From an uncultured Christiangramia sp. (lineage in GTDB: Bacteria > Bacteroidota > Bacteroidia > Flavobacteriales > Flavobacteriaceae), in NCBI RefSeq assembly GCF_913046405.1, contig NZ_CAJWRQ010000013.1:1-41401 (forward strand): 41,401 bases of DNA, given 5' to 3'. Positions 1-41,401 of this stretch are shown here, piece by piece. The first letter of the stretch is position 1; each line of letters begins with the position of its first letter. The position numbers and the translations under genes were made by a program. A model generated the notes under the pieces. That model had not been told where the DNA came from, searched no databases, and worked only from the letters and a program-made list of their open reading frames with translations.

Positions 1-2269
1 TCTCGTATCTATGGAAAACATTCTCCAATGCTCTTGCCAACCACTCTGCTGCTTCATTTGTTTTGGAAAAATCCCTGCTTTTTAGTGTCAACCGTACGAG
101 ACGATAAAATGGCGGGTATTGATACTGGTAGCGATCCTCCAGTTGTTCCTCATACATCTCTTTATATGCGCCAGTTGACACCTGCTGAATGATCTGGTGG
201 TGTGGGTTGTAGCTCTGTATCAAAACCTTTCCTCTTTTTTTAGTTCTGCCCGATCTTCCTGCTACCTGCAACATCAACTGAAAACTTCGTTCATGCGCCC
301 TGAAATCTGGAAAATTAAGAAGGTTGTCTGCATTCATAATCCCAACCAGGCTCACCTTTCGAAAATCTAGTCCTTTACTAAGCATTTGAGTACCAATAAG
401 AATATCGGTTTCGTGATTTTCAAAGGCTTCGATTATCTTTTCATAAGCATATTTTCCTCGGGTAGTATCCTGGTCCATTCTACCAATACTGTGTTTTGGA
501 AAAAGCGCTTTTAGTTCAGTTTCCACCTGCTCAGTTCCAAATCCTTTTGTGGTAATCTCATTACTACCACAAGCCATACATTGGTGCTGCATTGCAATAT
601 GATAACCGCAATAATGACATCGCAACTGGTTATTATGCGAGTGATAAGTTAAACTAACGTCGCAATTTGGACATTGTGGTGAATGCCCGCAGGTATTACA
701 CTCCAGAATTGGCGAAAAACCTCTGCGATTCTGAAAAAGTATCACCTGTTCGTTTTCCTTCAGACTGGACTTAATCTCTTCAATCATTCTTTCAGAAAAA
801 TGGCCGGTCATTTTCTTTTTCTTATGCGCAGTTTTAATGTCGACCACCTCTACTTCCGGCATTAATACATCTCCAAACCTACTATGAAGTTCGACGAGAG
901 CATACTTACTATGTACAGCATTAAAATAGGATTCAACAGAAGGTGTGGCCGATCCAAGTATGATATTAGCCTGAAAAATATTGGCTAGAACCACCGCCGC
1001 ATCACGAGCGTGATATCTTGGAGCAGGATCAAATTGTTTGAAAGTAGCTTCATGTTCCTCATCTACTACAATAAGTCCAAGATCCTGAAATGGCAGGAAA
1101 ATACATGACCTTGCTCCTATTACGATTTTACCTTTATCCTTATTTTCTTTTACATGTCCATATATCTCTACCCGTTCATTTACCGAATACTTACTGTGAT
1201 ACACCAGTACTTTATCACCAAAGTAATTCTGTAACCGTTTGATCAGCTGAGTGGTTAGCGCGATCTCAGGTAATAGGTACAATGATTGTTTACCTTTTTC
1301 AAGAGCTGCTTCTATAAGCTTAATATAGATTTCCGTTTTCCCGGAAGAAGTTACACCATGCAACAAACACACATGATCTTCAGCAAAATTTTCTATGATC
1401 TCTGTAAATGCTCTTTGTTGCTCGCTGCTGAAATTTATTTCGTGGTTACTAATTTCTGAATTGAATTGAATCCTGTCTGTAGACCGGTATTCTTCAATTA
1501 ATATTTCCTTCTGAATTAATCCCTTTATCACTGCAGCAGAAACTCCGGATTCATTGGACAGTTCCTTTAATTTTAAAGCTTTTCGAGATTTTGCAGTTAA
1601 ACTGAAGTAGCTTAGCAAAGCCGCACGCTGTTTCGGCGCTTTGGATAAATCATCCAGCAGGCTATGCATTTCAGCTTCTGCTTCATACATAGGATTAAGA
1701 CTTACATAACGAACTTCCTTAGGTTTGAACTGCTCATAAATTTCCTGGTTGAGTTCTACCAGATTCTTTGCTACCAGTTTGTTTATAATAGGTAATACTT
1801 TTTTCCTGTCAAGTAACTGCTCGATCTCCTGTATCTTCATCGAAGATTGCCTTTGCAAGGCTTCAGTAACCAAATACTCATCATCGGTAAGCATTTCGTC
1901 CTCAATTTTGACTTCCGAAGAAAGTTTTACGATGCTTTCGCTTTCGAGTAAAAATGCTCCGGGCAAGGCTGCTCTCATTACATCGCCTTCGGTACATAAA
2001 TAATAGGAAGCGATCCAGTTCCAGAATTTCAACTGGTTATGAGTAAGCAGCGGAGTTTCATCTAGGATCTGGTGAATTGGTTTGGCCTCGTATACTTCTG
2101 GAGGTGTACCGTGAATTTTAGCCACGATGCCTGTATAAATCCTGTTCTTACCAAAAGGAACAGCCAATCGCATTCCTTCCTGAATGAATTCTGCCTCTTC
2201 ATTGGTGACAGCATACGTAAACCTGTTGTCCAGTGGCATGGGTAAAATAAGATCTACAAATTGTGACAT
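1..2269 (-). CDS. priA: Primosomal protein N' (replication restart helicase PriA), partial
   Basis: PriA is the 3'-to-5' DNA helicase that recognises stalled forks and reloads the replisome. The start is the ATG at 2267-2269 (MSQFVDLILPMPLDNRF) and about 756 codons are visible before the window edge, so roughly the last 60 residues of this ~815-residue family are missing. Seen: an N-terminal 3' DNA-binding domain, Walker A GVTSSGKTEIY near residue 305, the DEEH box (VVDEEHEATFK) near 404, a zinc module of paired cysteines near residues 527-575 (CNTCGHSPQCPNC ... CHYC ... CMAC) and helicase motifs through MLSKGLDF and VAGRSGR. It lies downstream of the DUF2147 gene on the same strand, but the gap contains a large inverted repeat and a possible promoter, so it is probably transcribed separately. 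Confidence is high. Confidence 0.97.
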   Translation of the reverse strand, partial: MSQFVDLILPMPLDNRFTYAVTNEEAEFIQEGMRLAVPFGKNRIYTGIVAKIHGTPPEVYEAKPIHQILDETPLLTHNQLKFWNWIASYYLCTEGDVMRAALPGAFLLESESIVKLSSEVKIEDEMLTDDEYLVTEALQRQSSMKIQEIEQLLDRKKVLPIINKLVAKNLVELNQEIYEQFKPKEVRYVSLNPMYEAEAEMHSLLDDLSKAPKQRAALLSYFSLTAKSRKALKLKELSNESGVSAAVIKGLIQKEILIEEYRSTDRIQFNSEISNHEINFSSEQQRAFTEIIENFAEDHVCLLHGVTSSGKTEIYIKLIEAALEKGKQSLYLLPEIALTTQLIKRLQNYFGDKVLVYHSKYSVNERVEIYGHVKENKDKGKIVIGARSCIFLPFQDLGLIVVDEEHEATFKQFDPAPRYHARDAAVVLANIFQANIILGSATPSVESYFNAVHSKYALVELHSRFGDVLMPEVEVVDIKTAHKKKKMTGHFSERMIEEIKSSLKENEQVILFQNRRGFSPILECNTCGHSPQCPNCDVSLTYHSHNNQLRCHYCGYHIAMQHQCMACGSNEITTKGFGTEQVETELKALFPKHSIGRMDQDTTRGKYAYEKIIEAFENHETDILIGTQMLSKGLDFRKVSLVGIMNADNLLNFPDFRAHERSFQLMLQVAGRSGRTKKRGKVLIQSYNPHHQIIQQVSTGAYKEMYEEQLEDRYQYQYPPFYRLVRLTLKSRDFSKTNEAAEWLARALENVFHRYE

Positions 2270-2293
2270 ATAAACTGAAATTGATAAAAACGA

Positions 2294-2385
2294 AAAGCTG
2301 CCTGAACAGCGACTTTTTCCAAGAAATCAAAAGTATTAAGAAACTTTAATTCTATGAAAATAAGTCTGACTTTCCAGGCAGCTTT
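2294..2385 (-). repeat. Inverted repeat with 11-bp perfect arms
   Basis: AAAGCTGCCTG at 2294-2304 is the exact reverse complement of CAGGCAGCTTT at 2375-2385, with 70 bases between the arms. It fills the gap between the end of the DUF2147 gene and the start of priA. Read on the minus strand, the second arm is followed by TTCGTTTTT, so the pair could close a large terminator hairpin for the upstream gene run. The loop also contains a TAnnTTTG promoter box for priA, which is unusual. Confidence 0.55.
2328..2335 (-). promoter_or_regulatory. Possible -7 promoter box for priA
   Basis: On the minus strand this reads TACTTTTG, a full match to the Bacteroidota -7 consensus TAnnTTTG, about 60 bases before the priA start. 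No TTTG -33 partner is found at about 19 bases upstream, so the call rests on one box. Confidence 0.35.
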
Positions 2386-2399
2386 ATGCTTGTAGTTTA

Positions 2400-2825
2400 T
2401 TATTCGGCTCTTTGCCAGGTTCTGGTTTGGTAGAATAAAGCGATATATCCACGAATATTCAACACATCCGGTTCCTCTTCATCGATCCAGATCTTACAGC
2501 GGTATTCCTTACCAGTTTTTGGGTCTACAATGGTTCCGTCACTGTATTCTTCGCCGTCCTTCACCAGGCCCTGCATAATTTCCATTCCTTCAACCGGTTT
2601 ATTCTTAAGATCACCCTCGCATTCTGTGCAGAGTCTATCCCTGTCTTCCTCGCGCATAATTCGATCTACTTTTCCGTAGATCTTACCATCTTTCTCATAA
2701 ACCTCGATAATACTATTTACCACACCTTCTTCGTTTCTATTCTCCCATTTCCCCAGAACATCCTGTGCGCGAAGATTATGAGTGAATAGTGGAAGAATTA
2801 AGAGAACTAATAAAAACTTCCCCAT
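2400..2825 (-). CDS. DUF2147 family secreted protein
   Basis: This 141-residue protein starts with a signal peptide (hydrophobic residues 3-15, likely cleavage after LRAQ at about residue 21). The mature part resembles DUF2147 proteins: an opening DVLGKWEN strand, a central VYEKDGKIYGKV strand, a CxxC-like pair in RLCTECEGD, the GTIVDPKTGKEYRCKI stretch and a closing IRGYIALFYQTRTW. The family is widespread in Bacteroidota and Proteobacteria, is probably periplasmic and has no established reaction. The gene sits one base after the chalcone-isomerase-like gene, so the two are almost certainly co-transcribed. Confidence 0.85.
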   Translation of the reverse strand: MGKFLLVLLILPLFTHNLRAQDVLGKWENRNEEGVVNSIIEVYEKDGKIYGKVDRIMREEDRDRLCTECEGDLKNKPVEGMEIMQGLVKDGEEYSDGTIVDPKTGKEYRCKIWIDEEEPDVLNIRGYIALFYQTRTWQRAE

Positions 2826-2826
2826 A

Positions 2827-3387
2827 TTATTTACCTAACATGGCATCTTTTAGATCATCATCTGCCGGGTTTTTCGACAACCAGATTCCAAACAAAGCTT
2901 TCTTAAATTCCATTCCAGCAATAGTACCTAGTTCTTTATCGTTCTTGTATGCTGTCACACCAGTTCCTGGAAGATAAACAATGTCAAAAACATCATTCTT
3001 AGTGATTTCTTCCATAAAGAAACCTTTGAATTTTTTGATCTCTGCAGCAAGTGGTTTAGTGTTTCCATTCATAGAACTTTCAAAACCATCATTCACAGCA
3101 TCCACCATCTTATCGCTACTAATTAGTTTGCTTACGATATGTAATTTAATGCTCATTGGCTTGTCTGAAGACATAATAGCATCAGCACTGGAAGATTTTT
3201 CAGAAAGATAGAGTCCGCCTGCGTAAAGGTCGATCCATAATTTCTCTCTGACTCCTGCTCCATTGAGCTGAAGGGTTTTCCCTTGGAATATTTCAGAATT
3301 TGGAAGTTTTACACCACCAACTTCTGTTTGAGCTGAAGTTAAGCCGAAGCTCATCATTGCAATAAATAAAACTGCTAGTTTTTTCAT
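2827..3387 (-). CDS. Chalcone isomerase-like secreted protein
   Basis: A 186-residue protein with an N-terminal signal peptide ending near TSAQ (residue 20). The rest fits the bacterial chalcone-isomerase-like fold: GVKLPNSEIFQGKTLQLNGAGVREK, then WIDLYAGGLYL, and a C-terminal GTIAGMEFKKALFGIWL helix. In bacteria this family is periplasmic and is not thought to act on plant chalcones; a fatty-acid or small-ligand binding role is suggested by the fold, not by this sequence. It follows the BrkB-like gene by 26 bases and precedes the DUF2147 gene. No separate promoter is visible. Confidence 0.85.
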   Translation of the reverse strand: MKKLAVLFIAMMSFGLTSAQTEVGGVKLPNSEIFQGKTLQLNGAGVREKLWIDLYAGGLYLSEKSSSADAIMSSDKPMSIKLHIVSKLISSDKMVDAVNDGFESSMNGNTKPLAAEIKKFKGFFMEEITKNDVFDIVYLPGTGVTAYKNDKELGTIAGMEFKKALFGIWLSKNPADDDLKDAMLGK

Positions 3388-3413
3388 GTTTGTAAGTTTA
3401 GTTTGGTTTAAAG

Positions 3414-4337
3414 TTATTTAAAATTCCTTTTCAATTTGATCAATGAAGCATTTAGTTCAAAACCAAGTAATAAAAGGTTGGAATTGAGCCATATATAAAA
3501 CATAAGGATCAATAAAGCTCCAATAGAACCATATAATTCATTATAATTTGAAAAATTCGTAATGTATAAACTGAATAAAAAGGTAGCAATAATAATAAGA
3601 ATGGTAGTAAAGGTTGCTCCTACAGAAAAGAATTTTGCCTTCCTTGCTTCCTTGGTCCCAAAGTAATAGAGTATCGCCACAGATGTATAAATTAGAATAA
3701 CAAATCCAATGTATTTTAATAGATGTGCTCCAGTTCCTTCTTTACTAACCAATCCCAGATCTGTTAGATCGGCGATAGCATAAGTTGTATATACAGCACC
3801 TATAACTGATATAAGCAACAACAATGCCAATATAAGTGCAACCCCCAATGCAACAGCATATTGCCGGGGAATTGACCGGTTTTTATTGGTATGATAACTA
3901 AATTCAAAGCCTGTGAAAATTGCGTTTACACCGTTGGTCATTAAAAATACTGAAAGTATAAATGCTACAGATAATAGACCTCCCCTTGGTGTACTTGCTA
4001 TATCCTCGAAAATAGTTCCGAAGAAATCTGAAGTTTCAGGAGGCAATAGAGAATCCATAAATACCAGAAATTCTATCTGGAAATCATCAATGAAAGTAAT
4101 GTAAGGGATCAAATTCAGCACAAATAGCAGGAACGGAAAGATTGCCATAAAAAAGCTGAATGCAATGCTACTTGCCCGGGTAGAAAAAGTTCCTTTTACG
4201 ATCCCTCCCCAATAAATGATCCATAAATTATAAAGCGTTAATCCATCCAGGCCGGGTAAAACAACCCCTTTCGACCAACGTTTCCACCAGTCAGAAAGAT
4301 CCTTTAATTTGGAGTTAAACGCTTTTTTTGGTGCCAT
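3414..4337 (-). CDS. YihY/BrkB family inner-membrane protein
   Basis: A 307-residue polytopic membrane protein of the YihY/virulence factor BrkB family. The signature region STRASSIAFSFFMAIFPFLLF (about residues 54-74) carries the first membrane helix, and at least five further helices follow, including one in GGLLSVAFILSVFLMTNGVN and one near the C-terminus with the IGALLILMFYIWLNSNLLLLG motif typical of the family. The molecular function is not settled; the old ribonuclease BN label for this family was wrong. It starts two bases after the nadC stop, so it is in the nadC transcription unit. Confidence 0.92.
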   Translation of the reverse strand: MAPKKAFNSKLKDLSDWWKRWSKGVVLPGLDGLTLYNLWIIYWGGIVKGTFSTRASSIAFSFFMAIFPFLLFVLNLIPYITFIDDFQIEFLVFMDSLLPPETSDFFGTIFEDIASTPRGGLLSVAFILSVFLMTNGVNAIFTGFEFSYHTNKNRSIPRQYAVALGVALILALLLLISVIGAVYTTYAIADLTDLGLVSKEGTGAHLLKYIGFVILIYTSVAILYYFGTKEARKAKFFSVGATFTTILIIIATFLFSLYITNFSNYNELYGSIGALLILMFYIWLNSNLLLLGFELNASLIKLKRNFK

Positions 4338-4339
4338 TA

Positions 4340-5197
4340 TTAAACGGCTTTTAAACTCAGATCTAAATTGTACACAGAATGCGTCAACGCACCACTACTT
4401 ATATAATCCACTCCGCATTCTGCATAAGAACGCGCAGTTTCCAGGGTGATACCTCCACTACTCTCTGTTAAACATTTTCCATTTATTAGATCCACAGCTT
4501 TCCTAGTGTCCTCATAATTGAAATTATCTATGAGTATACGATAGATTCCATCTGACTTTAATATCTCCCTGATCTCATTCATGTTTCTTGCCTCGACGAT
4601 GATCTTGAGGTCGAGATCCTTATTTGAAAGATATTCTTTTGTTTTATCTATTGCCCTAGTAATACCTCCGGCAAAATCTATATGATTATCCTTTAACATG
4701 ACCATATCGTAGAGCGCAAATCTATGATTTTCGCCACCACCAATCTTAACGGCCCATTTCTCCAGAGCTCGGATACCCGGTGTAGTTTTACGTGTATCCA
4801 GGATCTTAGTTCCAGTGCCTTCTAACTTTTCCACAAAAGTTGCGGTTTTAGTTGCAATTGCACTCATTCGCTGCATAGCATTTAAAACAAGTCGTTCTGC
4901 TTTAAGAATAGATTGCGAAGAACCTTCTACGTAAAAAGCAATGTCTCCCTTCGATATCCTTTGTCCGTCTCGAATTTTAAGATCGATAGATAATTCTGGA
5001 TCTACGTGATGAAACACCTTTTCTGCAAATTTTACTCCTGCGATAAGACCCTGATCCTTTACAAGCAGTTTTGCTTTGCCTTTTGCAGACTTCGGAATAC
5101 AAGCGAGAGAACTATGGTCTCCGTCACCAACATCCTCACGAATGGCATTTTCTATAATTAAATCTATTTCTTTTTCGAATTGTTCCGGTGAGATCAT
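4340..5197 (-). CDS. nadC: Nicotinate-nucleotide pyrophosphorylase (carboxylating)
   Basis: NadC converts quinolinate and PRPP to nicotinate mononucleotide, CO2 and pyrophosphate in de novo NAD synthesis. The 285-residue length is normal. Visible signature: RKTTPGIRALEKWAV, then GGGENHRFALYDMVMLKDNH, and the C-terminal TGGI-equivalent SSGGITLETARSYAECGVDYISSGALTH, where the phosphate-binding loops lie. It is the first gene of a minus-strand run (nadC, brkB-like, chalcone-isomerase-like, DUF2147) and is divergent from rlmH across 51 bases. No nadA or nadB is seen in the window. Confidence 0.96.
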   Translation of the reverse strand: MISPEQFEKEIDLIIENAIREDVGDGDHSSLACIPKSAKGKAKLLVKDQGLIAGVKFAEKVFHHVDPELSIDLKIRDGQRISKGDIAFYVEGSSQSILKAERLVLNAMQRMSAIATKTATFVEKLEGTGTKILDTRKTTPGIRALEKWAVKIGGGENHRFALYDMVMLKDNHIDFAGGITRAIDKTKEYLSNKDLDLKIIVEARNMNEIREILKSDGIYRILIDNFNYEDTRKAVDLINGKCLTESSGGITLETARSYAECGVDYISSGALTHSVYNLDLSLKAV

Positions 5198-5207
5198 TTT
5201 CTCTGCT

Positions 5208-5215
5208 TATTTTTG
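5208..5215 (+). promoter_or_regulatory. Possible -7 promoter box for rlmH-rdgB
   Basis: TATTTTTG matches TAnnTTTG 33 bases before the rlmH start, in the short divergent gap with nadC. The nearest TTG upstream is 25 bases away, longer than the usual 19, so only the -7 box supports this. Confidence 0.4.
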
Positions 5216-5248
5216 TAAATGTAGTAAAGTCTGTACTAAAATCACGGG

Positions 5249-5722
5249 ATGACCATAAAATTAGTGTGTGTCGGGAAAACCGATAAACGGGAGCTAGAAT
5301 ATCTTGTAAACATTTATTCTGAAAGACTTCAGCATTATATCAAATTTGAAATGGAAGTAATCCCGGACCTTAAAAAAACTAAGAATCTCGATGAAAATCG
5401 GCAGAAAACCAAAGAAGGTGATCTTATATTGAGCGGAACTCAGAATTCAGATTTTATGGTATTGCTGGATGAGAACGGTAAGCAGTATGATTCCATTGCA
5501 TTTTCAGAATATATTCAGAAAAGAATGAACACGGGATTGAAGCGATTGATTTTTGTAATAGGCGGCCCATACGGGTTTTCTGATGCCATCTATACAAGAG
5601 CGAACGGAAAAATATCTCTTTCCAAAATGACTTTTTCTCATCAAATGGTGCGCTTATTCGCTACTGAACAATTGTACCGCGCCTTTACTATACTAAAGAA
5701 CGAACCTTACCATCATAGATAA
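5249..5722 (+). CDS. rlmH: 23S rRNA (pseudouridine1915-N3)-methyltransferase RlmH
   Basis: RlmH is a SPOUT (knotted) methyltransferase that methylates pseudouridine 1915 in helix 69 of 23S rRNA on assembled ribosomes. The 157-residue length is typical. Diagnostic stretches are MTIKLVCVGKT at the N-terminus, LLDENGKQYDS, the knot segment FVIGGPYGFS and the C-terminal LSKMTFSHQMVRLFATEQLYRAF followed by the NEPYHHR tail that is almost invariant in the family. The stop codon overlaps the rdgB start by one base (TAATG), indicating translational coupling. Confidence 0.97.
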   Translation: MTIKLVCVGKTDKRELEYLVNIYSERLQHYIKFEMEVIPDLKKTKNLDENRQKTKEGDLILSGTQNSDFMVLLDENGKQYDSIAFSEYIQKRMNTGLKRLIFVIGGPYGFSDAIYTRANGKISLSKMTFSHQMVRLFATEQLYRAFTILKNEPYHHR

Positions 5723-6303
5723 TGAATTCTATCAAATTAGTTTTTGCAACACATAATAAAAATAAGTTCAGGGAAATCCAGGCTTTAGTTCCAGATCATA
5801 TTAAATTACTAAGTCTGCAGGAGATTGGATGTAATGAAGATATTGAAGAAACCGGTGATACAATCGACGCCAATGCCATCATAAAAGCAGAATATGTAAG
5901 AACTCGATATGGTTATGACTGCTTTGCTGATGATACCGGATTGGAAGTTGAATCCCTGGCGGGAGCTCCAGGCGTTTACTCTGCCAGATATGCTGGCGAA
6001 ATTAAAGATGATAGCGCAAATCGCAGAAAGCTATTGAATCAGCTCGAGGAGCGTGATGATCGCACTGCAAGATTGAAGACTGTGATCGCATTAAATTTAA
6101 AAGAGAACGAAAATCTTTTTACAGGGATTTGTGAGGGTTCGATCACTAGGGAAGAACGTGGAGAAAATGGTTTTGGATATGACCCTATTTTTCAACCCAA
6201 GGGATTTGATAAAACCTTTGCCGAGATGAATCTGGAAGAAAAATCGGAAATTAGCCATCGTGCAAAAGCTTTCAAAGAGCTCATAGACTACCTATCTATT
6301 TAA
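5722..6303 (+). CDS. rdgB: RdgB/HAM1 non-canonical purine NTP pyrophosphatase
   Basis: The enzyme hydrolyses dITP, ITP and XTP to monophosphates, keeping deaminated purines out of nucleic acids. The 193-residue protein carries the family motifs: FATHNKNKFREIQAL at the N-terminus for substrate binding, FADDTGLEVESLAGAPGVYSARYAG with the catalytic and metal-binding Asp residues, GENGFGYDPIF and SHRAKAF near the C-terminus. The ATG overlaps the rlmH stop. No terminator is visible after the stop; the next gene has its own promoter and leader. Confidence 0.96.
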   Translation: MNSIKLVFATHNKNKFREIQALVPDHIKLLSLQEIGCNEDIEETGDTIDANAIIKAEYVRTRYGYDCFADDTGLEVESLAGAPGVYSARYAGEIKDDSANRRKLLNQLEERDDRTARLKTVIALNLKENENLFTGICEGSITREERGENGFGYDPIFQPKGFDKTFAEMNLEEKSEISHRAKAFKELIDYLSI

Positions 6304-6337
6304 TATTCAGATATTTAAATAAATTACTATAAATTAG

Positions 6338-6364
6338 TTTGCTTCAGATTTAAACGTATCTTTG
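6338..6364 (+). promoter_or_regulatory. Promoter of the DEAD-box helicase gene
   Basis: TTTG at 6338-6341 and TATCTTTG at 6357-6364 match the Bacteroidota -33 and -7 elements. The spacing is 15 bases, shorter than the 19 seen at three other promoters in this window. A start near 6371 would give a leader of roughly 105 bases. Confidence 0.55.
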
Positions 6365-6375
6365 CGGCTTGAAAT

Positions 6376-6466
6376 TCCTCAGGGTGAGGATGTGTTACTG
6401 GAAGTTTAGGTTTAAGTATGTCGATTCGCTTCTTATGTAACACTTACATACGATAATCGAATACTT
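6376..6466 (+). promoter_or_regulatory. Structured 5' leader of the DEAD-box helicase mRNA
   Basis: The leader contains a 6-bp hairpin (TCCTCA 6376-6381 with TGAGGA 6385-6390), an outer stem (AAGTATGTCGATT 6414-6426 with AATCGAATACTT 6455-6466, one bulged base) and an inner perfect 7-bp hairpin (TATGTAA 6434-6440 with TTACATA 6444-6450). A further perfect pair, GTGTTAC 6392-6398 with GTAACAC 6437-6443, uses bases of the inner hairpin, so the two cannot form together. The structure ends 10 bases before the start codon. A temperature- or helicase-sensitive switch is an inference. Confidence 0.5.
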
Positions 6467-6476
6467 ACAAAAAAGA

Positions 6477-8267
6477 ATGAACGCATTCCAAGCACTTGGA
6501 CTGGACGCAGATTTGCTACAGGCCATAAACGACATGGGTTTCGAAACCCCAAGTGAAGTACAGGAAAAATCAATTCCTATTCTTCTATCCCAGGAAACCG
6601 ACCTGGTTTCTCTGGCACAAACAGGAACAGGGAAAACCGCAGCTTTTGGTTTTCCACTTATCCAGAAAATAGATTCGAATTCTAAAAAAACTCAGGCTTT
6701 AATTTTATCGCCAACTCGTGAACTGTGTTTACAGATCACCAATGAGTTAAAGAACTACAGTAAATACAAAAGATCTCTAAATGTGGTTGCCGTTTACGGT
6801 GGCGCTAGTATTACAGATCAGGCAAGAGCGATTGAAAGAGGAGCTCAGATCATAGTTGCAACTCCAGGGAGAATGCAGGATATGATTAGAAGAAATCTTG
6901 CAGATATCTCTTCTATTAACTATTGTGTTCTTGATGAAGCAGATGAGATGCTGAACATGGGATTCTATGAAGACATCAAAAGCATTCTTTCACACACTCC
7001 AAAACACAAAAAGACATGGTTGTTTTCAGCTACCATGCCTAAGGAAGTTGCCAAGATCGCTAAGAAGTTCATGACAGATCCTGTTGAGATCACGGTAGGA
7101 TCAAAAAACATGGGTACATCTAACGTGACTCACGAATACTACCTGGTAAATCACAGAAACAGATATGATGCTTTAAAAAGGCTGGCAGATGCTAATCCTG
7201 ATATCTTCTCTGTAATTTTCTGTAGAACAAAAAGAGATACTCAAAAGGTTGCGGAAAAGCTGATAGAAGATGGTTATAACGCTGCTGCGTTGCATGGTGA
7301 TCTTAGCCAGAACCAACGTGACCTGGTAATGAAGAGTTTTAGAAGCAGACAAATCCAAATGCTGGTAGCTACAGATGTTGCTGCTCGTGGAATTGATGTA
7401 GATGATATCACTCACGTAATCAACTACCAGTTGCCAGATGAAATAGAAACCTATACTCACCGTAGCGGTAGAACAGGTAGAGCTGGTAAGAGCGGTGTAT
7501 CTATGGTGATCATTTCCAAAAGTGAGGTTCGTAAGATCCGTACTATTGAAAAGATCATTCAGCAGAAATTTGAAGAAAAGCAAATTCCTGATGGAAAAGA
7601 GATCTGTAAGATCCAGTTATTCCATCTAGCGAATGATATAAAGAAAACGGAGATCAATCATGATATTGATCCTTATCTTCCTAATATCAATGAGGCTCTG
7701 GAAGATTTCACTAAAGAAGAATTGATCAAAAAATTCTTTTCGGTTGAATTTACTCGTTTCTTTAACTATTACGAGAAAGCTCCAGATCTTACTGCAGAAT
7801 CTGCAGGAGGTAGACCAGAAGTTTCAGAAGGAAATACAAGGTATTTCATAAATGTTGGTTCAAAAGATGGTTATGACTGGAAGAGTCTTAAAGACTTCCT
7901 TACAGGCGAACTAAACCTTGATAGGGACGATATCTTTAAAGTAGACTGTAAAGCAAGTTTTTCTTTCTTTAATACAGACGAGAAGCACGCTGATCTAATA
8001 CTTAAAACATTTACAGAATACCAGCAAAATGGTAGATATGTGAATGTGGAAATCACTAAAGACCAGAAGTCTGATAGCGGCGGTGGTCGTAAAAGAGAAC
8101 GTGGCGGTGGCGGCGGTCGTAAAGGCGGCGGAAAAAGCTTTAACGATAAAGGAAGCTTCAGAAAAAGACGTAGCGGTTCAGATCGAGGAGATAAAAAAGG
8201 TAACCGGAAAGGAAGCCGAAACAAAAATGTCGAGAGTTCTATAAAAAGAAGAAGATCGAAAGCGTAA
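6477..8267 (+). CDS. DEAD-box ATP-dependent RNA helicase (DeaD/CsdA-like)
   Basis: A 596-residue cytoplasmic RNA helicase for RNA remodelling, probably in ribosome assembly and cold adaptation. Seen in order: a Q motif (FETPSEVQEKSIP), Walker A AQTGTGKT near residues 47-54, PTRELCLQI, the VLDEADEML box near 151-159, SATMP, and the second RecA domain ending in HRSGRTGRAGKSG. A DbpA-type RNA-binding domain follows (about 440-520, RYFINVGSKDGYDWKSLKDFL). The last 70 residues are Gly/Arg/Lys-rich and probably disordered. The gene has its own promoter and a long structured leader, and ends at a strong terminator, so it is monocistronic. Confidence 0.96.
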   Translation: MNAFQALGLDADLLQAINDMGFETPSEVQEKSIPILLSQETDLVSLAQTGTGKTAAFGFPLIQKIDSNSKKTQALILSPTRELCLQITNELKNYSKYKRSLNVVAVYGGASITDQARAIERGAQIIVATPGRMQDMIRRNLADISSINYCVLDEADEMLNMGFYEDIKSILSHTPKHKKTWLFSATMPKEVAKIAKKFMTDPVEITVGSKNMGTSNVTHEYYLVNHRNRYDALKRLADANPDIFSVIFCRTKRDTQKVAEKLIEDGYNAAALHGDLSQNQRDLVMKSFRSRQIQMLVATDVAARGIDVDDITHVINYQLPDEIETYTHRSGRTGRAGKSGVSMVIISKSEVRKIRTIEKIIQQKFEEKQIPDGKEICKIQLFHLANDIKKTEINHDIDPYLPNINEALEDFTKEELIKKFFSVEFTRFFNYYEKAPDLTAESAGGRPEVSEGNTRYFINVGSKDGYDWKSLKDFLTGELNLDRDDIFKVDCKASFSFFNTDEKHADLILKTFTEYQQNGRYVNVEITKDQKSDSGGGRKRERGGGGGRKGGGKSFNDKGSFRKRRSGSDRGDKKGNRKGSRNKNVESSIKRRRSKA

Positions 8268-8275
8268 AATAAAAG

Positions 8276-8310
8276 GTGCCAAACTTAAACTAAGTTTGGC
8301 ACTGTTTTTT
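8276..8310 (+). terminator. Rho-independent terminator after the DEAD-box helicase
   Basis: GTGCCAAACTTA (8276-8287) pairs perfectly with TAAGTTTGGCAC (8291-8302) around a 3-base loop, and is followed by TGTTTTTT. It starts 9 bases after the helicase stop codon. Confidence 0.9.
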
Positions 8311-8342
8311 ATGAAGATTTTCTATTTTTAGGCTCGATTGCT

Positions 8343-9101
8343 ATGAAAACATATTTACCCCTATTATTTTTTCTACTTACAGGTATCTTATCTGCACAGG
8401 AAGTAGATATTGTTGCCGGTACGGTAATGAATGCGGCTAATGACAAGCCTATTGAAAATGTACATATTGTGAACCTTAACCAGGTTAAAGGTTCTACTAC
8501 TGGTGAAGAAGGGGAATTCAAACTTCAGGCAACTGTGAATGACACTTTATATTTCTCTTACCTGGGATTTAGATCGATTAGAGTTCGAGTCACCAATGAC
8601 TGGCTTAAGTATGGTAATGTAAAAGTTAAGATGACCGAGCTGGGTTTTGATCTTGAAGAAGTAACGGTCACTTCCAATAATCTAACAGGCTACCTTGAGA
8701 TCGACGCTAAAAACATTCCAATTTATGATAATTACCGCTATAGTATTTCTGGTTTAAACTCTGGATATGAAGGTGGTGACAAATCTCCCAATGCTGTAAC
8801 GAAGGCATTACGCTCCCTTTCCAATCCTGCAGATCTCGTCTATAATATATTTGGCGCAAGACCAAAACAGATGCGGAAACTCAGGGAGATGAAGAAGGAT
8901 GAAGATATTAAAGATCTCCTTCGGAACAAATTTGATCGGGAAACCTTAATGGCGTTATTACAGGTAAACCGCGCTGAAATTGATGAAATCCTGAATAATT
9001 GCAACTATTCTGAAGATTTTATGCGAACGGCAAATGATCTGCAAATCTTAAATGCCATCAACGGCTGTTACGAAGAATATAAAGTTCTTCAGAAGAATTA
9101 G
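8343..9101 (+). CDS. CarboxypepD_reg-like domain secreted protein
   Basis: A 252-residue protein with a signal peptide (residues 1-19, ending LSAQ). Residues about 22-100 form a carboxypeptidase-regulatory-like beta-sandwich: GTVMNAANDKPIENVHIVNLNQVKGSTTGEEGEFKL, then DTLYFSYLGFRS, the pattern found at the start of many SusC-type receptors, but here no barrel follows. The remaining 150 residues are charged and helical with no recognised domain. Such stand-alone proteins are common in Flavobacteriaceae, probably periplasmic or outer-membrane associated, and of unknown function. Its 3' end overlaps the convergent SRPBCC gene by four bases. Confidence 0.85.
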   Translation: MKTYLPLLFFLLTGILSAQEVDIVAGTVMNAANDKPIENVHIVNLNQVKGSTTGEEGEFKLQATVNDTLYFSYLGFRSIRVRVTNDWLKYGNVKVKMTELGFDLEEVTVTSNNLTGYLEIDAKNIPIYDNYRYSISGLNSGYEGGDKSPNAVTKALRSLSNPADLVYNIFGARPKQMRKLREMKKDEDIKDLLRNKFDRETLMALLQVNRAEIDEILNNCNYSEDFMRTANDLQILNAINGCYEEYKVLQKN

Positions 9102-9628
9102 CGATTTTCTAGAATCTGTTTTAATTCCTTTAATCCCTGATCAAGGTTATTTCCCATTGCTTTTTCGGGGGAATAAAAAATGCTAATGATAGTAAGCGGA
9201 AACGCAAGGTTTCCTCTAGTACCCCAGACCATCTTGGTTTTCTCGCTATCCAATTCCTTAACACCTATATACGTAAGGGCATTAACCTTAACCGGTTTTA
9301 TAAAAAGTATTTTAGTTTCAAAAACCCTGCCCTGCTTGGTCTTCACTATTTTCTGTATCCCCTCTCCCACTTTGTTATTTCCTTTCCAATAGAAAGAAGC
9401 ACCCTCTTTACCGTCTGGCCCCTTATATTTTAAAACCGCATTAGGATCACGCTGAAATAATGGGTTCCATAAAGGTTGATTTTTTAGCTGACGAACAAAG
9501 CCATAAACTTCTTCTCTGGACTTATTAATCACCACGGTCCTGCTAACATCAAAGTCCTTTTTGGCCCATGCGTGCAGAAATGCAAAAAAAGTAATTAAGG
9601 CAATAATTAAGTAGAAAAACAGGGTCAT
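9098..9628 (-). CDS. SRPBCC family protein with N-terminal membrane anchor
   Basis: A 176-residue protein. Residues 1-20 are hydrophobic (FFYLIIALITFFAFLHA) and look like a membrane anchor. The rest is a START/SRPBCC (polyketide cyclase-type) helix-grip fold: VSRTVVINKSREEVYGFVRQLKNQ, then WNPLFQRDPNA, and a C-terminal long helix (AMGNNLDQGLKELKQILE). Members bind hydrophobic ligands; nothing here identifies the ligand. It follows trmH by 33 bases on the same strand and may be co-transcribed with it. Confidence 0.85.
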   Translation of the reverse strand: MTLFFYLIIALITFFAFLHAWAKKDFDVSRTVVINKSREEVYGFVRQLKNQPLWNPLFQRDPNAVLKYKGPDGKEGASFYWKGNNKVGEGIQKIVKTKQGRVFETKILFIKPVKVNALTYIGVKELDSEKTKMVWGTRGNLAFPLTIISIFYSPEKAMGNNLDQGLKELKQILENR

Positions 9629-9661
9629 TGCTCGGCTTTAGGATTTAAAAGTTACGAATAT

Positions 9662-10315
9662 TTACTGATTACGAAAACGTTCAATAATCTCCTCTGAATT
9701 TTTTATGGTTTTCTTTGTCCAGGCCAGCCTTACTTCTTGCATTCGTTTTTCAGAAAACTGCCAATCTATATTAGAAGTGTCAAGTTTTTCTCTTAAAGAC
9801 TGAAGTATGATCGCTGCAGAAACTGAGATATTCAGGCTTTCAGTAAACCCATACATAGGAATTTTAATGCTTGCATCTGCCTCTCTGAGAATTTCTTCTG
9901 AAAGTCCGTTTTGCTCTGTTCCAAAAAATATGGCGGAAGGTTTTGCAATATCAAAATCTGCCAGCATTGTAGAATTATTATGAGGAGTGGTGGCTACGAT
10001 CTGGTAGCCCTTTTGCCGTAATTCATGTAGACATTCCCTGGAGGTATTGTATCGATGTACATCTACCCATTTCTGAGCTCCCATGGCAATTTCCTTGTCG
10101 ATTCGTCTAGGCAGGTTTTCTTCTATTACATGTAAGTTCTGGATCCCGAATACATCACAACTACGAACCACCGCACTGGTATTATGCAATTGGTAAACAT
10201 CCTGGGCTACTACGGTAAAATGATCTGTTCTTTGAGTCAGAACTTTTTCGAAGAGATCGATCCTGCGCTGGGTCAACAATCCCTGCAAATGTTCAAGTAA
10301 TTTCTGGTCGGTCAT
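9662..10315 (-). CDS. trmH: tRNA (guanosine(18)-2'-O)-methyltransferase TrmH
   Basis: A 217-residue SPOUT methyltransferase of the TrmH/SpoU type, which 2'-O-methylates G18 in the D-loop of tRNAs. Motif 1 is seen in VYQLHNTSAVVRSCDVFGI, motif 2 in AIFFGTEQNGLSEE, and motif 3 in IPMYGFTESLNISVSAAIIL, which form the knot and SAM site. The N-terminal LTQRRIDLFEKVLTQRTDHF matches the TrmH-specific start rather than RlmB or TrmL, so the G18 assignment is reasonable. C-terminal helices contain a basic segment (RLAWTKKTIKNSEEI). Confidence 0.9.
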   Translation of the reverse strand: MTDQKLLEHLQGLLTQRRIDLFEKVLTQRTDHFTVVAQDVYQLHNTSAVVRSCDVFGIQNLHVIEENLPRRIDKEIAMGAQKWVDVHRYNTSRECLHELRQKGYQIVATTPHNNSTMLADFDIAKPSAIFFGTEQNGLSEEILREADASIKIPMYGFTESLNISVSAAIILQSLREKLDTSNIDWQFSEKRMQEVRLAWTKKTIKNSEEIIERFRNQ

Positions 10316-10535
10316 GGCTGTACTAAAATATAAAAACTGTGCTCTTTTAGAAGCGTTTCGCTGGTATTTATCTTCGACACCAATAATATACCTGATAACA
10401 CCTGATTCTCAATAATTAATAGTTGAATAATTTTAAGGTAGATGAATTGAGAGTGCAATTATCTGGAAGCTTAATCATAATTTCTTTGTATTTTAAAACT
10501 TCAAGCTGACGTTACTAATCAGAAATCCTTAAGAA

Positions 10536-11213
10536 ATGAAGAAAATAGTTGTACTAAGCGGAGCAGGAATTAGCGCTGAAAGTGGCTTAAAAACTTTCAG
10601 GGATGAAAACGGTTTATGGGAAGGTCATGATGTGATGGAAGTTGCCTCACCAATGGCTTGGGAAAATAACCAAGAATTAGTACTGGATTTTTATAATCAA
10701 CGAAGAAGACAACTTCTGGAAGTAGAACCAAATGCCGCTCACGATGCCTTAGTAGATCTTGAAAAACAATATGAAGTACAAATCATTACTCAGAACGTAG
10801 ATGATTTACATGAACGAGCAGGTAGCTCGAATGTATTACATCTTCATGGTGAATTATTAAAAGCCAGAAGTACTTTCGATGATAACCTGGTGATGGACTG
10901 GAGAAAAGATATTCGAAGTGGAGATTTCTGTGAACACAACAAACAACTTAGACCTCATATTGTTTGGTTTGGCGAGGCCGTTCCAATGTTTCAAAAGGCG
11001 GCAGATCATTGTGCAATGGCAGATATTCTTATCATTGTAGGCACATCCATGCAGGTATATCCTGCTGCCGGATTGGTAGATTTTATTCCGAAGAAATGTC
11101 CGGTATATTTTATCGATCCTAAACCAAATATTAGTGAAAATGCATCGCTTGAAATAATAAGTAAAAAGGCTGTGGAAGGTATACCAAAGCTTGTAGCACA
11201 ATTATTAGCTTAA
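10536..11213 (+). CDS. cobB: Sirtuin NAD-dependent protein deacylase (CobB-like)
   Basis: A 225-residue Sir2-family enzyme that removes acyl groups from lysines using NAD. Seen: GAGISAESG at residues 9-17 and TFRDENGLW for NAD binding, TQNVDDLHERAG at 85-96, the catalytic His104 in LHLHGEL, and VGTSMQVYPAAGLV. Tyr53 and Arg56 (YNQR) match the Y-x-x-R pair of SIRT5-type sirtuins, which favours succinyl and malonyl lysine. Between His104 and the RPHIVWFGE motif only one Cys (132) is present, so the usual four-cysteine zinc site is absent. The stop overlaps the start of the following broken gene (TAATG), suggesting a sirtuin-helical repeat-purB unit. Confidence 0.93.
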   Translation: MKKIVVLSGAGISAESGLKTFRDENGLWEGHDVMEVASPMAWENNQELVLDFYNQRRRQLLEVEPNAAHDALVDLEKQYEVQIITQNVDDLHERAGSSNVLHLHGELLKARSTFDDNLVMDWRKDIRSGDFCEHNKQLRPHIVWFGEAVPMFQKAADHCAMADILIIVGTSMQVYPAAGLVDFIPKKCPVYFIDPKPNISENASLEIISKKAVEGIPKLVAQLLA

Positions 11214-11747
11214 TGCAAGAGTTGAGAAAATTCTGGAAAACACCAGTTTGAAACTTGCTTCCCGTCAGCATGCTTCAGAATTAGTCCTAACTAATATCTT
11301 TTGCCACAAACTATAGAATTCATCAAGCTCCCTCAGCAATTATCAATGAAGGCATGGATGATAATTGAGATAATTGGACGTGATAATGTTGATATACTGG
11401 GTGAATCTATTTCTGCTATTATTAATAGTGGACAATTGTATTCTGATGGCTCTTCGAAAAGGTGTATGATGAAAATATTCAGTTTTCTAGTTAAATCACA
11501 TTTCCATAAAAGCTCTTCAATTCATCTTCATCATGCTGAAATAAAGGAAATTATCAGGCTTTCCTTTCAATATTCAATGAACGATGAGAAAACTGCAATA
11601 AAAGTTTTTGCTATGCAGAATATTTATGATCTCAGAAAGGAAGAAAAATGGATTGAAACTGAATTAATATCGCTTCTGGAAAAGAATATTTCTACTTCAA
11701 CTCCGGGTTATAGATCACGGGCTTTGAAGATCCTGAGGAAATTGTAA
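11213..11747 (+). pseudogene. Helical-repeat (HEAT-like) protein gene broken by two frameshifts
   Basis: The ATG at 11213 overlaps the sirtuin stop but its frame ends after 12 codons. The coding signal continues in the -1 frame from about 11230 (ILENTSLKLASRQHASEL) and shifts -1 again at about 11299-11302 into the frame that runs open to 11747. Restoring one A in the A4 run at 11227-11230 and one T in the T4 run at 11299-11302 gives one protein of about 179 residues. Pairs of amphipathic helices (MKAWMIIEIIG, IKVFAMQNIYDLRKEEKWIETEL) look like HEAT or DNA-alkylation-repair-type repeats; similar genes precede purB in other flavobacteria as I recall. An annotator could list only 11301..11747 (148 codons, TTG start). 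Function is unknown. Confidence 0.7.
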
Positions 11748-11809
11748 CATCTGTTTTTTAGTCAATCAGGAAGAAGTATCTTTATGCTTTAATTTTTTAA
11801 AACCAAAAA

Positions 11810-13147
11810 ATGACATCGCTCTCTGCAGTATCTCCAATAGATGGAAGGTATAGATCCAAAACCAAGCAACTTTCAGCATACTTTAGTGAAGAAGCATTGA
11901 TACGCTATCGTATCCTGGTAGAAGTTGAATATTTTATTGCACTATATGAACAGGGCTTACCTCAACTTCAGGATGTAAATTCCGCAAACTTCCCGAAGCT
12001 AAGAGAGCTGTATCAAAATTTCACTTCGATAGATGCACAGGCTATAAAGAAGATCGAAAAGGTTACTAATCATGATGTGAAAGCAGTTGAATATTTCTTG
12101 AAAGAAGAATTTGAAAAGCTTGGAATGCAGGATTCGAAGGAGTTTATTCATTTTGGTCTTACCTCTCAGGATATTAATAACACGGCCATTCCACTAAGTT
12201 TAAAAGAGGCTACGGAAGAGGTATACCTTCCAGAACTGGATGAAATTGTAAAAAAACTGGAATCCCTGGCTGAAGAATGGGAAGATATTCCGCTCCTGGC
12301 GCGTACCCACGGTCAACCAGCTTCACCTACCCGACTTGGAAAAGAAATTCAGGTATTTGTAGTTCGAATCAAAGAGCAGCTACGATTTTTTAAAGATATT
12401 CCTAACGCAGCTAAATTTGGAGGAGCAACTGGAAATTTCAACGCTCACAAAGTAGCATACCCAGATACCGACTGGAAAGCTTTTGGACAAAATTTTGTAG
12501 AATCGAAATTGAAGCTTCACCACTCCTTCCCTACTACACAAATAGAACATTATGATCATGCGGCATCATTATTTGATGCTTTCAAACGCATCAATAATAT
12601 TTTACTGGATCTGGATCGCGATATCTGGACTTATATTTCGATGGATTACTTTAAGCAGAAGATCAAAAAAGGTGAGATAGGTTCTTCAGCAATGCCACAT
12701 AAAGTAAATCCAATAGATTTTGAAAATTCAGAAGGAAATCTTGGTATTGCCAATGCGATATTCGAACATCTTTCAGCAAAATTGCCGGTAAGCAGGCTAC
12801 AACGTGATTTAACCGATAGTACAGTTCTTAGAAACATTGGTGTTCCAATGGGTCATACGATCATCGCTTTTAAATCCACCTTGAAAGGGCTGAATAAATT
12901 GCTCCTAAATGAAGATAAACTACATGCAGATCTCGAGAATAACTGGGCTGTTGCTGCTGAAGCTATTCAGACGATTCTAAGAAGAGAAGGTTATAAAAAT
13001 CCTTATGAAGCATTGAAAGGTCTTACAAGAACCAATGAAAGAATTACGAAGGAAAGTATTTCCAGGTTTATTGACGAGCTGGACGTGACTGAAGAAGTTC
13101 GAACTGAACTTCATAAGATAACGCCACAAAATTACACCGGAATATAA
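11810..13147 (+). CDS. purB: Adenylosuccinate lyase
   Basis: PurB acts twice in purine synthesis, splitting fumarate from SAICAR and from adenylosuccinate. The 445-residue length is typical of the short form. Seen: N-terminal SAVSPIDGRYRSKT, the HFGLTSQDINNTA motif, the catalytic-His loop LARTHGQPASPTRLGKEI, and the flexible signature loop GEIGSSAMPHKVNPIDFENSEGN with the catalytic Ser pair. The gene is last in a plus-strand run with the sirtuin and the broken gene, and terminates at a strong bidirectional hairpin. Confidence 0.97.
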   Translation: MTSLSAVSPIDGRYRSKTKQLSAYFSEEALIRYRILVEVEYFIALYEQGLPQLQDVNSANFPKLRELYQNFTSIDAQAIKKIEKVTNHDVKAVEYFLKEEFEKLGMQDSKEFIHFGLTSQDINNTAIPLSLKEATEEVYLPELDEIVKKLESLAEEWEDIPLLARTHGQPASPTRLGKEIQVFVVRIKEQLRFFKDIPNAAKFGGATGNFNAHKVAYPDTDWKAFGQNFVESKLKLHHSFPTTQIEHYDHAASLFDAFKRINNILLDLDRDIWTYISMDYFKQKIKKGEIGSSAMPHKVNPIDFENSEGNLGIANAIFEHLSAKLPVSRLQRDLTDSTVLRNIGVPMGHTIIAFKSTLKGLNKLLLNEDKLHADLENNWAVAAEAIQTILRREGYKNPYEALKGLTRTNERITKESISRFIDELDVTEEVRTELHKITPQNYTGI

Positions 13148-13167
13148 ATATCTCTTTTCAACTCATT

Positions 13168-13199
13168 AAAAAAGCCTCCGGACGTTCCGGAGGCTTTTT
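13168..13199. terminator. Bidirectional terminator between purB and the DUF4252 operon
   Basis: GCCTCCGGA (13174-13182) pairs with TCCGGAGGC (13186-13194) around a 3-base loop, flanked by six A on the left and five T on the right. The A and T flanks make it work in both directions for these convergent genes. Confidence 0.92.
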
Positions 13200-13234
13200 C
13201 TTTCAACTAACTAAAAAAAATACTATTTACTATT

Positions 13235-13828
13235 CTATAAAGTATCTGCAGCTATTTCCATTTCAACTTCAGTAGAATCTTTTTGCTTCGGTTTAGAATT
13301 CCCGAAAATATCGATCACTCCTTTTATTCCGCCTGTATTAATATCTTCAGATTTTAATGATTGCATCATTTCCATGATCTTCTCAGGATCCATATTTTCC
13401 CCTAATACCCGAGCAACTCCAAGCCCTTTTTCATTATCATATCCATATACGATTAGCTCATCGATAGCATCTTCCTCACCAATAAAGTACAGAGCCGCCT
13501 TGCGGTCGCTACCACCGTATCGCATCAACAATTGATATTTCTCATCCTGGAAGATCTCATCCAGTTTAATTTTTTCTTCTTCAAATTTCTGAGGATTCGC
13601 CTCTTTTTCGAGAGCCAGTACATTTATTTTCTTGATAGTTTCCATGGTAGACTTTTGCTCTTCATCAAGCGCATCTGCATTGGTGAATAAACTGGTAGGA
13701 ACATCTACAGCGAGAAAGTCGGTGTCCTGCTGATTCTCTACATAATACTTCTGTAAAGATTTTTCGTTATTACAGGATACTGCAAGTAAGGTAATGGTGC
13801 TTAAGACTAATAATTTGATTGATTTCAT
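13235..13828 (-). CDS. DUF4252 lipoprotein
   Basis: A 197-residue lipoprotein: the signal sequence ends in LLAVSC with the lipid Cys at residue 19, followed by NNEKS, which lacks the acidic surface-export tag seen on two other lipoproteins here, so it probably faces the periplasm. The body matches DUF4252: DFLAVDVPTSLFTNADALD, IKKINVLALEK, and a C-terminal amphipathic region with MDPEKIMEMMQSL. Function is unknown. It is the last gene of a sigma factor, anti-sigma, DUF4252, DUF4252 cluster, four bases after the preceding gene. Confidence 0.85.
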   Translation of the reverse strand: MKSIKLLVLSTITLLAVSCNNEKSLQKYYVENQQDTDFLAVDVPTSLFTNADALDEEQKSTMETIKKINVLALEKEANPQKFEEEKIKLDEIFQDEKYQLLMRYGGSDRKAALYFIGEEDAIDELIVYGYDNEKGLGVARVLGENMDPEKIMEMMQSLKSEDINTGGIKGVIDIFGNSKPKQKDSTEVEMEIAADTL

Positions 13829-13832
13829 AAGA

Positions 13833-14360
13833 TTAAGATTTTTTGTTAGCTTTCTTTAATTCTTCGGCTCCAGGAACTTTTAGGTCTGCCGTTAATTTCG
13901 ATAATTGTGAAAGATCGATCTGGCCCGTAATGCTAAGAATGATATTCATAGGCTCTGATCCTTCGGTTCCTTCAAGAAACATAAAAAGTTCGCTTACATA
14001 ATTATCATTCTTTCCAGGCAGAGAATAAAATTTAATATTCTTACCATCGTCATTCACTCGCATGAGCTCTTCAAGACTGCCTTTAGCCAGGTAAGATTTT
14101 ACATCACTTGACATTTGGGACATCACTTTAGGGTTTGATGATTTATAGATCTGGATTCTTTCCAAATTCTCTATAAGCTTCATATACTGTTGAGATTCCG
14201 GATCATTTTCACTGAGGTCTACTTTAGCCAGCATTTTAAACATTTTACTGGTCATCACCATCGCATCGACTTCTTTCATATTCTCATATTTCTCGAAGTT
14301 TTGAGCCTGGCTAAACATTGGAGCTGCAGCTAACAGCAGGGCAATTACTAACTTATTCAT
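13833..14360 (-). CDS. DUF4252 secreted protein
   Basis: A 175-residue paralogue of the next gene. It has a cleavable signal peptide (ends SQAQ, about residue 20) with no lipobox, so it should be soluble in the periplasm. The DUF4252 features are MVMTSKMFKMLAKVDL, ENLERIQIYKSSNPKVMSQM, and ELFMFLEGTEGSEPMNIILSITGQIDL. DUF4252 proteins commonly sit beside ECF sigma factors in Bacteroidota and may sense or report envelope state, which is inference from context. It starts 11 bases after the anti-sigma candidate. Confidence 0.85.
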   Translation of the reverse strand: MNKLVIALLLAAAPMFSQAQNFEKYENMKEVDAMVMTSKMFKMLAKVDLSENDPESQQYMKLIENLERIQIYKSSNPKVMSQMSSDVKSYLAKGSLEELMRVNDDGKNIKFYSLPGKNDNYVSELFMFLEGTEGSEPMNIILSITGQIDLSQLSKLTADLKVPGAEELKKANKKS

Positions 14361-14371
14361 ATTTTATAGAT

Positions 14372-14824
14372 TTAGTTTAATTCAATTATTTGATTTTTAG
14401 TTTTATTAAATTCCTGCAAATAAACAAGGTCTGCGGTGCCTTCATTCATCATTGCTGAAACCATTTTCAAGGTTTGTTTCGTCTTTTCAAGAACTTGCTC
14501 CTGTTCGGTGATAGAACTCATTTCCGAATTTGTTAAAGATGCCTGTGGCTGGTTGAAGTAAAAAAGACCTAAGGCAACGATGATCACTGCAGCTATTGAA
14601 GTCCATGCAAACCAGTAGTTTCTCTTATCTAGTTCTATGGGTTCACTCTCCTCATATGTAGTGCTACTTTCTTGTGATTGAAATTTGAAAAGCAATGCAT
14701 ACGTTTCCAAATGTTCAGGTATTTCTTCCTGACTAAAATATTCTCTCAACTCCTTTTCTTCAGCAAGAGTTGTCTCACCTTCCTCATACCGACTGATTAA
14801 CTTTTCTAACCTATTTAATTCCAT
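14372..14824 (-). CDS. Membrane-anchored anti-sigma factor candidate
   Basis: A 150-residue protein with a charged cytoplasmic N-terminal part (residues 1-70, starting MELNRLEKLISRYEEGETTL), one membrane helix at about 72-90, and a 60-residue outer part. This is the layout of anti-sigma factors that hold an ECF sigma at the membrane; the N-terminus resembles a short helical zinc-less ASD but no known motif is clear. The gene overlaps the sigma factor gene by 14 bases, which argues for coupled, matched synthesis. The assignment rests mainly on context and topology. Confidence 0.75.
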   Translation of the reverse strand: MELNRLEKLISRYEEGETTLAEEKELREYFSQEEIPEHLETYALLFKFQSQESSTTYEESEPIELDKRNYWFAWTSIAAVIIVALGLFYFNQPQASLTNSEMSSITEQEQVLEKTKQTLKMVSAMMNEGTADLVYLQEFNKTKNQIIELN

Positions 14825-15320
14825 AGTTATGTTTTTTTATCAGCTTTTCTCTTATAGCTTTTCTGGCTCTGGAAAGCGCAACGCGTATAGCTGTATGATT
14901 CATATTTGTAATTTCAGCGATTTCATCGTAGTCATATTGTTCCACATCTCTTAGCTGAAAGATCAATTTTTGTTGTTCAGGCAAACTGTCAACAATCCTG
15001 CCTAACCACTGCATTTCATCATTTACTTCAATTTCTGTCTGTAAAGGAATTTGTTTGCTTTCATAATTTTGATGTACAATTCTCAGATTATTATTTTGCT
15101 TTAGTTTTAATTGATCCAGACAGTAATTTTTGGTGACCGTCATCGCAAAAGCTTCTACATTGGCATAATGCTTGATCTTATCCTTTCGGCTCCATAGTTT
15201 TAATATCACTTCCTGAGTAGCATCTTCTGCCGCATCTCTTGATGTGAGGAGTCTCAACGCCAATCGATATATTTTATCCTTTACAGGATTAATATAATTA
15301 AGAAAGATTCGCTCTTGCAT
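14811..15320 (-). CDS. ECF-type RNA polymerase sigma factor
   Basis: A 169-residue sigma-70 family factor with regions 2 and 4 only. Region 2 is seen in YRLALRLLTSRDAAEDATQE and VEAFAMTVTKNYCLDQL (about residues 18-75), and the region 4 helix-turn-helix in LPEQQKLIFQLRDVEQYDYDEIAEITNMNHTAIRVALSRARKAI (about 114-157). It heads the operon with the anti-sigma candidate and two DUF4252 genes. No TAnnTTTG box is present upstream, so transcription may come from its own or another alternative sigma. Confidence 0.94.
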   Translation of the reverse strand: MQERIFLNYINPVKDKIYRLALRLLTSRDAAEDATQEVILKLWSRKDKIKHYANVEAFAMTVTKNYCLDQLKLKQNNNLRIVHQNYESKQIPLQTEIEVNDEMQWLGRIVDSLPEQQKLIFQLRDVEQYDYDEIAEITNMNHTAIRVALSRARKAIREKLIKKHNYGIK

Positions 15321-15457
15321 TAAATGTTGGTTAGTTTGATACTGCCTCGTTATACTTACGACGAATAGGAACTAGAAATGTTACAATAAATTTTTTATTT
15401 GCCTTTATGTAAGTATTTTTAAAAAAAATTTAGAAAAATTTAACCCTTTATTATATT

Positions 15458-16963
15458 ATGAAAATAAGTAAATACTTAATGCTTTTTGCTGTTGCAGGAA
15501 GTTTACTTACCGGATGTTCTAGTGATGATGATGGATCTGGAGTAACTGAAAAACCCGTAGAGCCACCAGTAACTGGTGAAACTCCAGAAGAAAATCTTGA
15601 ATTGGAGATCAAGGATTTTGTTTGGAAAGGAATGAACGAGATTTATGTTTATAAAAGTCAGGTTCCTGAACTTGGAAATAGCTTTTTTGACACACAAAGC
15701 GAACTCAACGAGTATTTAATGACATTCGATTCTCCTGAAAGTCTTTTCAATGATGGTTTGACGATAGACCAGGACCGTTTTAGTTTTATTACCGATGATT
15801 ATATAGCCCTAGAGAATAGCTTTGCTGGTGTTTCTGAAACGACGGGCGTTGATTTCCGACTTTATAGATTTTCTGGAAGTGATGATCTTTTTGGTGTAGT
15901 TCGTTATATAATTCCTGGATCTAACGCCGAAAATGCTAATATAGAAAGAGGAGACCTGTTTACCACATTAAATGGACAAACGCTTAACATTTCTAATTAT
16001 CGCGGATTACTAGAGGAAACTACACTTACCTTTGGTCTTGCTACTATTGAAGATAATACTGTATCTTCAACTGGAGAAGAAGTAACTATCGATACTCAGG
16101 TATTAACAGAAAACCCGATCCTTGTCACCAATGTACTTGATGTAAATGGAACCAAGGTTGGATATATGCTTTACAATAGCTTTGTAGCCGACTTTGACGA
16201 TGAAATGAACGCTGCATTTGCAGATTTCCAGGCTGCGGGGATTACCGAATTGATTCTTGACCTGCGTTATAATGGTGGTGGCCGTGTTAGTTCAGCTACC
16301 AGATTAGCTAGTATGATCACAGGACAGTTTACCGGTGAGATATTCGCTAAACAACGGTGGAATGCAGATTATCAGAATTACTTCCTTAGCAATGATCCAG
16401 ACAGGTTGTTCAATAGATTTACTACAACTCTTGAGGGAGGTGAGGCGATCAACAGTCTAAATCTTACAAGATTATATGCAATCGTTTCCAGTTCTACAGC
16501 TTCGGCCAGTGAACTGGTTGTAAATGGGCTTGCTCCTTACATAGATGTGGTTACAATAGGAGACCAAACTGTAGGGAAATCACAGGCATCTGTAACCCTA
16601 TATGACTCAAGTAATTTTGGAAGAACTGGAGCTAATCCAGATCATACGTATGCGATTCAGCCATTGGTTTATGAGTCTGTTAACTCAAATGATGTAGGTG
16701 TGCCATTTGACGGAATTACTCCAGATACTGAAATAGTTGAGAGCATATCAGATCTTGGAGTTCTTGGAGAAGCTTCAGACCCATTGCTGAATGCTGCTCT
16801 AAATGTTATCGCTGGAAACAGAGGTATGATTTCCACTCAGAAAGAGTACTGGTATAACGAATTCAGCGAGTCTGGAGTTCAAAAAGCGACGTATCAGAAA
16901 ATGTATATTGACGAATTACCTGAAATTCCAGGTCAGAATAAAAGATTACAATTCTCTAAATAA
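15458..16963 (+). CDS. S41 family peptidase, surface-type lipoprotein
   Basis: A 501-residue C-terminal-processing-type serine protease. The lipobox LTGC puts the lipid Cys at 20, followed by SSDDDGSG, resembling the Bacteroidota surface lipoprotein export signal. Domains: an N-terminal S41 cap (about 45-115), a PDZ-like region (about 125-200, GSNAENANIERGDLFTTLNG), and the S41 core (about 230-400). The catalytic pair is likely Ser349 (STASASE) and Lys374 (TVGKSQ), 25 residues apart as in Prc. GGGRVSS near 273-279 fits the oxyanion region. It ends at a terminator shared with the convergent btuG-like gene. Confidence 0.92.
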   Translation: MKISKYLMLFAVAGSLLTGCSSDDDGSGVTEKPVEPPVTGETPEENLELEIKDFVWKGMNEIYVYKSQVPELGNSFFDTQSELNEYLMTFDSPESLFNDGLTIDQDRFSFITDDYIALENSFAGVSETTGVDFRLYRFSGSDDLFGVVRYIIPGSNAENANIERGDLFTTLNGQTLNISNYRGLLEETTLTFGLATIEDNTVSSTGEEVTIDTQVLTENPILVTNVLDVNGTKVGYMLYNSFVADFDDEMNAAFADFQAAGITELILDLRYNGGGRVSSATRLASMITGQFTGEIFAKQRWNADYQNYFLSNDPDRLFNRFTTTLEGGEAINSLNLTRLYAIVSSSTASASELVVNGLAPYIDVVTIGDQTVGKSQASVTLYDSSNFGRTGANPDHTYAIQPLVYESVNSNDVGVPFDGITPDTEIVESISDLGVLGEASDPLLNAALNVIAGNRGMISTQKEYWYNEFSESGVQKATYQKMYIDELPEIPGQNKRLQFSK

Positions 16964-16977
16964 TTGAGAATTAAATA

Positions 16978-17013
16978 ATAAAAAAAACCCAGCTCATTGA
17001 GCTGGGTTTTTTT
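16978..17013. terminator. Bidirectional terminator between S41 peptidase and btuG-like gene
   Basis: CCCAGCTC (16988-16995) pairs with GAGCTGGG (16999-17006) around a 3-base loop, with seven A before and seven T after. It serves both convergent genes. Confidence 0.92.
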
Positions 17014-17034
17014 ATTTTAAAATCGATTGACCAA

Positions 17035-18078
17035 TTAATCGATGAAATAAAAACTATTTGGATTAACTCCTACTTCAAATTCATTCTCTAATTCACCTGA
17101 ATTATTGTAAATTCTTACTGTACCTGCAGAAGCGTAGTCTTTAGCATCTCCTGTCCAGATGAATCCATCTTCCACATCAAACGCATATAAAGTAATTACG
17201 TCGGTAAATTCGAATAAACTTTCTTCTGGAAATGTTGTGGCTGTCTCAGCTAAACCATATACCGCTAATCCTGATGTAAAATAAAACATGTCATTTTCAA
17301 AAACGAGATTTCTAGCACTATTCACTTCTTCAGGAAAATCAATATGGTAAGTCTCCTCTCCGGAATCTAAATTAAAAACCTGCAATTGTGACGAGGACAA
17401 AGCAAATAGCTGCTCACCTTCAATTTCAAAAGAATTTACCCCTTCCACAGTAGTATACGTTTTAGTTATTGAATTGGTTGCGGGATCAAAAGCATGGACT
17501 GCATTCCCAGTTCCAAATGAAGCTCCTTCAACATAAATAACGCCATCTTCTTCATCTACAAAATCAAGATAAGTACCAGCCACTACTGTTTCTTCCACTT
17601 CAAGAGAAGTAAGATCAATAACTGCAATAAAGTCATCGGTTCCTGTACTAAAGTCGGCCAGATTTGTTACATAAGCCTTTCCGTCATAGACCACTCCATA
17701 ATACGGAATATTTAGACCACTATCTACCTGACCTTTATATTCAAACGTGTAACGATCAACTACTGTAATTAGATTGGAGCCATTGGCAATAATGTACGCG
17801 TTATCTTCATCAAAGAACATAGATTGTACAAATTTACCAAGATCCATTTCTGGATTTACCGTTTCAAAAATATTGTTCTCTATAGAAGTACTGGCGGCAT
17901 CTAAGAAGGAAACGGTCCCGGTAGATTGAGAGCCTTCATTTACCACAAAAACACCATTGGTATAGGCAGCACTTTCAGGCGGTGTTGGTTCTACAATATC
18001 GTTATTATCATCACTACTACAGGAGTGTAATAAAAAAGAACCTATGAGGCTCAAAGTAAAAAGTTTGGTGATTTTCAT
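17035..18078 (-). CDS. btuG: BtuG-like surface beta-propeller cobalamin-binding lipoprotein
   Basis: A 347-residue lipoprotein (lipobox LLHSC, Cys20, then SSDDNND, a surface-export-like tag). The mature part is a YncE/DUF5074-type beta propeller: repeated blades with GVFVVNEGSQSTGTVSFLD, FDEDNAYIIANGSNLITVVD, YDGKAYVTNLA and VEDGFIWTGDAKDY. In Bacteroides, BtuG binds B12 at the cell surface with very high affinity and forms a lid on BtuB. The gene follows btuB by six bases and is behind the same cobalamin riboswitch, which supports the BtuG role; the sequence alone would only say propeller lipoprotein. Confidence 0.85.
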   Translation of the reverse strand: MKITKLFTLSLIGSFLLHSCSSDDNNDIVEPTPPESAAYTNGVFVVNEGSQSTGTVSFLDAASTSIENNIFETVNPEMDLGKFVQSMFFDEDNAYIIANGSNLITVVDRYTFEYKGQVDSGLNIPYYGVVYDGKAYVTNLADFSTGTDDFIAVIDLTSLEVEETVVAGTYLDFVDEEDGVIYVEGASFGTGNAVHAFDPATNSITKTYTTVEGVNSFEIEGEQLFALSSSQLQVFNLDSGEETYHIDFPEEVNSARNLVFENDMFYFTSGLAVYGLAETATTFPEESLFEFTDVITLYAFDVEDGFIWTGDAKDYASAGTVRIYNNSGELENEFEVGVNPNSFYFID

Positions 18079-18084
18079 TGTTAA

Positions 18085-19920
18085 TTAGAATTTAAAATTG
18101 ATATAAAAATTAAAATTGATTCCCGGCATCCACCGGTCTTCGACGTTTTGATAGGCTGTATCAAATAAATTGTTTGCTCTTCCGCCCAGCTCCCACTCTC
18201 TTTCCCTGCCCATAGTGTAAGCCAATGCCAGATTGGCTAGAAAATACCCAGGGAGCTCTTCGCTATGATCTGTCCTGGTATATACTAAGCCATTATATAA
18301 AACCTGTATAGAAGGCGTGAAATGATGAAAACTGTAACTCAAATTTCCTGTTGCTTTGTGGAATGGGACGTAAATTAACTGCCTGCTGGTTTCCTGATTT
18401 CTAGAAATTGTATAAGCATAGCTAAGCCTGGCATGGAAGTTTTGATCTTTTGAAAAAGTTTTATTCCAATTAAAAAAAGACTCCAATCCATAGATATTTA
18501 CTTCGTCTTCATTTCCTGGTCGCCATATTCCATCGGTTCCGGGTAACCATCGTATCATATCACTTACGTCATTATAATAAAAAGTAACTCCGGCTTCCAT
18601 ATTTTGAACACTAAACTGGTTCCCAAGTTCAGCCTGTAAAGATTTTTCAGTATTTATGTCAGGATTTCCTGCGGAAGACCAGTATAAATCATTATACGTC
18701 GGAATCCTGAAGTTTTTTGAAGCATTTAATTTCAGCGTATAGAAATCTGTCAGCTCATAATTCACTCCGAGCGAAAATAAGAGCGGACTCTCATAATTCC
18801 CGGTAATTTCCTTTCTAAGTCCCGCTTCATACTGTAAGACATCTGTAATTTGATGTTTTCCCAAAATAGCTGCTGAAAAAATATTCCGGTCGTTATTCCC
18901 AATGTTGCTTCCTTCCCCATCGGTATAGGTGTTTTGAATTACGGTGTTCAGCAGAATATCAGAATTTAGATTATAATCGAGATCGTATTTGGCGATTAAG
19001 CTTTTTGTTACTCCGAAAGAGTAACTATCAGACTCAGTATTCGCAAAATATTTATATTCTTCATTGATAAGAGCTAAACTCGTAGTTTGCTGGAAATCTG
19101 AAAGATCAGCATGCCATTCCAACAAATTTCGATTGTTGAGATCCAGGTATTTGGTTCTGTTTTCTGAAGGACGTATTAAGGAAAAATGACGTTTACCACC
19201 ATAGGTTTCACTAATAAATTTTAAAGTATGGTCTGAATCAATTCTATAACCCAATGCTATATTCACGCTATGATTGTAATACGCTCCATTTAAATTTTCT
19301 CCGCGATCGCCGGGAAACTCATAATTATTGTCGCTACTATTCCTGGCAAGTGCTAAATTTAAACTCCAATTATTCTTAGCCAGTTTAAAATTGTATCGAG
19401 TATCTACTGTATTAAAACTTCCGTACTGCAATAGCAACTGGTGTTCCTGTTTATTTCTAAATGATACTGAATTATTAAAATGAACGCTTCCGCCAATAGC
19501 TCCGGTACCATAAACCACACTACCCCCACCACCCCTAATTGAAATCTGATCATAGGCACCTGTATTCACAGTGTTAAAATCGAGCTGACCATTAAATTGT
19601 GAATTGATATTAATTCCATTCCAAATTACTGCTGTTTGGGATGCAGTAGTTCCTCGAAATGAAGGGGAAGAGACCATTCCACGACCATTTTCCTTGAAAT
19701 AAATTGAGGAATTAAAATTTAAAATATCGGTTAATTGCGGCAGATTCTTTTTAAGTAGGGAGTCTGAAATTTTTGTAATATGCTGACCCGTTGAAAATTG
19801 CTGAAGCTTTACATCACTTAGCTCTACCTCCTGTAGCCAGTGAATGGAATCACTTTGAGCACGAGCTGATATACAGCAAATGCCAATAAGAATTAAAAAA
19901 ATGTAGTTCGTTCTGTTCAT
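18085..19920 (-). CDS. btuB: TonB-dependent cobalamin receptor BtuB
   Basis: A 611-residue outer-membrane receptor. After a signal peptide (ends ISARAQ) comes a short linker, then the plug (about 45-150: LPQTDILNF-like start, SPSFRGTTASQTAVIWNG, and ISIRGGGGSVVYGTGAIGG), then a 22-strand-type barrel with alternating polar and hydrophobic strands, ending in Phe (YINFKF) as expected for BAM recognition. It lacks the CarboxypepD_reg N-terminal domain of SusC types. Substrate is assigned from the cobalamin riboswitch directly upstream and the adjoining btuG and divergent btuFCD genes. Confidence 0.93.
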   Translation of the reverse strand: MNRTNYIFLILIGICCISARAQSDSIHWLQEVELSDVKLQQFSTGQHITKISDSLLKKNLPQLTDILNFNSSIYFKENGRGMVSSPSFRGTTASQTAVIWNGININSQFNGQLDFNTVNTGAYDQISIRGGGGSVVYGTGAIGGSVHFNNSVSFRNKQEHQLLLQYGSFNTVDTRYNFKLAKNNWSLNLALARNSSDNNYEFPGDRGENLNGAYYNHSVNIALGYRIDSDHTLKFISETYGGKRHFSLIRPSENRTKYLDLNNRNLLEWHADLSDFQQTTSLALINEEYKYFANTESDSYSFGVTKSLIAKYDLDYNLNSDILLNTVIQNTYTDGEGSNIGNNDRNIFSAAILGKHQITDVLQYEAGLRKEITGNYESPLLFSLGVNYELTDFYTLKLNASKNFRIPTYNDLYWSSAGNPDINTEKSLQAELGNQFSVQNMEAGVTFYYNDVSDMIRWLPGTDGIWRPGNEDEVNIYGLESFFNWNKTFSKDQNFHARLSYAYTISRNQETSRQLIYVPFHKATGNLSYSFHHFTPSIQVLYNGLVYTRTDHSEELPGYFLANLALAYTMGREREWELGGRANNLFDTAYQNVEDRWMPGINFNFYINFKF

Positions 19921-19964
19921 AATCTGCCGACCTTTATCCCGAAAGTCACTCGATACTAGTTGAA

Positions 19965-20120
19965 ATTCGGGCAGGTCTCCTGGCTCGCGTACTACAATTT
20001 ACCTTCCCGCCTGTTGGCAGTGGTTTGAAGAATAATTGCAGCCACCCAATCGGGCTAAGCTTACAGTTGCGGGAACAGCTCAGGCTATTGATAAAATCTC
20101 TCCTGATTCCCTTTTAATTA
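19965..20120 (-). promoter_or_regulatory. Cobalamin (adenosylcobalamin-class) riboswitch upstream of btuB
   Basis: On the minus strand the segment runs AAAAGGGAATCAGG, AGCTGTTCCCGCAACTGTAAGC, a GCC-bearing stretch, GGCGGGAAGG, and ends in the B12 box GAGCCAGGAGACCTGCCCG (plus 19968-19986). These blocks, in this order, are the conserved core of the cobalamin riboswitch. The B12 box is about 48 bases from the btuB start, so control of translation start or early termination of btuB-btuG is expected; B12 binding should switch the genes off. Confidence 0.95.
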
Positions 20121-20208
20121 ACGCAGAAATAAATCGACGTCAAACCAAAATTTCGAGGCGAAAATAAACAATTAAGTTTGGTAAGTCTTTCAAAAATTTA
20201 AATAATCT

Positions 20209-20216
20209 TACTTTTG
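20209..20216 (+). promoter_or_regulatory. Possible -7 promoter box for btuFCD
   Basis: TACTTTTG matches TAnnTTTG, 18 bases before the GTG start of btuF. The only TTTG upstream (20177-20180) is 28 bases away, too far, so the -33 element is not convincing. The predicted leader is only about 12 bases, leaving no room for a riboswitch on this side. Confidence 0.45.
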
Positions 20217-20233
20217 GTGACCAAAAAACATTC

Positions 20234-21367
20234 GTGAAGCAGTTTATTTTTATAATTCTTTGTATCGTTTTAATTTCCTGCAAGGACAATTCATCCCGGC
20301 AGGAAACTGTAAATCAGTCAGTTGAAACTACCTCAATTAAATATGCAGAGGGCTTTAGCATAAAATCCTATGAAAATTATAAGATCCTGGAAGTAGCCAC
20401 CCCATGGCCAGGAGCAAAGAAAACTTTCAGGTATGTACTTCACCAGTCCGGTGCCACTATCCCAGACAGCATCGACTTTGATGAAAAGCTGGAAATTCCC
20501 GTAAAAAATATCGTAGTCACCTCCACAACCCATATTCCGGCGCTCGAAGCTTTAGGTCTGGAAAATAAATTGACTGGCTTTCCTGGTACCCGGTATATCT
20601 CTTCAGAAAAAACCAGGAAACTGATCGACTCAGGAAGTATACAGGAACTTGGTCAAAACGAGAATATCAATACAGAGATCCTGATCGACCTATCGCCCGA
20701 TGTAGTTGTTGGATTTGCGATCGATGCCACTAATAAAAGTCTTGAAACAATAAAAAAAACCGGAATTCCTGTACTTTACAACGGAGACTGGACTGAAAAA
20801 ACACCTTTAGGTAAAGCTGAATGGATCAAGTTTTTTGGTGTGTTGTTTGACAAAAATGAGGAGGCTGAAAAAATTTTCGATGATATTGAAACCTCCTACC
20901 TTAAAGCAAAAGAATTAGCTTCTCTATCTAAAACTAAACCAGTAGTCATAGCCGGTTCCATGTATAATGACAAGTGGTATGTTCCCTATGGAAATAGCTG
21001 GCAGGCGCAATTTATTAAAGATGCTAATGCAAGTTATCTATATGCTGATACTGAAGGAGAAGGAAGTTTGGCGCTTTCATTCGAAAGTGTACTTGACAAA
21101 GCTGGTAATGCCGATACCTGGATAAGTTCCGGCCAGTTTGAGAGCTATGCTCAACTAACTGAGAACTCGGTTCACTACGATAAATTCAAAGCGGTAAACG
21201 ATAAAGAGGTTTATACCGTGAGCTTATCAAAAGGCGCTACTGGCGGAGTTCTTTTTTATGAACTTGGTCCACAACGCCCAGATCTAATCTTAAAAGACCT
21301 AATCACAATCTTTCATCCTGATCTTCTTCAGGATCATGAGAATGTATTTTTCAAACCTCTCAACTAA
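20234..21367 (+). CDS. btuF: Cobalamin ABC transporter substrate-binding lipoprotein BtuF
   Basis: A 377-residue class III periplasmic binding protein. A GTG start gives a lipoprotein signal (VLISC, Cys at about 16) followed by KDNSSRQE, without the surface tag, so it should face the periplasm. The body fits BtuF/FepB-type proteins: TSTTHIPALEALGLENKLTG, INTEILIDLSPDVVVG, then a long backbone helix and a C-terminal lobe ending in GPQRPDLILKDLITIFHP. It is longer than E. coli BtuF (about 266 residues) mainly through an N-terminal extension, as in Bacteroidota homologues. It would pass B12 to BtuCD; an iron-siderophore role cannot be excluded from sequence but context favours B12. Confidence 0.9.
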   Translation: MKQFIFIILCIVLISCKDNSSRQETVNQSVETTSIKYAEGFSIKSYENYKILEVATPWPGAKKTFRYVLHQSGATIPDSIDFDEKLEIPVKNIVVTSTTHIPALEALGLENKLTGFPGTRYISSEKTRKLIDSGSIQELGQNENINTEILIDLSPDVVVGFAIDATNKSLETIKKTGIPVLYNGDWTEKTPLGKAEWIKFFGVLFDKNEEAEKIFDDIETSYLKAKELASLSKTKPVVIAGSMYNDKWYVPYGNSWQAQFIKDANASYLYADTEGEGSLALSFESVLDKAGNADTWISSGQFESYAQLTENSVHYDKFKAVNDKEVYTVSLSKGATGGVLFYELGPQRPDLILKDLITIFHPDLLQDHENVFFKPLN

Positions 21368-22398
21368 TGTGGAGCAGGAAAAAGTATACTTTAACCATAG
21401 TCTTCCTGGGAGTTGCCCTTCTATGCTGCCTGCTACTCAATATTAGCCTGGGATCGGTAAGCATACCTTTTTCTGAAGTAATTGCCTCTCTTACTGGTTT
21501 TGCAGTAGAAAAAGAAACCTGGAGATATATAATTCTGGAATTCAGATTACCGAAGGCGATAACAGCGATTATCACAGGATCTGGACTGGCGGTTAGTGGT
21601 TTGCTTATGCAGACTTTATTCAGGAATCCCCTGGCAGGACCGTATGTACTGGGATTGAGCAGTGGTGCCAGCCTTGGAGTTGCCATCGTATTTATGGGAT
21701 CTGCACTGTTCGGCGCTGGTTTTGCCGCAATATTATTATCAAAATGGAGTCTGGTCATAGCATCTAGTCTGGGGAGCTTACTGGTATTGTTAGCTGTGAT
21801 AGTTGCCTCCCTCAAATTAAAGGACACTATGGCGATATTGATCATAGGTCTTATGTTTGCCAGTTTCACTGCTGCGATCGTAAGTGTCCTGGCCTACTTT
21901 AGTCCCGCTGCAGATCTTCAGCAGTATATATTCTGGTCCTATGGCAGCCTGGGTAACCTGAGTTGGGAAGAAGTAAGTATCCTGGCCATTTTCTGGACCG
22001 CAGGCATTCTGATAACTCTGGCTTCCATTAAAAATCTCAATTCCTTGCTTCTTGGCGAACAGTACGCAAAAAGTATGGGAACCAATATCAAAAGAAATAG
22101 ATTCCTGGTGATTTTGGCAACCAGCCTGCTCGCTGGCAGTATTACCGCATTCGCTGGTCCAATTGCATTCATAGGGCTGGCGGTACCGCATTTAATAAGA
22201 CAGATCATCCCTTCTGCAAACCATATTATTTTGTTCCCGGCGATAATTTTTGGTGGAGCTATCTTAATGTTATTGTGTGATATTGTTTCTCAGTTACCCG
22301 GTAGTGAATTTAGTTTACCAATAAATGCCATCACTTCGCTTATTGGAGCACCCGTTGTTATTTGGCTTCTAATAAGAAAACGTAGATTTAATTTCTAA
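21367..22398 (+). CDS. btuC: Cobalamin ABC transporter permease BtuC (FecCD family)
   Basis: A 343-residue permease with about ten membrane helices. FecCD-family motifs are seen in LPKAITAIITGSGLAVSGLLM, FRNPLAGPYVLGLSSGASLG, and the coupling-helix and C-terminal segment ITAFAGPIAFIGLAVPHLIR. The ATG overlaps the btuF stop by one base and the stop overlaps the btuD start by one base (both TAATG), so the three genes form one coupled operon. Confidence 0.93.
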   Translation: MWSRKKYTLTIVFLGVALLCCLLLNISLGSVSIPFSEVIASLTGFAVEKETWRYIILEFRLPKAITAIITGSGLAVSGLLMQTLFRNPLAGPYVLGLSSGASLGVAIVFMGSALFGAGFAAILLSKWSLVIASSLGSLLVLLAVIVASLKLKDTMAILIIGLMFASFTAAIVSVLAYFSPAADLQQYIFWSYGSLGNLSWEEVSILAIFWTAGILITLASIKNLNSLLLGEQYAKSMGTNIKRNRFLVILATSLLAGSITAFAGPIAFIGLAVPHLIRQIIPSANHIILFPAIIFGGAILMLLCDIVSQLPGSEFSLPINAITSLIGAPVVIWLLIRKRRFNF

Positions 22399-23192
22399 TG
22401 GAGAACAAAAACTCAAATAGCATTTTAAAAACTAGCGGACTCTCCATAGGTTATTCTGAAAGATCTACAGCTAAGATCATTGCTGAAAATATTGATTTTG
22501 AGAGCGATAGGAACGAGCTTACTGCAGTTATAGGAGTAAATGGCGCTGGAAAATCTACTTTACTCAAAACATTAAGTGGATCACTTGAACCTCTTAAGGG
22601 TGAGGTTATTGTAAATAATAAAAATATAAGCAACATCGGTTCAGAAGAGCTTTCAAAACAGCTTAGCCTTGTACTTACTGAACAAAATGTTTCAAGGAAT
22701 TTAAGCGTCCGGGAATTGATCGCTCTGGGTCGGCAACCATACACGAACTGGATCGGAAAACTGGATCGGGAAGATAAAGAAGCCGTACAGAATGCAATAG
22801 AACTTGTTAACATAAAAGAACTCGCAAAGACAAAGTGTTACGAACTTAGCGACGGACAGTTTCAGAAGGTCTTAATAGCCAGGGCGATTGCACAGGACAC
22901 TTCTTTGATCATCCTGGATGAACCTACCACTCATCTTGACATTTATCATAAAGCGTTTATGCTGAAACTACTGAAACAACTTACAGAAAAGACCGGTAAG
23001 GCGATCATCTTTGCAACTCATGAGATCAACCTGGCCATACAACTTTGTGATAAGCTAATCATTTTGAAAGATAGTAAATCATTTACTGGTACGCCGAAGG
23101 AGTTGATGGCCTCTGGTGTATTCGATTCGTTATTTCCTTCTGAACTTATTACCTTCGACAGGCAATCGGCTAGCTTCAGAATAAGCAGCTAA
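22398..23192 (+). CDS. btuD: Cobalamin ABC transporter ATPase BtuD
   Basis: A 264-residue ABC ATPase. Seen: Walker A GVNGAGKSTLLK near residues 46-57, a Q-loop region (LVLTEQNVS), signature LSDGQFQKVLIARAIAQD (with Asp in place of the first Gly of LSGGQ), Walker B SLIILDEPTTHLD, and the switch His in FATHEI. It would power B12 import with two BtuC copies. It is the last gene of btuFCD; no terminator is evident before rmuC, 58 bases on. Confidence 0.93.
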   Translation: MENKNSNSILKTSGLSIGYSERSTAKIIAENIDFESDRNELTAVIGVNGAGKSTLLKTLSGSLEPLKGEVIVNNKNISNIGSEELSKQLSLVLTEQNVSRNLSVRELIALGRQPYTNWIGKLDREDKEAVQNAIELVNIKELAKTKCYELSDGQFQKVLIARAIAQDTSLIILDEPTTHLDIYHKAFMLKLLKQLTEKTGKAIIFATHEINLAIQLCDKLIILKDSKSFTGTPKELMASGVFDSLFPSELITFDRQSASFRISS

Positions 23193-23250
23193 AACCGATA
23201 AAATACGCTGAAGAATTTCCGAATTAATTATATTTAGCAAACTACGATTT

Positions 23251-24648
23251 ATGCCTGAACCGGTCTTCCTGATGATTCTCTGTCTGTTTGTTTTCGCCTT
23301 AGGTTTCGCCCTTGCATACTTTGTGAAAGGCACAAAATCAAAAGAGGTTTTAAAAAATGCTGACTATCAAATTGATCAACTTAAACTTCAGATAGATAGT
23401 GATAGAAAACTTTACACCAGTCAGTTAGAAGATCATAAAACGAACATATCACAGCTTAAAAATGAAAGCATAGAAGTGCTTCAGAAAAAAGAAGAGCAAT
23501 TGGAAACTCTTAGAAATGAGCGTGGAAAAATTCAGATTCTATTGACACAGAAAGAAGCCGAAAATGAGCACCTACTAGAGAAAAGTAAGACCCTGAACCT
23601 GGAAATTGAGAAACTGCACGCAAAATTTAACGAGCAGTTTGAAAACCTCGCTAATCGCATCTTCGAACAAAAATCCGAAAAGTTCACGGATCTGAATCAG
23701 AAGAATATTTCTGCGATTCTGAATCCGCTTGATAAAAAATTAAAAGAATTTGAAGATAAAATTAATGATAGCAACCTGGCTTCAGTAAAAAGACATGCAG
23801 AACTGGGAGAAAAATTACGATTTCTGAATGAGCAAAATATTAAAATTAGCGAAGAAGCGAACAATCTCACCAAGGCTTTAAAAGGGAACACCAAAATGCA
23901 GGGAAACTGGGGTGAAATGATCCTGGAGCGGGTCCTGGAAAAAAGCGGACTTACCAAAGGCAACGAATATGATGTGCAGCAAAGTATTTCCACACAGGAA
24001 GGAAAACGAGTAATCCCGGATGTAGTGATCAATCTGCCGGGTGATAAAAAGATGATCGTGGATTCTAAAGTTTCGCTTAATGCTTATGAAAGGTATGTAA
24101 ATGCCGAAGATCTCACTGAGCAGTCTGCTCATCTTAAAGATCATCTGCTCGCCTTAAAACAGCGTGTTCAGGAATTAAGTAAAAAGAATTACCAGATGCT
24201 TCACCAGGAGGCAAGCCCCGATTTTGTACTGTTGTTCATCCCAATTGAAGCGGCATTTGCGGTTGCTAGCAATGAAAACCCTAATCTTTACAACGAAGCT
24301 TTTGAGCAAAACATTATTCTGGTAACTCCTACCACCCTGCTCGCGGTACTAAGAACGATTGAAAGTATGTGGCAGAACGAAAAGCAAAAGCAAAATGCGA
24401 TAGAGATCGCGAACGAGGCCGGTGCTTTGTATGATTCATTTACAAATCTCACCATAGAACTGGAAAAAGTTGGCAGACAGATTGGTACAGTTCAGAATTC
24501 GTATGACGGAGCCATGAAAAAACTAACTGGAAAAGGAAATCTTATTAGAAAAGTGGAGCGATTGAAAAAACTTGGAGCTAAAGCCTCAAAACAGATCGAC
24601 CCTAAACTAATTCGAGACTCAAATTCAGAAACTTTGAACGAGAATTAA
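23251..24648 (+). CDS. rmuC: DNA recombination protein RmuC homologue
   Basis: A 465-residue protein with an N-terminal membrane helix (about residues 3-25), a long coiled coil (about 30-190, heptad-rich with LQIDSDRKLYTSQLEDHKTN) and a RmuC nuclease-like domain (about 205-435): NTKMQGNWGEMILERVLEKSGL, VIPDVVINLPGDKKMIVDSKVSLNAYERY, and FIPIEAAFA. RmuC restricts inversions between short repeats and has been linked to phage defence, but its activity is poorly known. A weak -7 like TATATTTA lies about 20 bases upstream. Confidence 0.94.
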   Translation: MPEPVFLMILCLFVFALGFALAYFVKGTKSKEVLKNADYQIDQLKLQIDSDRKLYTSQLEDHKTNISQLKNESIEVLQKKEEQLETLRNERGKIQILLTQKEAENEHLLEKSKTLNLEIEKLHAKFNEQFENLANRIFEQKSEKFTDLNQKNISAILNPLDKKLKEFEDKINDSNLASVKRHAELGEKLRFLNEQNIKISEEANNLTKALKGNTKMQGNWGEMILERVLEKSGLTKGNEYDVQQSISTQEGKRVIPDVVINLPGDKKMIVDSKVSLNAYERYVNAEDLTEQSAHLKDHLLALKQRVQELSKKNYQMLHQEASPDFVLLFIPIEAAFAVASNENPNLYNEAFEQNIILVTPTTLLAVLRTIESMWQNEKQKQNAIEIANEAGALYDSFTNLTIELEKVGRQIGTVQNSYDGAMKKLTGKGNLIRKVERLKKLGAKASKQIDPKLIRDSNSETLNEN

Positions 24649-24661
24649 ATATCTTGCAGCC

Positions 24662-25795
24662 ATGAAATTCTGGATCAGTTCAATTTTATTCATCTTTTTA
24701 TGCACCACCCAGGCGCAGGAGATCTATTTTCCTGCAGATACACTCTGGGAATCAAAGTCACCCGAAACTTTCGATCTCAGCCTGGATGCAGCAATCAACT
24801 TTGCTAAGAAAAATGAATATTCCGGAGCCCGAGACCTTGAACAAGCCATTTTGAAAGGTTTTGAACGGGAACCTTTTCACAAGATTATGGGACCCGTAAA
24901 GCGCCGTGGTGGTCCGGCAGGATTGATATTAAAAAACGGCTATAAAATTGCTGAATGGGGCGATATTCAAAGAGTGGATATGACCTTTAGTGTTACCAAA
25001 AGCTTTCTTTCTACTACCGCGTTAATTGCTTTACAGAAAAATATCATTCGCAACCTCAATGATACCGTATCAGGATATGTCTGGGATGGCACATTTGACG
25101 ATCCACACAATTCTAAAATTACATGGAAACACTTACTTCAGCAAAATTCTGACTGGAGTGGTGAGTTGTGGGATAGCCATGACTGGGCAGACAGACCCTC
25201 GGCAAGTGGAAATATTGATAGCTGGAGATCCCGCAAGTTAAATGAACCGGGTACATTTTTTAAATATAATGATGTACGAGTAAATGTACTCGCTTATAGC
25301 CTGCTGCAAGTCTTCAGAAAGCCTTTGCCTGCCGTTTTGAAGGAAAATATTATGGACCCAATTGGGGCATCACATTCCTGGCGCTGGTTTGGTTATGACA
25401 ATTCCTGGACAACCATCGATGGCTATAAAATGCAATCTGTAAGCGGCGGAGGTCATTCTGGTGGTGGCATGTTTATCAATACTAAAGATATGGCCAGGTT
25501 CGGATTATTATTCCTGAATAATGGCGTGTGGAACAATGAAAAACTTCTTGAAAAAGATCTTATTAGAGAGGCTTTAACACCTTCTACTTCCAACACGAAT
25601 TATGGTTATATGTGGTGGCTGAATGCCGAAGGAGACCGACATATGGATGGTTTAGATAAAGATCTTTTTTACGCAGCTGGATTTGGAGGTAATTTTATCA
25701 TCATTGACCAAAAACAAAAATTAGTAATCGTGACCCGATGGCTTGAACCTTCCAAACTGGAAGAATTCCTCAACCTGATCTATAAAAATCAATAA
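24662..25795 (+). CDS. Secreted serine hydrolase (class C beta-lactamase family)
   Basis: A 377-residue exported protein (signal ends TTQAQ, about residue 19). It belongs to the beta-lactamase class C/penicillin-binding fold: Ser110-Val-Thr-Lys113 is the SxxK nucleophile motif, KYNDVRVN supplies a Tyr with Asn in place of YxN, and GGHSGGGMF is the KTG-equivalent. Likely an esterase, amidase or peptidase acting in the periplasm; a beta-lactamase role is not supported by anything specific. It starts 14 bases after rmuC and is followed two bases later by a small membrane protein gene. Confidence 0.9.
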   Translation: MKFWISSILFIFLCTTQAQEIYFPADTLWESKSPETFDLSLDAAINFAKKNEYSGARDLEQAILKGFEREPFHKIMGPVKRRGGPAGLILKNGYKIAEWGDIQRVDMTFSVTKSFLSTTALIALQKNIIRNLNDTVSGYVWDGTFDDPHNSKITWKHLLQQNSDWSGELWDSHDWADRPSASGNIDSWRSRKLNEPGTFFKYNDVRVNVLAYSLLQVFRKPLPAVLKENIMDPIGASHSWRWFGYDNSWTTIDGYKMQSVSGGGHSGGGMFINTKDMARFGLLFLNNGVWNNEKLLEKDLIREALTPSTSNTNYGYMWWLNAEGDRHMDGLDKDLFYAAGFGGNFIIIDQKQKLVIVTRWLEPSKLEEFLNLIYKNQ

Positions 25796-25796
25796 T

Positions 25797-26162
25797 ATGA
25801 AAAAAACATTAATATATATACTAGGTGGTATATTCATACTCTGGCTGCTTTGTTATGCATTTGTATATTTTGTGCCTTATAGTGAAGGAACCAGAAGCGG
25901 TGAGCTCATCAAATTCAGCCGCAAAGGAGTGATCACAAAAACCTGGGAAGGCGAAATAAGCCAGGGAATAAGCGGTGCTCAGATATTTAGTTTTTCTGTT
26001 CTCGATAAAAATGACGAAGTGATCAAAGATCTTCAGGAGTATGAAGGGAATTACGTAAAGCTCACCTACATCGAACGCTATTCCACCTTCTTTTTCTGGG
26101 GAGACAGCAAATATTTTATTACTGAAGTAGAACAATCTCAAAGTCCACATTTTAGAAGATAA
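25797..26162 (+). CDS. Small membrane-anchored protein of unknown function
   Basis: A 121-residue protein with an N-terminal membrane helix (about residues 4-26, TLIYILGGIFILWLLCYAFV) and a beta-rich outer part (SEGTRSGELIKFSRKG, VITKTWEGEI, YVKLTYIERYSTFFFWGDSKYF). Similar proteins occur in many Flavobacteriaceae; I recall some being labelled 6-phosphogluconate dehydrogenase, which this sequence does not support. It lies between the serine hydrolase and thioesterase genes with gaps of two and one bases, so it is in the same operon. Confidence 0.8.
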   Translation: MKKTLIYILGGIFILWLLCYAFVYFVPYSEGTRSGELIKFSRKGVITKTWEGEISQGISGAQIFSFSVLDKNDEVIKDLQEYEGNYVKLTYIERYSTFFFWGDSKYFITEVEQSQSPHFRR

Positions 26163-26163
26163 T

Positions 26164-26715
26164 ATGCAGCAAAATTATAAAAGCGTTGAAGTAAGCCAGG
26201 TCGTTATCTCCGAATTGATGCTACCCTCTCACTCCAATTTTAACGGCAAGATTCATGGTGGCTATATATTATCACTCCTTGATCAAATAGCCTTCGCATG
26301 TGCCTCGAAACATTCAAGGGCCTATTGTGTTACTGCAAGCGTGGATACCGTTGATTTTCTGAAGCCTATTGAGATCGGTGAACTGGTGACAATGAAAGCT
26401 TCTGTAAATTATGTGGGTAGAAGCTCTATGGTAATAGGAATTCGCGTGGAATCTGAAAATATTCAAACGGGTGCTATTAAACATTGCAACAGTTCGTATT
26501 TCACAATGGTTGCAAAGGATAAAGAAGGGAATTCCATTGAAGTTCCAGGTTTAGTCCTGAAATCTGATGATGAAATTCGGCGTTTCGCTAAAAGTATCAA
26601 ACGTAAGGAAATGAAGGATTTCAGAGTAAATGAATTTCATGAAACCGATTTTGCTTCTGAAAAATATTTGCATATTCTGGAAGATCATAAGGCTAAAATT
26701 GAGATGCATTCGTGA
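26164..26715 (+). CDS. Acyl-CoA thioesterase (hotdog fold)
   Basis: A 183-residue hotdog-fold thioesterase of the YciA/BACH type. The core is IHGGYILSLLDQIAFACAS (the HGG and helix with the catalytic Asp), followed by VTASVDTVDFLKPIEIGELV and VNYVGRSSMVIGIRVESE. It would hydrolyse acyl-CoA in the cytoplasm. A C-terminal tail of about 40 residues extends past the usual hotdog end. Its stop overlaps the GTG start of the transporter gene by four bases. Confidence 0.9.
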   Translation: MQQNYKSVEVSQVVISELMLPSHSNFNGKIHGGYILSLLDQIAFACASKHSRAYCVTASVDTVDFLKPIEIGELVTMKASVNYVGRSSMVIGIRVESENIQTGAIKHCNSSYFTMVAKDKEGNSIEVPGLVLKSDDEIRRFAKSIKRKEMKDFRVNEFHETDFASEKYLHILEDHKAKIEMHS

Positions 26716-27668
26716 GATCGAACTGGTTTATCATAGCGATATTTGTTGCGATCGCAATAGCATACTTTCTTCCGAAGGGCCCGGAAATTCTACCTTTAAA
26801 AAACATTACCGACATAGGAATTGGACTCATATTCTTTTTCTACGGACTCAAATTATCGCCGGCAGAGTTTAAACAGGGTTTGATGAATTATAAGATTCAT
26901 ATCATTATTCATTTAGCCACTTTTGTTGTTTTCCCACTTCTGTGTATCGCTTGTCTACCTCTATTTGAAGAGGGGCTGCAATCTGAATCCTGGATTGCGC
27001 TGTTCTTTCTGGGAACCCTGCCTTCTACCGTCTCATCATCTGTAGTAATGGTCGCGCTGGCGAAAGGAAATCTGCCTGCGGCTATATTTAATGCTAGTTT
27101 ATCCGGACTTATTGGAATACTTGCAACGCCACTATGGTTGGGACTGGTACTGGAAAGCTCAACAGATTTTGACTTTTTTAGCGTATTGCAAAAATTGATG
27201 CTGCAAATCGTAGCACCTTTGCTAATTGGATTATTTCTTCAAAAGTTTCTGGGAAACTGGGCCAGAAAACACGGTAAGAAGCTTAGTAATTTTGACAAGG
27301 CTACGATTATATTAATCATTTATACAAGTTTCAGCAATTCATTTTCCTCAAACATCTTTGTTAATATTAGCTGGAGTGAGATCTTAAAAATGGCAGGAAT
27401 CGTTATTGTTCTTTTCTTTCTGGTGTATTACGGCACCCTGTTCGCGAGTAAGGCATTAAAATTGAACACAAGCGATACCATTACTGCTCAATTTTGCGGA
27501 ACAAAAAAATCCTTAGTGCATGGCTCTGTAATGGTTCGGGTGATCTTCGGAAGTACAGCAAATTCTGGATTGATACTACTTCCCATCATGCTGTATCATT
27601 CCACTCAACTTATTTTGATCGCATGGTTCGCTGAAAAATATAGAAGCAGGAAATCAGATCTTCAATAA
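26712..27668 (+). CDS. SBF-like transporter (bile acid:sodium symporter family)
   Basis: A 318-residue inner-membrane protein with 9-10 predicted helices. The family features are GIGLIFFFYGLKLSPAEFKQG near the start, GTLPSTVSSSVVMVALAKGN with conserved polar residues in the middle, and FCGTKKSLVHGSVMVRVIFG near the end. This is the SBF-like (YfeH-type) branch; substrates are not established. The GTG start at 26712 overlaps the thioesterase stop, a clear sign of one operon. Confidence 0.9.
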   Translation: MRSNWFIIAIFVAIAIAYFLPKGPEILPLKNITDIGIGLIFFFYGLKLSPAEFKQGLMNYKIHIIIHLATFVVFPLLCIACLPLFEEGLQSESWIALFFLGTLPSTVSSSVVMVALAKGNLPAAIFNASLSGLIGILATPLWLGLVLESSTDFDFFSVLQKLMLQIVAPLLIGLFLQKFLGNWARKHGKKLSNFDKATIILIIYTSFSNSFSSNIFVNISWSEILKMAGIVIVLFFLVYYGTLFASKALKLNTSDTITAQFCGTKKSLVHGSVMVRVIFGSTANSGLILLPIMLYHSTQLILIAWFAEKYRSRKSDLQ

Positions 27669-27691
27669 TTATCCTATTTTTATGCTGAATT

Positions 27692-28171
27692 ATGAAAAAC
27701 ACTACCTACATTTTCTTTTTTATCAGCTTCTTTTTATTTGGCTGTAAATCTGAAGTACCCGAAAAAATTGAGAAGGTTTCAGTAGAAAAACAGGAAATAG
27801 CGGCTCCGAAGACCGAAAGTATTCAAAAGATCGAATGCTACACTTACCTTGAAAGTAAGGATACGATCTATATGGCTTTAAGGATCAAAGATGATACTAT
27901 TGTAGAAGGCGATCTGTCTTATTCACTGTTCGAGAAAGACCAGAACAAAGGTAGTATTAGAGGAAGAATTTCCAATGATTCTCTTTTTGCCAGCTACCAA
28001 TATACTTCAGAAGGAAAGGAATCAGAAAGAGAAGTATTCTTTTTGAAAAGCCCTGATGGCTTCGTTGAAGGCTTTACAGAAACAGAAGAATCTAATGGAA
28101 AAGCCAGCTTCAGAAACAAAGATTTTAAGCTGAATGATCGCTACACTTTACAGCGTACAGATTGCCGATAA
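27692..28171 (+). CDS. Lipoprotein of unknown function
   Basis: A 159-residue lipoprotein with lipobox LFGC (Cys18) followed by KSEVPEK. The mature part is lysine- and glutamate-rich, then forms a repeated-strand pattern (YTYLESKDTIYMALRIKDDTIVEGDLSYSL and SISNDSLFASYQYTSEGKESEREVFFLK type), suggesting a beta-rich fold. No family is recognised. It starts 23 bases after the transporter gene and its stop abuts the convergent DUF423 gene. Confidence 0.75.
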   Translation: MKNTTYIFFFISFFLFGCKSEVPEKIEKVSVEKQEIAAPKTESIQKIECYTYLESKDTIYMALRIKDDTIVEGDLSYSLFEKDQNKGSIRGRISNDSLFASYQYTSEGKESEREVFFLKSPDGFVEGFTETEESNGKASFRNKDFKLNDRYTLQRTDCR

Positions 28172-28570
28172 TCAGACATTTAGATAAACAGCTATTTCAA
28201 CAATATTTATTGTGAAAAAGATCCATCCCAGGATTAGGAACAACCCACCAAGAGGAGTAACCGGACCAAGTATTTTTAGCTTTTTATTGATCGAACTACT
28301 ATAGGTAAGACCATAAATACTGAAGGAAAACAGCAAGATCCCGATCATAAATAACCAGGCGGTGAGCTGCTGTCCAGTTTGAGTAAAAGGAAATACAATT
28401 CCTGTAATGATCAATATGATCGCATGATACATTTGATATTTTACACCGGTTTCAAAACTCTTTAATTGATCATTGTTAAAGGTTTTTTTAAGGGCGTGAG
28501 CTCCAAAGGCTCCCAAGATTACAGAGAGGGCACCCATGATTCCGCCAAAGATTAAAACGAATTCTTTCAT
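28172..28570 (-). CDS. DUF423 family membrane protein (YgdD-like)
   Basis: A 132-residue protein with four membrane helices. The DUF423 signature is at the N-terminus: FGGIMGALSVILGAFGAHALK, then FETGVKYQMYHAIILIITGI, and later GPVTPLGGLFLILGW. Function is unknown. It lies 68 bases after carB on the same strand, but a strong terminator sits between them, so it probably has its own weak promoter or depends on read-through. Confidence 0.93.
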   Translation of the reverse strand: MKEFVLIFGGIMGALSVILGAFGAHALKKTFNNDQLKSFETGVKYQMYHAIILIITGIVFPFTQTGQQLTAWLFMIGILLFSFSIYGLTYSSSINKKLKILGPVTPLGGLFLILGWIFFTINIVEIAVYLNV

Positions 28571-28581
28571 TTTCGACTATT

Positions 28582-28621
28582 AAAAAAGGTCATTCTGAAC
28601 ATAGCATTCAGAATGACCTTT
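28582..28621 (-). terminator. Terminator after carB
   Basis: AAAGGTCATTCTGAA (28585-28599) pairs perfectly over 15 bp with TTCAGAATGACCTTT (28607-28621) around a 7-base loop; on the minus strand the hairpin ends in TTTTTTA. It starts 18 bases after the carB stop. Confidence 0.92.
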
Positions 28622-28638
28622 AGCTTATAAAATTTTAA

Positions 28639-31491
28639 TTACTTACTTAAGTACATTTTTCTTCTGGAATATAGATCGTAGAACTCATCGTCCTTCAAAC
28701 TATCAATGAACAGGATACTTTCTCCGGTACTCTTCATTTCTGGTCCAAGCTGTTTATTCACATTGTAGAATTTATTGAATGAAAAGACAGGCTGCTTAAT
28801 GGCGTAACCTTCCAGCTGAGGATTAAAGTTGAAATCCTTTACCTTCTTTTCCCCAAGCATTACTTTGGTCGCGTAATTCACGTAAGGCTCCTTATAAGCC
28901 TTCGCGATGAACGGTACAGTTCTCGAAGCTCTGGGATTCGCTTCGATAATAAATACTTTATCATCCTTAATCGCAAATTGAATATTGATCAATCCAACTG
29001 TATTAAGCGCCAGAGCGATCTTGCGAGTGTGATCCTTGATTTGCTGCATTACCAGGTCTCCCAGGTTAAATGGCGGCAATAAGGCATGAGAATCACCAGA
29101 ATGTATTCCACAAGGCTCGATATGTTCCATGATCCCTATAATGTACACATCCTCTCCATCACAGATAGCATCTGCTTCAGCCTCTATTGCTCCATCAAGG
29201 TAATGATCCAGTAGTAATTTATTGTTAGGAATTTTTCTAAGAAGGTCTACCACATGAGCTTCCAGTTCGTCCTTATTGATCACGATCTTCATTCCCTGAC
29301 CTCCAAGTACATAAGATGGTCTTACCAGGATAGGGAAATCCAGTTCTTCAGCAAGTTTAAGGGCTTCGTCTGCATTTTCTGCAGTTCCAAAGTCTGGGTA
29401 AGGAATATCGTTCTTTTGTAATAAAGTTGAGAAACTACCTCTATCTTCAGCTAAATCCAGGGCTTCATAACTGGTTCCCATGATCTTGATTCCGTAGCGA
29501 TCAAGTTTTTCTGCAAGTTTAAGAGCCGTTTGCCCCCCAAGCTGTACTATAACTCCTTCAGGTTTCTCATGCTGAATAATGTCATAAATATGCTCCCAGA
29601 ACACAGGTTCAAAATACAACTTATCTGCAGTGTCGAAATCTGTAGATACTGTCTCAGGATTACAGTTGATCATGATCGTTTCGTAACCACATTCTGCAGC
29701 AGCAAGAACACCATGAACACAGCTATAATCAAACTCTATCCCCTGTCCTATTCTATTGGGACCTGAACCAAGCACTATGATCTTTTTCTTATCTGAAACC
29801 TTGCTTTCGTTATCCGTATAATGCGTTCCGTCTTTGGAACGAATTCCTTCCTCGAAGGTGGAATAATAATACGGAGTCAAAGCCTCAAATTCCGCAGCAC
29901 AGGTATCCACAAGTTTATAAACCCGGTTAATCTGTAATTCTTCTCTCTTCTTATAAACTTCGCTTTCCAGACAGTCAAGCATATGTGCAATTTGTCTATC
30001 AACAAAACCTTTCTGTTTGGCTTCCAGCAGAAGGTCTTTCGGAAGATTTTCTTTATCATATTTAGTGATCTCCACTTCAAGAGCGTGAAGATCCTCATAT
30101 TGTTTCAGAAACCACATATCGATCTTCGTGATCTCGTGAATTCTACTAAGAGGTATTCCCATTTGTATGGCATCGTAGATCACAAAGACACGATCCCAGC
30201 TTGGGTTGGTTAATTTATCTATGATCTGGTCATAATCCTTATAACCCTTTCCATCTGCACCCAATCCATTTCGTTTGATCTCAAGCGATTGTGTAGCTTT
30301 ATGAAGAGCTTCCTGGAACGAACGCCCGATTCCCATCACTTCCCCTACAGATTTCATCTGAAGACCTAATGTGCGATCTGATCCTTCGAATTTATCAAAG
30401 TTCCAGCGAGGGATCTTAACGATCACATAATCAAGTGAAGGTTCGAATAATGCTGAAGTTGATTTGGTGATCTGGTTCTCAAGTTCATCAAGATTATAAC
30501 CTAAAGCCAGTTTTGTAGCGACCTTTGCAATAGGATATCCTGTTGCTTTAGAAGCTAAAGCTGAAGATCTAGATACCCGCGGATTGATCTCAATTGCTAC
30601 GATATCCTCTTTTTCATCGGGACTAACCGCAAATTGCACATTACAACCTCCGGCAAAATCTCCAATACTACGCATCATTTTAATCGCGAGATCACGCATT
30701 CTTTGATACGTTTTATCGCTAAGTGTCATCGCAGGAGCAACTGTGATCGAGTCACCGGTATGGATTCCCATTGGATCCATATTTTCAATGGCACAAATAA
30801 TTACTACGTTATCGTTTCTATCGCGCAGTAGTTCCAGTTCATATTCTTTCCAGCCTAACAATGCTTTATCAATCAACACCTCATGAATTGGAGAAGCTTC
30901 AAGACCTCTGGAAAGCATCTCGTCAAAATCTTCAGCACGGTGCACAAAACTGGCTCCACCCCCACCAAGAGTAAATGACGCTCTAATAACTAAAGGAAAT
31001 CCAAATTCCTGGGCAACTTCCTTTCCTTGCAAATAAGAGGTCACCGTTTTGGCCGGAGCGACTGGCACTCCAAGTCTTCCCATTAGCTGTTTAAACTGCT
31101 CACGATCTTCACAAATATTGATCGCATCGATATCAACACCAATAAGTTTTATATTAAAATCATTCCAAATACCTTTTTCATCTGCTTCTATACATAAATT
31201 CAATGCAGTCTGGCCACCCATAGTTGGTAGAACAGCATCAATCTCGGGATGATCTTTCAGAATTTCAATAATGGATTTTGTAGTAAGTGGCTTAAGATAT
31301 ACATGATCGGCCATGGAAGGGTCGGTCATGATGGTTGCAGGATTGGAATTGATAAGTATGGTTTTAATCCCGTCCTCTCGCAGAGATCTAAGAGATTGAG
31401 TACCTGAGTAATCGAACTCACAGGCCTGGCCAATGATAATTGGACCAGATCCAATGATTAAAACGCACTTGATGTTGTTGTTTTTAGGCAT
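28639..31491 (-). CDS. carB: Carbamoyl-phosphate synthase large subunit
   Basis: CarB makes carbamoyl phosphate from glutamine-derived ammonia, bicarbonate and two ATP, for pyrimidines and arginine. The protein has two homologous ATP-grasp halves, each opening with the GSGP signature: GSGPIIIGQACEFDYSGTQ near residue 15 and GSGPNRIGQGIEFDYSCVH near 575. The 950-residue length stops soon after the second ATP-grasp core, so the ~140-residue C-terminal MGS-like allosteric domain of the 1073-residue E. coli enzyme is missing. carA is not adjacent. A terminator separates it from rpmH upstream, so it should have its own promoter in the 60 bases between, although no TAnnTTTG box is visible there. 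Confidence 0.97.
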   Translation of the reverse strand: MPKNNNIKCVLIIGSGPIIIGQACEFDYSGTQSLRSLREDGIKTILINSNPATIMTDPSMADHVYLKPLTTKSIIEILKDHPEIDAVLPTMGGQTALNLCIEADEKGIWNDFNIKLIGVDIDAINICEDREQFKQLMGRLGVPVAPAKTVTSYLQGKEVAQEFGFPLVIRASFTLGGGGASFVHRAEDFDEMLSRGLEASPIHEVLIDKALLGWKEYELELLRDRNDNVVIICAIENMDPMGIHTGDSITVAPAMTLSDKTYQRMRDLAIKMMRSIGDFAGGCNVQFAVSPDEKEDIVAIEINPRVSRSSALASKATGYPIAKVATKLALGYNLDELENQITKSTSALFEPSLDYVIVKIPRWNFDKFEGSDRTLGLQMKSVGEVMGIGRSFQEALHKATQSLEIKRNGLGADGKGYKDYDQIIDKLTNPSWDRVFVIYDAIQMGIPLSRIHEITKIDMWFLKQYEDLHALEVEITKYDKENLPKDLLLEAKQKGFVDRQIAHMLDCLESEVYKKREELQINRVYKLVDTCAAEFEALTPYYYSTFEEGIRSKDGTHYTDNESKVSDKKKIIVLGSGPNRIGQGIEFDYSCVHGVLAAAECGYETIMINCNPETVSTDFDTADKLYFEPVFWEHIYDIIQHEKPEGVIVQLGGQTALKLAEKLDRYGIKIMGTSYEALDLAEDRGSFSTLLQKNDIPYPDFGTAENADEALKLAEELDFPILVRPSYVLGGQGMKIVINKDELEAHVVDLLRKIPNNKLLLDHYLDGAIEAEADAICDGEDVYIIGIMEHIEPCGIHSGDSHALLPPFNLGDLVMQQIKDHTRKIALALNTVGLINIQFAIKDDKVFIIEANPRASRTVPFIAKAYKEPYVNYATKVMLGEKKVKDFNFNPQLEGYAIKQPVFSFNKFYNVNKQLGPEMKSTGESILFIDSLKDDEFYDLYSRRKMYLSK

Positions 31492-31550
31492 GATTAAGAT
31501 TTGATCGTGTTGTTAGTTGTGTACTATAAAATTAAGAAGCGTCGGGGTAT

Positions 31551-31580
31551 AAAAAAAGGCGTTACTCAAAAAGTAACACC
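31551..31580 (-). terminator. Terminator after rpmH
   Basis: On the minus strand GGTGTTACT pairs with AGTAACGCC around a 5-base loop and is followed by seven T. One pair is a G-U wobble that forms only in minus-strand RNA, confirming the direction. It lies 27 bases after the rpmH stop. Confidence 0.9.
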
Positions 31581-31606
31581 TTTAATATTTCAATTAATGA
31601 TAATCA

Positions 31607-31765
31607 TTAATGCTTATGTCTGTTTTCAGAAGATACAGATAGTTTCTTTCTTCCTTTTGCTCTTCTTCTGGCAAGGACTTTTCTACCGTTGGCACTTGCC
31701 ATACGCTCCCTAAAGCCGTGCTTGTTTTTTCTTTTTCTTTTGGATGGTTGAAACGTTCTTTTCAT
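31607..31765 (-). CDS. rpmH: 50S ribosomal protein L34
   Basis: A 52-residue, strongly basic ribosomal protein. It starts [20 protein letters not shown], followed by [20 protein letters not shown], the invariant L34 pattern, and ends with a short [10 protein letters not shown] tail. The usual length is 44-53. It is flanked by its own terminator and by a canonical promoter, so it is monocistronic here, unlike the dnaA-rpmH-rnpA arrangement of many bacteria. Confidence 0.97.
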
Positions 31766-31818
31766 TGTGAATATCTTTTATCTTCTAAAATTCGTTTATC
31801 TGTCTTAAAAACTGCGTG

Positions 31819-31849
31819 CAAATATACAAAGCTTTTTATGTACTGCAAA
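31819..31849 (-). promoter_or_regulatory. Canonical promoter of rpmH
   Basis: Read on the minus strand: TTTG (31846-31849), 19 bases, then TATATTTG (31819-31826). This is the full Bacteroidota housekeeping pattern and predicts a transcript start near 31813 and a leader of about 48 bases. Confidence 0.8.
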
Positions 31850-31881
31850 TACTAAACATAAAAAATTTTAATTGTTTTTAC

Positions 31882-31889
31882 TACCTTTG
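31882..31889 (+). promoter_or_regulatory. Possible -7 promoter box for the TPR-like gene
   Basis: TACCTTTG matches TAnnTTTG 22 bases before the ATG at 31912. No -33 TTTG is found at the right distance. Its position rules out the longer reading frame that opens at 31816, because that start would lie upstream of the transcript. Confidence 0.45.
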
Positions 31890-31911
31890 CCGCCGGAAAA
31901 CAAACTTATCT

Positions 31912-32427
31912 ATGTTCAATAAGATTATCAAACTATTTATCGCAGGATTACTTATCGCCGTTGCTGTCTGGCAATTTATTGAAGGGGAAATTGGAAATGG
32001 AATTGCTCTCATTCTACTTTCCGGGATTTTTATCTTCCTGTATTTTAAGAATGAAATGATACTTTTGGCGTTTCTTAGACTTAGAAAACAAGATTTTCCT
32101 GGCGCAAAAAAATGGCTTGATAAGATTAAAGATCCCGAAAAGGCATTAGTACCAAAGCAACAGGGATATTACTGGTACCTGCACGGTCTAATGGTTTCTC
32201 AAACCAATATGACCCAGGCTGAAAAGTTCTTTAAGCGTGCTATCAAACTTGGACTTTCAATGGATCATGACCTTGCCATGGCAAAACTAAACCTTGCTGG
32301 AATCGCCATGACCAAAAGAAGAAAGAGAGAAGCGACTACACTACTTAGTGAAGCTAAAAAACTTGACAAACATGGAATGCTAAACGACCAGATTCGAATG
32401 ATGAAAGAGCAAATGAAAAAGATCTAA
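31912..32427 (+). CDS. Membrane protein with TPR-like domain
   Basis: A 171-residue protein. Two membrane helices lie at about residues 5-22 and 27-46 (LFIAGLLIAVAVWQFIEG and GIALILLSGIFIFLYF), followed by a cytoplasmic helical part with TPR-like repeats (YYWYLHGLMVSQTNMTQAEKFFKRAI and MAKLNLAGIAMTKRRKREATTLLSEAKKL). It may act as a scaffold; no partner is indicated. The ATG at 31912 is preferred over the upstream in-frame ATG at 31816, since the extra 32 residues overlap the rpmH promoter region and this gene's own -7 box. Confidence 0.85.
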   Translation: MFNKIIKLFIAGLLIAVAVWQFIEGEIGNGIALILLSGIFIFLYFKNEMILLAFLRLRKQDFPGAKKWLDKIKDPEKALVPKQQGYYWYLHGLMVSQTNMTQAEKFFKRAIKLGLSMDHDLAMAKLNLAGIAMTKRRKREATTLLSEAKKLDKHGMLNDQIRMMKEQMKKI

Positions 32428-32543
32428 TTAAGAGTTTTTTTTAAGATATTTTCTTTCAACAAGTAAATTGGTATTTAAACGAGTATTTTTCTGAATCGTC
32501 TTTATTCATAATACTTTTAAGGGGTAAGCCCCAAAGATAAATT

Positions 32544-33251
32544 ATGAAGAGACTGTTACTTTTGTTAACGCTTCTTTTTATTACGCCCCATTTATTCGCC
32601 CAGCAAGATCTGGACGATAAATATTATTTTACTGAAGCGCTTTTTGAGCATTTATCTGACTATAATAAAAAGGCCGATGCTGCATTTAGAGCTAATAAAT
32701 ATGAAGAAGCCCAGGAGCTCTTCGAAAAATTCACTTCGGAACAACTTGCAGGTTCTTACATGAATAATTTTAAATTCAAGAACCTTCGAAATCGTGAAGT
32801 TGAGCTTTACGATTTTAATAAACCAACTTTCCTTATTACTTATGCCAGCTGGTGTATTCCTGCTAAGGGAGAAATTCCTGCAATTAACAAATTAGCGAAA
32901 GAATACTCTGATAAGGTGGATTTTGTGGTGTTGTTCTGGGATAAGCGAAAAACTGTAAAGAAACTTTCAGATCAATTTGATTCAGAAATTTCAGTAGTTT
33001 ATGTGGATGAATCAGAGAATAACGGTGGTTACGTTGTGAAACAACTGAAACATTCCTTGGGACTTCCAACTTGCTTCTTACTTTCCGAAGATAAAAGGAT
33101 CACCTCCATTCGAAGAAGCGTATTCTCAGGACCGGCAACCGATCTCGAAACGGCTTATCAAAAAAACTATATCGCACTGGAAACCTCGATTTCAAAAAAC
33201 CTGGTTCCCGAGTACGATGAAGTTTATGCAGATAATGTGAGTGTAAACTAA
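32544..33251 (+). CDS. Secreted thioredoxin-fold protein with degenerate CxxC
   Basis: A 235-residue TlpA-like protein with a signal peptide (ends HLFAQ, about residue 20), a helical N-terminal region (about 25-75) and a thioredoxin fold (about 76-200). The redox site reads TYASWCIPAKGEIPAINKLA: Cys104 is present but the second Cys is replaced by Ala107. The cis-proline loop is LGLPTCFLLSED, with Cys in a place where Thr or Val is common. A reductase cycle needing two active-site cysteines is therefore unlikely; a one-cysteine isomerase or peroxidase-like or structural role is possible. Its 3' end overlaps the convergent transglycosylase by four bases. Confidence 0.85.
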   Translation: MKRLLLLLTLLFITPHLFAQQDLDDKYYFTEALFEHLSDYNKKADAAFRANKYEEAQELFEKFTSEQLAGSYMNNFKFKNLRNREVELYDFNKPTFLITYASWCIPAKGEIPAINKLAKEYSDKVDFVVLFWDKRKTVKKLSDQFDSEISVVYVDESENNGGYVVKQLKHSLGLPTCFLLSEDKRITSIRRSVFSGPATDLETAYQKNYIALETSISKNLVPEYDEVYADNVSVN

Positions 33252-34210
33252 TCTAGTTTGGGATACTGACCTTTTTCAGGGATCTCAATATAATAAGTCC
33301 TTCTTGACGAATTATTGAGATGATCATCCCTTAACCAGGGGTTATGAATCTTTAAAGTTTTATAGTTGATTCCGAATTCTCTCGCAAAATTTGGGAAATT
33401 CTCTACAGCAGTGTCTACTTTAATTTTATTAAGCTGAATTGGCGCGTAAAGATCTTCTTCTTCGTAATCGAATCCATACTTCTCCGGATTGTTCATGATC
33501 TCTTTCAAGGCAAGAATTCTAAACACATATCTACCGGTCTCTTCTCCAAGTAATAACTCATAGTATTCATCAACCTTCTGTCTATCCAATTGCTTATCAA
33601 CACCATACTGACCTGCATTATATGAAGCCGCGGCCAATGTCCAGGAACCAAAGCGTGCCTTTGCTTTCTTCAGGTAATCTGCAGCTACACGGGTGGACTT
33701 CTCAATATTATACCGTTCATCAACATTAGAATTGATCTCCAATCCATACTCCTTCCCTGTTCCTTCAAGGATTTGCCAGAAACCTACTGCCTTTGCAGGT
33801 GATACAGCCTGAGTCAAACCACTTTCTATAACCGCAAGATACTTGAAGTCGTCAGGAATCCCTTCTTCTTCTAAAACCGGCTCGATGATCGGGAAGAACT
33901 TATTAGCTCGTTTTATAAGCAGCAAAGCATTCGACTGCCAATAAGTATTCACCAAAAGTTCCCTATCCATTCTTTCATAAACATCAGGATCTTCCAATGG
34001 AACGGGCTCTCCTGCAAAATCCAGGTTTTCTGGCACAGGCAACGCCTTGATTCGGTAGCTAGTTGCAACACTACGATTCCTGATCGTATCAGCTAATATA
34101 CTACCGGATTCACTTGAATTTAATTCCCCATCCTGTACATATGCATTAATACTTATTCCCAGGACTGTTAGAATCCCTACAAAGATCAATGCGCTTTTCA
34201 ATAAATTCAT
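33248..34210 (-). CDS. Lytic transglycosylase (MltD-like SLT domain)
   Basis: A 320-residue periplasmic murein lytic transglycosylase. An N-terminal hydrophobic segment (about 7-24) exports or anchors it. The SLT domain (about 105-240) shows Glu129 as the catalytic acid in YLAVIESGL, followed by SPAKAVGFWQILEGTGKEYGL and AAASYNAGQYGVDKQL. The C-terminal FAREFGINYKTLKIHNPWLR with YYIEIPEKG resembles one LysM-like unit. It would cleave peptidoglycan glycan strands with formation of 1,6-anhydro ends. It begins 11 bases after the alpha/beta hydrolase gene. Confidence 0.92.
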   Translation of the reverse strand: MNLLKSALIFVGILTVLGISINAYVQDGELNSSESGSILADTIRNRSVATSYRIKALPVPENLDFAGEPVPLEDPDVYERMDRELLVNTYWQSNALLLIKRANKFFPIIEPVLEEEGIPDDFKYLAVIESGLTQAVSPAKAVGFWQILEGTGKEYGLEINSNVDERYNIEKSTRVAADYLKKAKARFGSWTLAAASYNAGQYGVDKQLDRQKVDEYYELLLGEETGRYVFRILALKEIMNNPEKYGFDYEEEDLYAPIQLNKIKVDTAVENFPNFAREFGINYKTLKIHNPWLRDDHLNNSSRRTYYIEIPEKGQYPKLD

Positions 34211-34220
34211 ATGTTTTTAT

Positions 34221-34901
34221 TTAAGTTCTTTTAATCAATTTACCGGTTTCGATAATTCCAGGTAGATTTTCATTGAACCACCTGAATCTATTTACTACCA
34301 TAATATGCGTTCCACCTTTAACGATGATCGCATTGTCAATGTTTTTTACTGGAAAAACTTCATCCTGATCACCATGAATATGAATTACCTTTTCATCAGG
34401 CTTTTCACACTTCCAGCTCACCATCTGTTTTATAGACCAGTCCAGATACTGCTTGTCTGTAATTGAAATATACTGTTTATATAATTTCGCACGTTTTTTA
34501 AGAAAAGGTCCAATGGCATACTTCTCGAAATGGTCTACATAATTCGCCAGACTTGTGGGCACAATTCTAAATAAGCCCGTTCTAGCCGCAAACTTCATAC
34601 GGGGAGGTAGCTCATGCTTGCATTTCACGCTGGAAATGATAATAAGTCTCTGTAAGTCCAGAAACTTTGCCATCTCCTGTACAATAACCCCTCCAAAAGA
34701 AACGCCTATCAATACAATATTTTCGTGTTTGATAAACTGAAGCATTCTTTTCGAATAATCTTCAAGTGATTCATCTGTCTCAGGAATTACCCACTCAAGC
34801 AAATGTGTTTCATACTTTTCTGCAGGTAAAATCAGGTTTTCAAAAATTGTTGGAGCTGCTGCCATACCCGGCATGAAGTAAACATGTATACGCTTCTGCA
34901 A
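34221..34901 (-). CDS. Alpha/beta hydrolase
   Basis: A serine hydrolase with the nucleophile elbow GVSFGG, an oxyanion strand HVYFMPGMAAAP near the start, and the catalytic His in GGTHIMVV; IHGDQDEVFPV likely carries the acid. The substrate is unknown. The frame is open to an ATG at 34961, but a canonical promoter (34963-34993) predicts a transcript start at or next to that ATG, and the added residues (MFNLRFCECISCN) do not look like the family. The TTG at 34899-34901 (MQKRIHVYF) is chosen; if translation is leaderless, the protein is 246 residues from 34961. Confidence 0.85.
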   Translation of the reverse strand: MQKRIHVYFMPGMAAAPTIFENLILPAEKYETHLLEWVIPETDESLEDYSKRMLQFIKHENIVLIGVSFGGVIVQEMAKFLDLQRLIIISSVKCKHELPPRMKFAARTGLFRIVPTSLANYVDHFEKYAIGPFLKKRAKLYKQYISITDKQYLDWSIKQMVSWKCEKPDEKVIHIHGDQDEVFPVKNIDNAIIVKGGTHIMVVNRFRWFNENLPGIIETGKLIKRT

Positions 34902-34962
34902 ACTAATCTTTTTAACATGCGAGTTACATGAAATGCACTCACAAAATCGTAAATTGAACAAT

Positions 34963-34993
34963 CAAAATTAGCCTTTAATCTTAGACTTTCAAA
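34963..34993 (-). promoter_or_regulatory. Canonical promoter of the alpha/beta hydrolase-transglycosylase unit
   Basis: Read on the minus strand: TTTG (34990-34993), 19 bases, TAATTTTG (34963-34970). The predicted transcript start is about 34957-34959. It lies in the 50-base gap with the divergent pirin gene. Confidence 0.78.
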
Positions 34994-35011
34994 TCTTATA
35001 ACTCATAAATA

Positions 35012-35725
35012 ATGGATAAAATATTTCACGCTGCAGGATCTCGTGGTACCGCTAATCATGGCTGGTTGAACGCTAATTTCTCCTTTAGCTTTGCTAACTA
35101 TTTCGATCCTAATAAAACAAATTTTGGACTGCTTCGTGTACTTAATGACGATTACGTTAAATCCGGAATGGGTTTTGGTACCCATCCACATAAGGATATG
35201 GAGATCATTTCAATTCCTCTCAAGGGTGCAATAAAACATAAAGATTCCATGGGCCACACTGCAGTCATTGAGCAGGGCGAAGTACAGGTAATGAGCGCCG
35301 GAACAGGTGTGGAACATAGCGAATTTAATTCGTCTACTGAAGAATTGAACATGCTCCAAATCTGGATCTTCCCGGATAGGAACGGACATGAACCCCGCTA
35401 TGACCAAAAGAATTATAGCAAACAGTTAGATGCTGGTGAAATGGTTACAGTAGTAGCTCCAATGGGTCATGATGATGAAAATGCCTTGAAAATACATCAA
35501 AACGCCTTCCTATCAATCCAGAAGACCGAAGCTGGCAGGAATATTGAGTATAACCTAAATAACCAGGCCAATGGTGTTTACATCTTTATGATAGAAGGAG
35601 ATTCAGAAATTGATGACTTAAAGCTTTTAAAACGCGATGCTGCTGGTATCTGGAATACTGCTAAGATAAATGTTGACGTTAAAAATGAATCAATGGTGCT
35701 TTTTATTGAAGTGCCTATGAATTAA
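35012..35725 (+). CDS. Pirin family protein
   Basis: A 237-residue bicupin. The N-terminal cupin has the metal ligands in GFGTHPHKDMEIISIPLKGAIKHKDSMG and AGTGVEHSEFN. This is the YhaK/pirin type; some members act as quercetin 2,3-dioxygenases, but the natural substrate in bacteria is uncertain. The C-terminal cupin is degenerate. It is divergent from the hydrolase gene and precedes the mini-GNAT gene by 10 bases, so the two are probably co-transcribed. Confidence 0.93.
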   Translation: MDKIFHAAGSRGTANHGWLNANFSFSFANYFDPNKTNFGLLRVLNDDYVKSGMGFGTHPHKDMEIISIPLKGAIKHKDSMGHTAVIEQGEVQVMSAGTGVEHSEFNSSTEELNMLQIWIFPDRNGHEPRYDQKNYSKQLDAGEMVTVVAPMGHDDENALKIHQNAFLSIQKTEAGRNIEYNLNNQANGVYIFMIEGDSEIDDLKLLKRDAAGIWNTAKINVDVKNESMVLFIEVPMN

Positions 35726-35735
35726 AACTTAAAAT

Positions 35736-36032
35736 ATGAATGTAGAAGAAATGAAGATTACAGACAATGAATTTTTGAGACAGTTTGAAACTGAGATTAA
35801 TGGAGAACTCTGCATTATAGAATATTCTCAACAGGATAGAAAGATCTTCTTAACCAAGATCAAAGTATCTGAGAAAGTTCTGGACAGGCAAAATGATTTT
35901 ATAGAAGCGGTTCTTTCCACGATTAGCGAAACCAATATGAGAGTGGTTCCTACAAACCCGACCATTGCTGGTTTTATGCGGACAAACAGAAGAAAATATA
36001 AAGATCTACTTCCTGTAGGTATTAATATTTAA
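35736..36032 (+). CDS. Small GNAT-like protein (YidJ/Acetyltransf_CG type), degenerate
   Basis: A 98-residue protein with the outline of the short GNAT family: FETEINGELCIIEYSQQDRKIFLTKIKVSE, a helix, then MRVVPTNPTIAGFMRTNRRKYKDLL, which matches the typical VxPxCPFVxxYxxxHPEYxDL ending. The central acetyl-CoA loop, normally R-G-x-G-I/V-A/G, is replaced by VLDRQNDFIEAVL with no glycines. Acetyltransferase activity is doubtful. Its 3' end overlaps the convergent mtaB by four bases. Confidence 0.8.
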   Translation: MNVEEMKITDNEFLRQFETEINGELCIIEYSQQDRKIFLTKIKVSEKVLDRQNDFIEAVLSTISETNMRVVPTNPTIAGFMRTNRRKYKDLLPVGINI

Positions 36033-37363
36033 ACCAATTCTTCCTGAAGCATTTCGAATCTTACCAGGCCATCTTCATCGATCTCGGTAAGATTCACTTT
36101 TTTAAGTGTATTTACCATCTCTGGATTCCACGGTGCCTTTACCTTTACATAGTTTTCTGTAAATCCATGGATATAACCTGATTTGTTCTCGCCTTCGAAT
36201 AAAACCGTTGATGTATTCCCAAGCTGACTTTCATAAAAAGCTCTGCGTTTTTTAGCAGATAAGCCTCTTAGCATTTTGCTTCTCTTTTTTCGCACTTTTA
36301 ATGGGACTACTCCATCCATCTCTGCTGCTGGAGTATTATCTCTTTCTGAATAAGTGAAAACATGCAGGTATGATATATTCAATTTCTGAAGAAAATTATA
36401 GGTCTCCAGAAAATGCTCATCAGTTTCACCTGGAAAGCCAACAATGACATCTACGCCAATACAGGCATCTGGCATGACTGATTTTATCTTATTTACACGA
36501 TCCGCATATAGATCACTCAGATAGCGCCTACGCATACGCTTGAGCATATCGTCACTTCCACTTTGAAGTGGAATGTGAAAATGAGGCACAAAAGTATTAC
36601 TTGAAGCTACAAAATCGATCGTTTCATTTTTTAGCAGGTTTGGTTCTATGGATGAAATACGAAGTCTTTCAATCCCTTCAACTTCATCCAGTGCCTGTAC
36701 GAGCTCAAGAAAAGTATGCTCATGCTTTTTATTTCCGAATTCACCTTTCCCGTAGTCTCCAATATTTACTCCTGTGAGAACGATCTCTTTTATTCCCTGT
36801 TCTGCAATTTCCGAAGCATTCTGAAGGACATTTTCAAGGCGGTCACTTCTCGAAATACCTCTGGCTAAAGGAATGGTACAATATGTACACTTATAATCAC
36901 ATCCGTCCTGAACTTTCAAAAAAGCCCGGGTACGATCACCTATAGAATAAGAACCCACGTAGAAATCGGCTTCATCGATCTCGCAGCTATGAACTTCACC
37001 ATGATCATTCTTGGTGAGGTCGTTCAGGTAGTCTGTAATTTTGAATTTTTCAGTAGCACCCAGGACCAGATCCACACCATCTACCTCGGCTAGTTCTTCT
37101 GGTTTCAATTGAGCATAGCAGCCTACCGCAATAAGAAATGCATCTTCATTTGCCTTCTGTGCGTGCTTTACAATAGTTTTGAATCGTTTATCTGCATTTT
37201 CAGTAACAGAACAGGTATTGATCACGTAAACATCTGCTGCTTCATCAAACTCCACCCTCTGGAATCCTTCATTCTCAAAAGATCTAGCGATCGTGGAAGT
37301 TTCAGAAAAATTCAGCTTACAGCCAAGGGTATAAAATGCTACTTTTTTTGCGCTCATGATCAA
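36029..37363 (-). CDS. mtaB: tRNA t6A37 C2-methylthiotransferase MtaB
   Basis: A 444-residue radical-SAM enzyme that converts t6A37 to ms2t6A37 in tRNAs reading ANN codons. Three N-terminal cysteines for the auxiliary cluster are seen in TLGCKLN (Cys15), NTCSVTENADKRF and VGCYAQ. The radical-SAM triad is CDYKCTYC. A C-terminal TRAM-like domain (about 380-440, LGNTSTVLFEGENKSG) binds tRNA. The N-terminal TLGCKLNFSETS places it in the MtaB branch rather than MiaB or RimO. Two Met codons lie at the start; MSAKKVAFYTLG at residue 3 is an equally likely start. A TATCTTTG box lies 27 bases upstream. Confidence 0.95.
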   Translation of the reverse strand: MIMSAKKVAFYTLGCKLNFSETSTIARSFENEGFQRVEFDEAADVYVINTCSVTENADKRFKTIVKHAQKANEDAFLIAVGCYAQLKPEELAEVDGVDLVLGATEKFKITDYLNDLTKNDHGEVHSCEIDEADFYVGSYSIGDRTRAFLKVQDGCDYKCTYCTIPLARGISRSDRLENVLQNASEIAEQGIKEIVLTGVNIGDYGKGEFGNKKHEHTFLELVQALDEVEGIERLRISSIEPNLLKNETIDFVASSNTFVPHFHIPLQSGSDDMLKRMRRRYLSDLYADRVNKIKSVMPDACIGVDVIVGFPGETDEHFLETYNFLQKLNISYLHVFTYSERDNTPAAEMDGVVPLKVRKKRSKMLRGLSAKKRRAFYESQLGNTSTVLFEGENKSGYIHGFTENYVKVKAPWNPEMVNTLKKVNLTEIDEDGLVRFEMLQEELV

Positions 37364-37389
37364 TTCGTCTAATCCTGTATTTCGGGCTG

Positions 37390-37397
37390 CAAAGATA
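37390..37397 (-). promoter_or_regulatory. Possible -7 promoter box for mtaB
   Basis: On the minus strand this reads TATCTTTG, matching TAnnTTTG, 27 bases before the mtaB start. There is no TTTG at the usual -33 distance. Confidence 0.4.
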
Positions 37398-37468
37398 CCA
37401 ACTTAAAGTGTTTCTGAAAAATCATTTATGAAACTGAAAATCAAATGATCAGACGGGGTTTCTAGAAT

Positions 37469-38641
37469 TTAATCCCGTCGCCATTTCGCGGAATAATCGA
37501 AAATATGCTCCATGATCTTTTCATCGGCTGCGGTGAGCTCTACTCCCCGGCGTTGCATTACCAGTCTGGCGGTTTCAAAAACCTTAGTCAGTTTATATGT
37601 AGTTGTTCCTGCACTTCCACCCCAGCTATAAGAAGGAATAAAATTTCTAGGGAAACCACTCCCAAAAATATTAGCACTCACTCCTACTACGGTCCCGGTA
37701 TTAAACATGGTATTGATACCACATTTACTGTGATCTCCCATTATAAGTCCGCAGAACTGCAACCCGGTATCTGCAAATCTTTCTGTCTCGTAATCCCATA
37801 AGCGGACGGCGGCATAATTATTCTTAAGATTGCTGTTATTAGAATCGGCACCTATATTGCACCACTCGCCAAGTACAGAATTTCCTAAAAAGCCATCATG
37901 CCCTTTATTAGAATTCTGAAGCAACACAGAGTTGCTGATCTCACCTCCCGCTTTGCATGAAGGTCCAATGGTAGTAGCGCCATAAATTTTAGCACCCATT
38001 TTGATCGTTGCAGATTCTCCTAGCGCGAAAGGACCTTTGATAAGCGATCCTTCCATAACTGTAGCATTTTTACCTATATAAATAGGGCCATCGCTGGCAT
38101 TTAATGAACAATTTTCTACGCTTGCACCTTCCTCAATAAAAATGTTTTCTGAATTCTTGGTGTAATTTGAAGAGTCAATGTCCTGAGAAGTTCTTCCTTT
38201 GGTCAAATGATTAAAGTCTAACTGAATAGCTTCAGCATTTTTAGAGAAGATATCCCAGGTATGAGCAACTATAAAAGGCTTTCTGGATGATTCTTTAAGC
38301 TGAAGATCTTCAATAGATAGTTCTGAATTCCCTTCAAACTTATATGCAATTAGGATATCTTCAAAAACTAATTTTTCGCCATGCTGAAGTACTGAAATTT
38401 CCTCCAGTAATGTATCATCCGGTAACACAGAAGCATTGATAAAGATATTTGAACTCTCTAACTTCAATGGCCACTTTTCAGACAGATATTCTTCAGTCTT
38501 AGTTGAAGTAGTAGCATTTAATCGTTGCTCCCATTTTTCACGGATAGTTAGTATCCCAATCCGTAGATCGGCTACTGGCCTGGTGAATGTAAATGGTAAT
38601 AGATTATTTCGGAAAGTACCGTCAAATAGAATATAGTTCAT
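37469..38641 (-). CDS. GlmU-like sugar nucleotidyltransferase family protein
   Basis: A 390-residue protein of the Bacteroidota GlmU-like family. The N-terminal part (about 1-160) begins MNYILFDGTFRNNLLPFTFTR and resembles a nucleotidyltransferase fold, but the canonical LxxGxGTRM-type loop is absent. The C-terminal part (about 165-350) is a left-handed beta-helix with hexapeptide repeats (SLNASDGPIYIGKNATVMEG, KMGAKIYGATTIGPSCKAGG). It may transfer nucleotidyl or acetyl groups to a sugar phosphate, but the substrate is not known. It follows L31 on the same strand behind a terminator and has a possible own -7 box. Confidence 0.88.
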   Translation of the reverse strand: MNYILFDGTFRNNLLPFTFTRPVADLRIGILTIREKWEQRLNATTSTKTEEYLSEKWPLKLESSNIFINASVLPDDTLLEEISVLQHGEKLVFEDILIAYKFEGNSELSIEDLQLKESSRKPFIVAHTWDIFSKNAEAIQLDFNHLTKGRTSQDIDSSNYTKNSENIFIEEGASVENCSLNASDGPIYIGKNATVMEGSLIKGPFALGESATIKMGAKIYGATTIGPSCKAGGEISNSVLLQNSNKGHDGFLGNSVLGEWCNIGADSNNSNLKNNYAAVRLWDYETERFADTGLQFCGLIMGDHSKCGINTMFNTGTVVGVSANIFGSGFPRNFIPSYSWGGSAGTTTYKLTKVFETARLVMQRRGVELTAADEKIMEHIFDYSAKWRRD

Positions 38642-38660
38642 ATCGTATGCTTTGATTCAG

Positions 38661-38668
38661 CAAAAATA
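38661..38668 (-). promoter_or_regulatory. Possible -7 promoter box for the GlmU-like gene
   Basis: On the minus strand this reads TATTTTTG, matching TAnnTTTG, 20 bases before the start codon. No -33 partner is seen. It lies between the L31 terminator and the gene. Confidence 0.4.
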
Positions 38669-38701
38669 AAGTTTCCAATGAAACGGACTGCTTCTAAAAC
38701 G

Positions 38702-38725
38702 AAAAAAGCCGCTAAAAGCGGCTTT
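38702..38725 (-). terminator. Terminator after rpmE
   Basis: AAAGCCGCT (38705-38713) pairs with AGCGGCTTT (38717-38725) around a 3-base loop; read on the minus strand it ends in a run of six T. It begins 23 bases after the L31 stop. Confidence 0.9.
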
Positions 38726-38747
38726 GTATATCGAAAATTCGGAAGAA

Positions 38748-39002
38748 TTACTTCTTCTTGAATTTTGAGTATTTGTTCTTGAACTTGTCAATTCTACCTG
38801 CAGTATCCAATAATTTGGTCTGTCCAGTATAGTATGGGTGAGAAGTTCTGGAAATTTCCAGTTTTACCAACGGGTATTCAGTTCCGTCAACTTCAATAGT
38901 TTCTTTTGTTTTTGCTGTAGATTTAGTTAAAAACACGTCTTCGTTAGACATATCTTTAAATGCTACTAATCTATAATTTTCCGGATGGATTCCCTGCTTC
39001 AT
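38748..39002 (-). CDS. rpmE2: 50S ribosomal protein L31, type B
   Basis: An 84-residue L31. It starts [20 protein letters not shown] and contains [24 protein letters not shown] and [17 protein letters not shown], the pattern of the zinc-independent type B (also called rpmE2). The CxxC zinc ligands of type A L31 are absent. It has a canonical promoter and its own terminator, so it is monocistronic. In bacteria with both types the B form supports growth under zinc shortage; a type A gene is not seen in this window. Confidence 0.97.
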
Positions 39003-39029
39003 CGCTTTGATCTTTTAATTTTCGAGGTG

Positions 39030-39060
39030 CAAATTTAACTAATTACTACTTATGAACAAA
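39030..39060 (-). promoter_or_regulatory. Canonical promoter of rpmE2
   Basis: Read on the minus strand: TTTG (39057-39060), 19 bases, TAAATTTG (39030-39037). The predicted start near 39024 gives a leader of about 22 bases. Confidence 0.8.
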
Positions 39061-39088
39061 TAAAATTGAAAAAAGTTTTTATTTATTA

Positions 39089-39114
39089 TTGAGTGTAACG
39101 TTTCCTTATATTTG
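39089..39114 (+). promoter_or_regulatory. Promoter of the DUF4199-glycosyltransferase operon
   Basis: TTG at 39089-39091 and TATATTTG at 39107-39114, 15 bases apart, match the -33 and -7 elements except for the short spacing. The -7 box is 37 bases before the start codon. Confidence 0.5.
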
Positions 39115-39151
39115 TTAACTAACTGCTAAACTAATCAATCTACAACTTACA

Positions 39152-39682
39152 ATGGAACAATCAACAAAAAAACTAGCTACGAGTTATGGCCTTTATCTAG
39201 GTATTGCACTTATTCTAATCTCGGTCTTAGTGTATGCATTCGACATTTCTTTAATGACTGAATGGTATTATACACCAATTGTATATATTATAATCCTTGC
39301 GCTAGCTATCATGGCAGTAAATAAGGCTAAGAAGTTCAATACTGGGATTTTTAGTTTTAAGGAAGCTTTTTCTACCTATTTTATTACAGTAGTAATTGGA
39401 TTGGTTTTATCTACCTTATTTAGTGTTATACTTTTCAATGTAATCGACCCTCAAGCGGCAGATACGTTGCAGGAAATTACGATGAGTAAGCAGGCAGAAA
39501 TGTTCGAAAAGTTTGGAATGACTGAAGCTCAGATTAACGAGACGATGACCGAAATGCAAAAAGAAAATTTCTTTTCGTTTAAAAATGTTATGATTAGTCT
39601 GGCAATCCAGTTAGTTATATTTTCAATTATAGGATTAATCGTAGCTTTGATCTTTAGAGAGAAAGATAAGACAAACGCATAA
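39152..39682 (+). CDS. DUF4199 family membrane protein
   Basis: A 176-residue membrane protein with four predicted helices: about residues 13-30, 38-55, 70-95 and 150-168. The DUF4199 signature FSFKEAFSTYFITVVIGLVLSTLFSVILFNVIDP lies in the middle, and a charged helical hairpin rich in Met and Glu (TMSKQAEMFEKFGMTEAQ-like) separates helices 3 and 4. The family is restricted largely to Bacteroidota and has no known function. It starts the operon with the glycosyltransferase, whose start is three bases after its stop. Confidence 0.9.
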   Translation: MEQSTKKLATSYGLYLGIALILISVLVYAFDISLMTEWYYTPIVYIIILALAIMAVNKAKKFNTGIFSFKEAFSTYFITVVIGLVLSTLFSVILFNVIDPQAADTLQEITMSKQAEMFEKFGMTEAQINETMTEMQKENFFSFKNVMISLAIQLVIFSIIGLIVALIFREKDKTNA

Positions 39683-39685
39683 TAT

Positions 39686-40645
39686 ATGCAGATATCGGTA
39701 GTTATACCATTACTCAACGAAGAGCAATCTTTGGTTGAATTATATAATTGGATCGCAAAAGTATTGCGATCCAATTCCTTTTCTTATGAGATCATCTTTA
39801 TTGATGATGGCAGCACAGATGGTTCCTGGAAGACGATCGAATCACTTTCTGAAGCCGATGATCGTGTAAAAGGCATACGTTTTAATAGAAATTACGGGAA
39901 ATCCCAGGCATTACATGCTGGTTTTATCGAAGCCCAGGGTGAAGTGATCATCACCATGGATGCCGATCTTCAGGATAATCCTGATGAAATTCCAGAATTA
40001 TACGCCTTAATTAAGGAGCAGAAATATGACCTTGTTTCAGGATGGAAAAAGAAGCGTTATGATAATGTGATCACCAAAAATCTTCCTTCCAAACTATTTA
40101 ATGCCGCTGCAAGAAAAACTTCCGGAGTAAAATTAAATGATTTTAATTGCGGACTAAAGGCTTACAAAAAAGAAGTGATCAAGAACATCGATGTCTATGG
40201 TGAAATGCATCGATACATTCCTGTACTTGCCAAAAATGCCGGTTACAGCAAGATCACCGAAAAAGAAGTTAAACACCAGGCCAGGAAATATGGTAACACA
40301 AAATTTGGCGCCAGTAGATTTCTAAATGGCTTCCTGGACCTAATTAGCATTTGGTTTCTTTCCAAATTTGGACGCAGACCTATGCACCTTTTTGGAGCAC
40401 TGGGCGTTCTAATGTTTATCATTGGTTTTGTCTCTGCATTTCTTATTGGTGTCTCCAAGCTTTATAAACTTTATCATGGCCTACCTAACGTACTGGTAAC
40501 TCAGAATCCATGGTTCTATATTTCACTTGCAGTGATGATCATAGGAACACAGTTTTTTCTTGCTGGTTTTCTGGGAGAGCTTATTCTTCGTTCAAAACGC
40601 GAGAAAGAGCGCTACCTGATACGAAAAACCACCAGTAATATTTAG
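39686..40645 (+). CDS. Family 2 glycosyltransferase (polyprenyl-phosphate sugar type)
   Basis: A 319-residue GT2 enzyme of the DPM1/GtrB/ArnC type, which transfers a sugar from a nucleotide donor to a polyprenyl phosphate. Seen: VVIPLLNEEQSL at the start, FIDDGSTDGSW, GIRFNRNYGKSQALHAGF, and MDADLQDNPDEIPEL with the metal-binding DxD. Two membrane helices (about 230-255 and 270-295) lie near the C-terminus, as in GtrB. With DUF4199 directly upstream in the same operon, the latter may help it in the membrane, which is inference. The sugar is not identified. Confidence 0.93.
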   Translation: MQISVVIPLLNEEQSLVELYNWIAKVLRSNSFSYEIIFIDDGSTDGSWKTIESLSEADDRVKGIRFNRNYGKSQALHAGFIEAQGEVIITMDADLQDNPDEIPELYALIKEQKYDLVSGWKKKRYDNVITKNLPSKLFNAAARKTSGVKLNDFNCGLKAYKKEVIKNIDVYGEMHRYIPVLAKNAGYSKITEKEVKHQARKYGNTKFGASRFLNGFLDLISIWFLSKFGRRPMHLFGALGVLMFIIGFVSAFLIGVSKLYKLYHGLPNVLVTQNPWFYISLAVMIIGTQFFLAGFLGELILRSKREKERYLIRKTTSNI

Positions 40646-40666
40646 TACCTTTCTCGTATTAATCAT

Positions 40667-40674
40667 TATTTTTG
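40667..40674 (+). promoter_or_regulatory. Possible -7 promoter box for the phosphohexomutase gene
   Basis: TATTTTTG matches TAnnTTTG, 20 bases before the ATG at 40695. A -33 TTTG is lacking (TTTC is nearest). Confidence 0.4.
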
Positions 40675-40694
40675 TTTAGCAAAATTAACTAATT

Positions 40695-41401
40695 ATGGCA
40701 ACTAATAAACCTGAAATTCTTCAGAAGGCACAGGCGTGGCTTACTGATATCTTTGATGCAGACACTAAAACCGAGATCAATAGACTAATAAATGCTGATC
40801 CAGGGGAGCTGGAAGAAAGCTTTTACAAAAATGCTGAATTTGGTACAGGTGGAATGCGTGGTGTTATGGGTGTTGGTACAAATCGTATCAACAAATATAC
40901 TTTAGGTAAAAATACCCAGGGACTTTCAGATTATTTGAAAAAATCTTTTCCTGGAGAGCAGGTTAAAGTTGCGATTGCTTACGACTGCAGGCATAATAGC
41001 GATACGTTAGCCAAAGTTGTTGCAGATGTATTTTCGGCGAACGATATCAAAGTATATCTCTTTTCTGAACTACGACCGACTCCTGAATTGTCTTTTGCAG
41101 TCAAGGAATTAGAATGTCACTGTGGGATCGTGCTTACCGCAAGCCATAATCCACCAGAATACAATGGTTACAAGGTTTATTGGCAGGATGGTGGCCAGTT
41201 AGTTCCACCGCAGGACAAAGAAGTGATCGAAATCATTAATAATCTTGACTATACTGAAGTTAAATTTGAAGCGAACGAATCATTGATCGAAAAGATCGAC
41301 CAAAAGGTTGACGATTCATTTGCAAAAGCTTCCGTAGAAAATGGAAGTTTTGATACTTCAGCTACCGCAAAGAGCAATCTTAAAGTAGTATTTACTTCTC
41401 T
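40695..41401 (+). CDS. Phospho-sugar mutase (phosphoglucomutase/phosphomannomutase), partial
   Basis: The first 235 codons of an alpha-D-phosphohexomutase that interconverts hexose 1- and 6-phosphates. Seen: FGTGGMRGVMGVG at 49-61, which holds the conserved Arg near the N-terminus, AIAYDCRHNS, LRPTPELSFAV, and the active-site TASHNPPEYNGYK with the phosphoserine Ser150. Family members are about 570 residues, so over half of the gene lies beyond the window. The start is the ATG after a TAnnTTTG box. Whether glucose or mannose phosphate is preferred cannot be told from this part. Confidence 0.95.
   Translation, partial: MATNKPEILQKAQAWLTDIFDADTKTEINRLINADPGELEESFYKNAEFGTGGMRGVMGVGTNRINKYTLGKNTQGLSDYLKKSFPGEQVKVAIAYDCRHNSDTLAKVVADVFSANDIKVYLFSELRPTPELSFAVKELECHCGIVLTASHNPPEYNGYKVYWQDGGQLVPPQDKEVIEIINNLDYTEVKFEANESLIEKIDQKVDDSFAKASVENGSFDTSATAKSNLKVVFTS

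Follow-up and report, generated by a model that had tools for sequence, protein, structure and literature searches.

The leader of a DEAD-box RNA helicase gene in an uncultured Christiangramia species raises the question of whether the pairings that can be drawn in it are alternatives, only one of which can exist at a time, or parts of one structure, and of what such a structure would do for the gene. The leader lies in a stretch of 41,401 nt (forward strand of contig NZ_CAJWRQ010000013.1), referred to below as the window. A preliminary description had read it as a regulatory RNA with two mutually exclusive folds: a nested hairpin made of outer arms and an inner stem, and a second helix that borrows bases of the inner stem. 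Upon re-reading the sequence we found all three pairings where they had been placed. Between the outer helix and the ATG at 6477 there are 9 nt; the distance of 10 given earlier holds if the last A-U pair is omitted. The parts of the locus, with the helix names used in the text, are as follows.

6357 to 6364, plus strand: TATCTTTG, presumably a -7 promoter box of the Bacteroidetes type, as judged from the consensus TAnnTTTG
6376 to 6390, plus strand: hairpin P0 (6376-6380 with 6386-6390, loop 6381-6385)
6392 to 6398, plus strand: 5' strand of P1, 7 bp with 6437-6443
6401 to 6404, plus strand: 5' strand of P1b, pairing with 6429-6432
6413 to 6426, plus strand: 5' strand of P2, the outer arms (6413-6419 with 6461-6467, 7 bp; 6422-6426 with 6455-6459, 5 bp)
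6429 to 6432, plus strand: 3' strand of P1b, pairing with 6401-6404
6434 to 6450, plus strand: P3, the optional inner stem (6434-6440 with 6444-6450, 7 bp; family core 6434-6437 with 6447-6450)
6437 to 6443, plus strand: 3' strand of P1, pairing with 6392-6398
6455 to 6467, plus strand: 3' strand of P2, within the region that a ribosome would be expected to cover
6468 to 6476, plus strand: A-rich linker to the start codon, read by eye, with no Shine-Dalgarno sequence seen in it
6477 to 8267, plus strand: DEAD-box RNA helicase, 596 aa, with a DbpA-type RNA-binding domain

Among the NCBIfam models the helicase scored highest against CshA (478.7 bits); since the cut-off of that model is 646, we withheld a finer name. 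We infer that the transcript starts at about 6368-6371. The TAnnTTTG motif was present upstream of P1 in 192 of the 196 distinct leaders collected from the Flavobacteriaceae, compared to 14 of 196 shuffled 150-nt upstream stretches (the real stretches differ somewhat in length).

The order of the strands along the leader is P1-5', P2-5', P1-3', P2-3'. P1 and P2 have no base in common and they cross; therefore, the two helices together would make an H-type pseudoknot rather than a choice between folds. P1b continues P1, P2 crosses both of them, and P0 precedes the knot. The claim of mutual exclusion was not confirmed by this reading, as P1 crosses the outer arms without overlap and shares bases (6437-6440) with the inner stem P3 only. 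The 4-bp core of P3 is compatible with six of the seven P1 pairs.

Taken alone, the leader is unremarkable by energy or by chance. Dinucleotide shuffles of the 106-nt leader contained at least one perfect 7-bp helix in 570 of 2000 cases and at least two in 197, while two crossing perfect 7-bp helices were rarer (21 of 2000). The nested fold of the 106-nt leader had a z-score of -1.19 and was equalled by 20 of 200 shuffles; when the first 24 nt of the coding region were included, the values were -2.25 and 5 of 200. Nearest-neighbour energies at 4, 15, 25 and 37 C placed the nested fold ahead of P0+P1+P1b throughout (the full pseudoknot is outside the energy model), so no switch of order between the nested folds is predicted. 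It is the comparison with relatives, not the energy, that makes the structure credible.

Within the genus, helicase loci were found in 23 of 24 genomes and the leader, judged by eye, in all 23; the remaining genome, 73% complete, gave no helicase match. The mean pairwise identity of the 20 distinct same-genus leaders was 0.933, compared to 0.647 for the 80 nt upstream. Beyond the genus, the element was recognised by eye in 30 of 80 named helicase loci, in two main forms. Type A is the form of the window and has a divergent branch, A', while in type B the motif GCCGC(C/T)GGTAT replaces the P0 sequence. Hairpin P0 is almost invariant among type A leaders; several type B leaders have other hairpins instead (e.g., L250, L253 and L255; by eye). 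An extra 5' hairpin, with stems that differ from leader to leader, was seen by eye between the promoter box and P0 in the type A leaders L021, L024, L029, L033 and L037; the window is without it.

Two models of the element were built, R1 from 25 type A/A' leaders and R2 from 13 type B leaders. Of 397 genomes of the family, R1 matched 181 and R2 matched 68 with a threshold of E<=0.1. With E<=1e-3, R1 matched 169 genomes and R2 matched 60 others, giving 229 of the 397 in total (hand count). We fetched 164 loci, made up of 91 of the 181 R1 genome matches, all 68 R2 matches and 5 others, with a few places fetched twice. The helicase gene was directly downstream of the element in 162 of them. The two exceptions (E=0.04 and 0.07) belong to a group of 11 weak matches not situated before a helicase gene (E 0.0013-0.33), which look like noise. 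The genome of the window had no further model match at E<=10. Among 199 family genomes, a match at E<=0.1 was present in 130 of the 184 genomes with the helicase and in none of the 15 without it (hand count).

Outside the family, a search of 246 genomes of the order with R1 at E<=0.01 gave nine matches, five of them in the same family and four weak ones beyond it (E 0.0013-0.0085); three of these four were fetched, with no helicase match found there. The R2 model had no match in 247 genomes of the class. Both searches were run with stricter filters, and that with R2 had no positive control. The absence of the element outside the family is thus only suggested.

The distance from the promoter box to the ATG had a median of 114 nt at 50 loci with the element, compared to 20 nt (range 5-80) at 19 Flavobacteriaceae loci without it; these 19, like types A, A' and B, were sorted by eye. 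When mapped on a quickly built tree of 69 helicases, the presence or absence of the element required seven changes and the types ten in all, far fewer than with shuffled labels. The element is missing in Salegentibacter and Zunongwangia, which adjoin the genus of the window, and in Flavobacterium and Capnocytophaga as a group. Such a distribution fits vertical descent plus losses, with many forks of the tree being weak. The domain make-up of the helicases did not separate loci with the element from those without, as DEAD, Helicase_C and DbpA domains were present in all eight helicases scanned. Since the element is missing from many Flavobacteriaceae that do have the helicase, expression of the gene as such does not require it.

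As a separate observation, the helicase leaders of Sphingobacterium and Mucilaginibacter (L048, L052, L063, L064 and L077) have a box-to-ATG distance of 40-44 nt. Judged by eye, they share a conserved short inverted repeat ahead of the ATG, which may be a leader element of another kind.

Conservation of the helices was assessed by an alignment-free swap test, in which the pairing of a strand with the partner from its own leader is compared with the pairing obtained when strands are swapped between leaders. The test was run on representatives of the 196 distinct leaders, with 22, 43 and 110 leaders retained at identities below 72%, 80% and 90%, respectively. Only one copy of identical leaders was retained; the leader set does not include L261 and L262, which have no helicase, and the swap tests do not include L267/L268. 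For P1, P1b and P2, each on its own, 0 of 20000 permutations were as good as the real pairing at all three set sizes. For P3 the respective numbers were 5828, 615 and 0 of 20000, and a version of the test based on duplex energy (43 leaders) gave 56 of 5000. Three control region pairs had no signal (1074, 1697 and 3305 of 5000). A fourth, in which the P1b 3' region was combined with the 3' tail, had a count of 0 of 5000; we attribute this to its overlap with a P2 strand, hence it is no clean control. In L037, L162, L253 and L256 the anchors of P1 were corrected manually, and the absolute energies of P1 and P1b lean towards the model because anchors were chosen partly for P1/P1b pairing; the P2 strands were not chosen for pairing. 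All 196 leaders had P2 close to the ATG, a position nearly forced by the short region searched.

Pair counts on five MAFFT alignments (A1 to A5) were largely in agreement with the swap test. The structure was paired in 92.8, 90.9, 91.9, 92.7 and 97.1% of cells, respectively, compared to at most 55.5% for versions slid along the alignment, and the covariation score of the true structure was above that of every slid version in all five (type B leaders were counted with helix P2b in A2 and without it in A5). Not every measure favoured the true structure. The number of extra pair types did not rise above shuffles (233, 487 and 400 of 500 for A1, A2 and A3), and a slid version equalled or exceeded the true structure in the count of pairs in which both bases had changed in A1 (6 vs 4, slid by -3), A3 (6 vs 6, +2) and A4 (11 vs 8, -1).

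The inner stem P3 behaved differently in the two types. There was no excess of covariation for it in 33 type A leaders, where 177 of 500 shuffles reached the score. In 30 type B leaders the score of its 4-bp core was reached by none of 500 shuffles, with the version slid by +2 coming close. Several lineages in which P1 and P2 are kept have a weak P3 or none. In view of these mixed results we regard it as an optional, lineage-limited helix. The preliminary description had proposed a search for base changes that preserve both pairings; such compensatory changes were found for P1 and the outer arms, P2, whereas for the inner stem the signal is weak and confined to some lineages. As that description held, the leader is very probably a regulatory RNA of the helicase gene. 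Mutually exclusive folds were rejected as the principal interpretation, since P1 and P2 do not overlap and P3 is weak, the covariation of the type B core notwithstanding. The data support the prediction that the leader folds as P0 followed by an H-type pseudoknot formed by P1/P1b with P2.

One genome, G067, offers a natural rearrangement of the element. Its leader is split by an insertion of about 165 nt in loop L1 (L267:1540-1703). Before the insert are P0, P1-5' and P1b-5'; after it are P2-5', P1b-3', P1-3' and P2-3', so that all strands of the pseudoknot are kept. The insert is one long hairpin (-49.8 kcal/mol, z-score -7.35, 0 of 200 shuffles as good) with two partial relatives in the same genome (84% identity over 57 nt and 70% over 131 nt), and looks like a small MITE-like repeat element. 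Since the insert is itself a strong hairpin, the pseudoknot strands could still meet, and the arrangement is compatible with both predicted helices forming in the same molecule. A tandem copy of the element in G067 was rejected, because the DNA has one element split by an insertion.

What might such a leader do? In Flavobacterium johnsoniae, structure between -20 and +20 reportedly tunes and lowers initiation (PMC6847099), and mRNAs of this species are without Shine-Dalgarno sequences (PMC6847099; PMC9976891, on bS21 autoregulation). With Shine-Dalgarno pairing not used in the phylum, ribosome landing would depend on an unstructured start region. In the proposed mechanism, P1 and P1b would form a stem whose loop pairs, as P2, with the nucleotides shortly upstream of the start codon. 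With P2 formed, its 3' strand would block the landing site of the ribosome; with the knot opened, translation would start. The position of the P2 3' strand at the ribosome site, together with the effect of structure in F. johnsoniae, suggests that the formed pseudoknot should hold translation down. The link to a single gene and the RNA-binding domain of its product make the helicase the first candidate for opening the knot, and, with less certainty, the regulator may be the helicase acting on the pseudoknot in its own mRNA, in which case the supply of the enzyme would follow the load of structured RNA in the cell.

The predicted helices, their crossing arrangement and their exclusive place before the helicase gene are supported by the data, and the leader probably controls the amount of helicase made. 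The full reading, a lineage-specific cis-regulatory pseudoknot in which P2 blocks ribosome landing and its opening, perhaps by the helicase, permits translation, seems to us reasonably probable on the comparative evidence. Its stronger form, that the leader is a gauge of helicase activity, with the pseudoknot remodelled by the gene's own helicase and synthesis tracking the free unwinding capacity, is put forward tentatively as a possibility. If true, it would describe a feedback circuit in which an RNA knot serves as both sensor and valve, kept in much of the Flavobacteriaceae and cleanly lost elsewhere.

Other functions of the leader have to be weighed against the translational pseudoknot. 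DEAD-box helicases are often cold-induced, P3 is able to form in the window and overlaps P1, and there is some P3 covariation in type B along with the weak duplex-energy signal (56/5000). Thus, the pseudoknot and the nested hairpin (P2+P3) might alternate, with cold shifting the equilibrium between them, as is said of the cspA leader of E. coli. The cyanobacterial helicase CrhR is expressed in a temperature-dependent and autoregulated manner (PMC3485376, as summarised in its abstract). We nevertheless consider a temperature switch unlikely: several lineages with P1 and P2 have P3 weak or absent, the type A leaders gave no excess of P3 covariation, and the nested fold and P0+P1+P1b did not change places between 4 and 37 C (in an energy model that does not cover the pseudoknot). 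A leader that shields the 5' end of the mRNA from nucleases, with unwinding exposing the mRNA and no direct gate on translation, would agree with an element whose first base is some 10 nt or less from the inferred transcript start, with the additional hairpin seen by eye before P0 in many type A leaders, and with a helicase that, below cut-off, is most like the degradosome helicase CshA among the NCBIfam models. For such protection, however, a plain 5' hairpin would suffice, and the crossing helix P2 that reaches towards the start codon is left unexplained; we find this reading quite unlikely.

Riboswitches often contain pseudoknots, as do leaders to which ribosomal proteins bind, which would suit an element that senses a ligand or a protein other than the helicase. 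Riboswitches, though, are usually found upstream of more than one gene of a pathway, while this element was found tied to one gene, and types A, A' and B have little unpaired sequence in common; we judge a riboswitch-like function very unlikely. Finally, the conservation could come from a coding or DNA-level function, such as an upstream peptide, an attenuator or a protein-binding site. In the window an ATG at about 6390 does open a frame of 16 codons (6390-6440), but the frame is not conserved: among 114 type A/A' leaders, 29 are without the ATG motif, 32 have a stop after three codons and 29 keep the 16. A leader peptide was rejected on this ground, and an attenuator was rejected because no terminator-like site was found within the leader. 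Compensatory changes across the strands argue for RNA pairing rather than for any function of this class, which we regard as highly improbable. None of these readings replaces the translational pseudoknot as the one we prefer.

Likeness of the leader to 23S rRNA, which would explain binding of the helicase, was considered as well, in a comparison of sequence words only. The longest word in common with a same-genus 23S locus was 9 nt (174 of 200 shuffles as long) and the longest antisense pairing was 10 nt (74 of 200), so that both mimicry and antisense pairing were rejected. TGTTCG, the loop word of helix 92, is present in 8 of the 196 leaders.

With respect to known systems, E. coli csdA/deaD and cspA are cold-shock genes with long leaders, that of cspA being said to change its fold with temperature; the element described here has no sequence or Rfam match to these leaders, and no alternative fold was shown in it. 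A search of the window at 6250-6600 against Rfam gave no match at E<=5, and six divergent loci gave only two sub-threshold matches, both on the minus strand of L242. Neither Rfam nor the open-access literature searched yielded a leader of a Bacteroidetes helicase gene. Such a leader is likewise absent from the consulted portions of five papers on new bacterial RNAs (PMC2864571, PMC11109978, PMC6429828, PMC8632094 and PMC7247131), in one of which an upstream-frame motif of Bacillales is described before hflX (PMC8632094).

Among the closest parallels are the autogenous leaders of flavobacterial ribosomal-protein genes (S4, S15 and S16 candidates; PMC7247131), which, according to the portions consulted, are likewise structured, limited to one lineage and inferred from covariation, and which also precede one gene or operon for an RNA-binding protein. 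They differ from the present case, in which the gene codes for a DEAD-box helicase, the core is a predicted H-type pseudoknot that extends to the start codon and no likeness to rRNA was found. Synechocystis crhR is also a bacterial RNA helicase gene, post-transcriptionally autoregulated and temperature-responsive; however, it belongs to another phylum, and the abstract of PMC3485376 names no conserved leader structure. The 5' elements reported in Flavobacterium psychrophilum (PMC9723704) are, in the portions consulted, similarly flavobacterial, conserved in the family and absent from Rfam, but they precede pheA, hisG, ftsY, acsA, alaS and rimP rather than a helicase gene, and the word "helicase" does not appear in the main text of that paper, to which the check was confined. 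Lineage-specific structured leaders are therefore known as a kind, while the pseudoknot design and the helicase gene are new as far as our searches go.

Little is known of post-transcriptional control in this phylum, in which ribosomes work without Shine-Dalgarno pairing, and the element would add a clearly structured RNA family to it. A direct test of how a bacterial cell sets its RNA helicase level would also be offered, a question made testable by natural knock-outs, in the form of relatives whose leader is about 20 nt long, and by the natural loop insertion.

Elsewhere in the window we observed an ordinary Cobalamin riboswitch (RF00174, 92.8 bits) at 19953-20164 on the minus strand. It is located just upstream of a minus-strand open reading frame at 18085-19920 whose product reads, by eye, like a TonB-dependent receptor.
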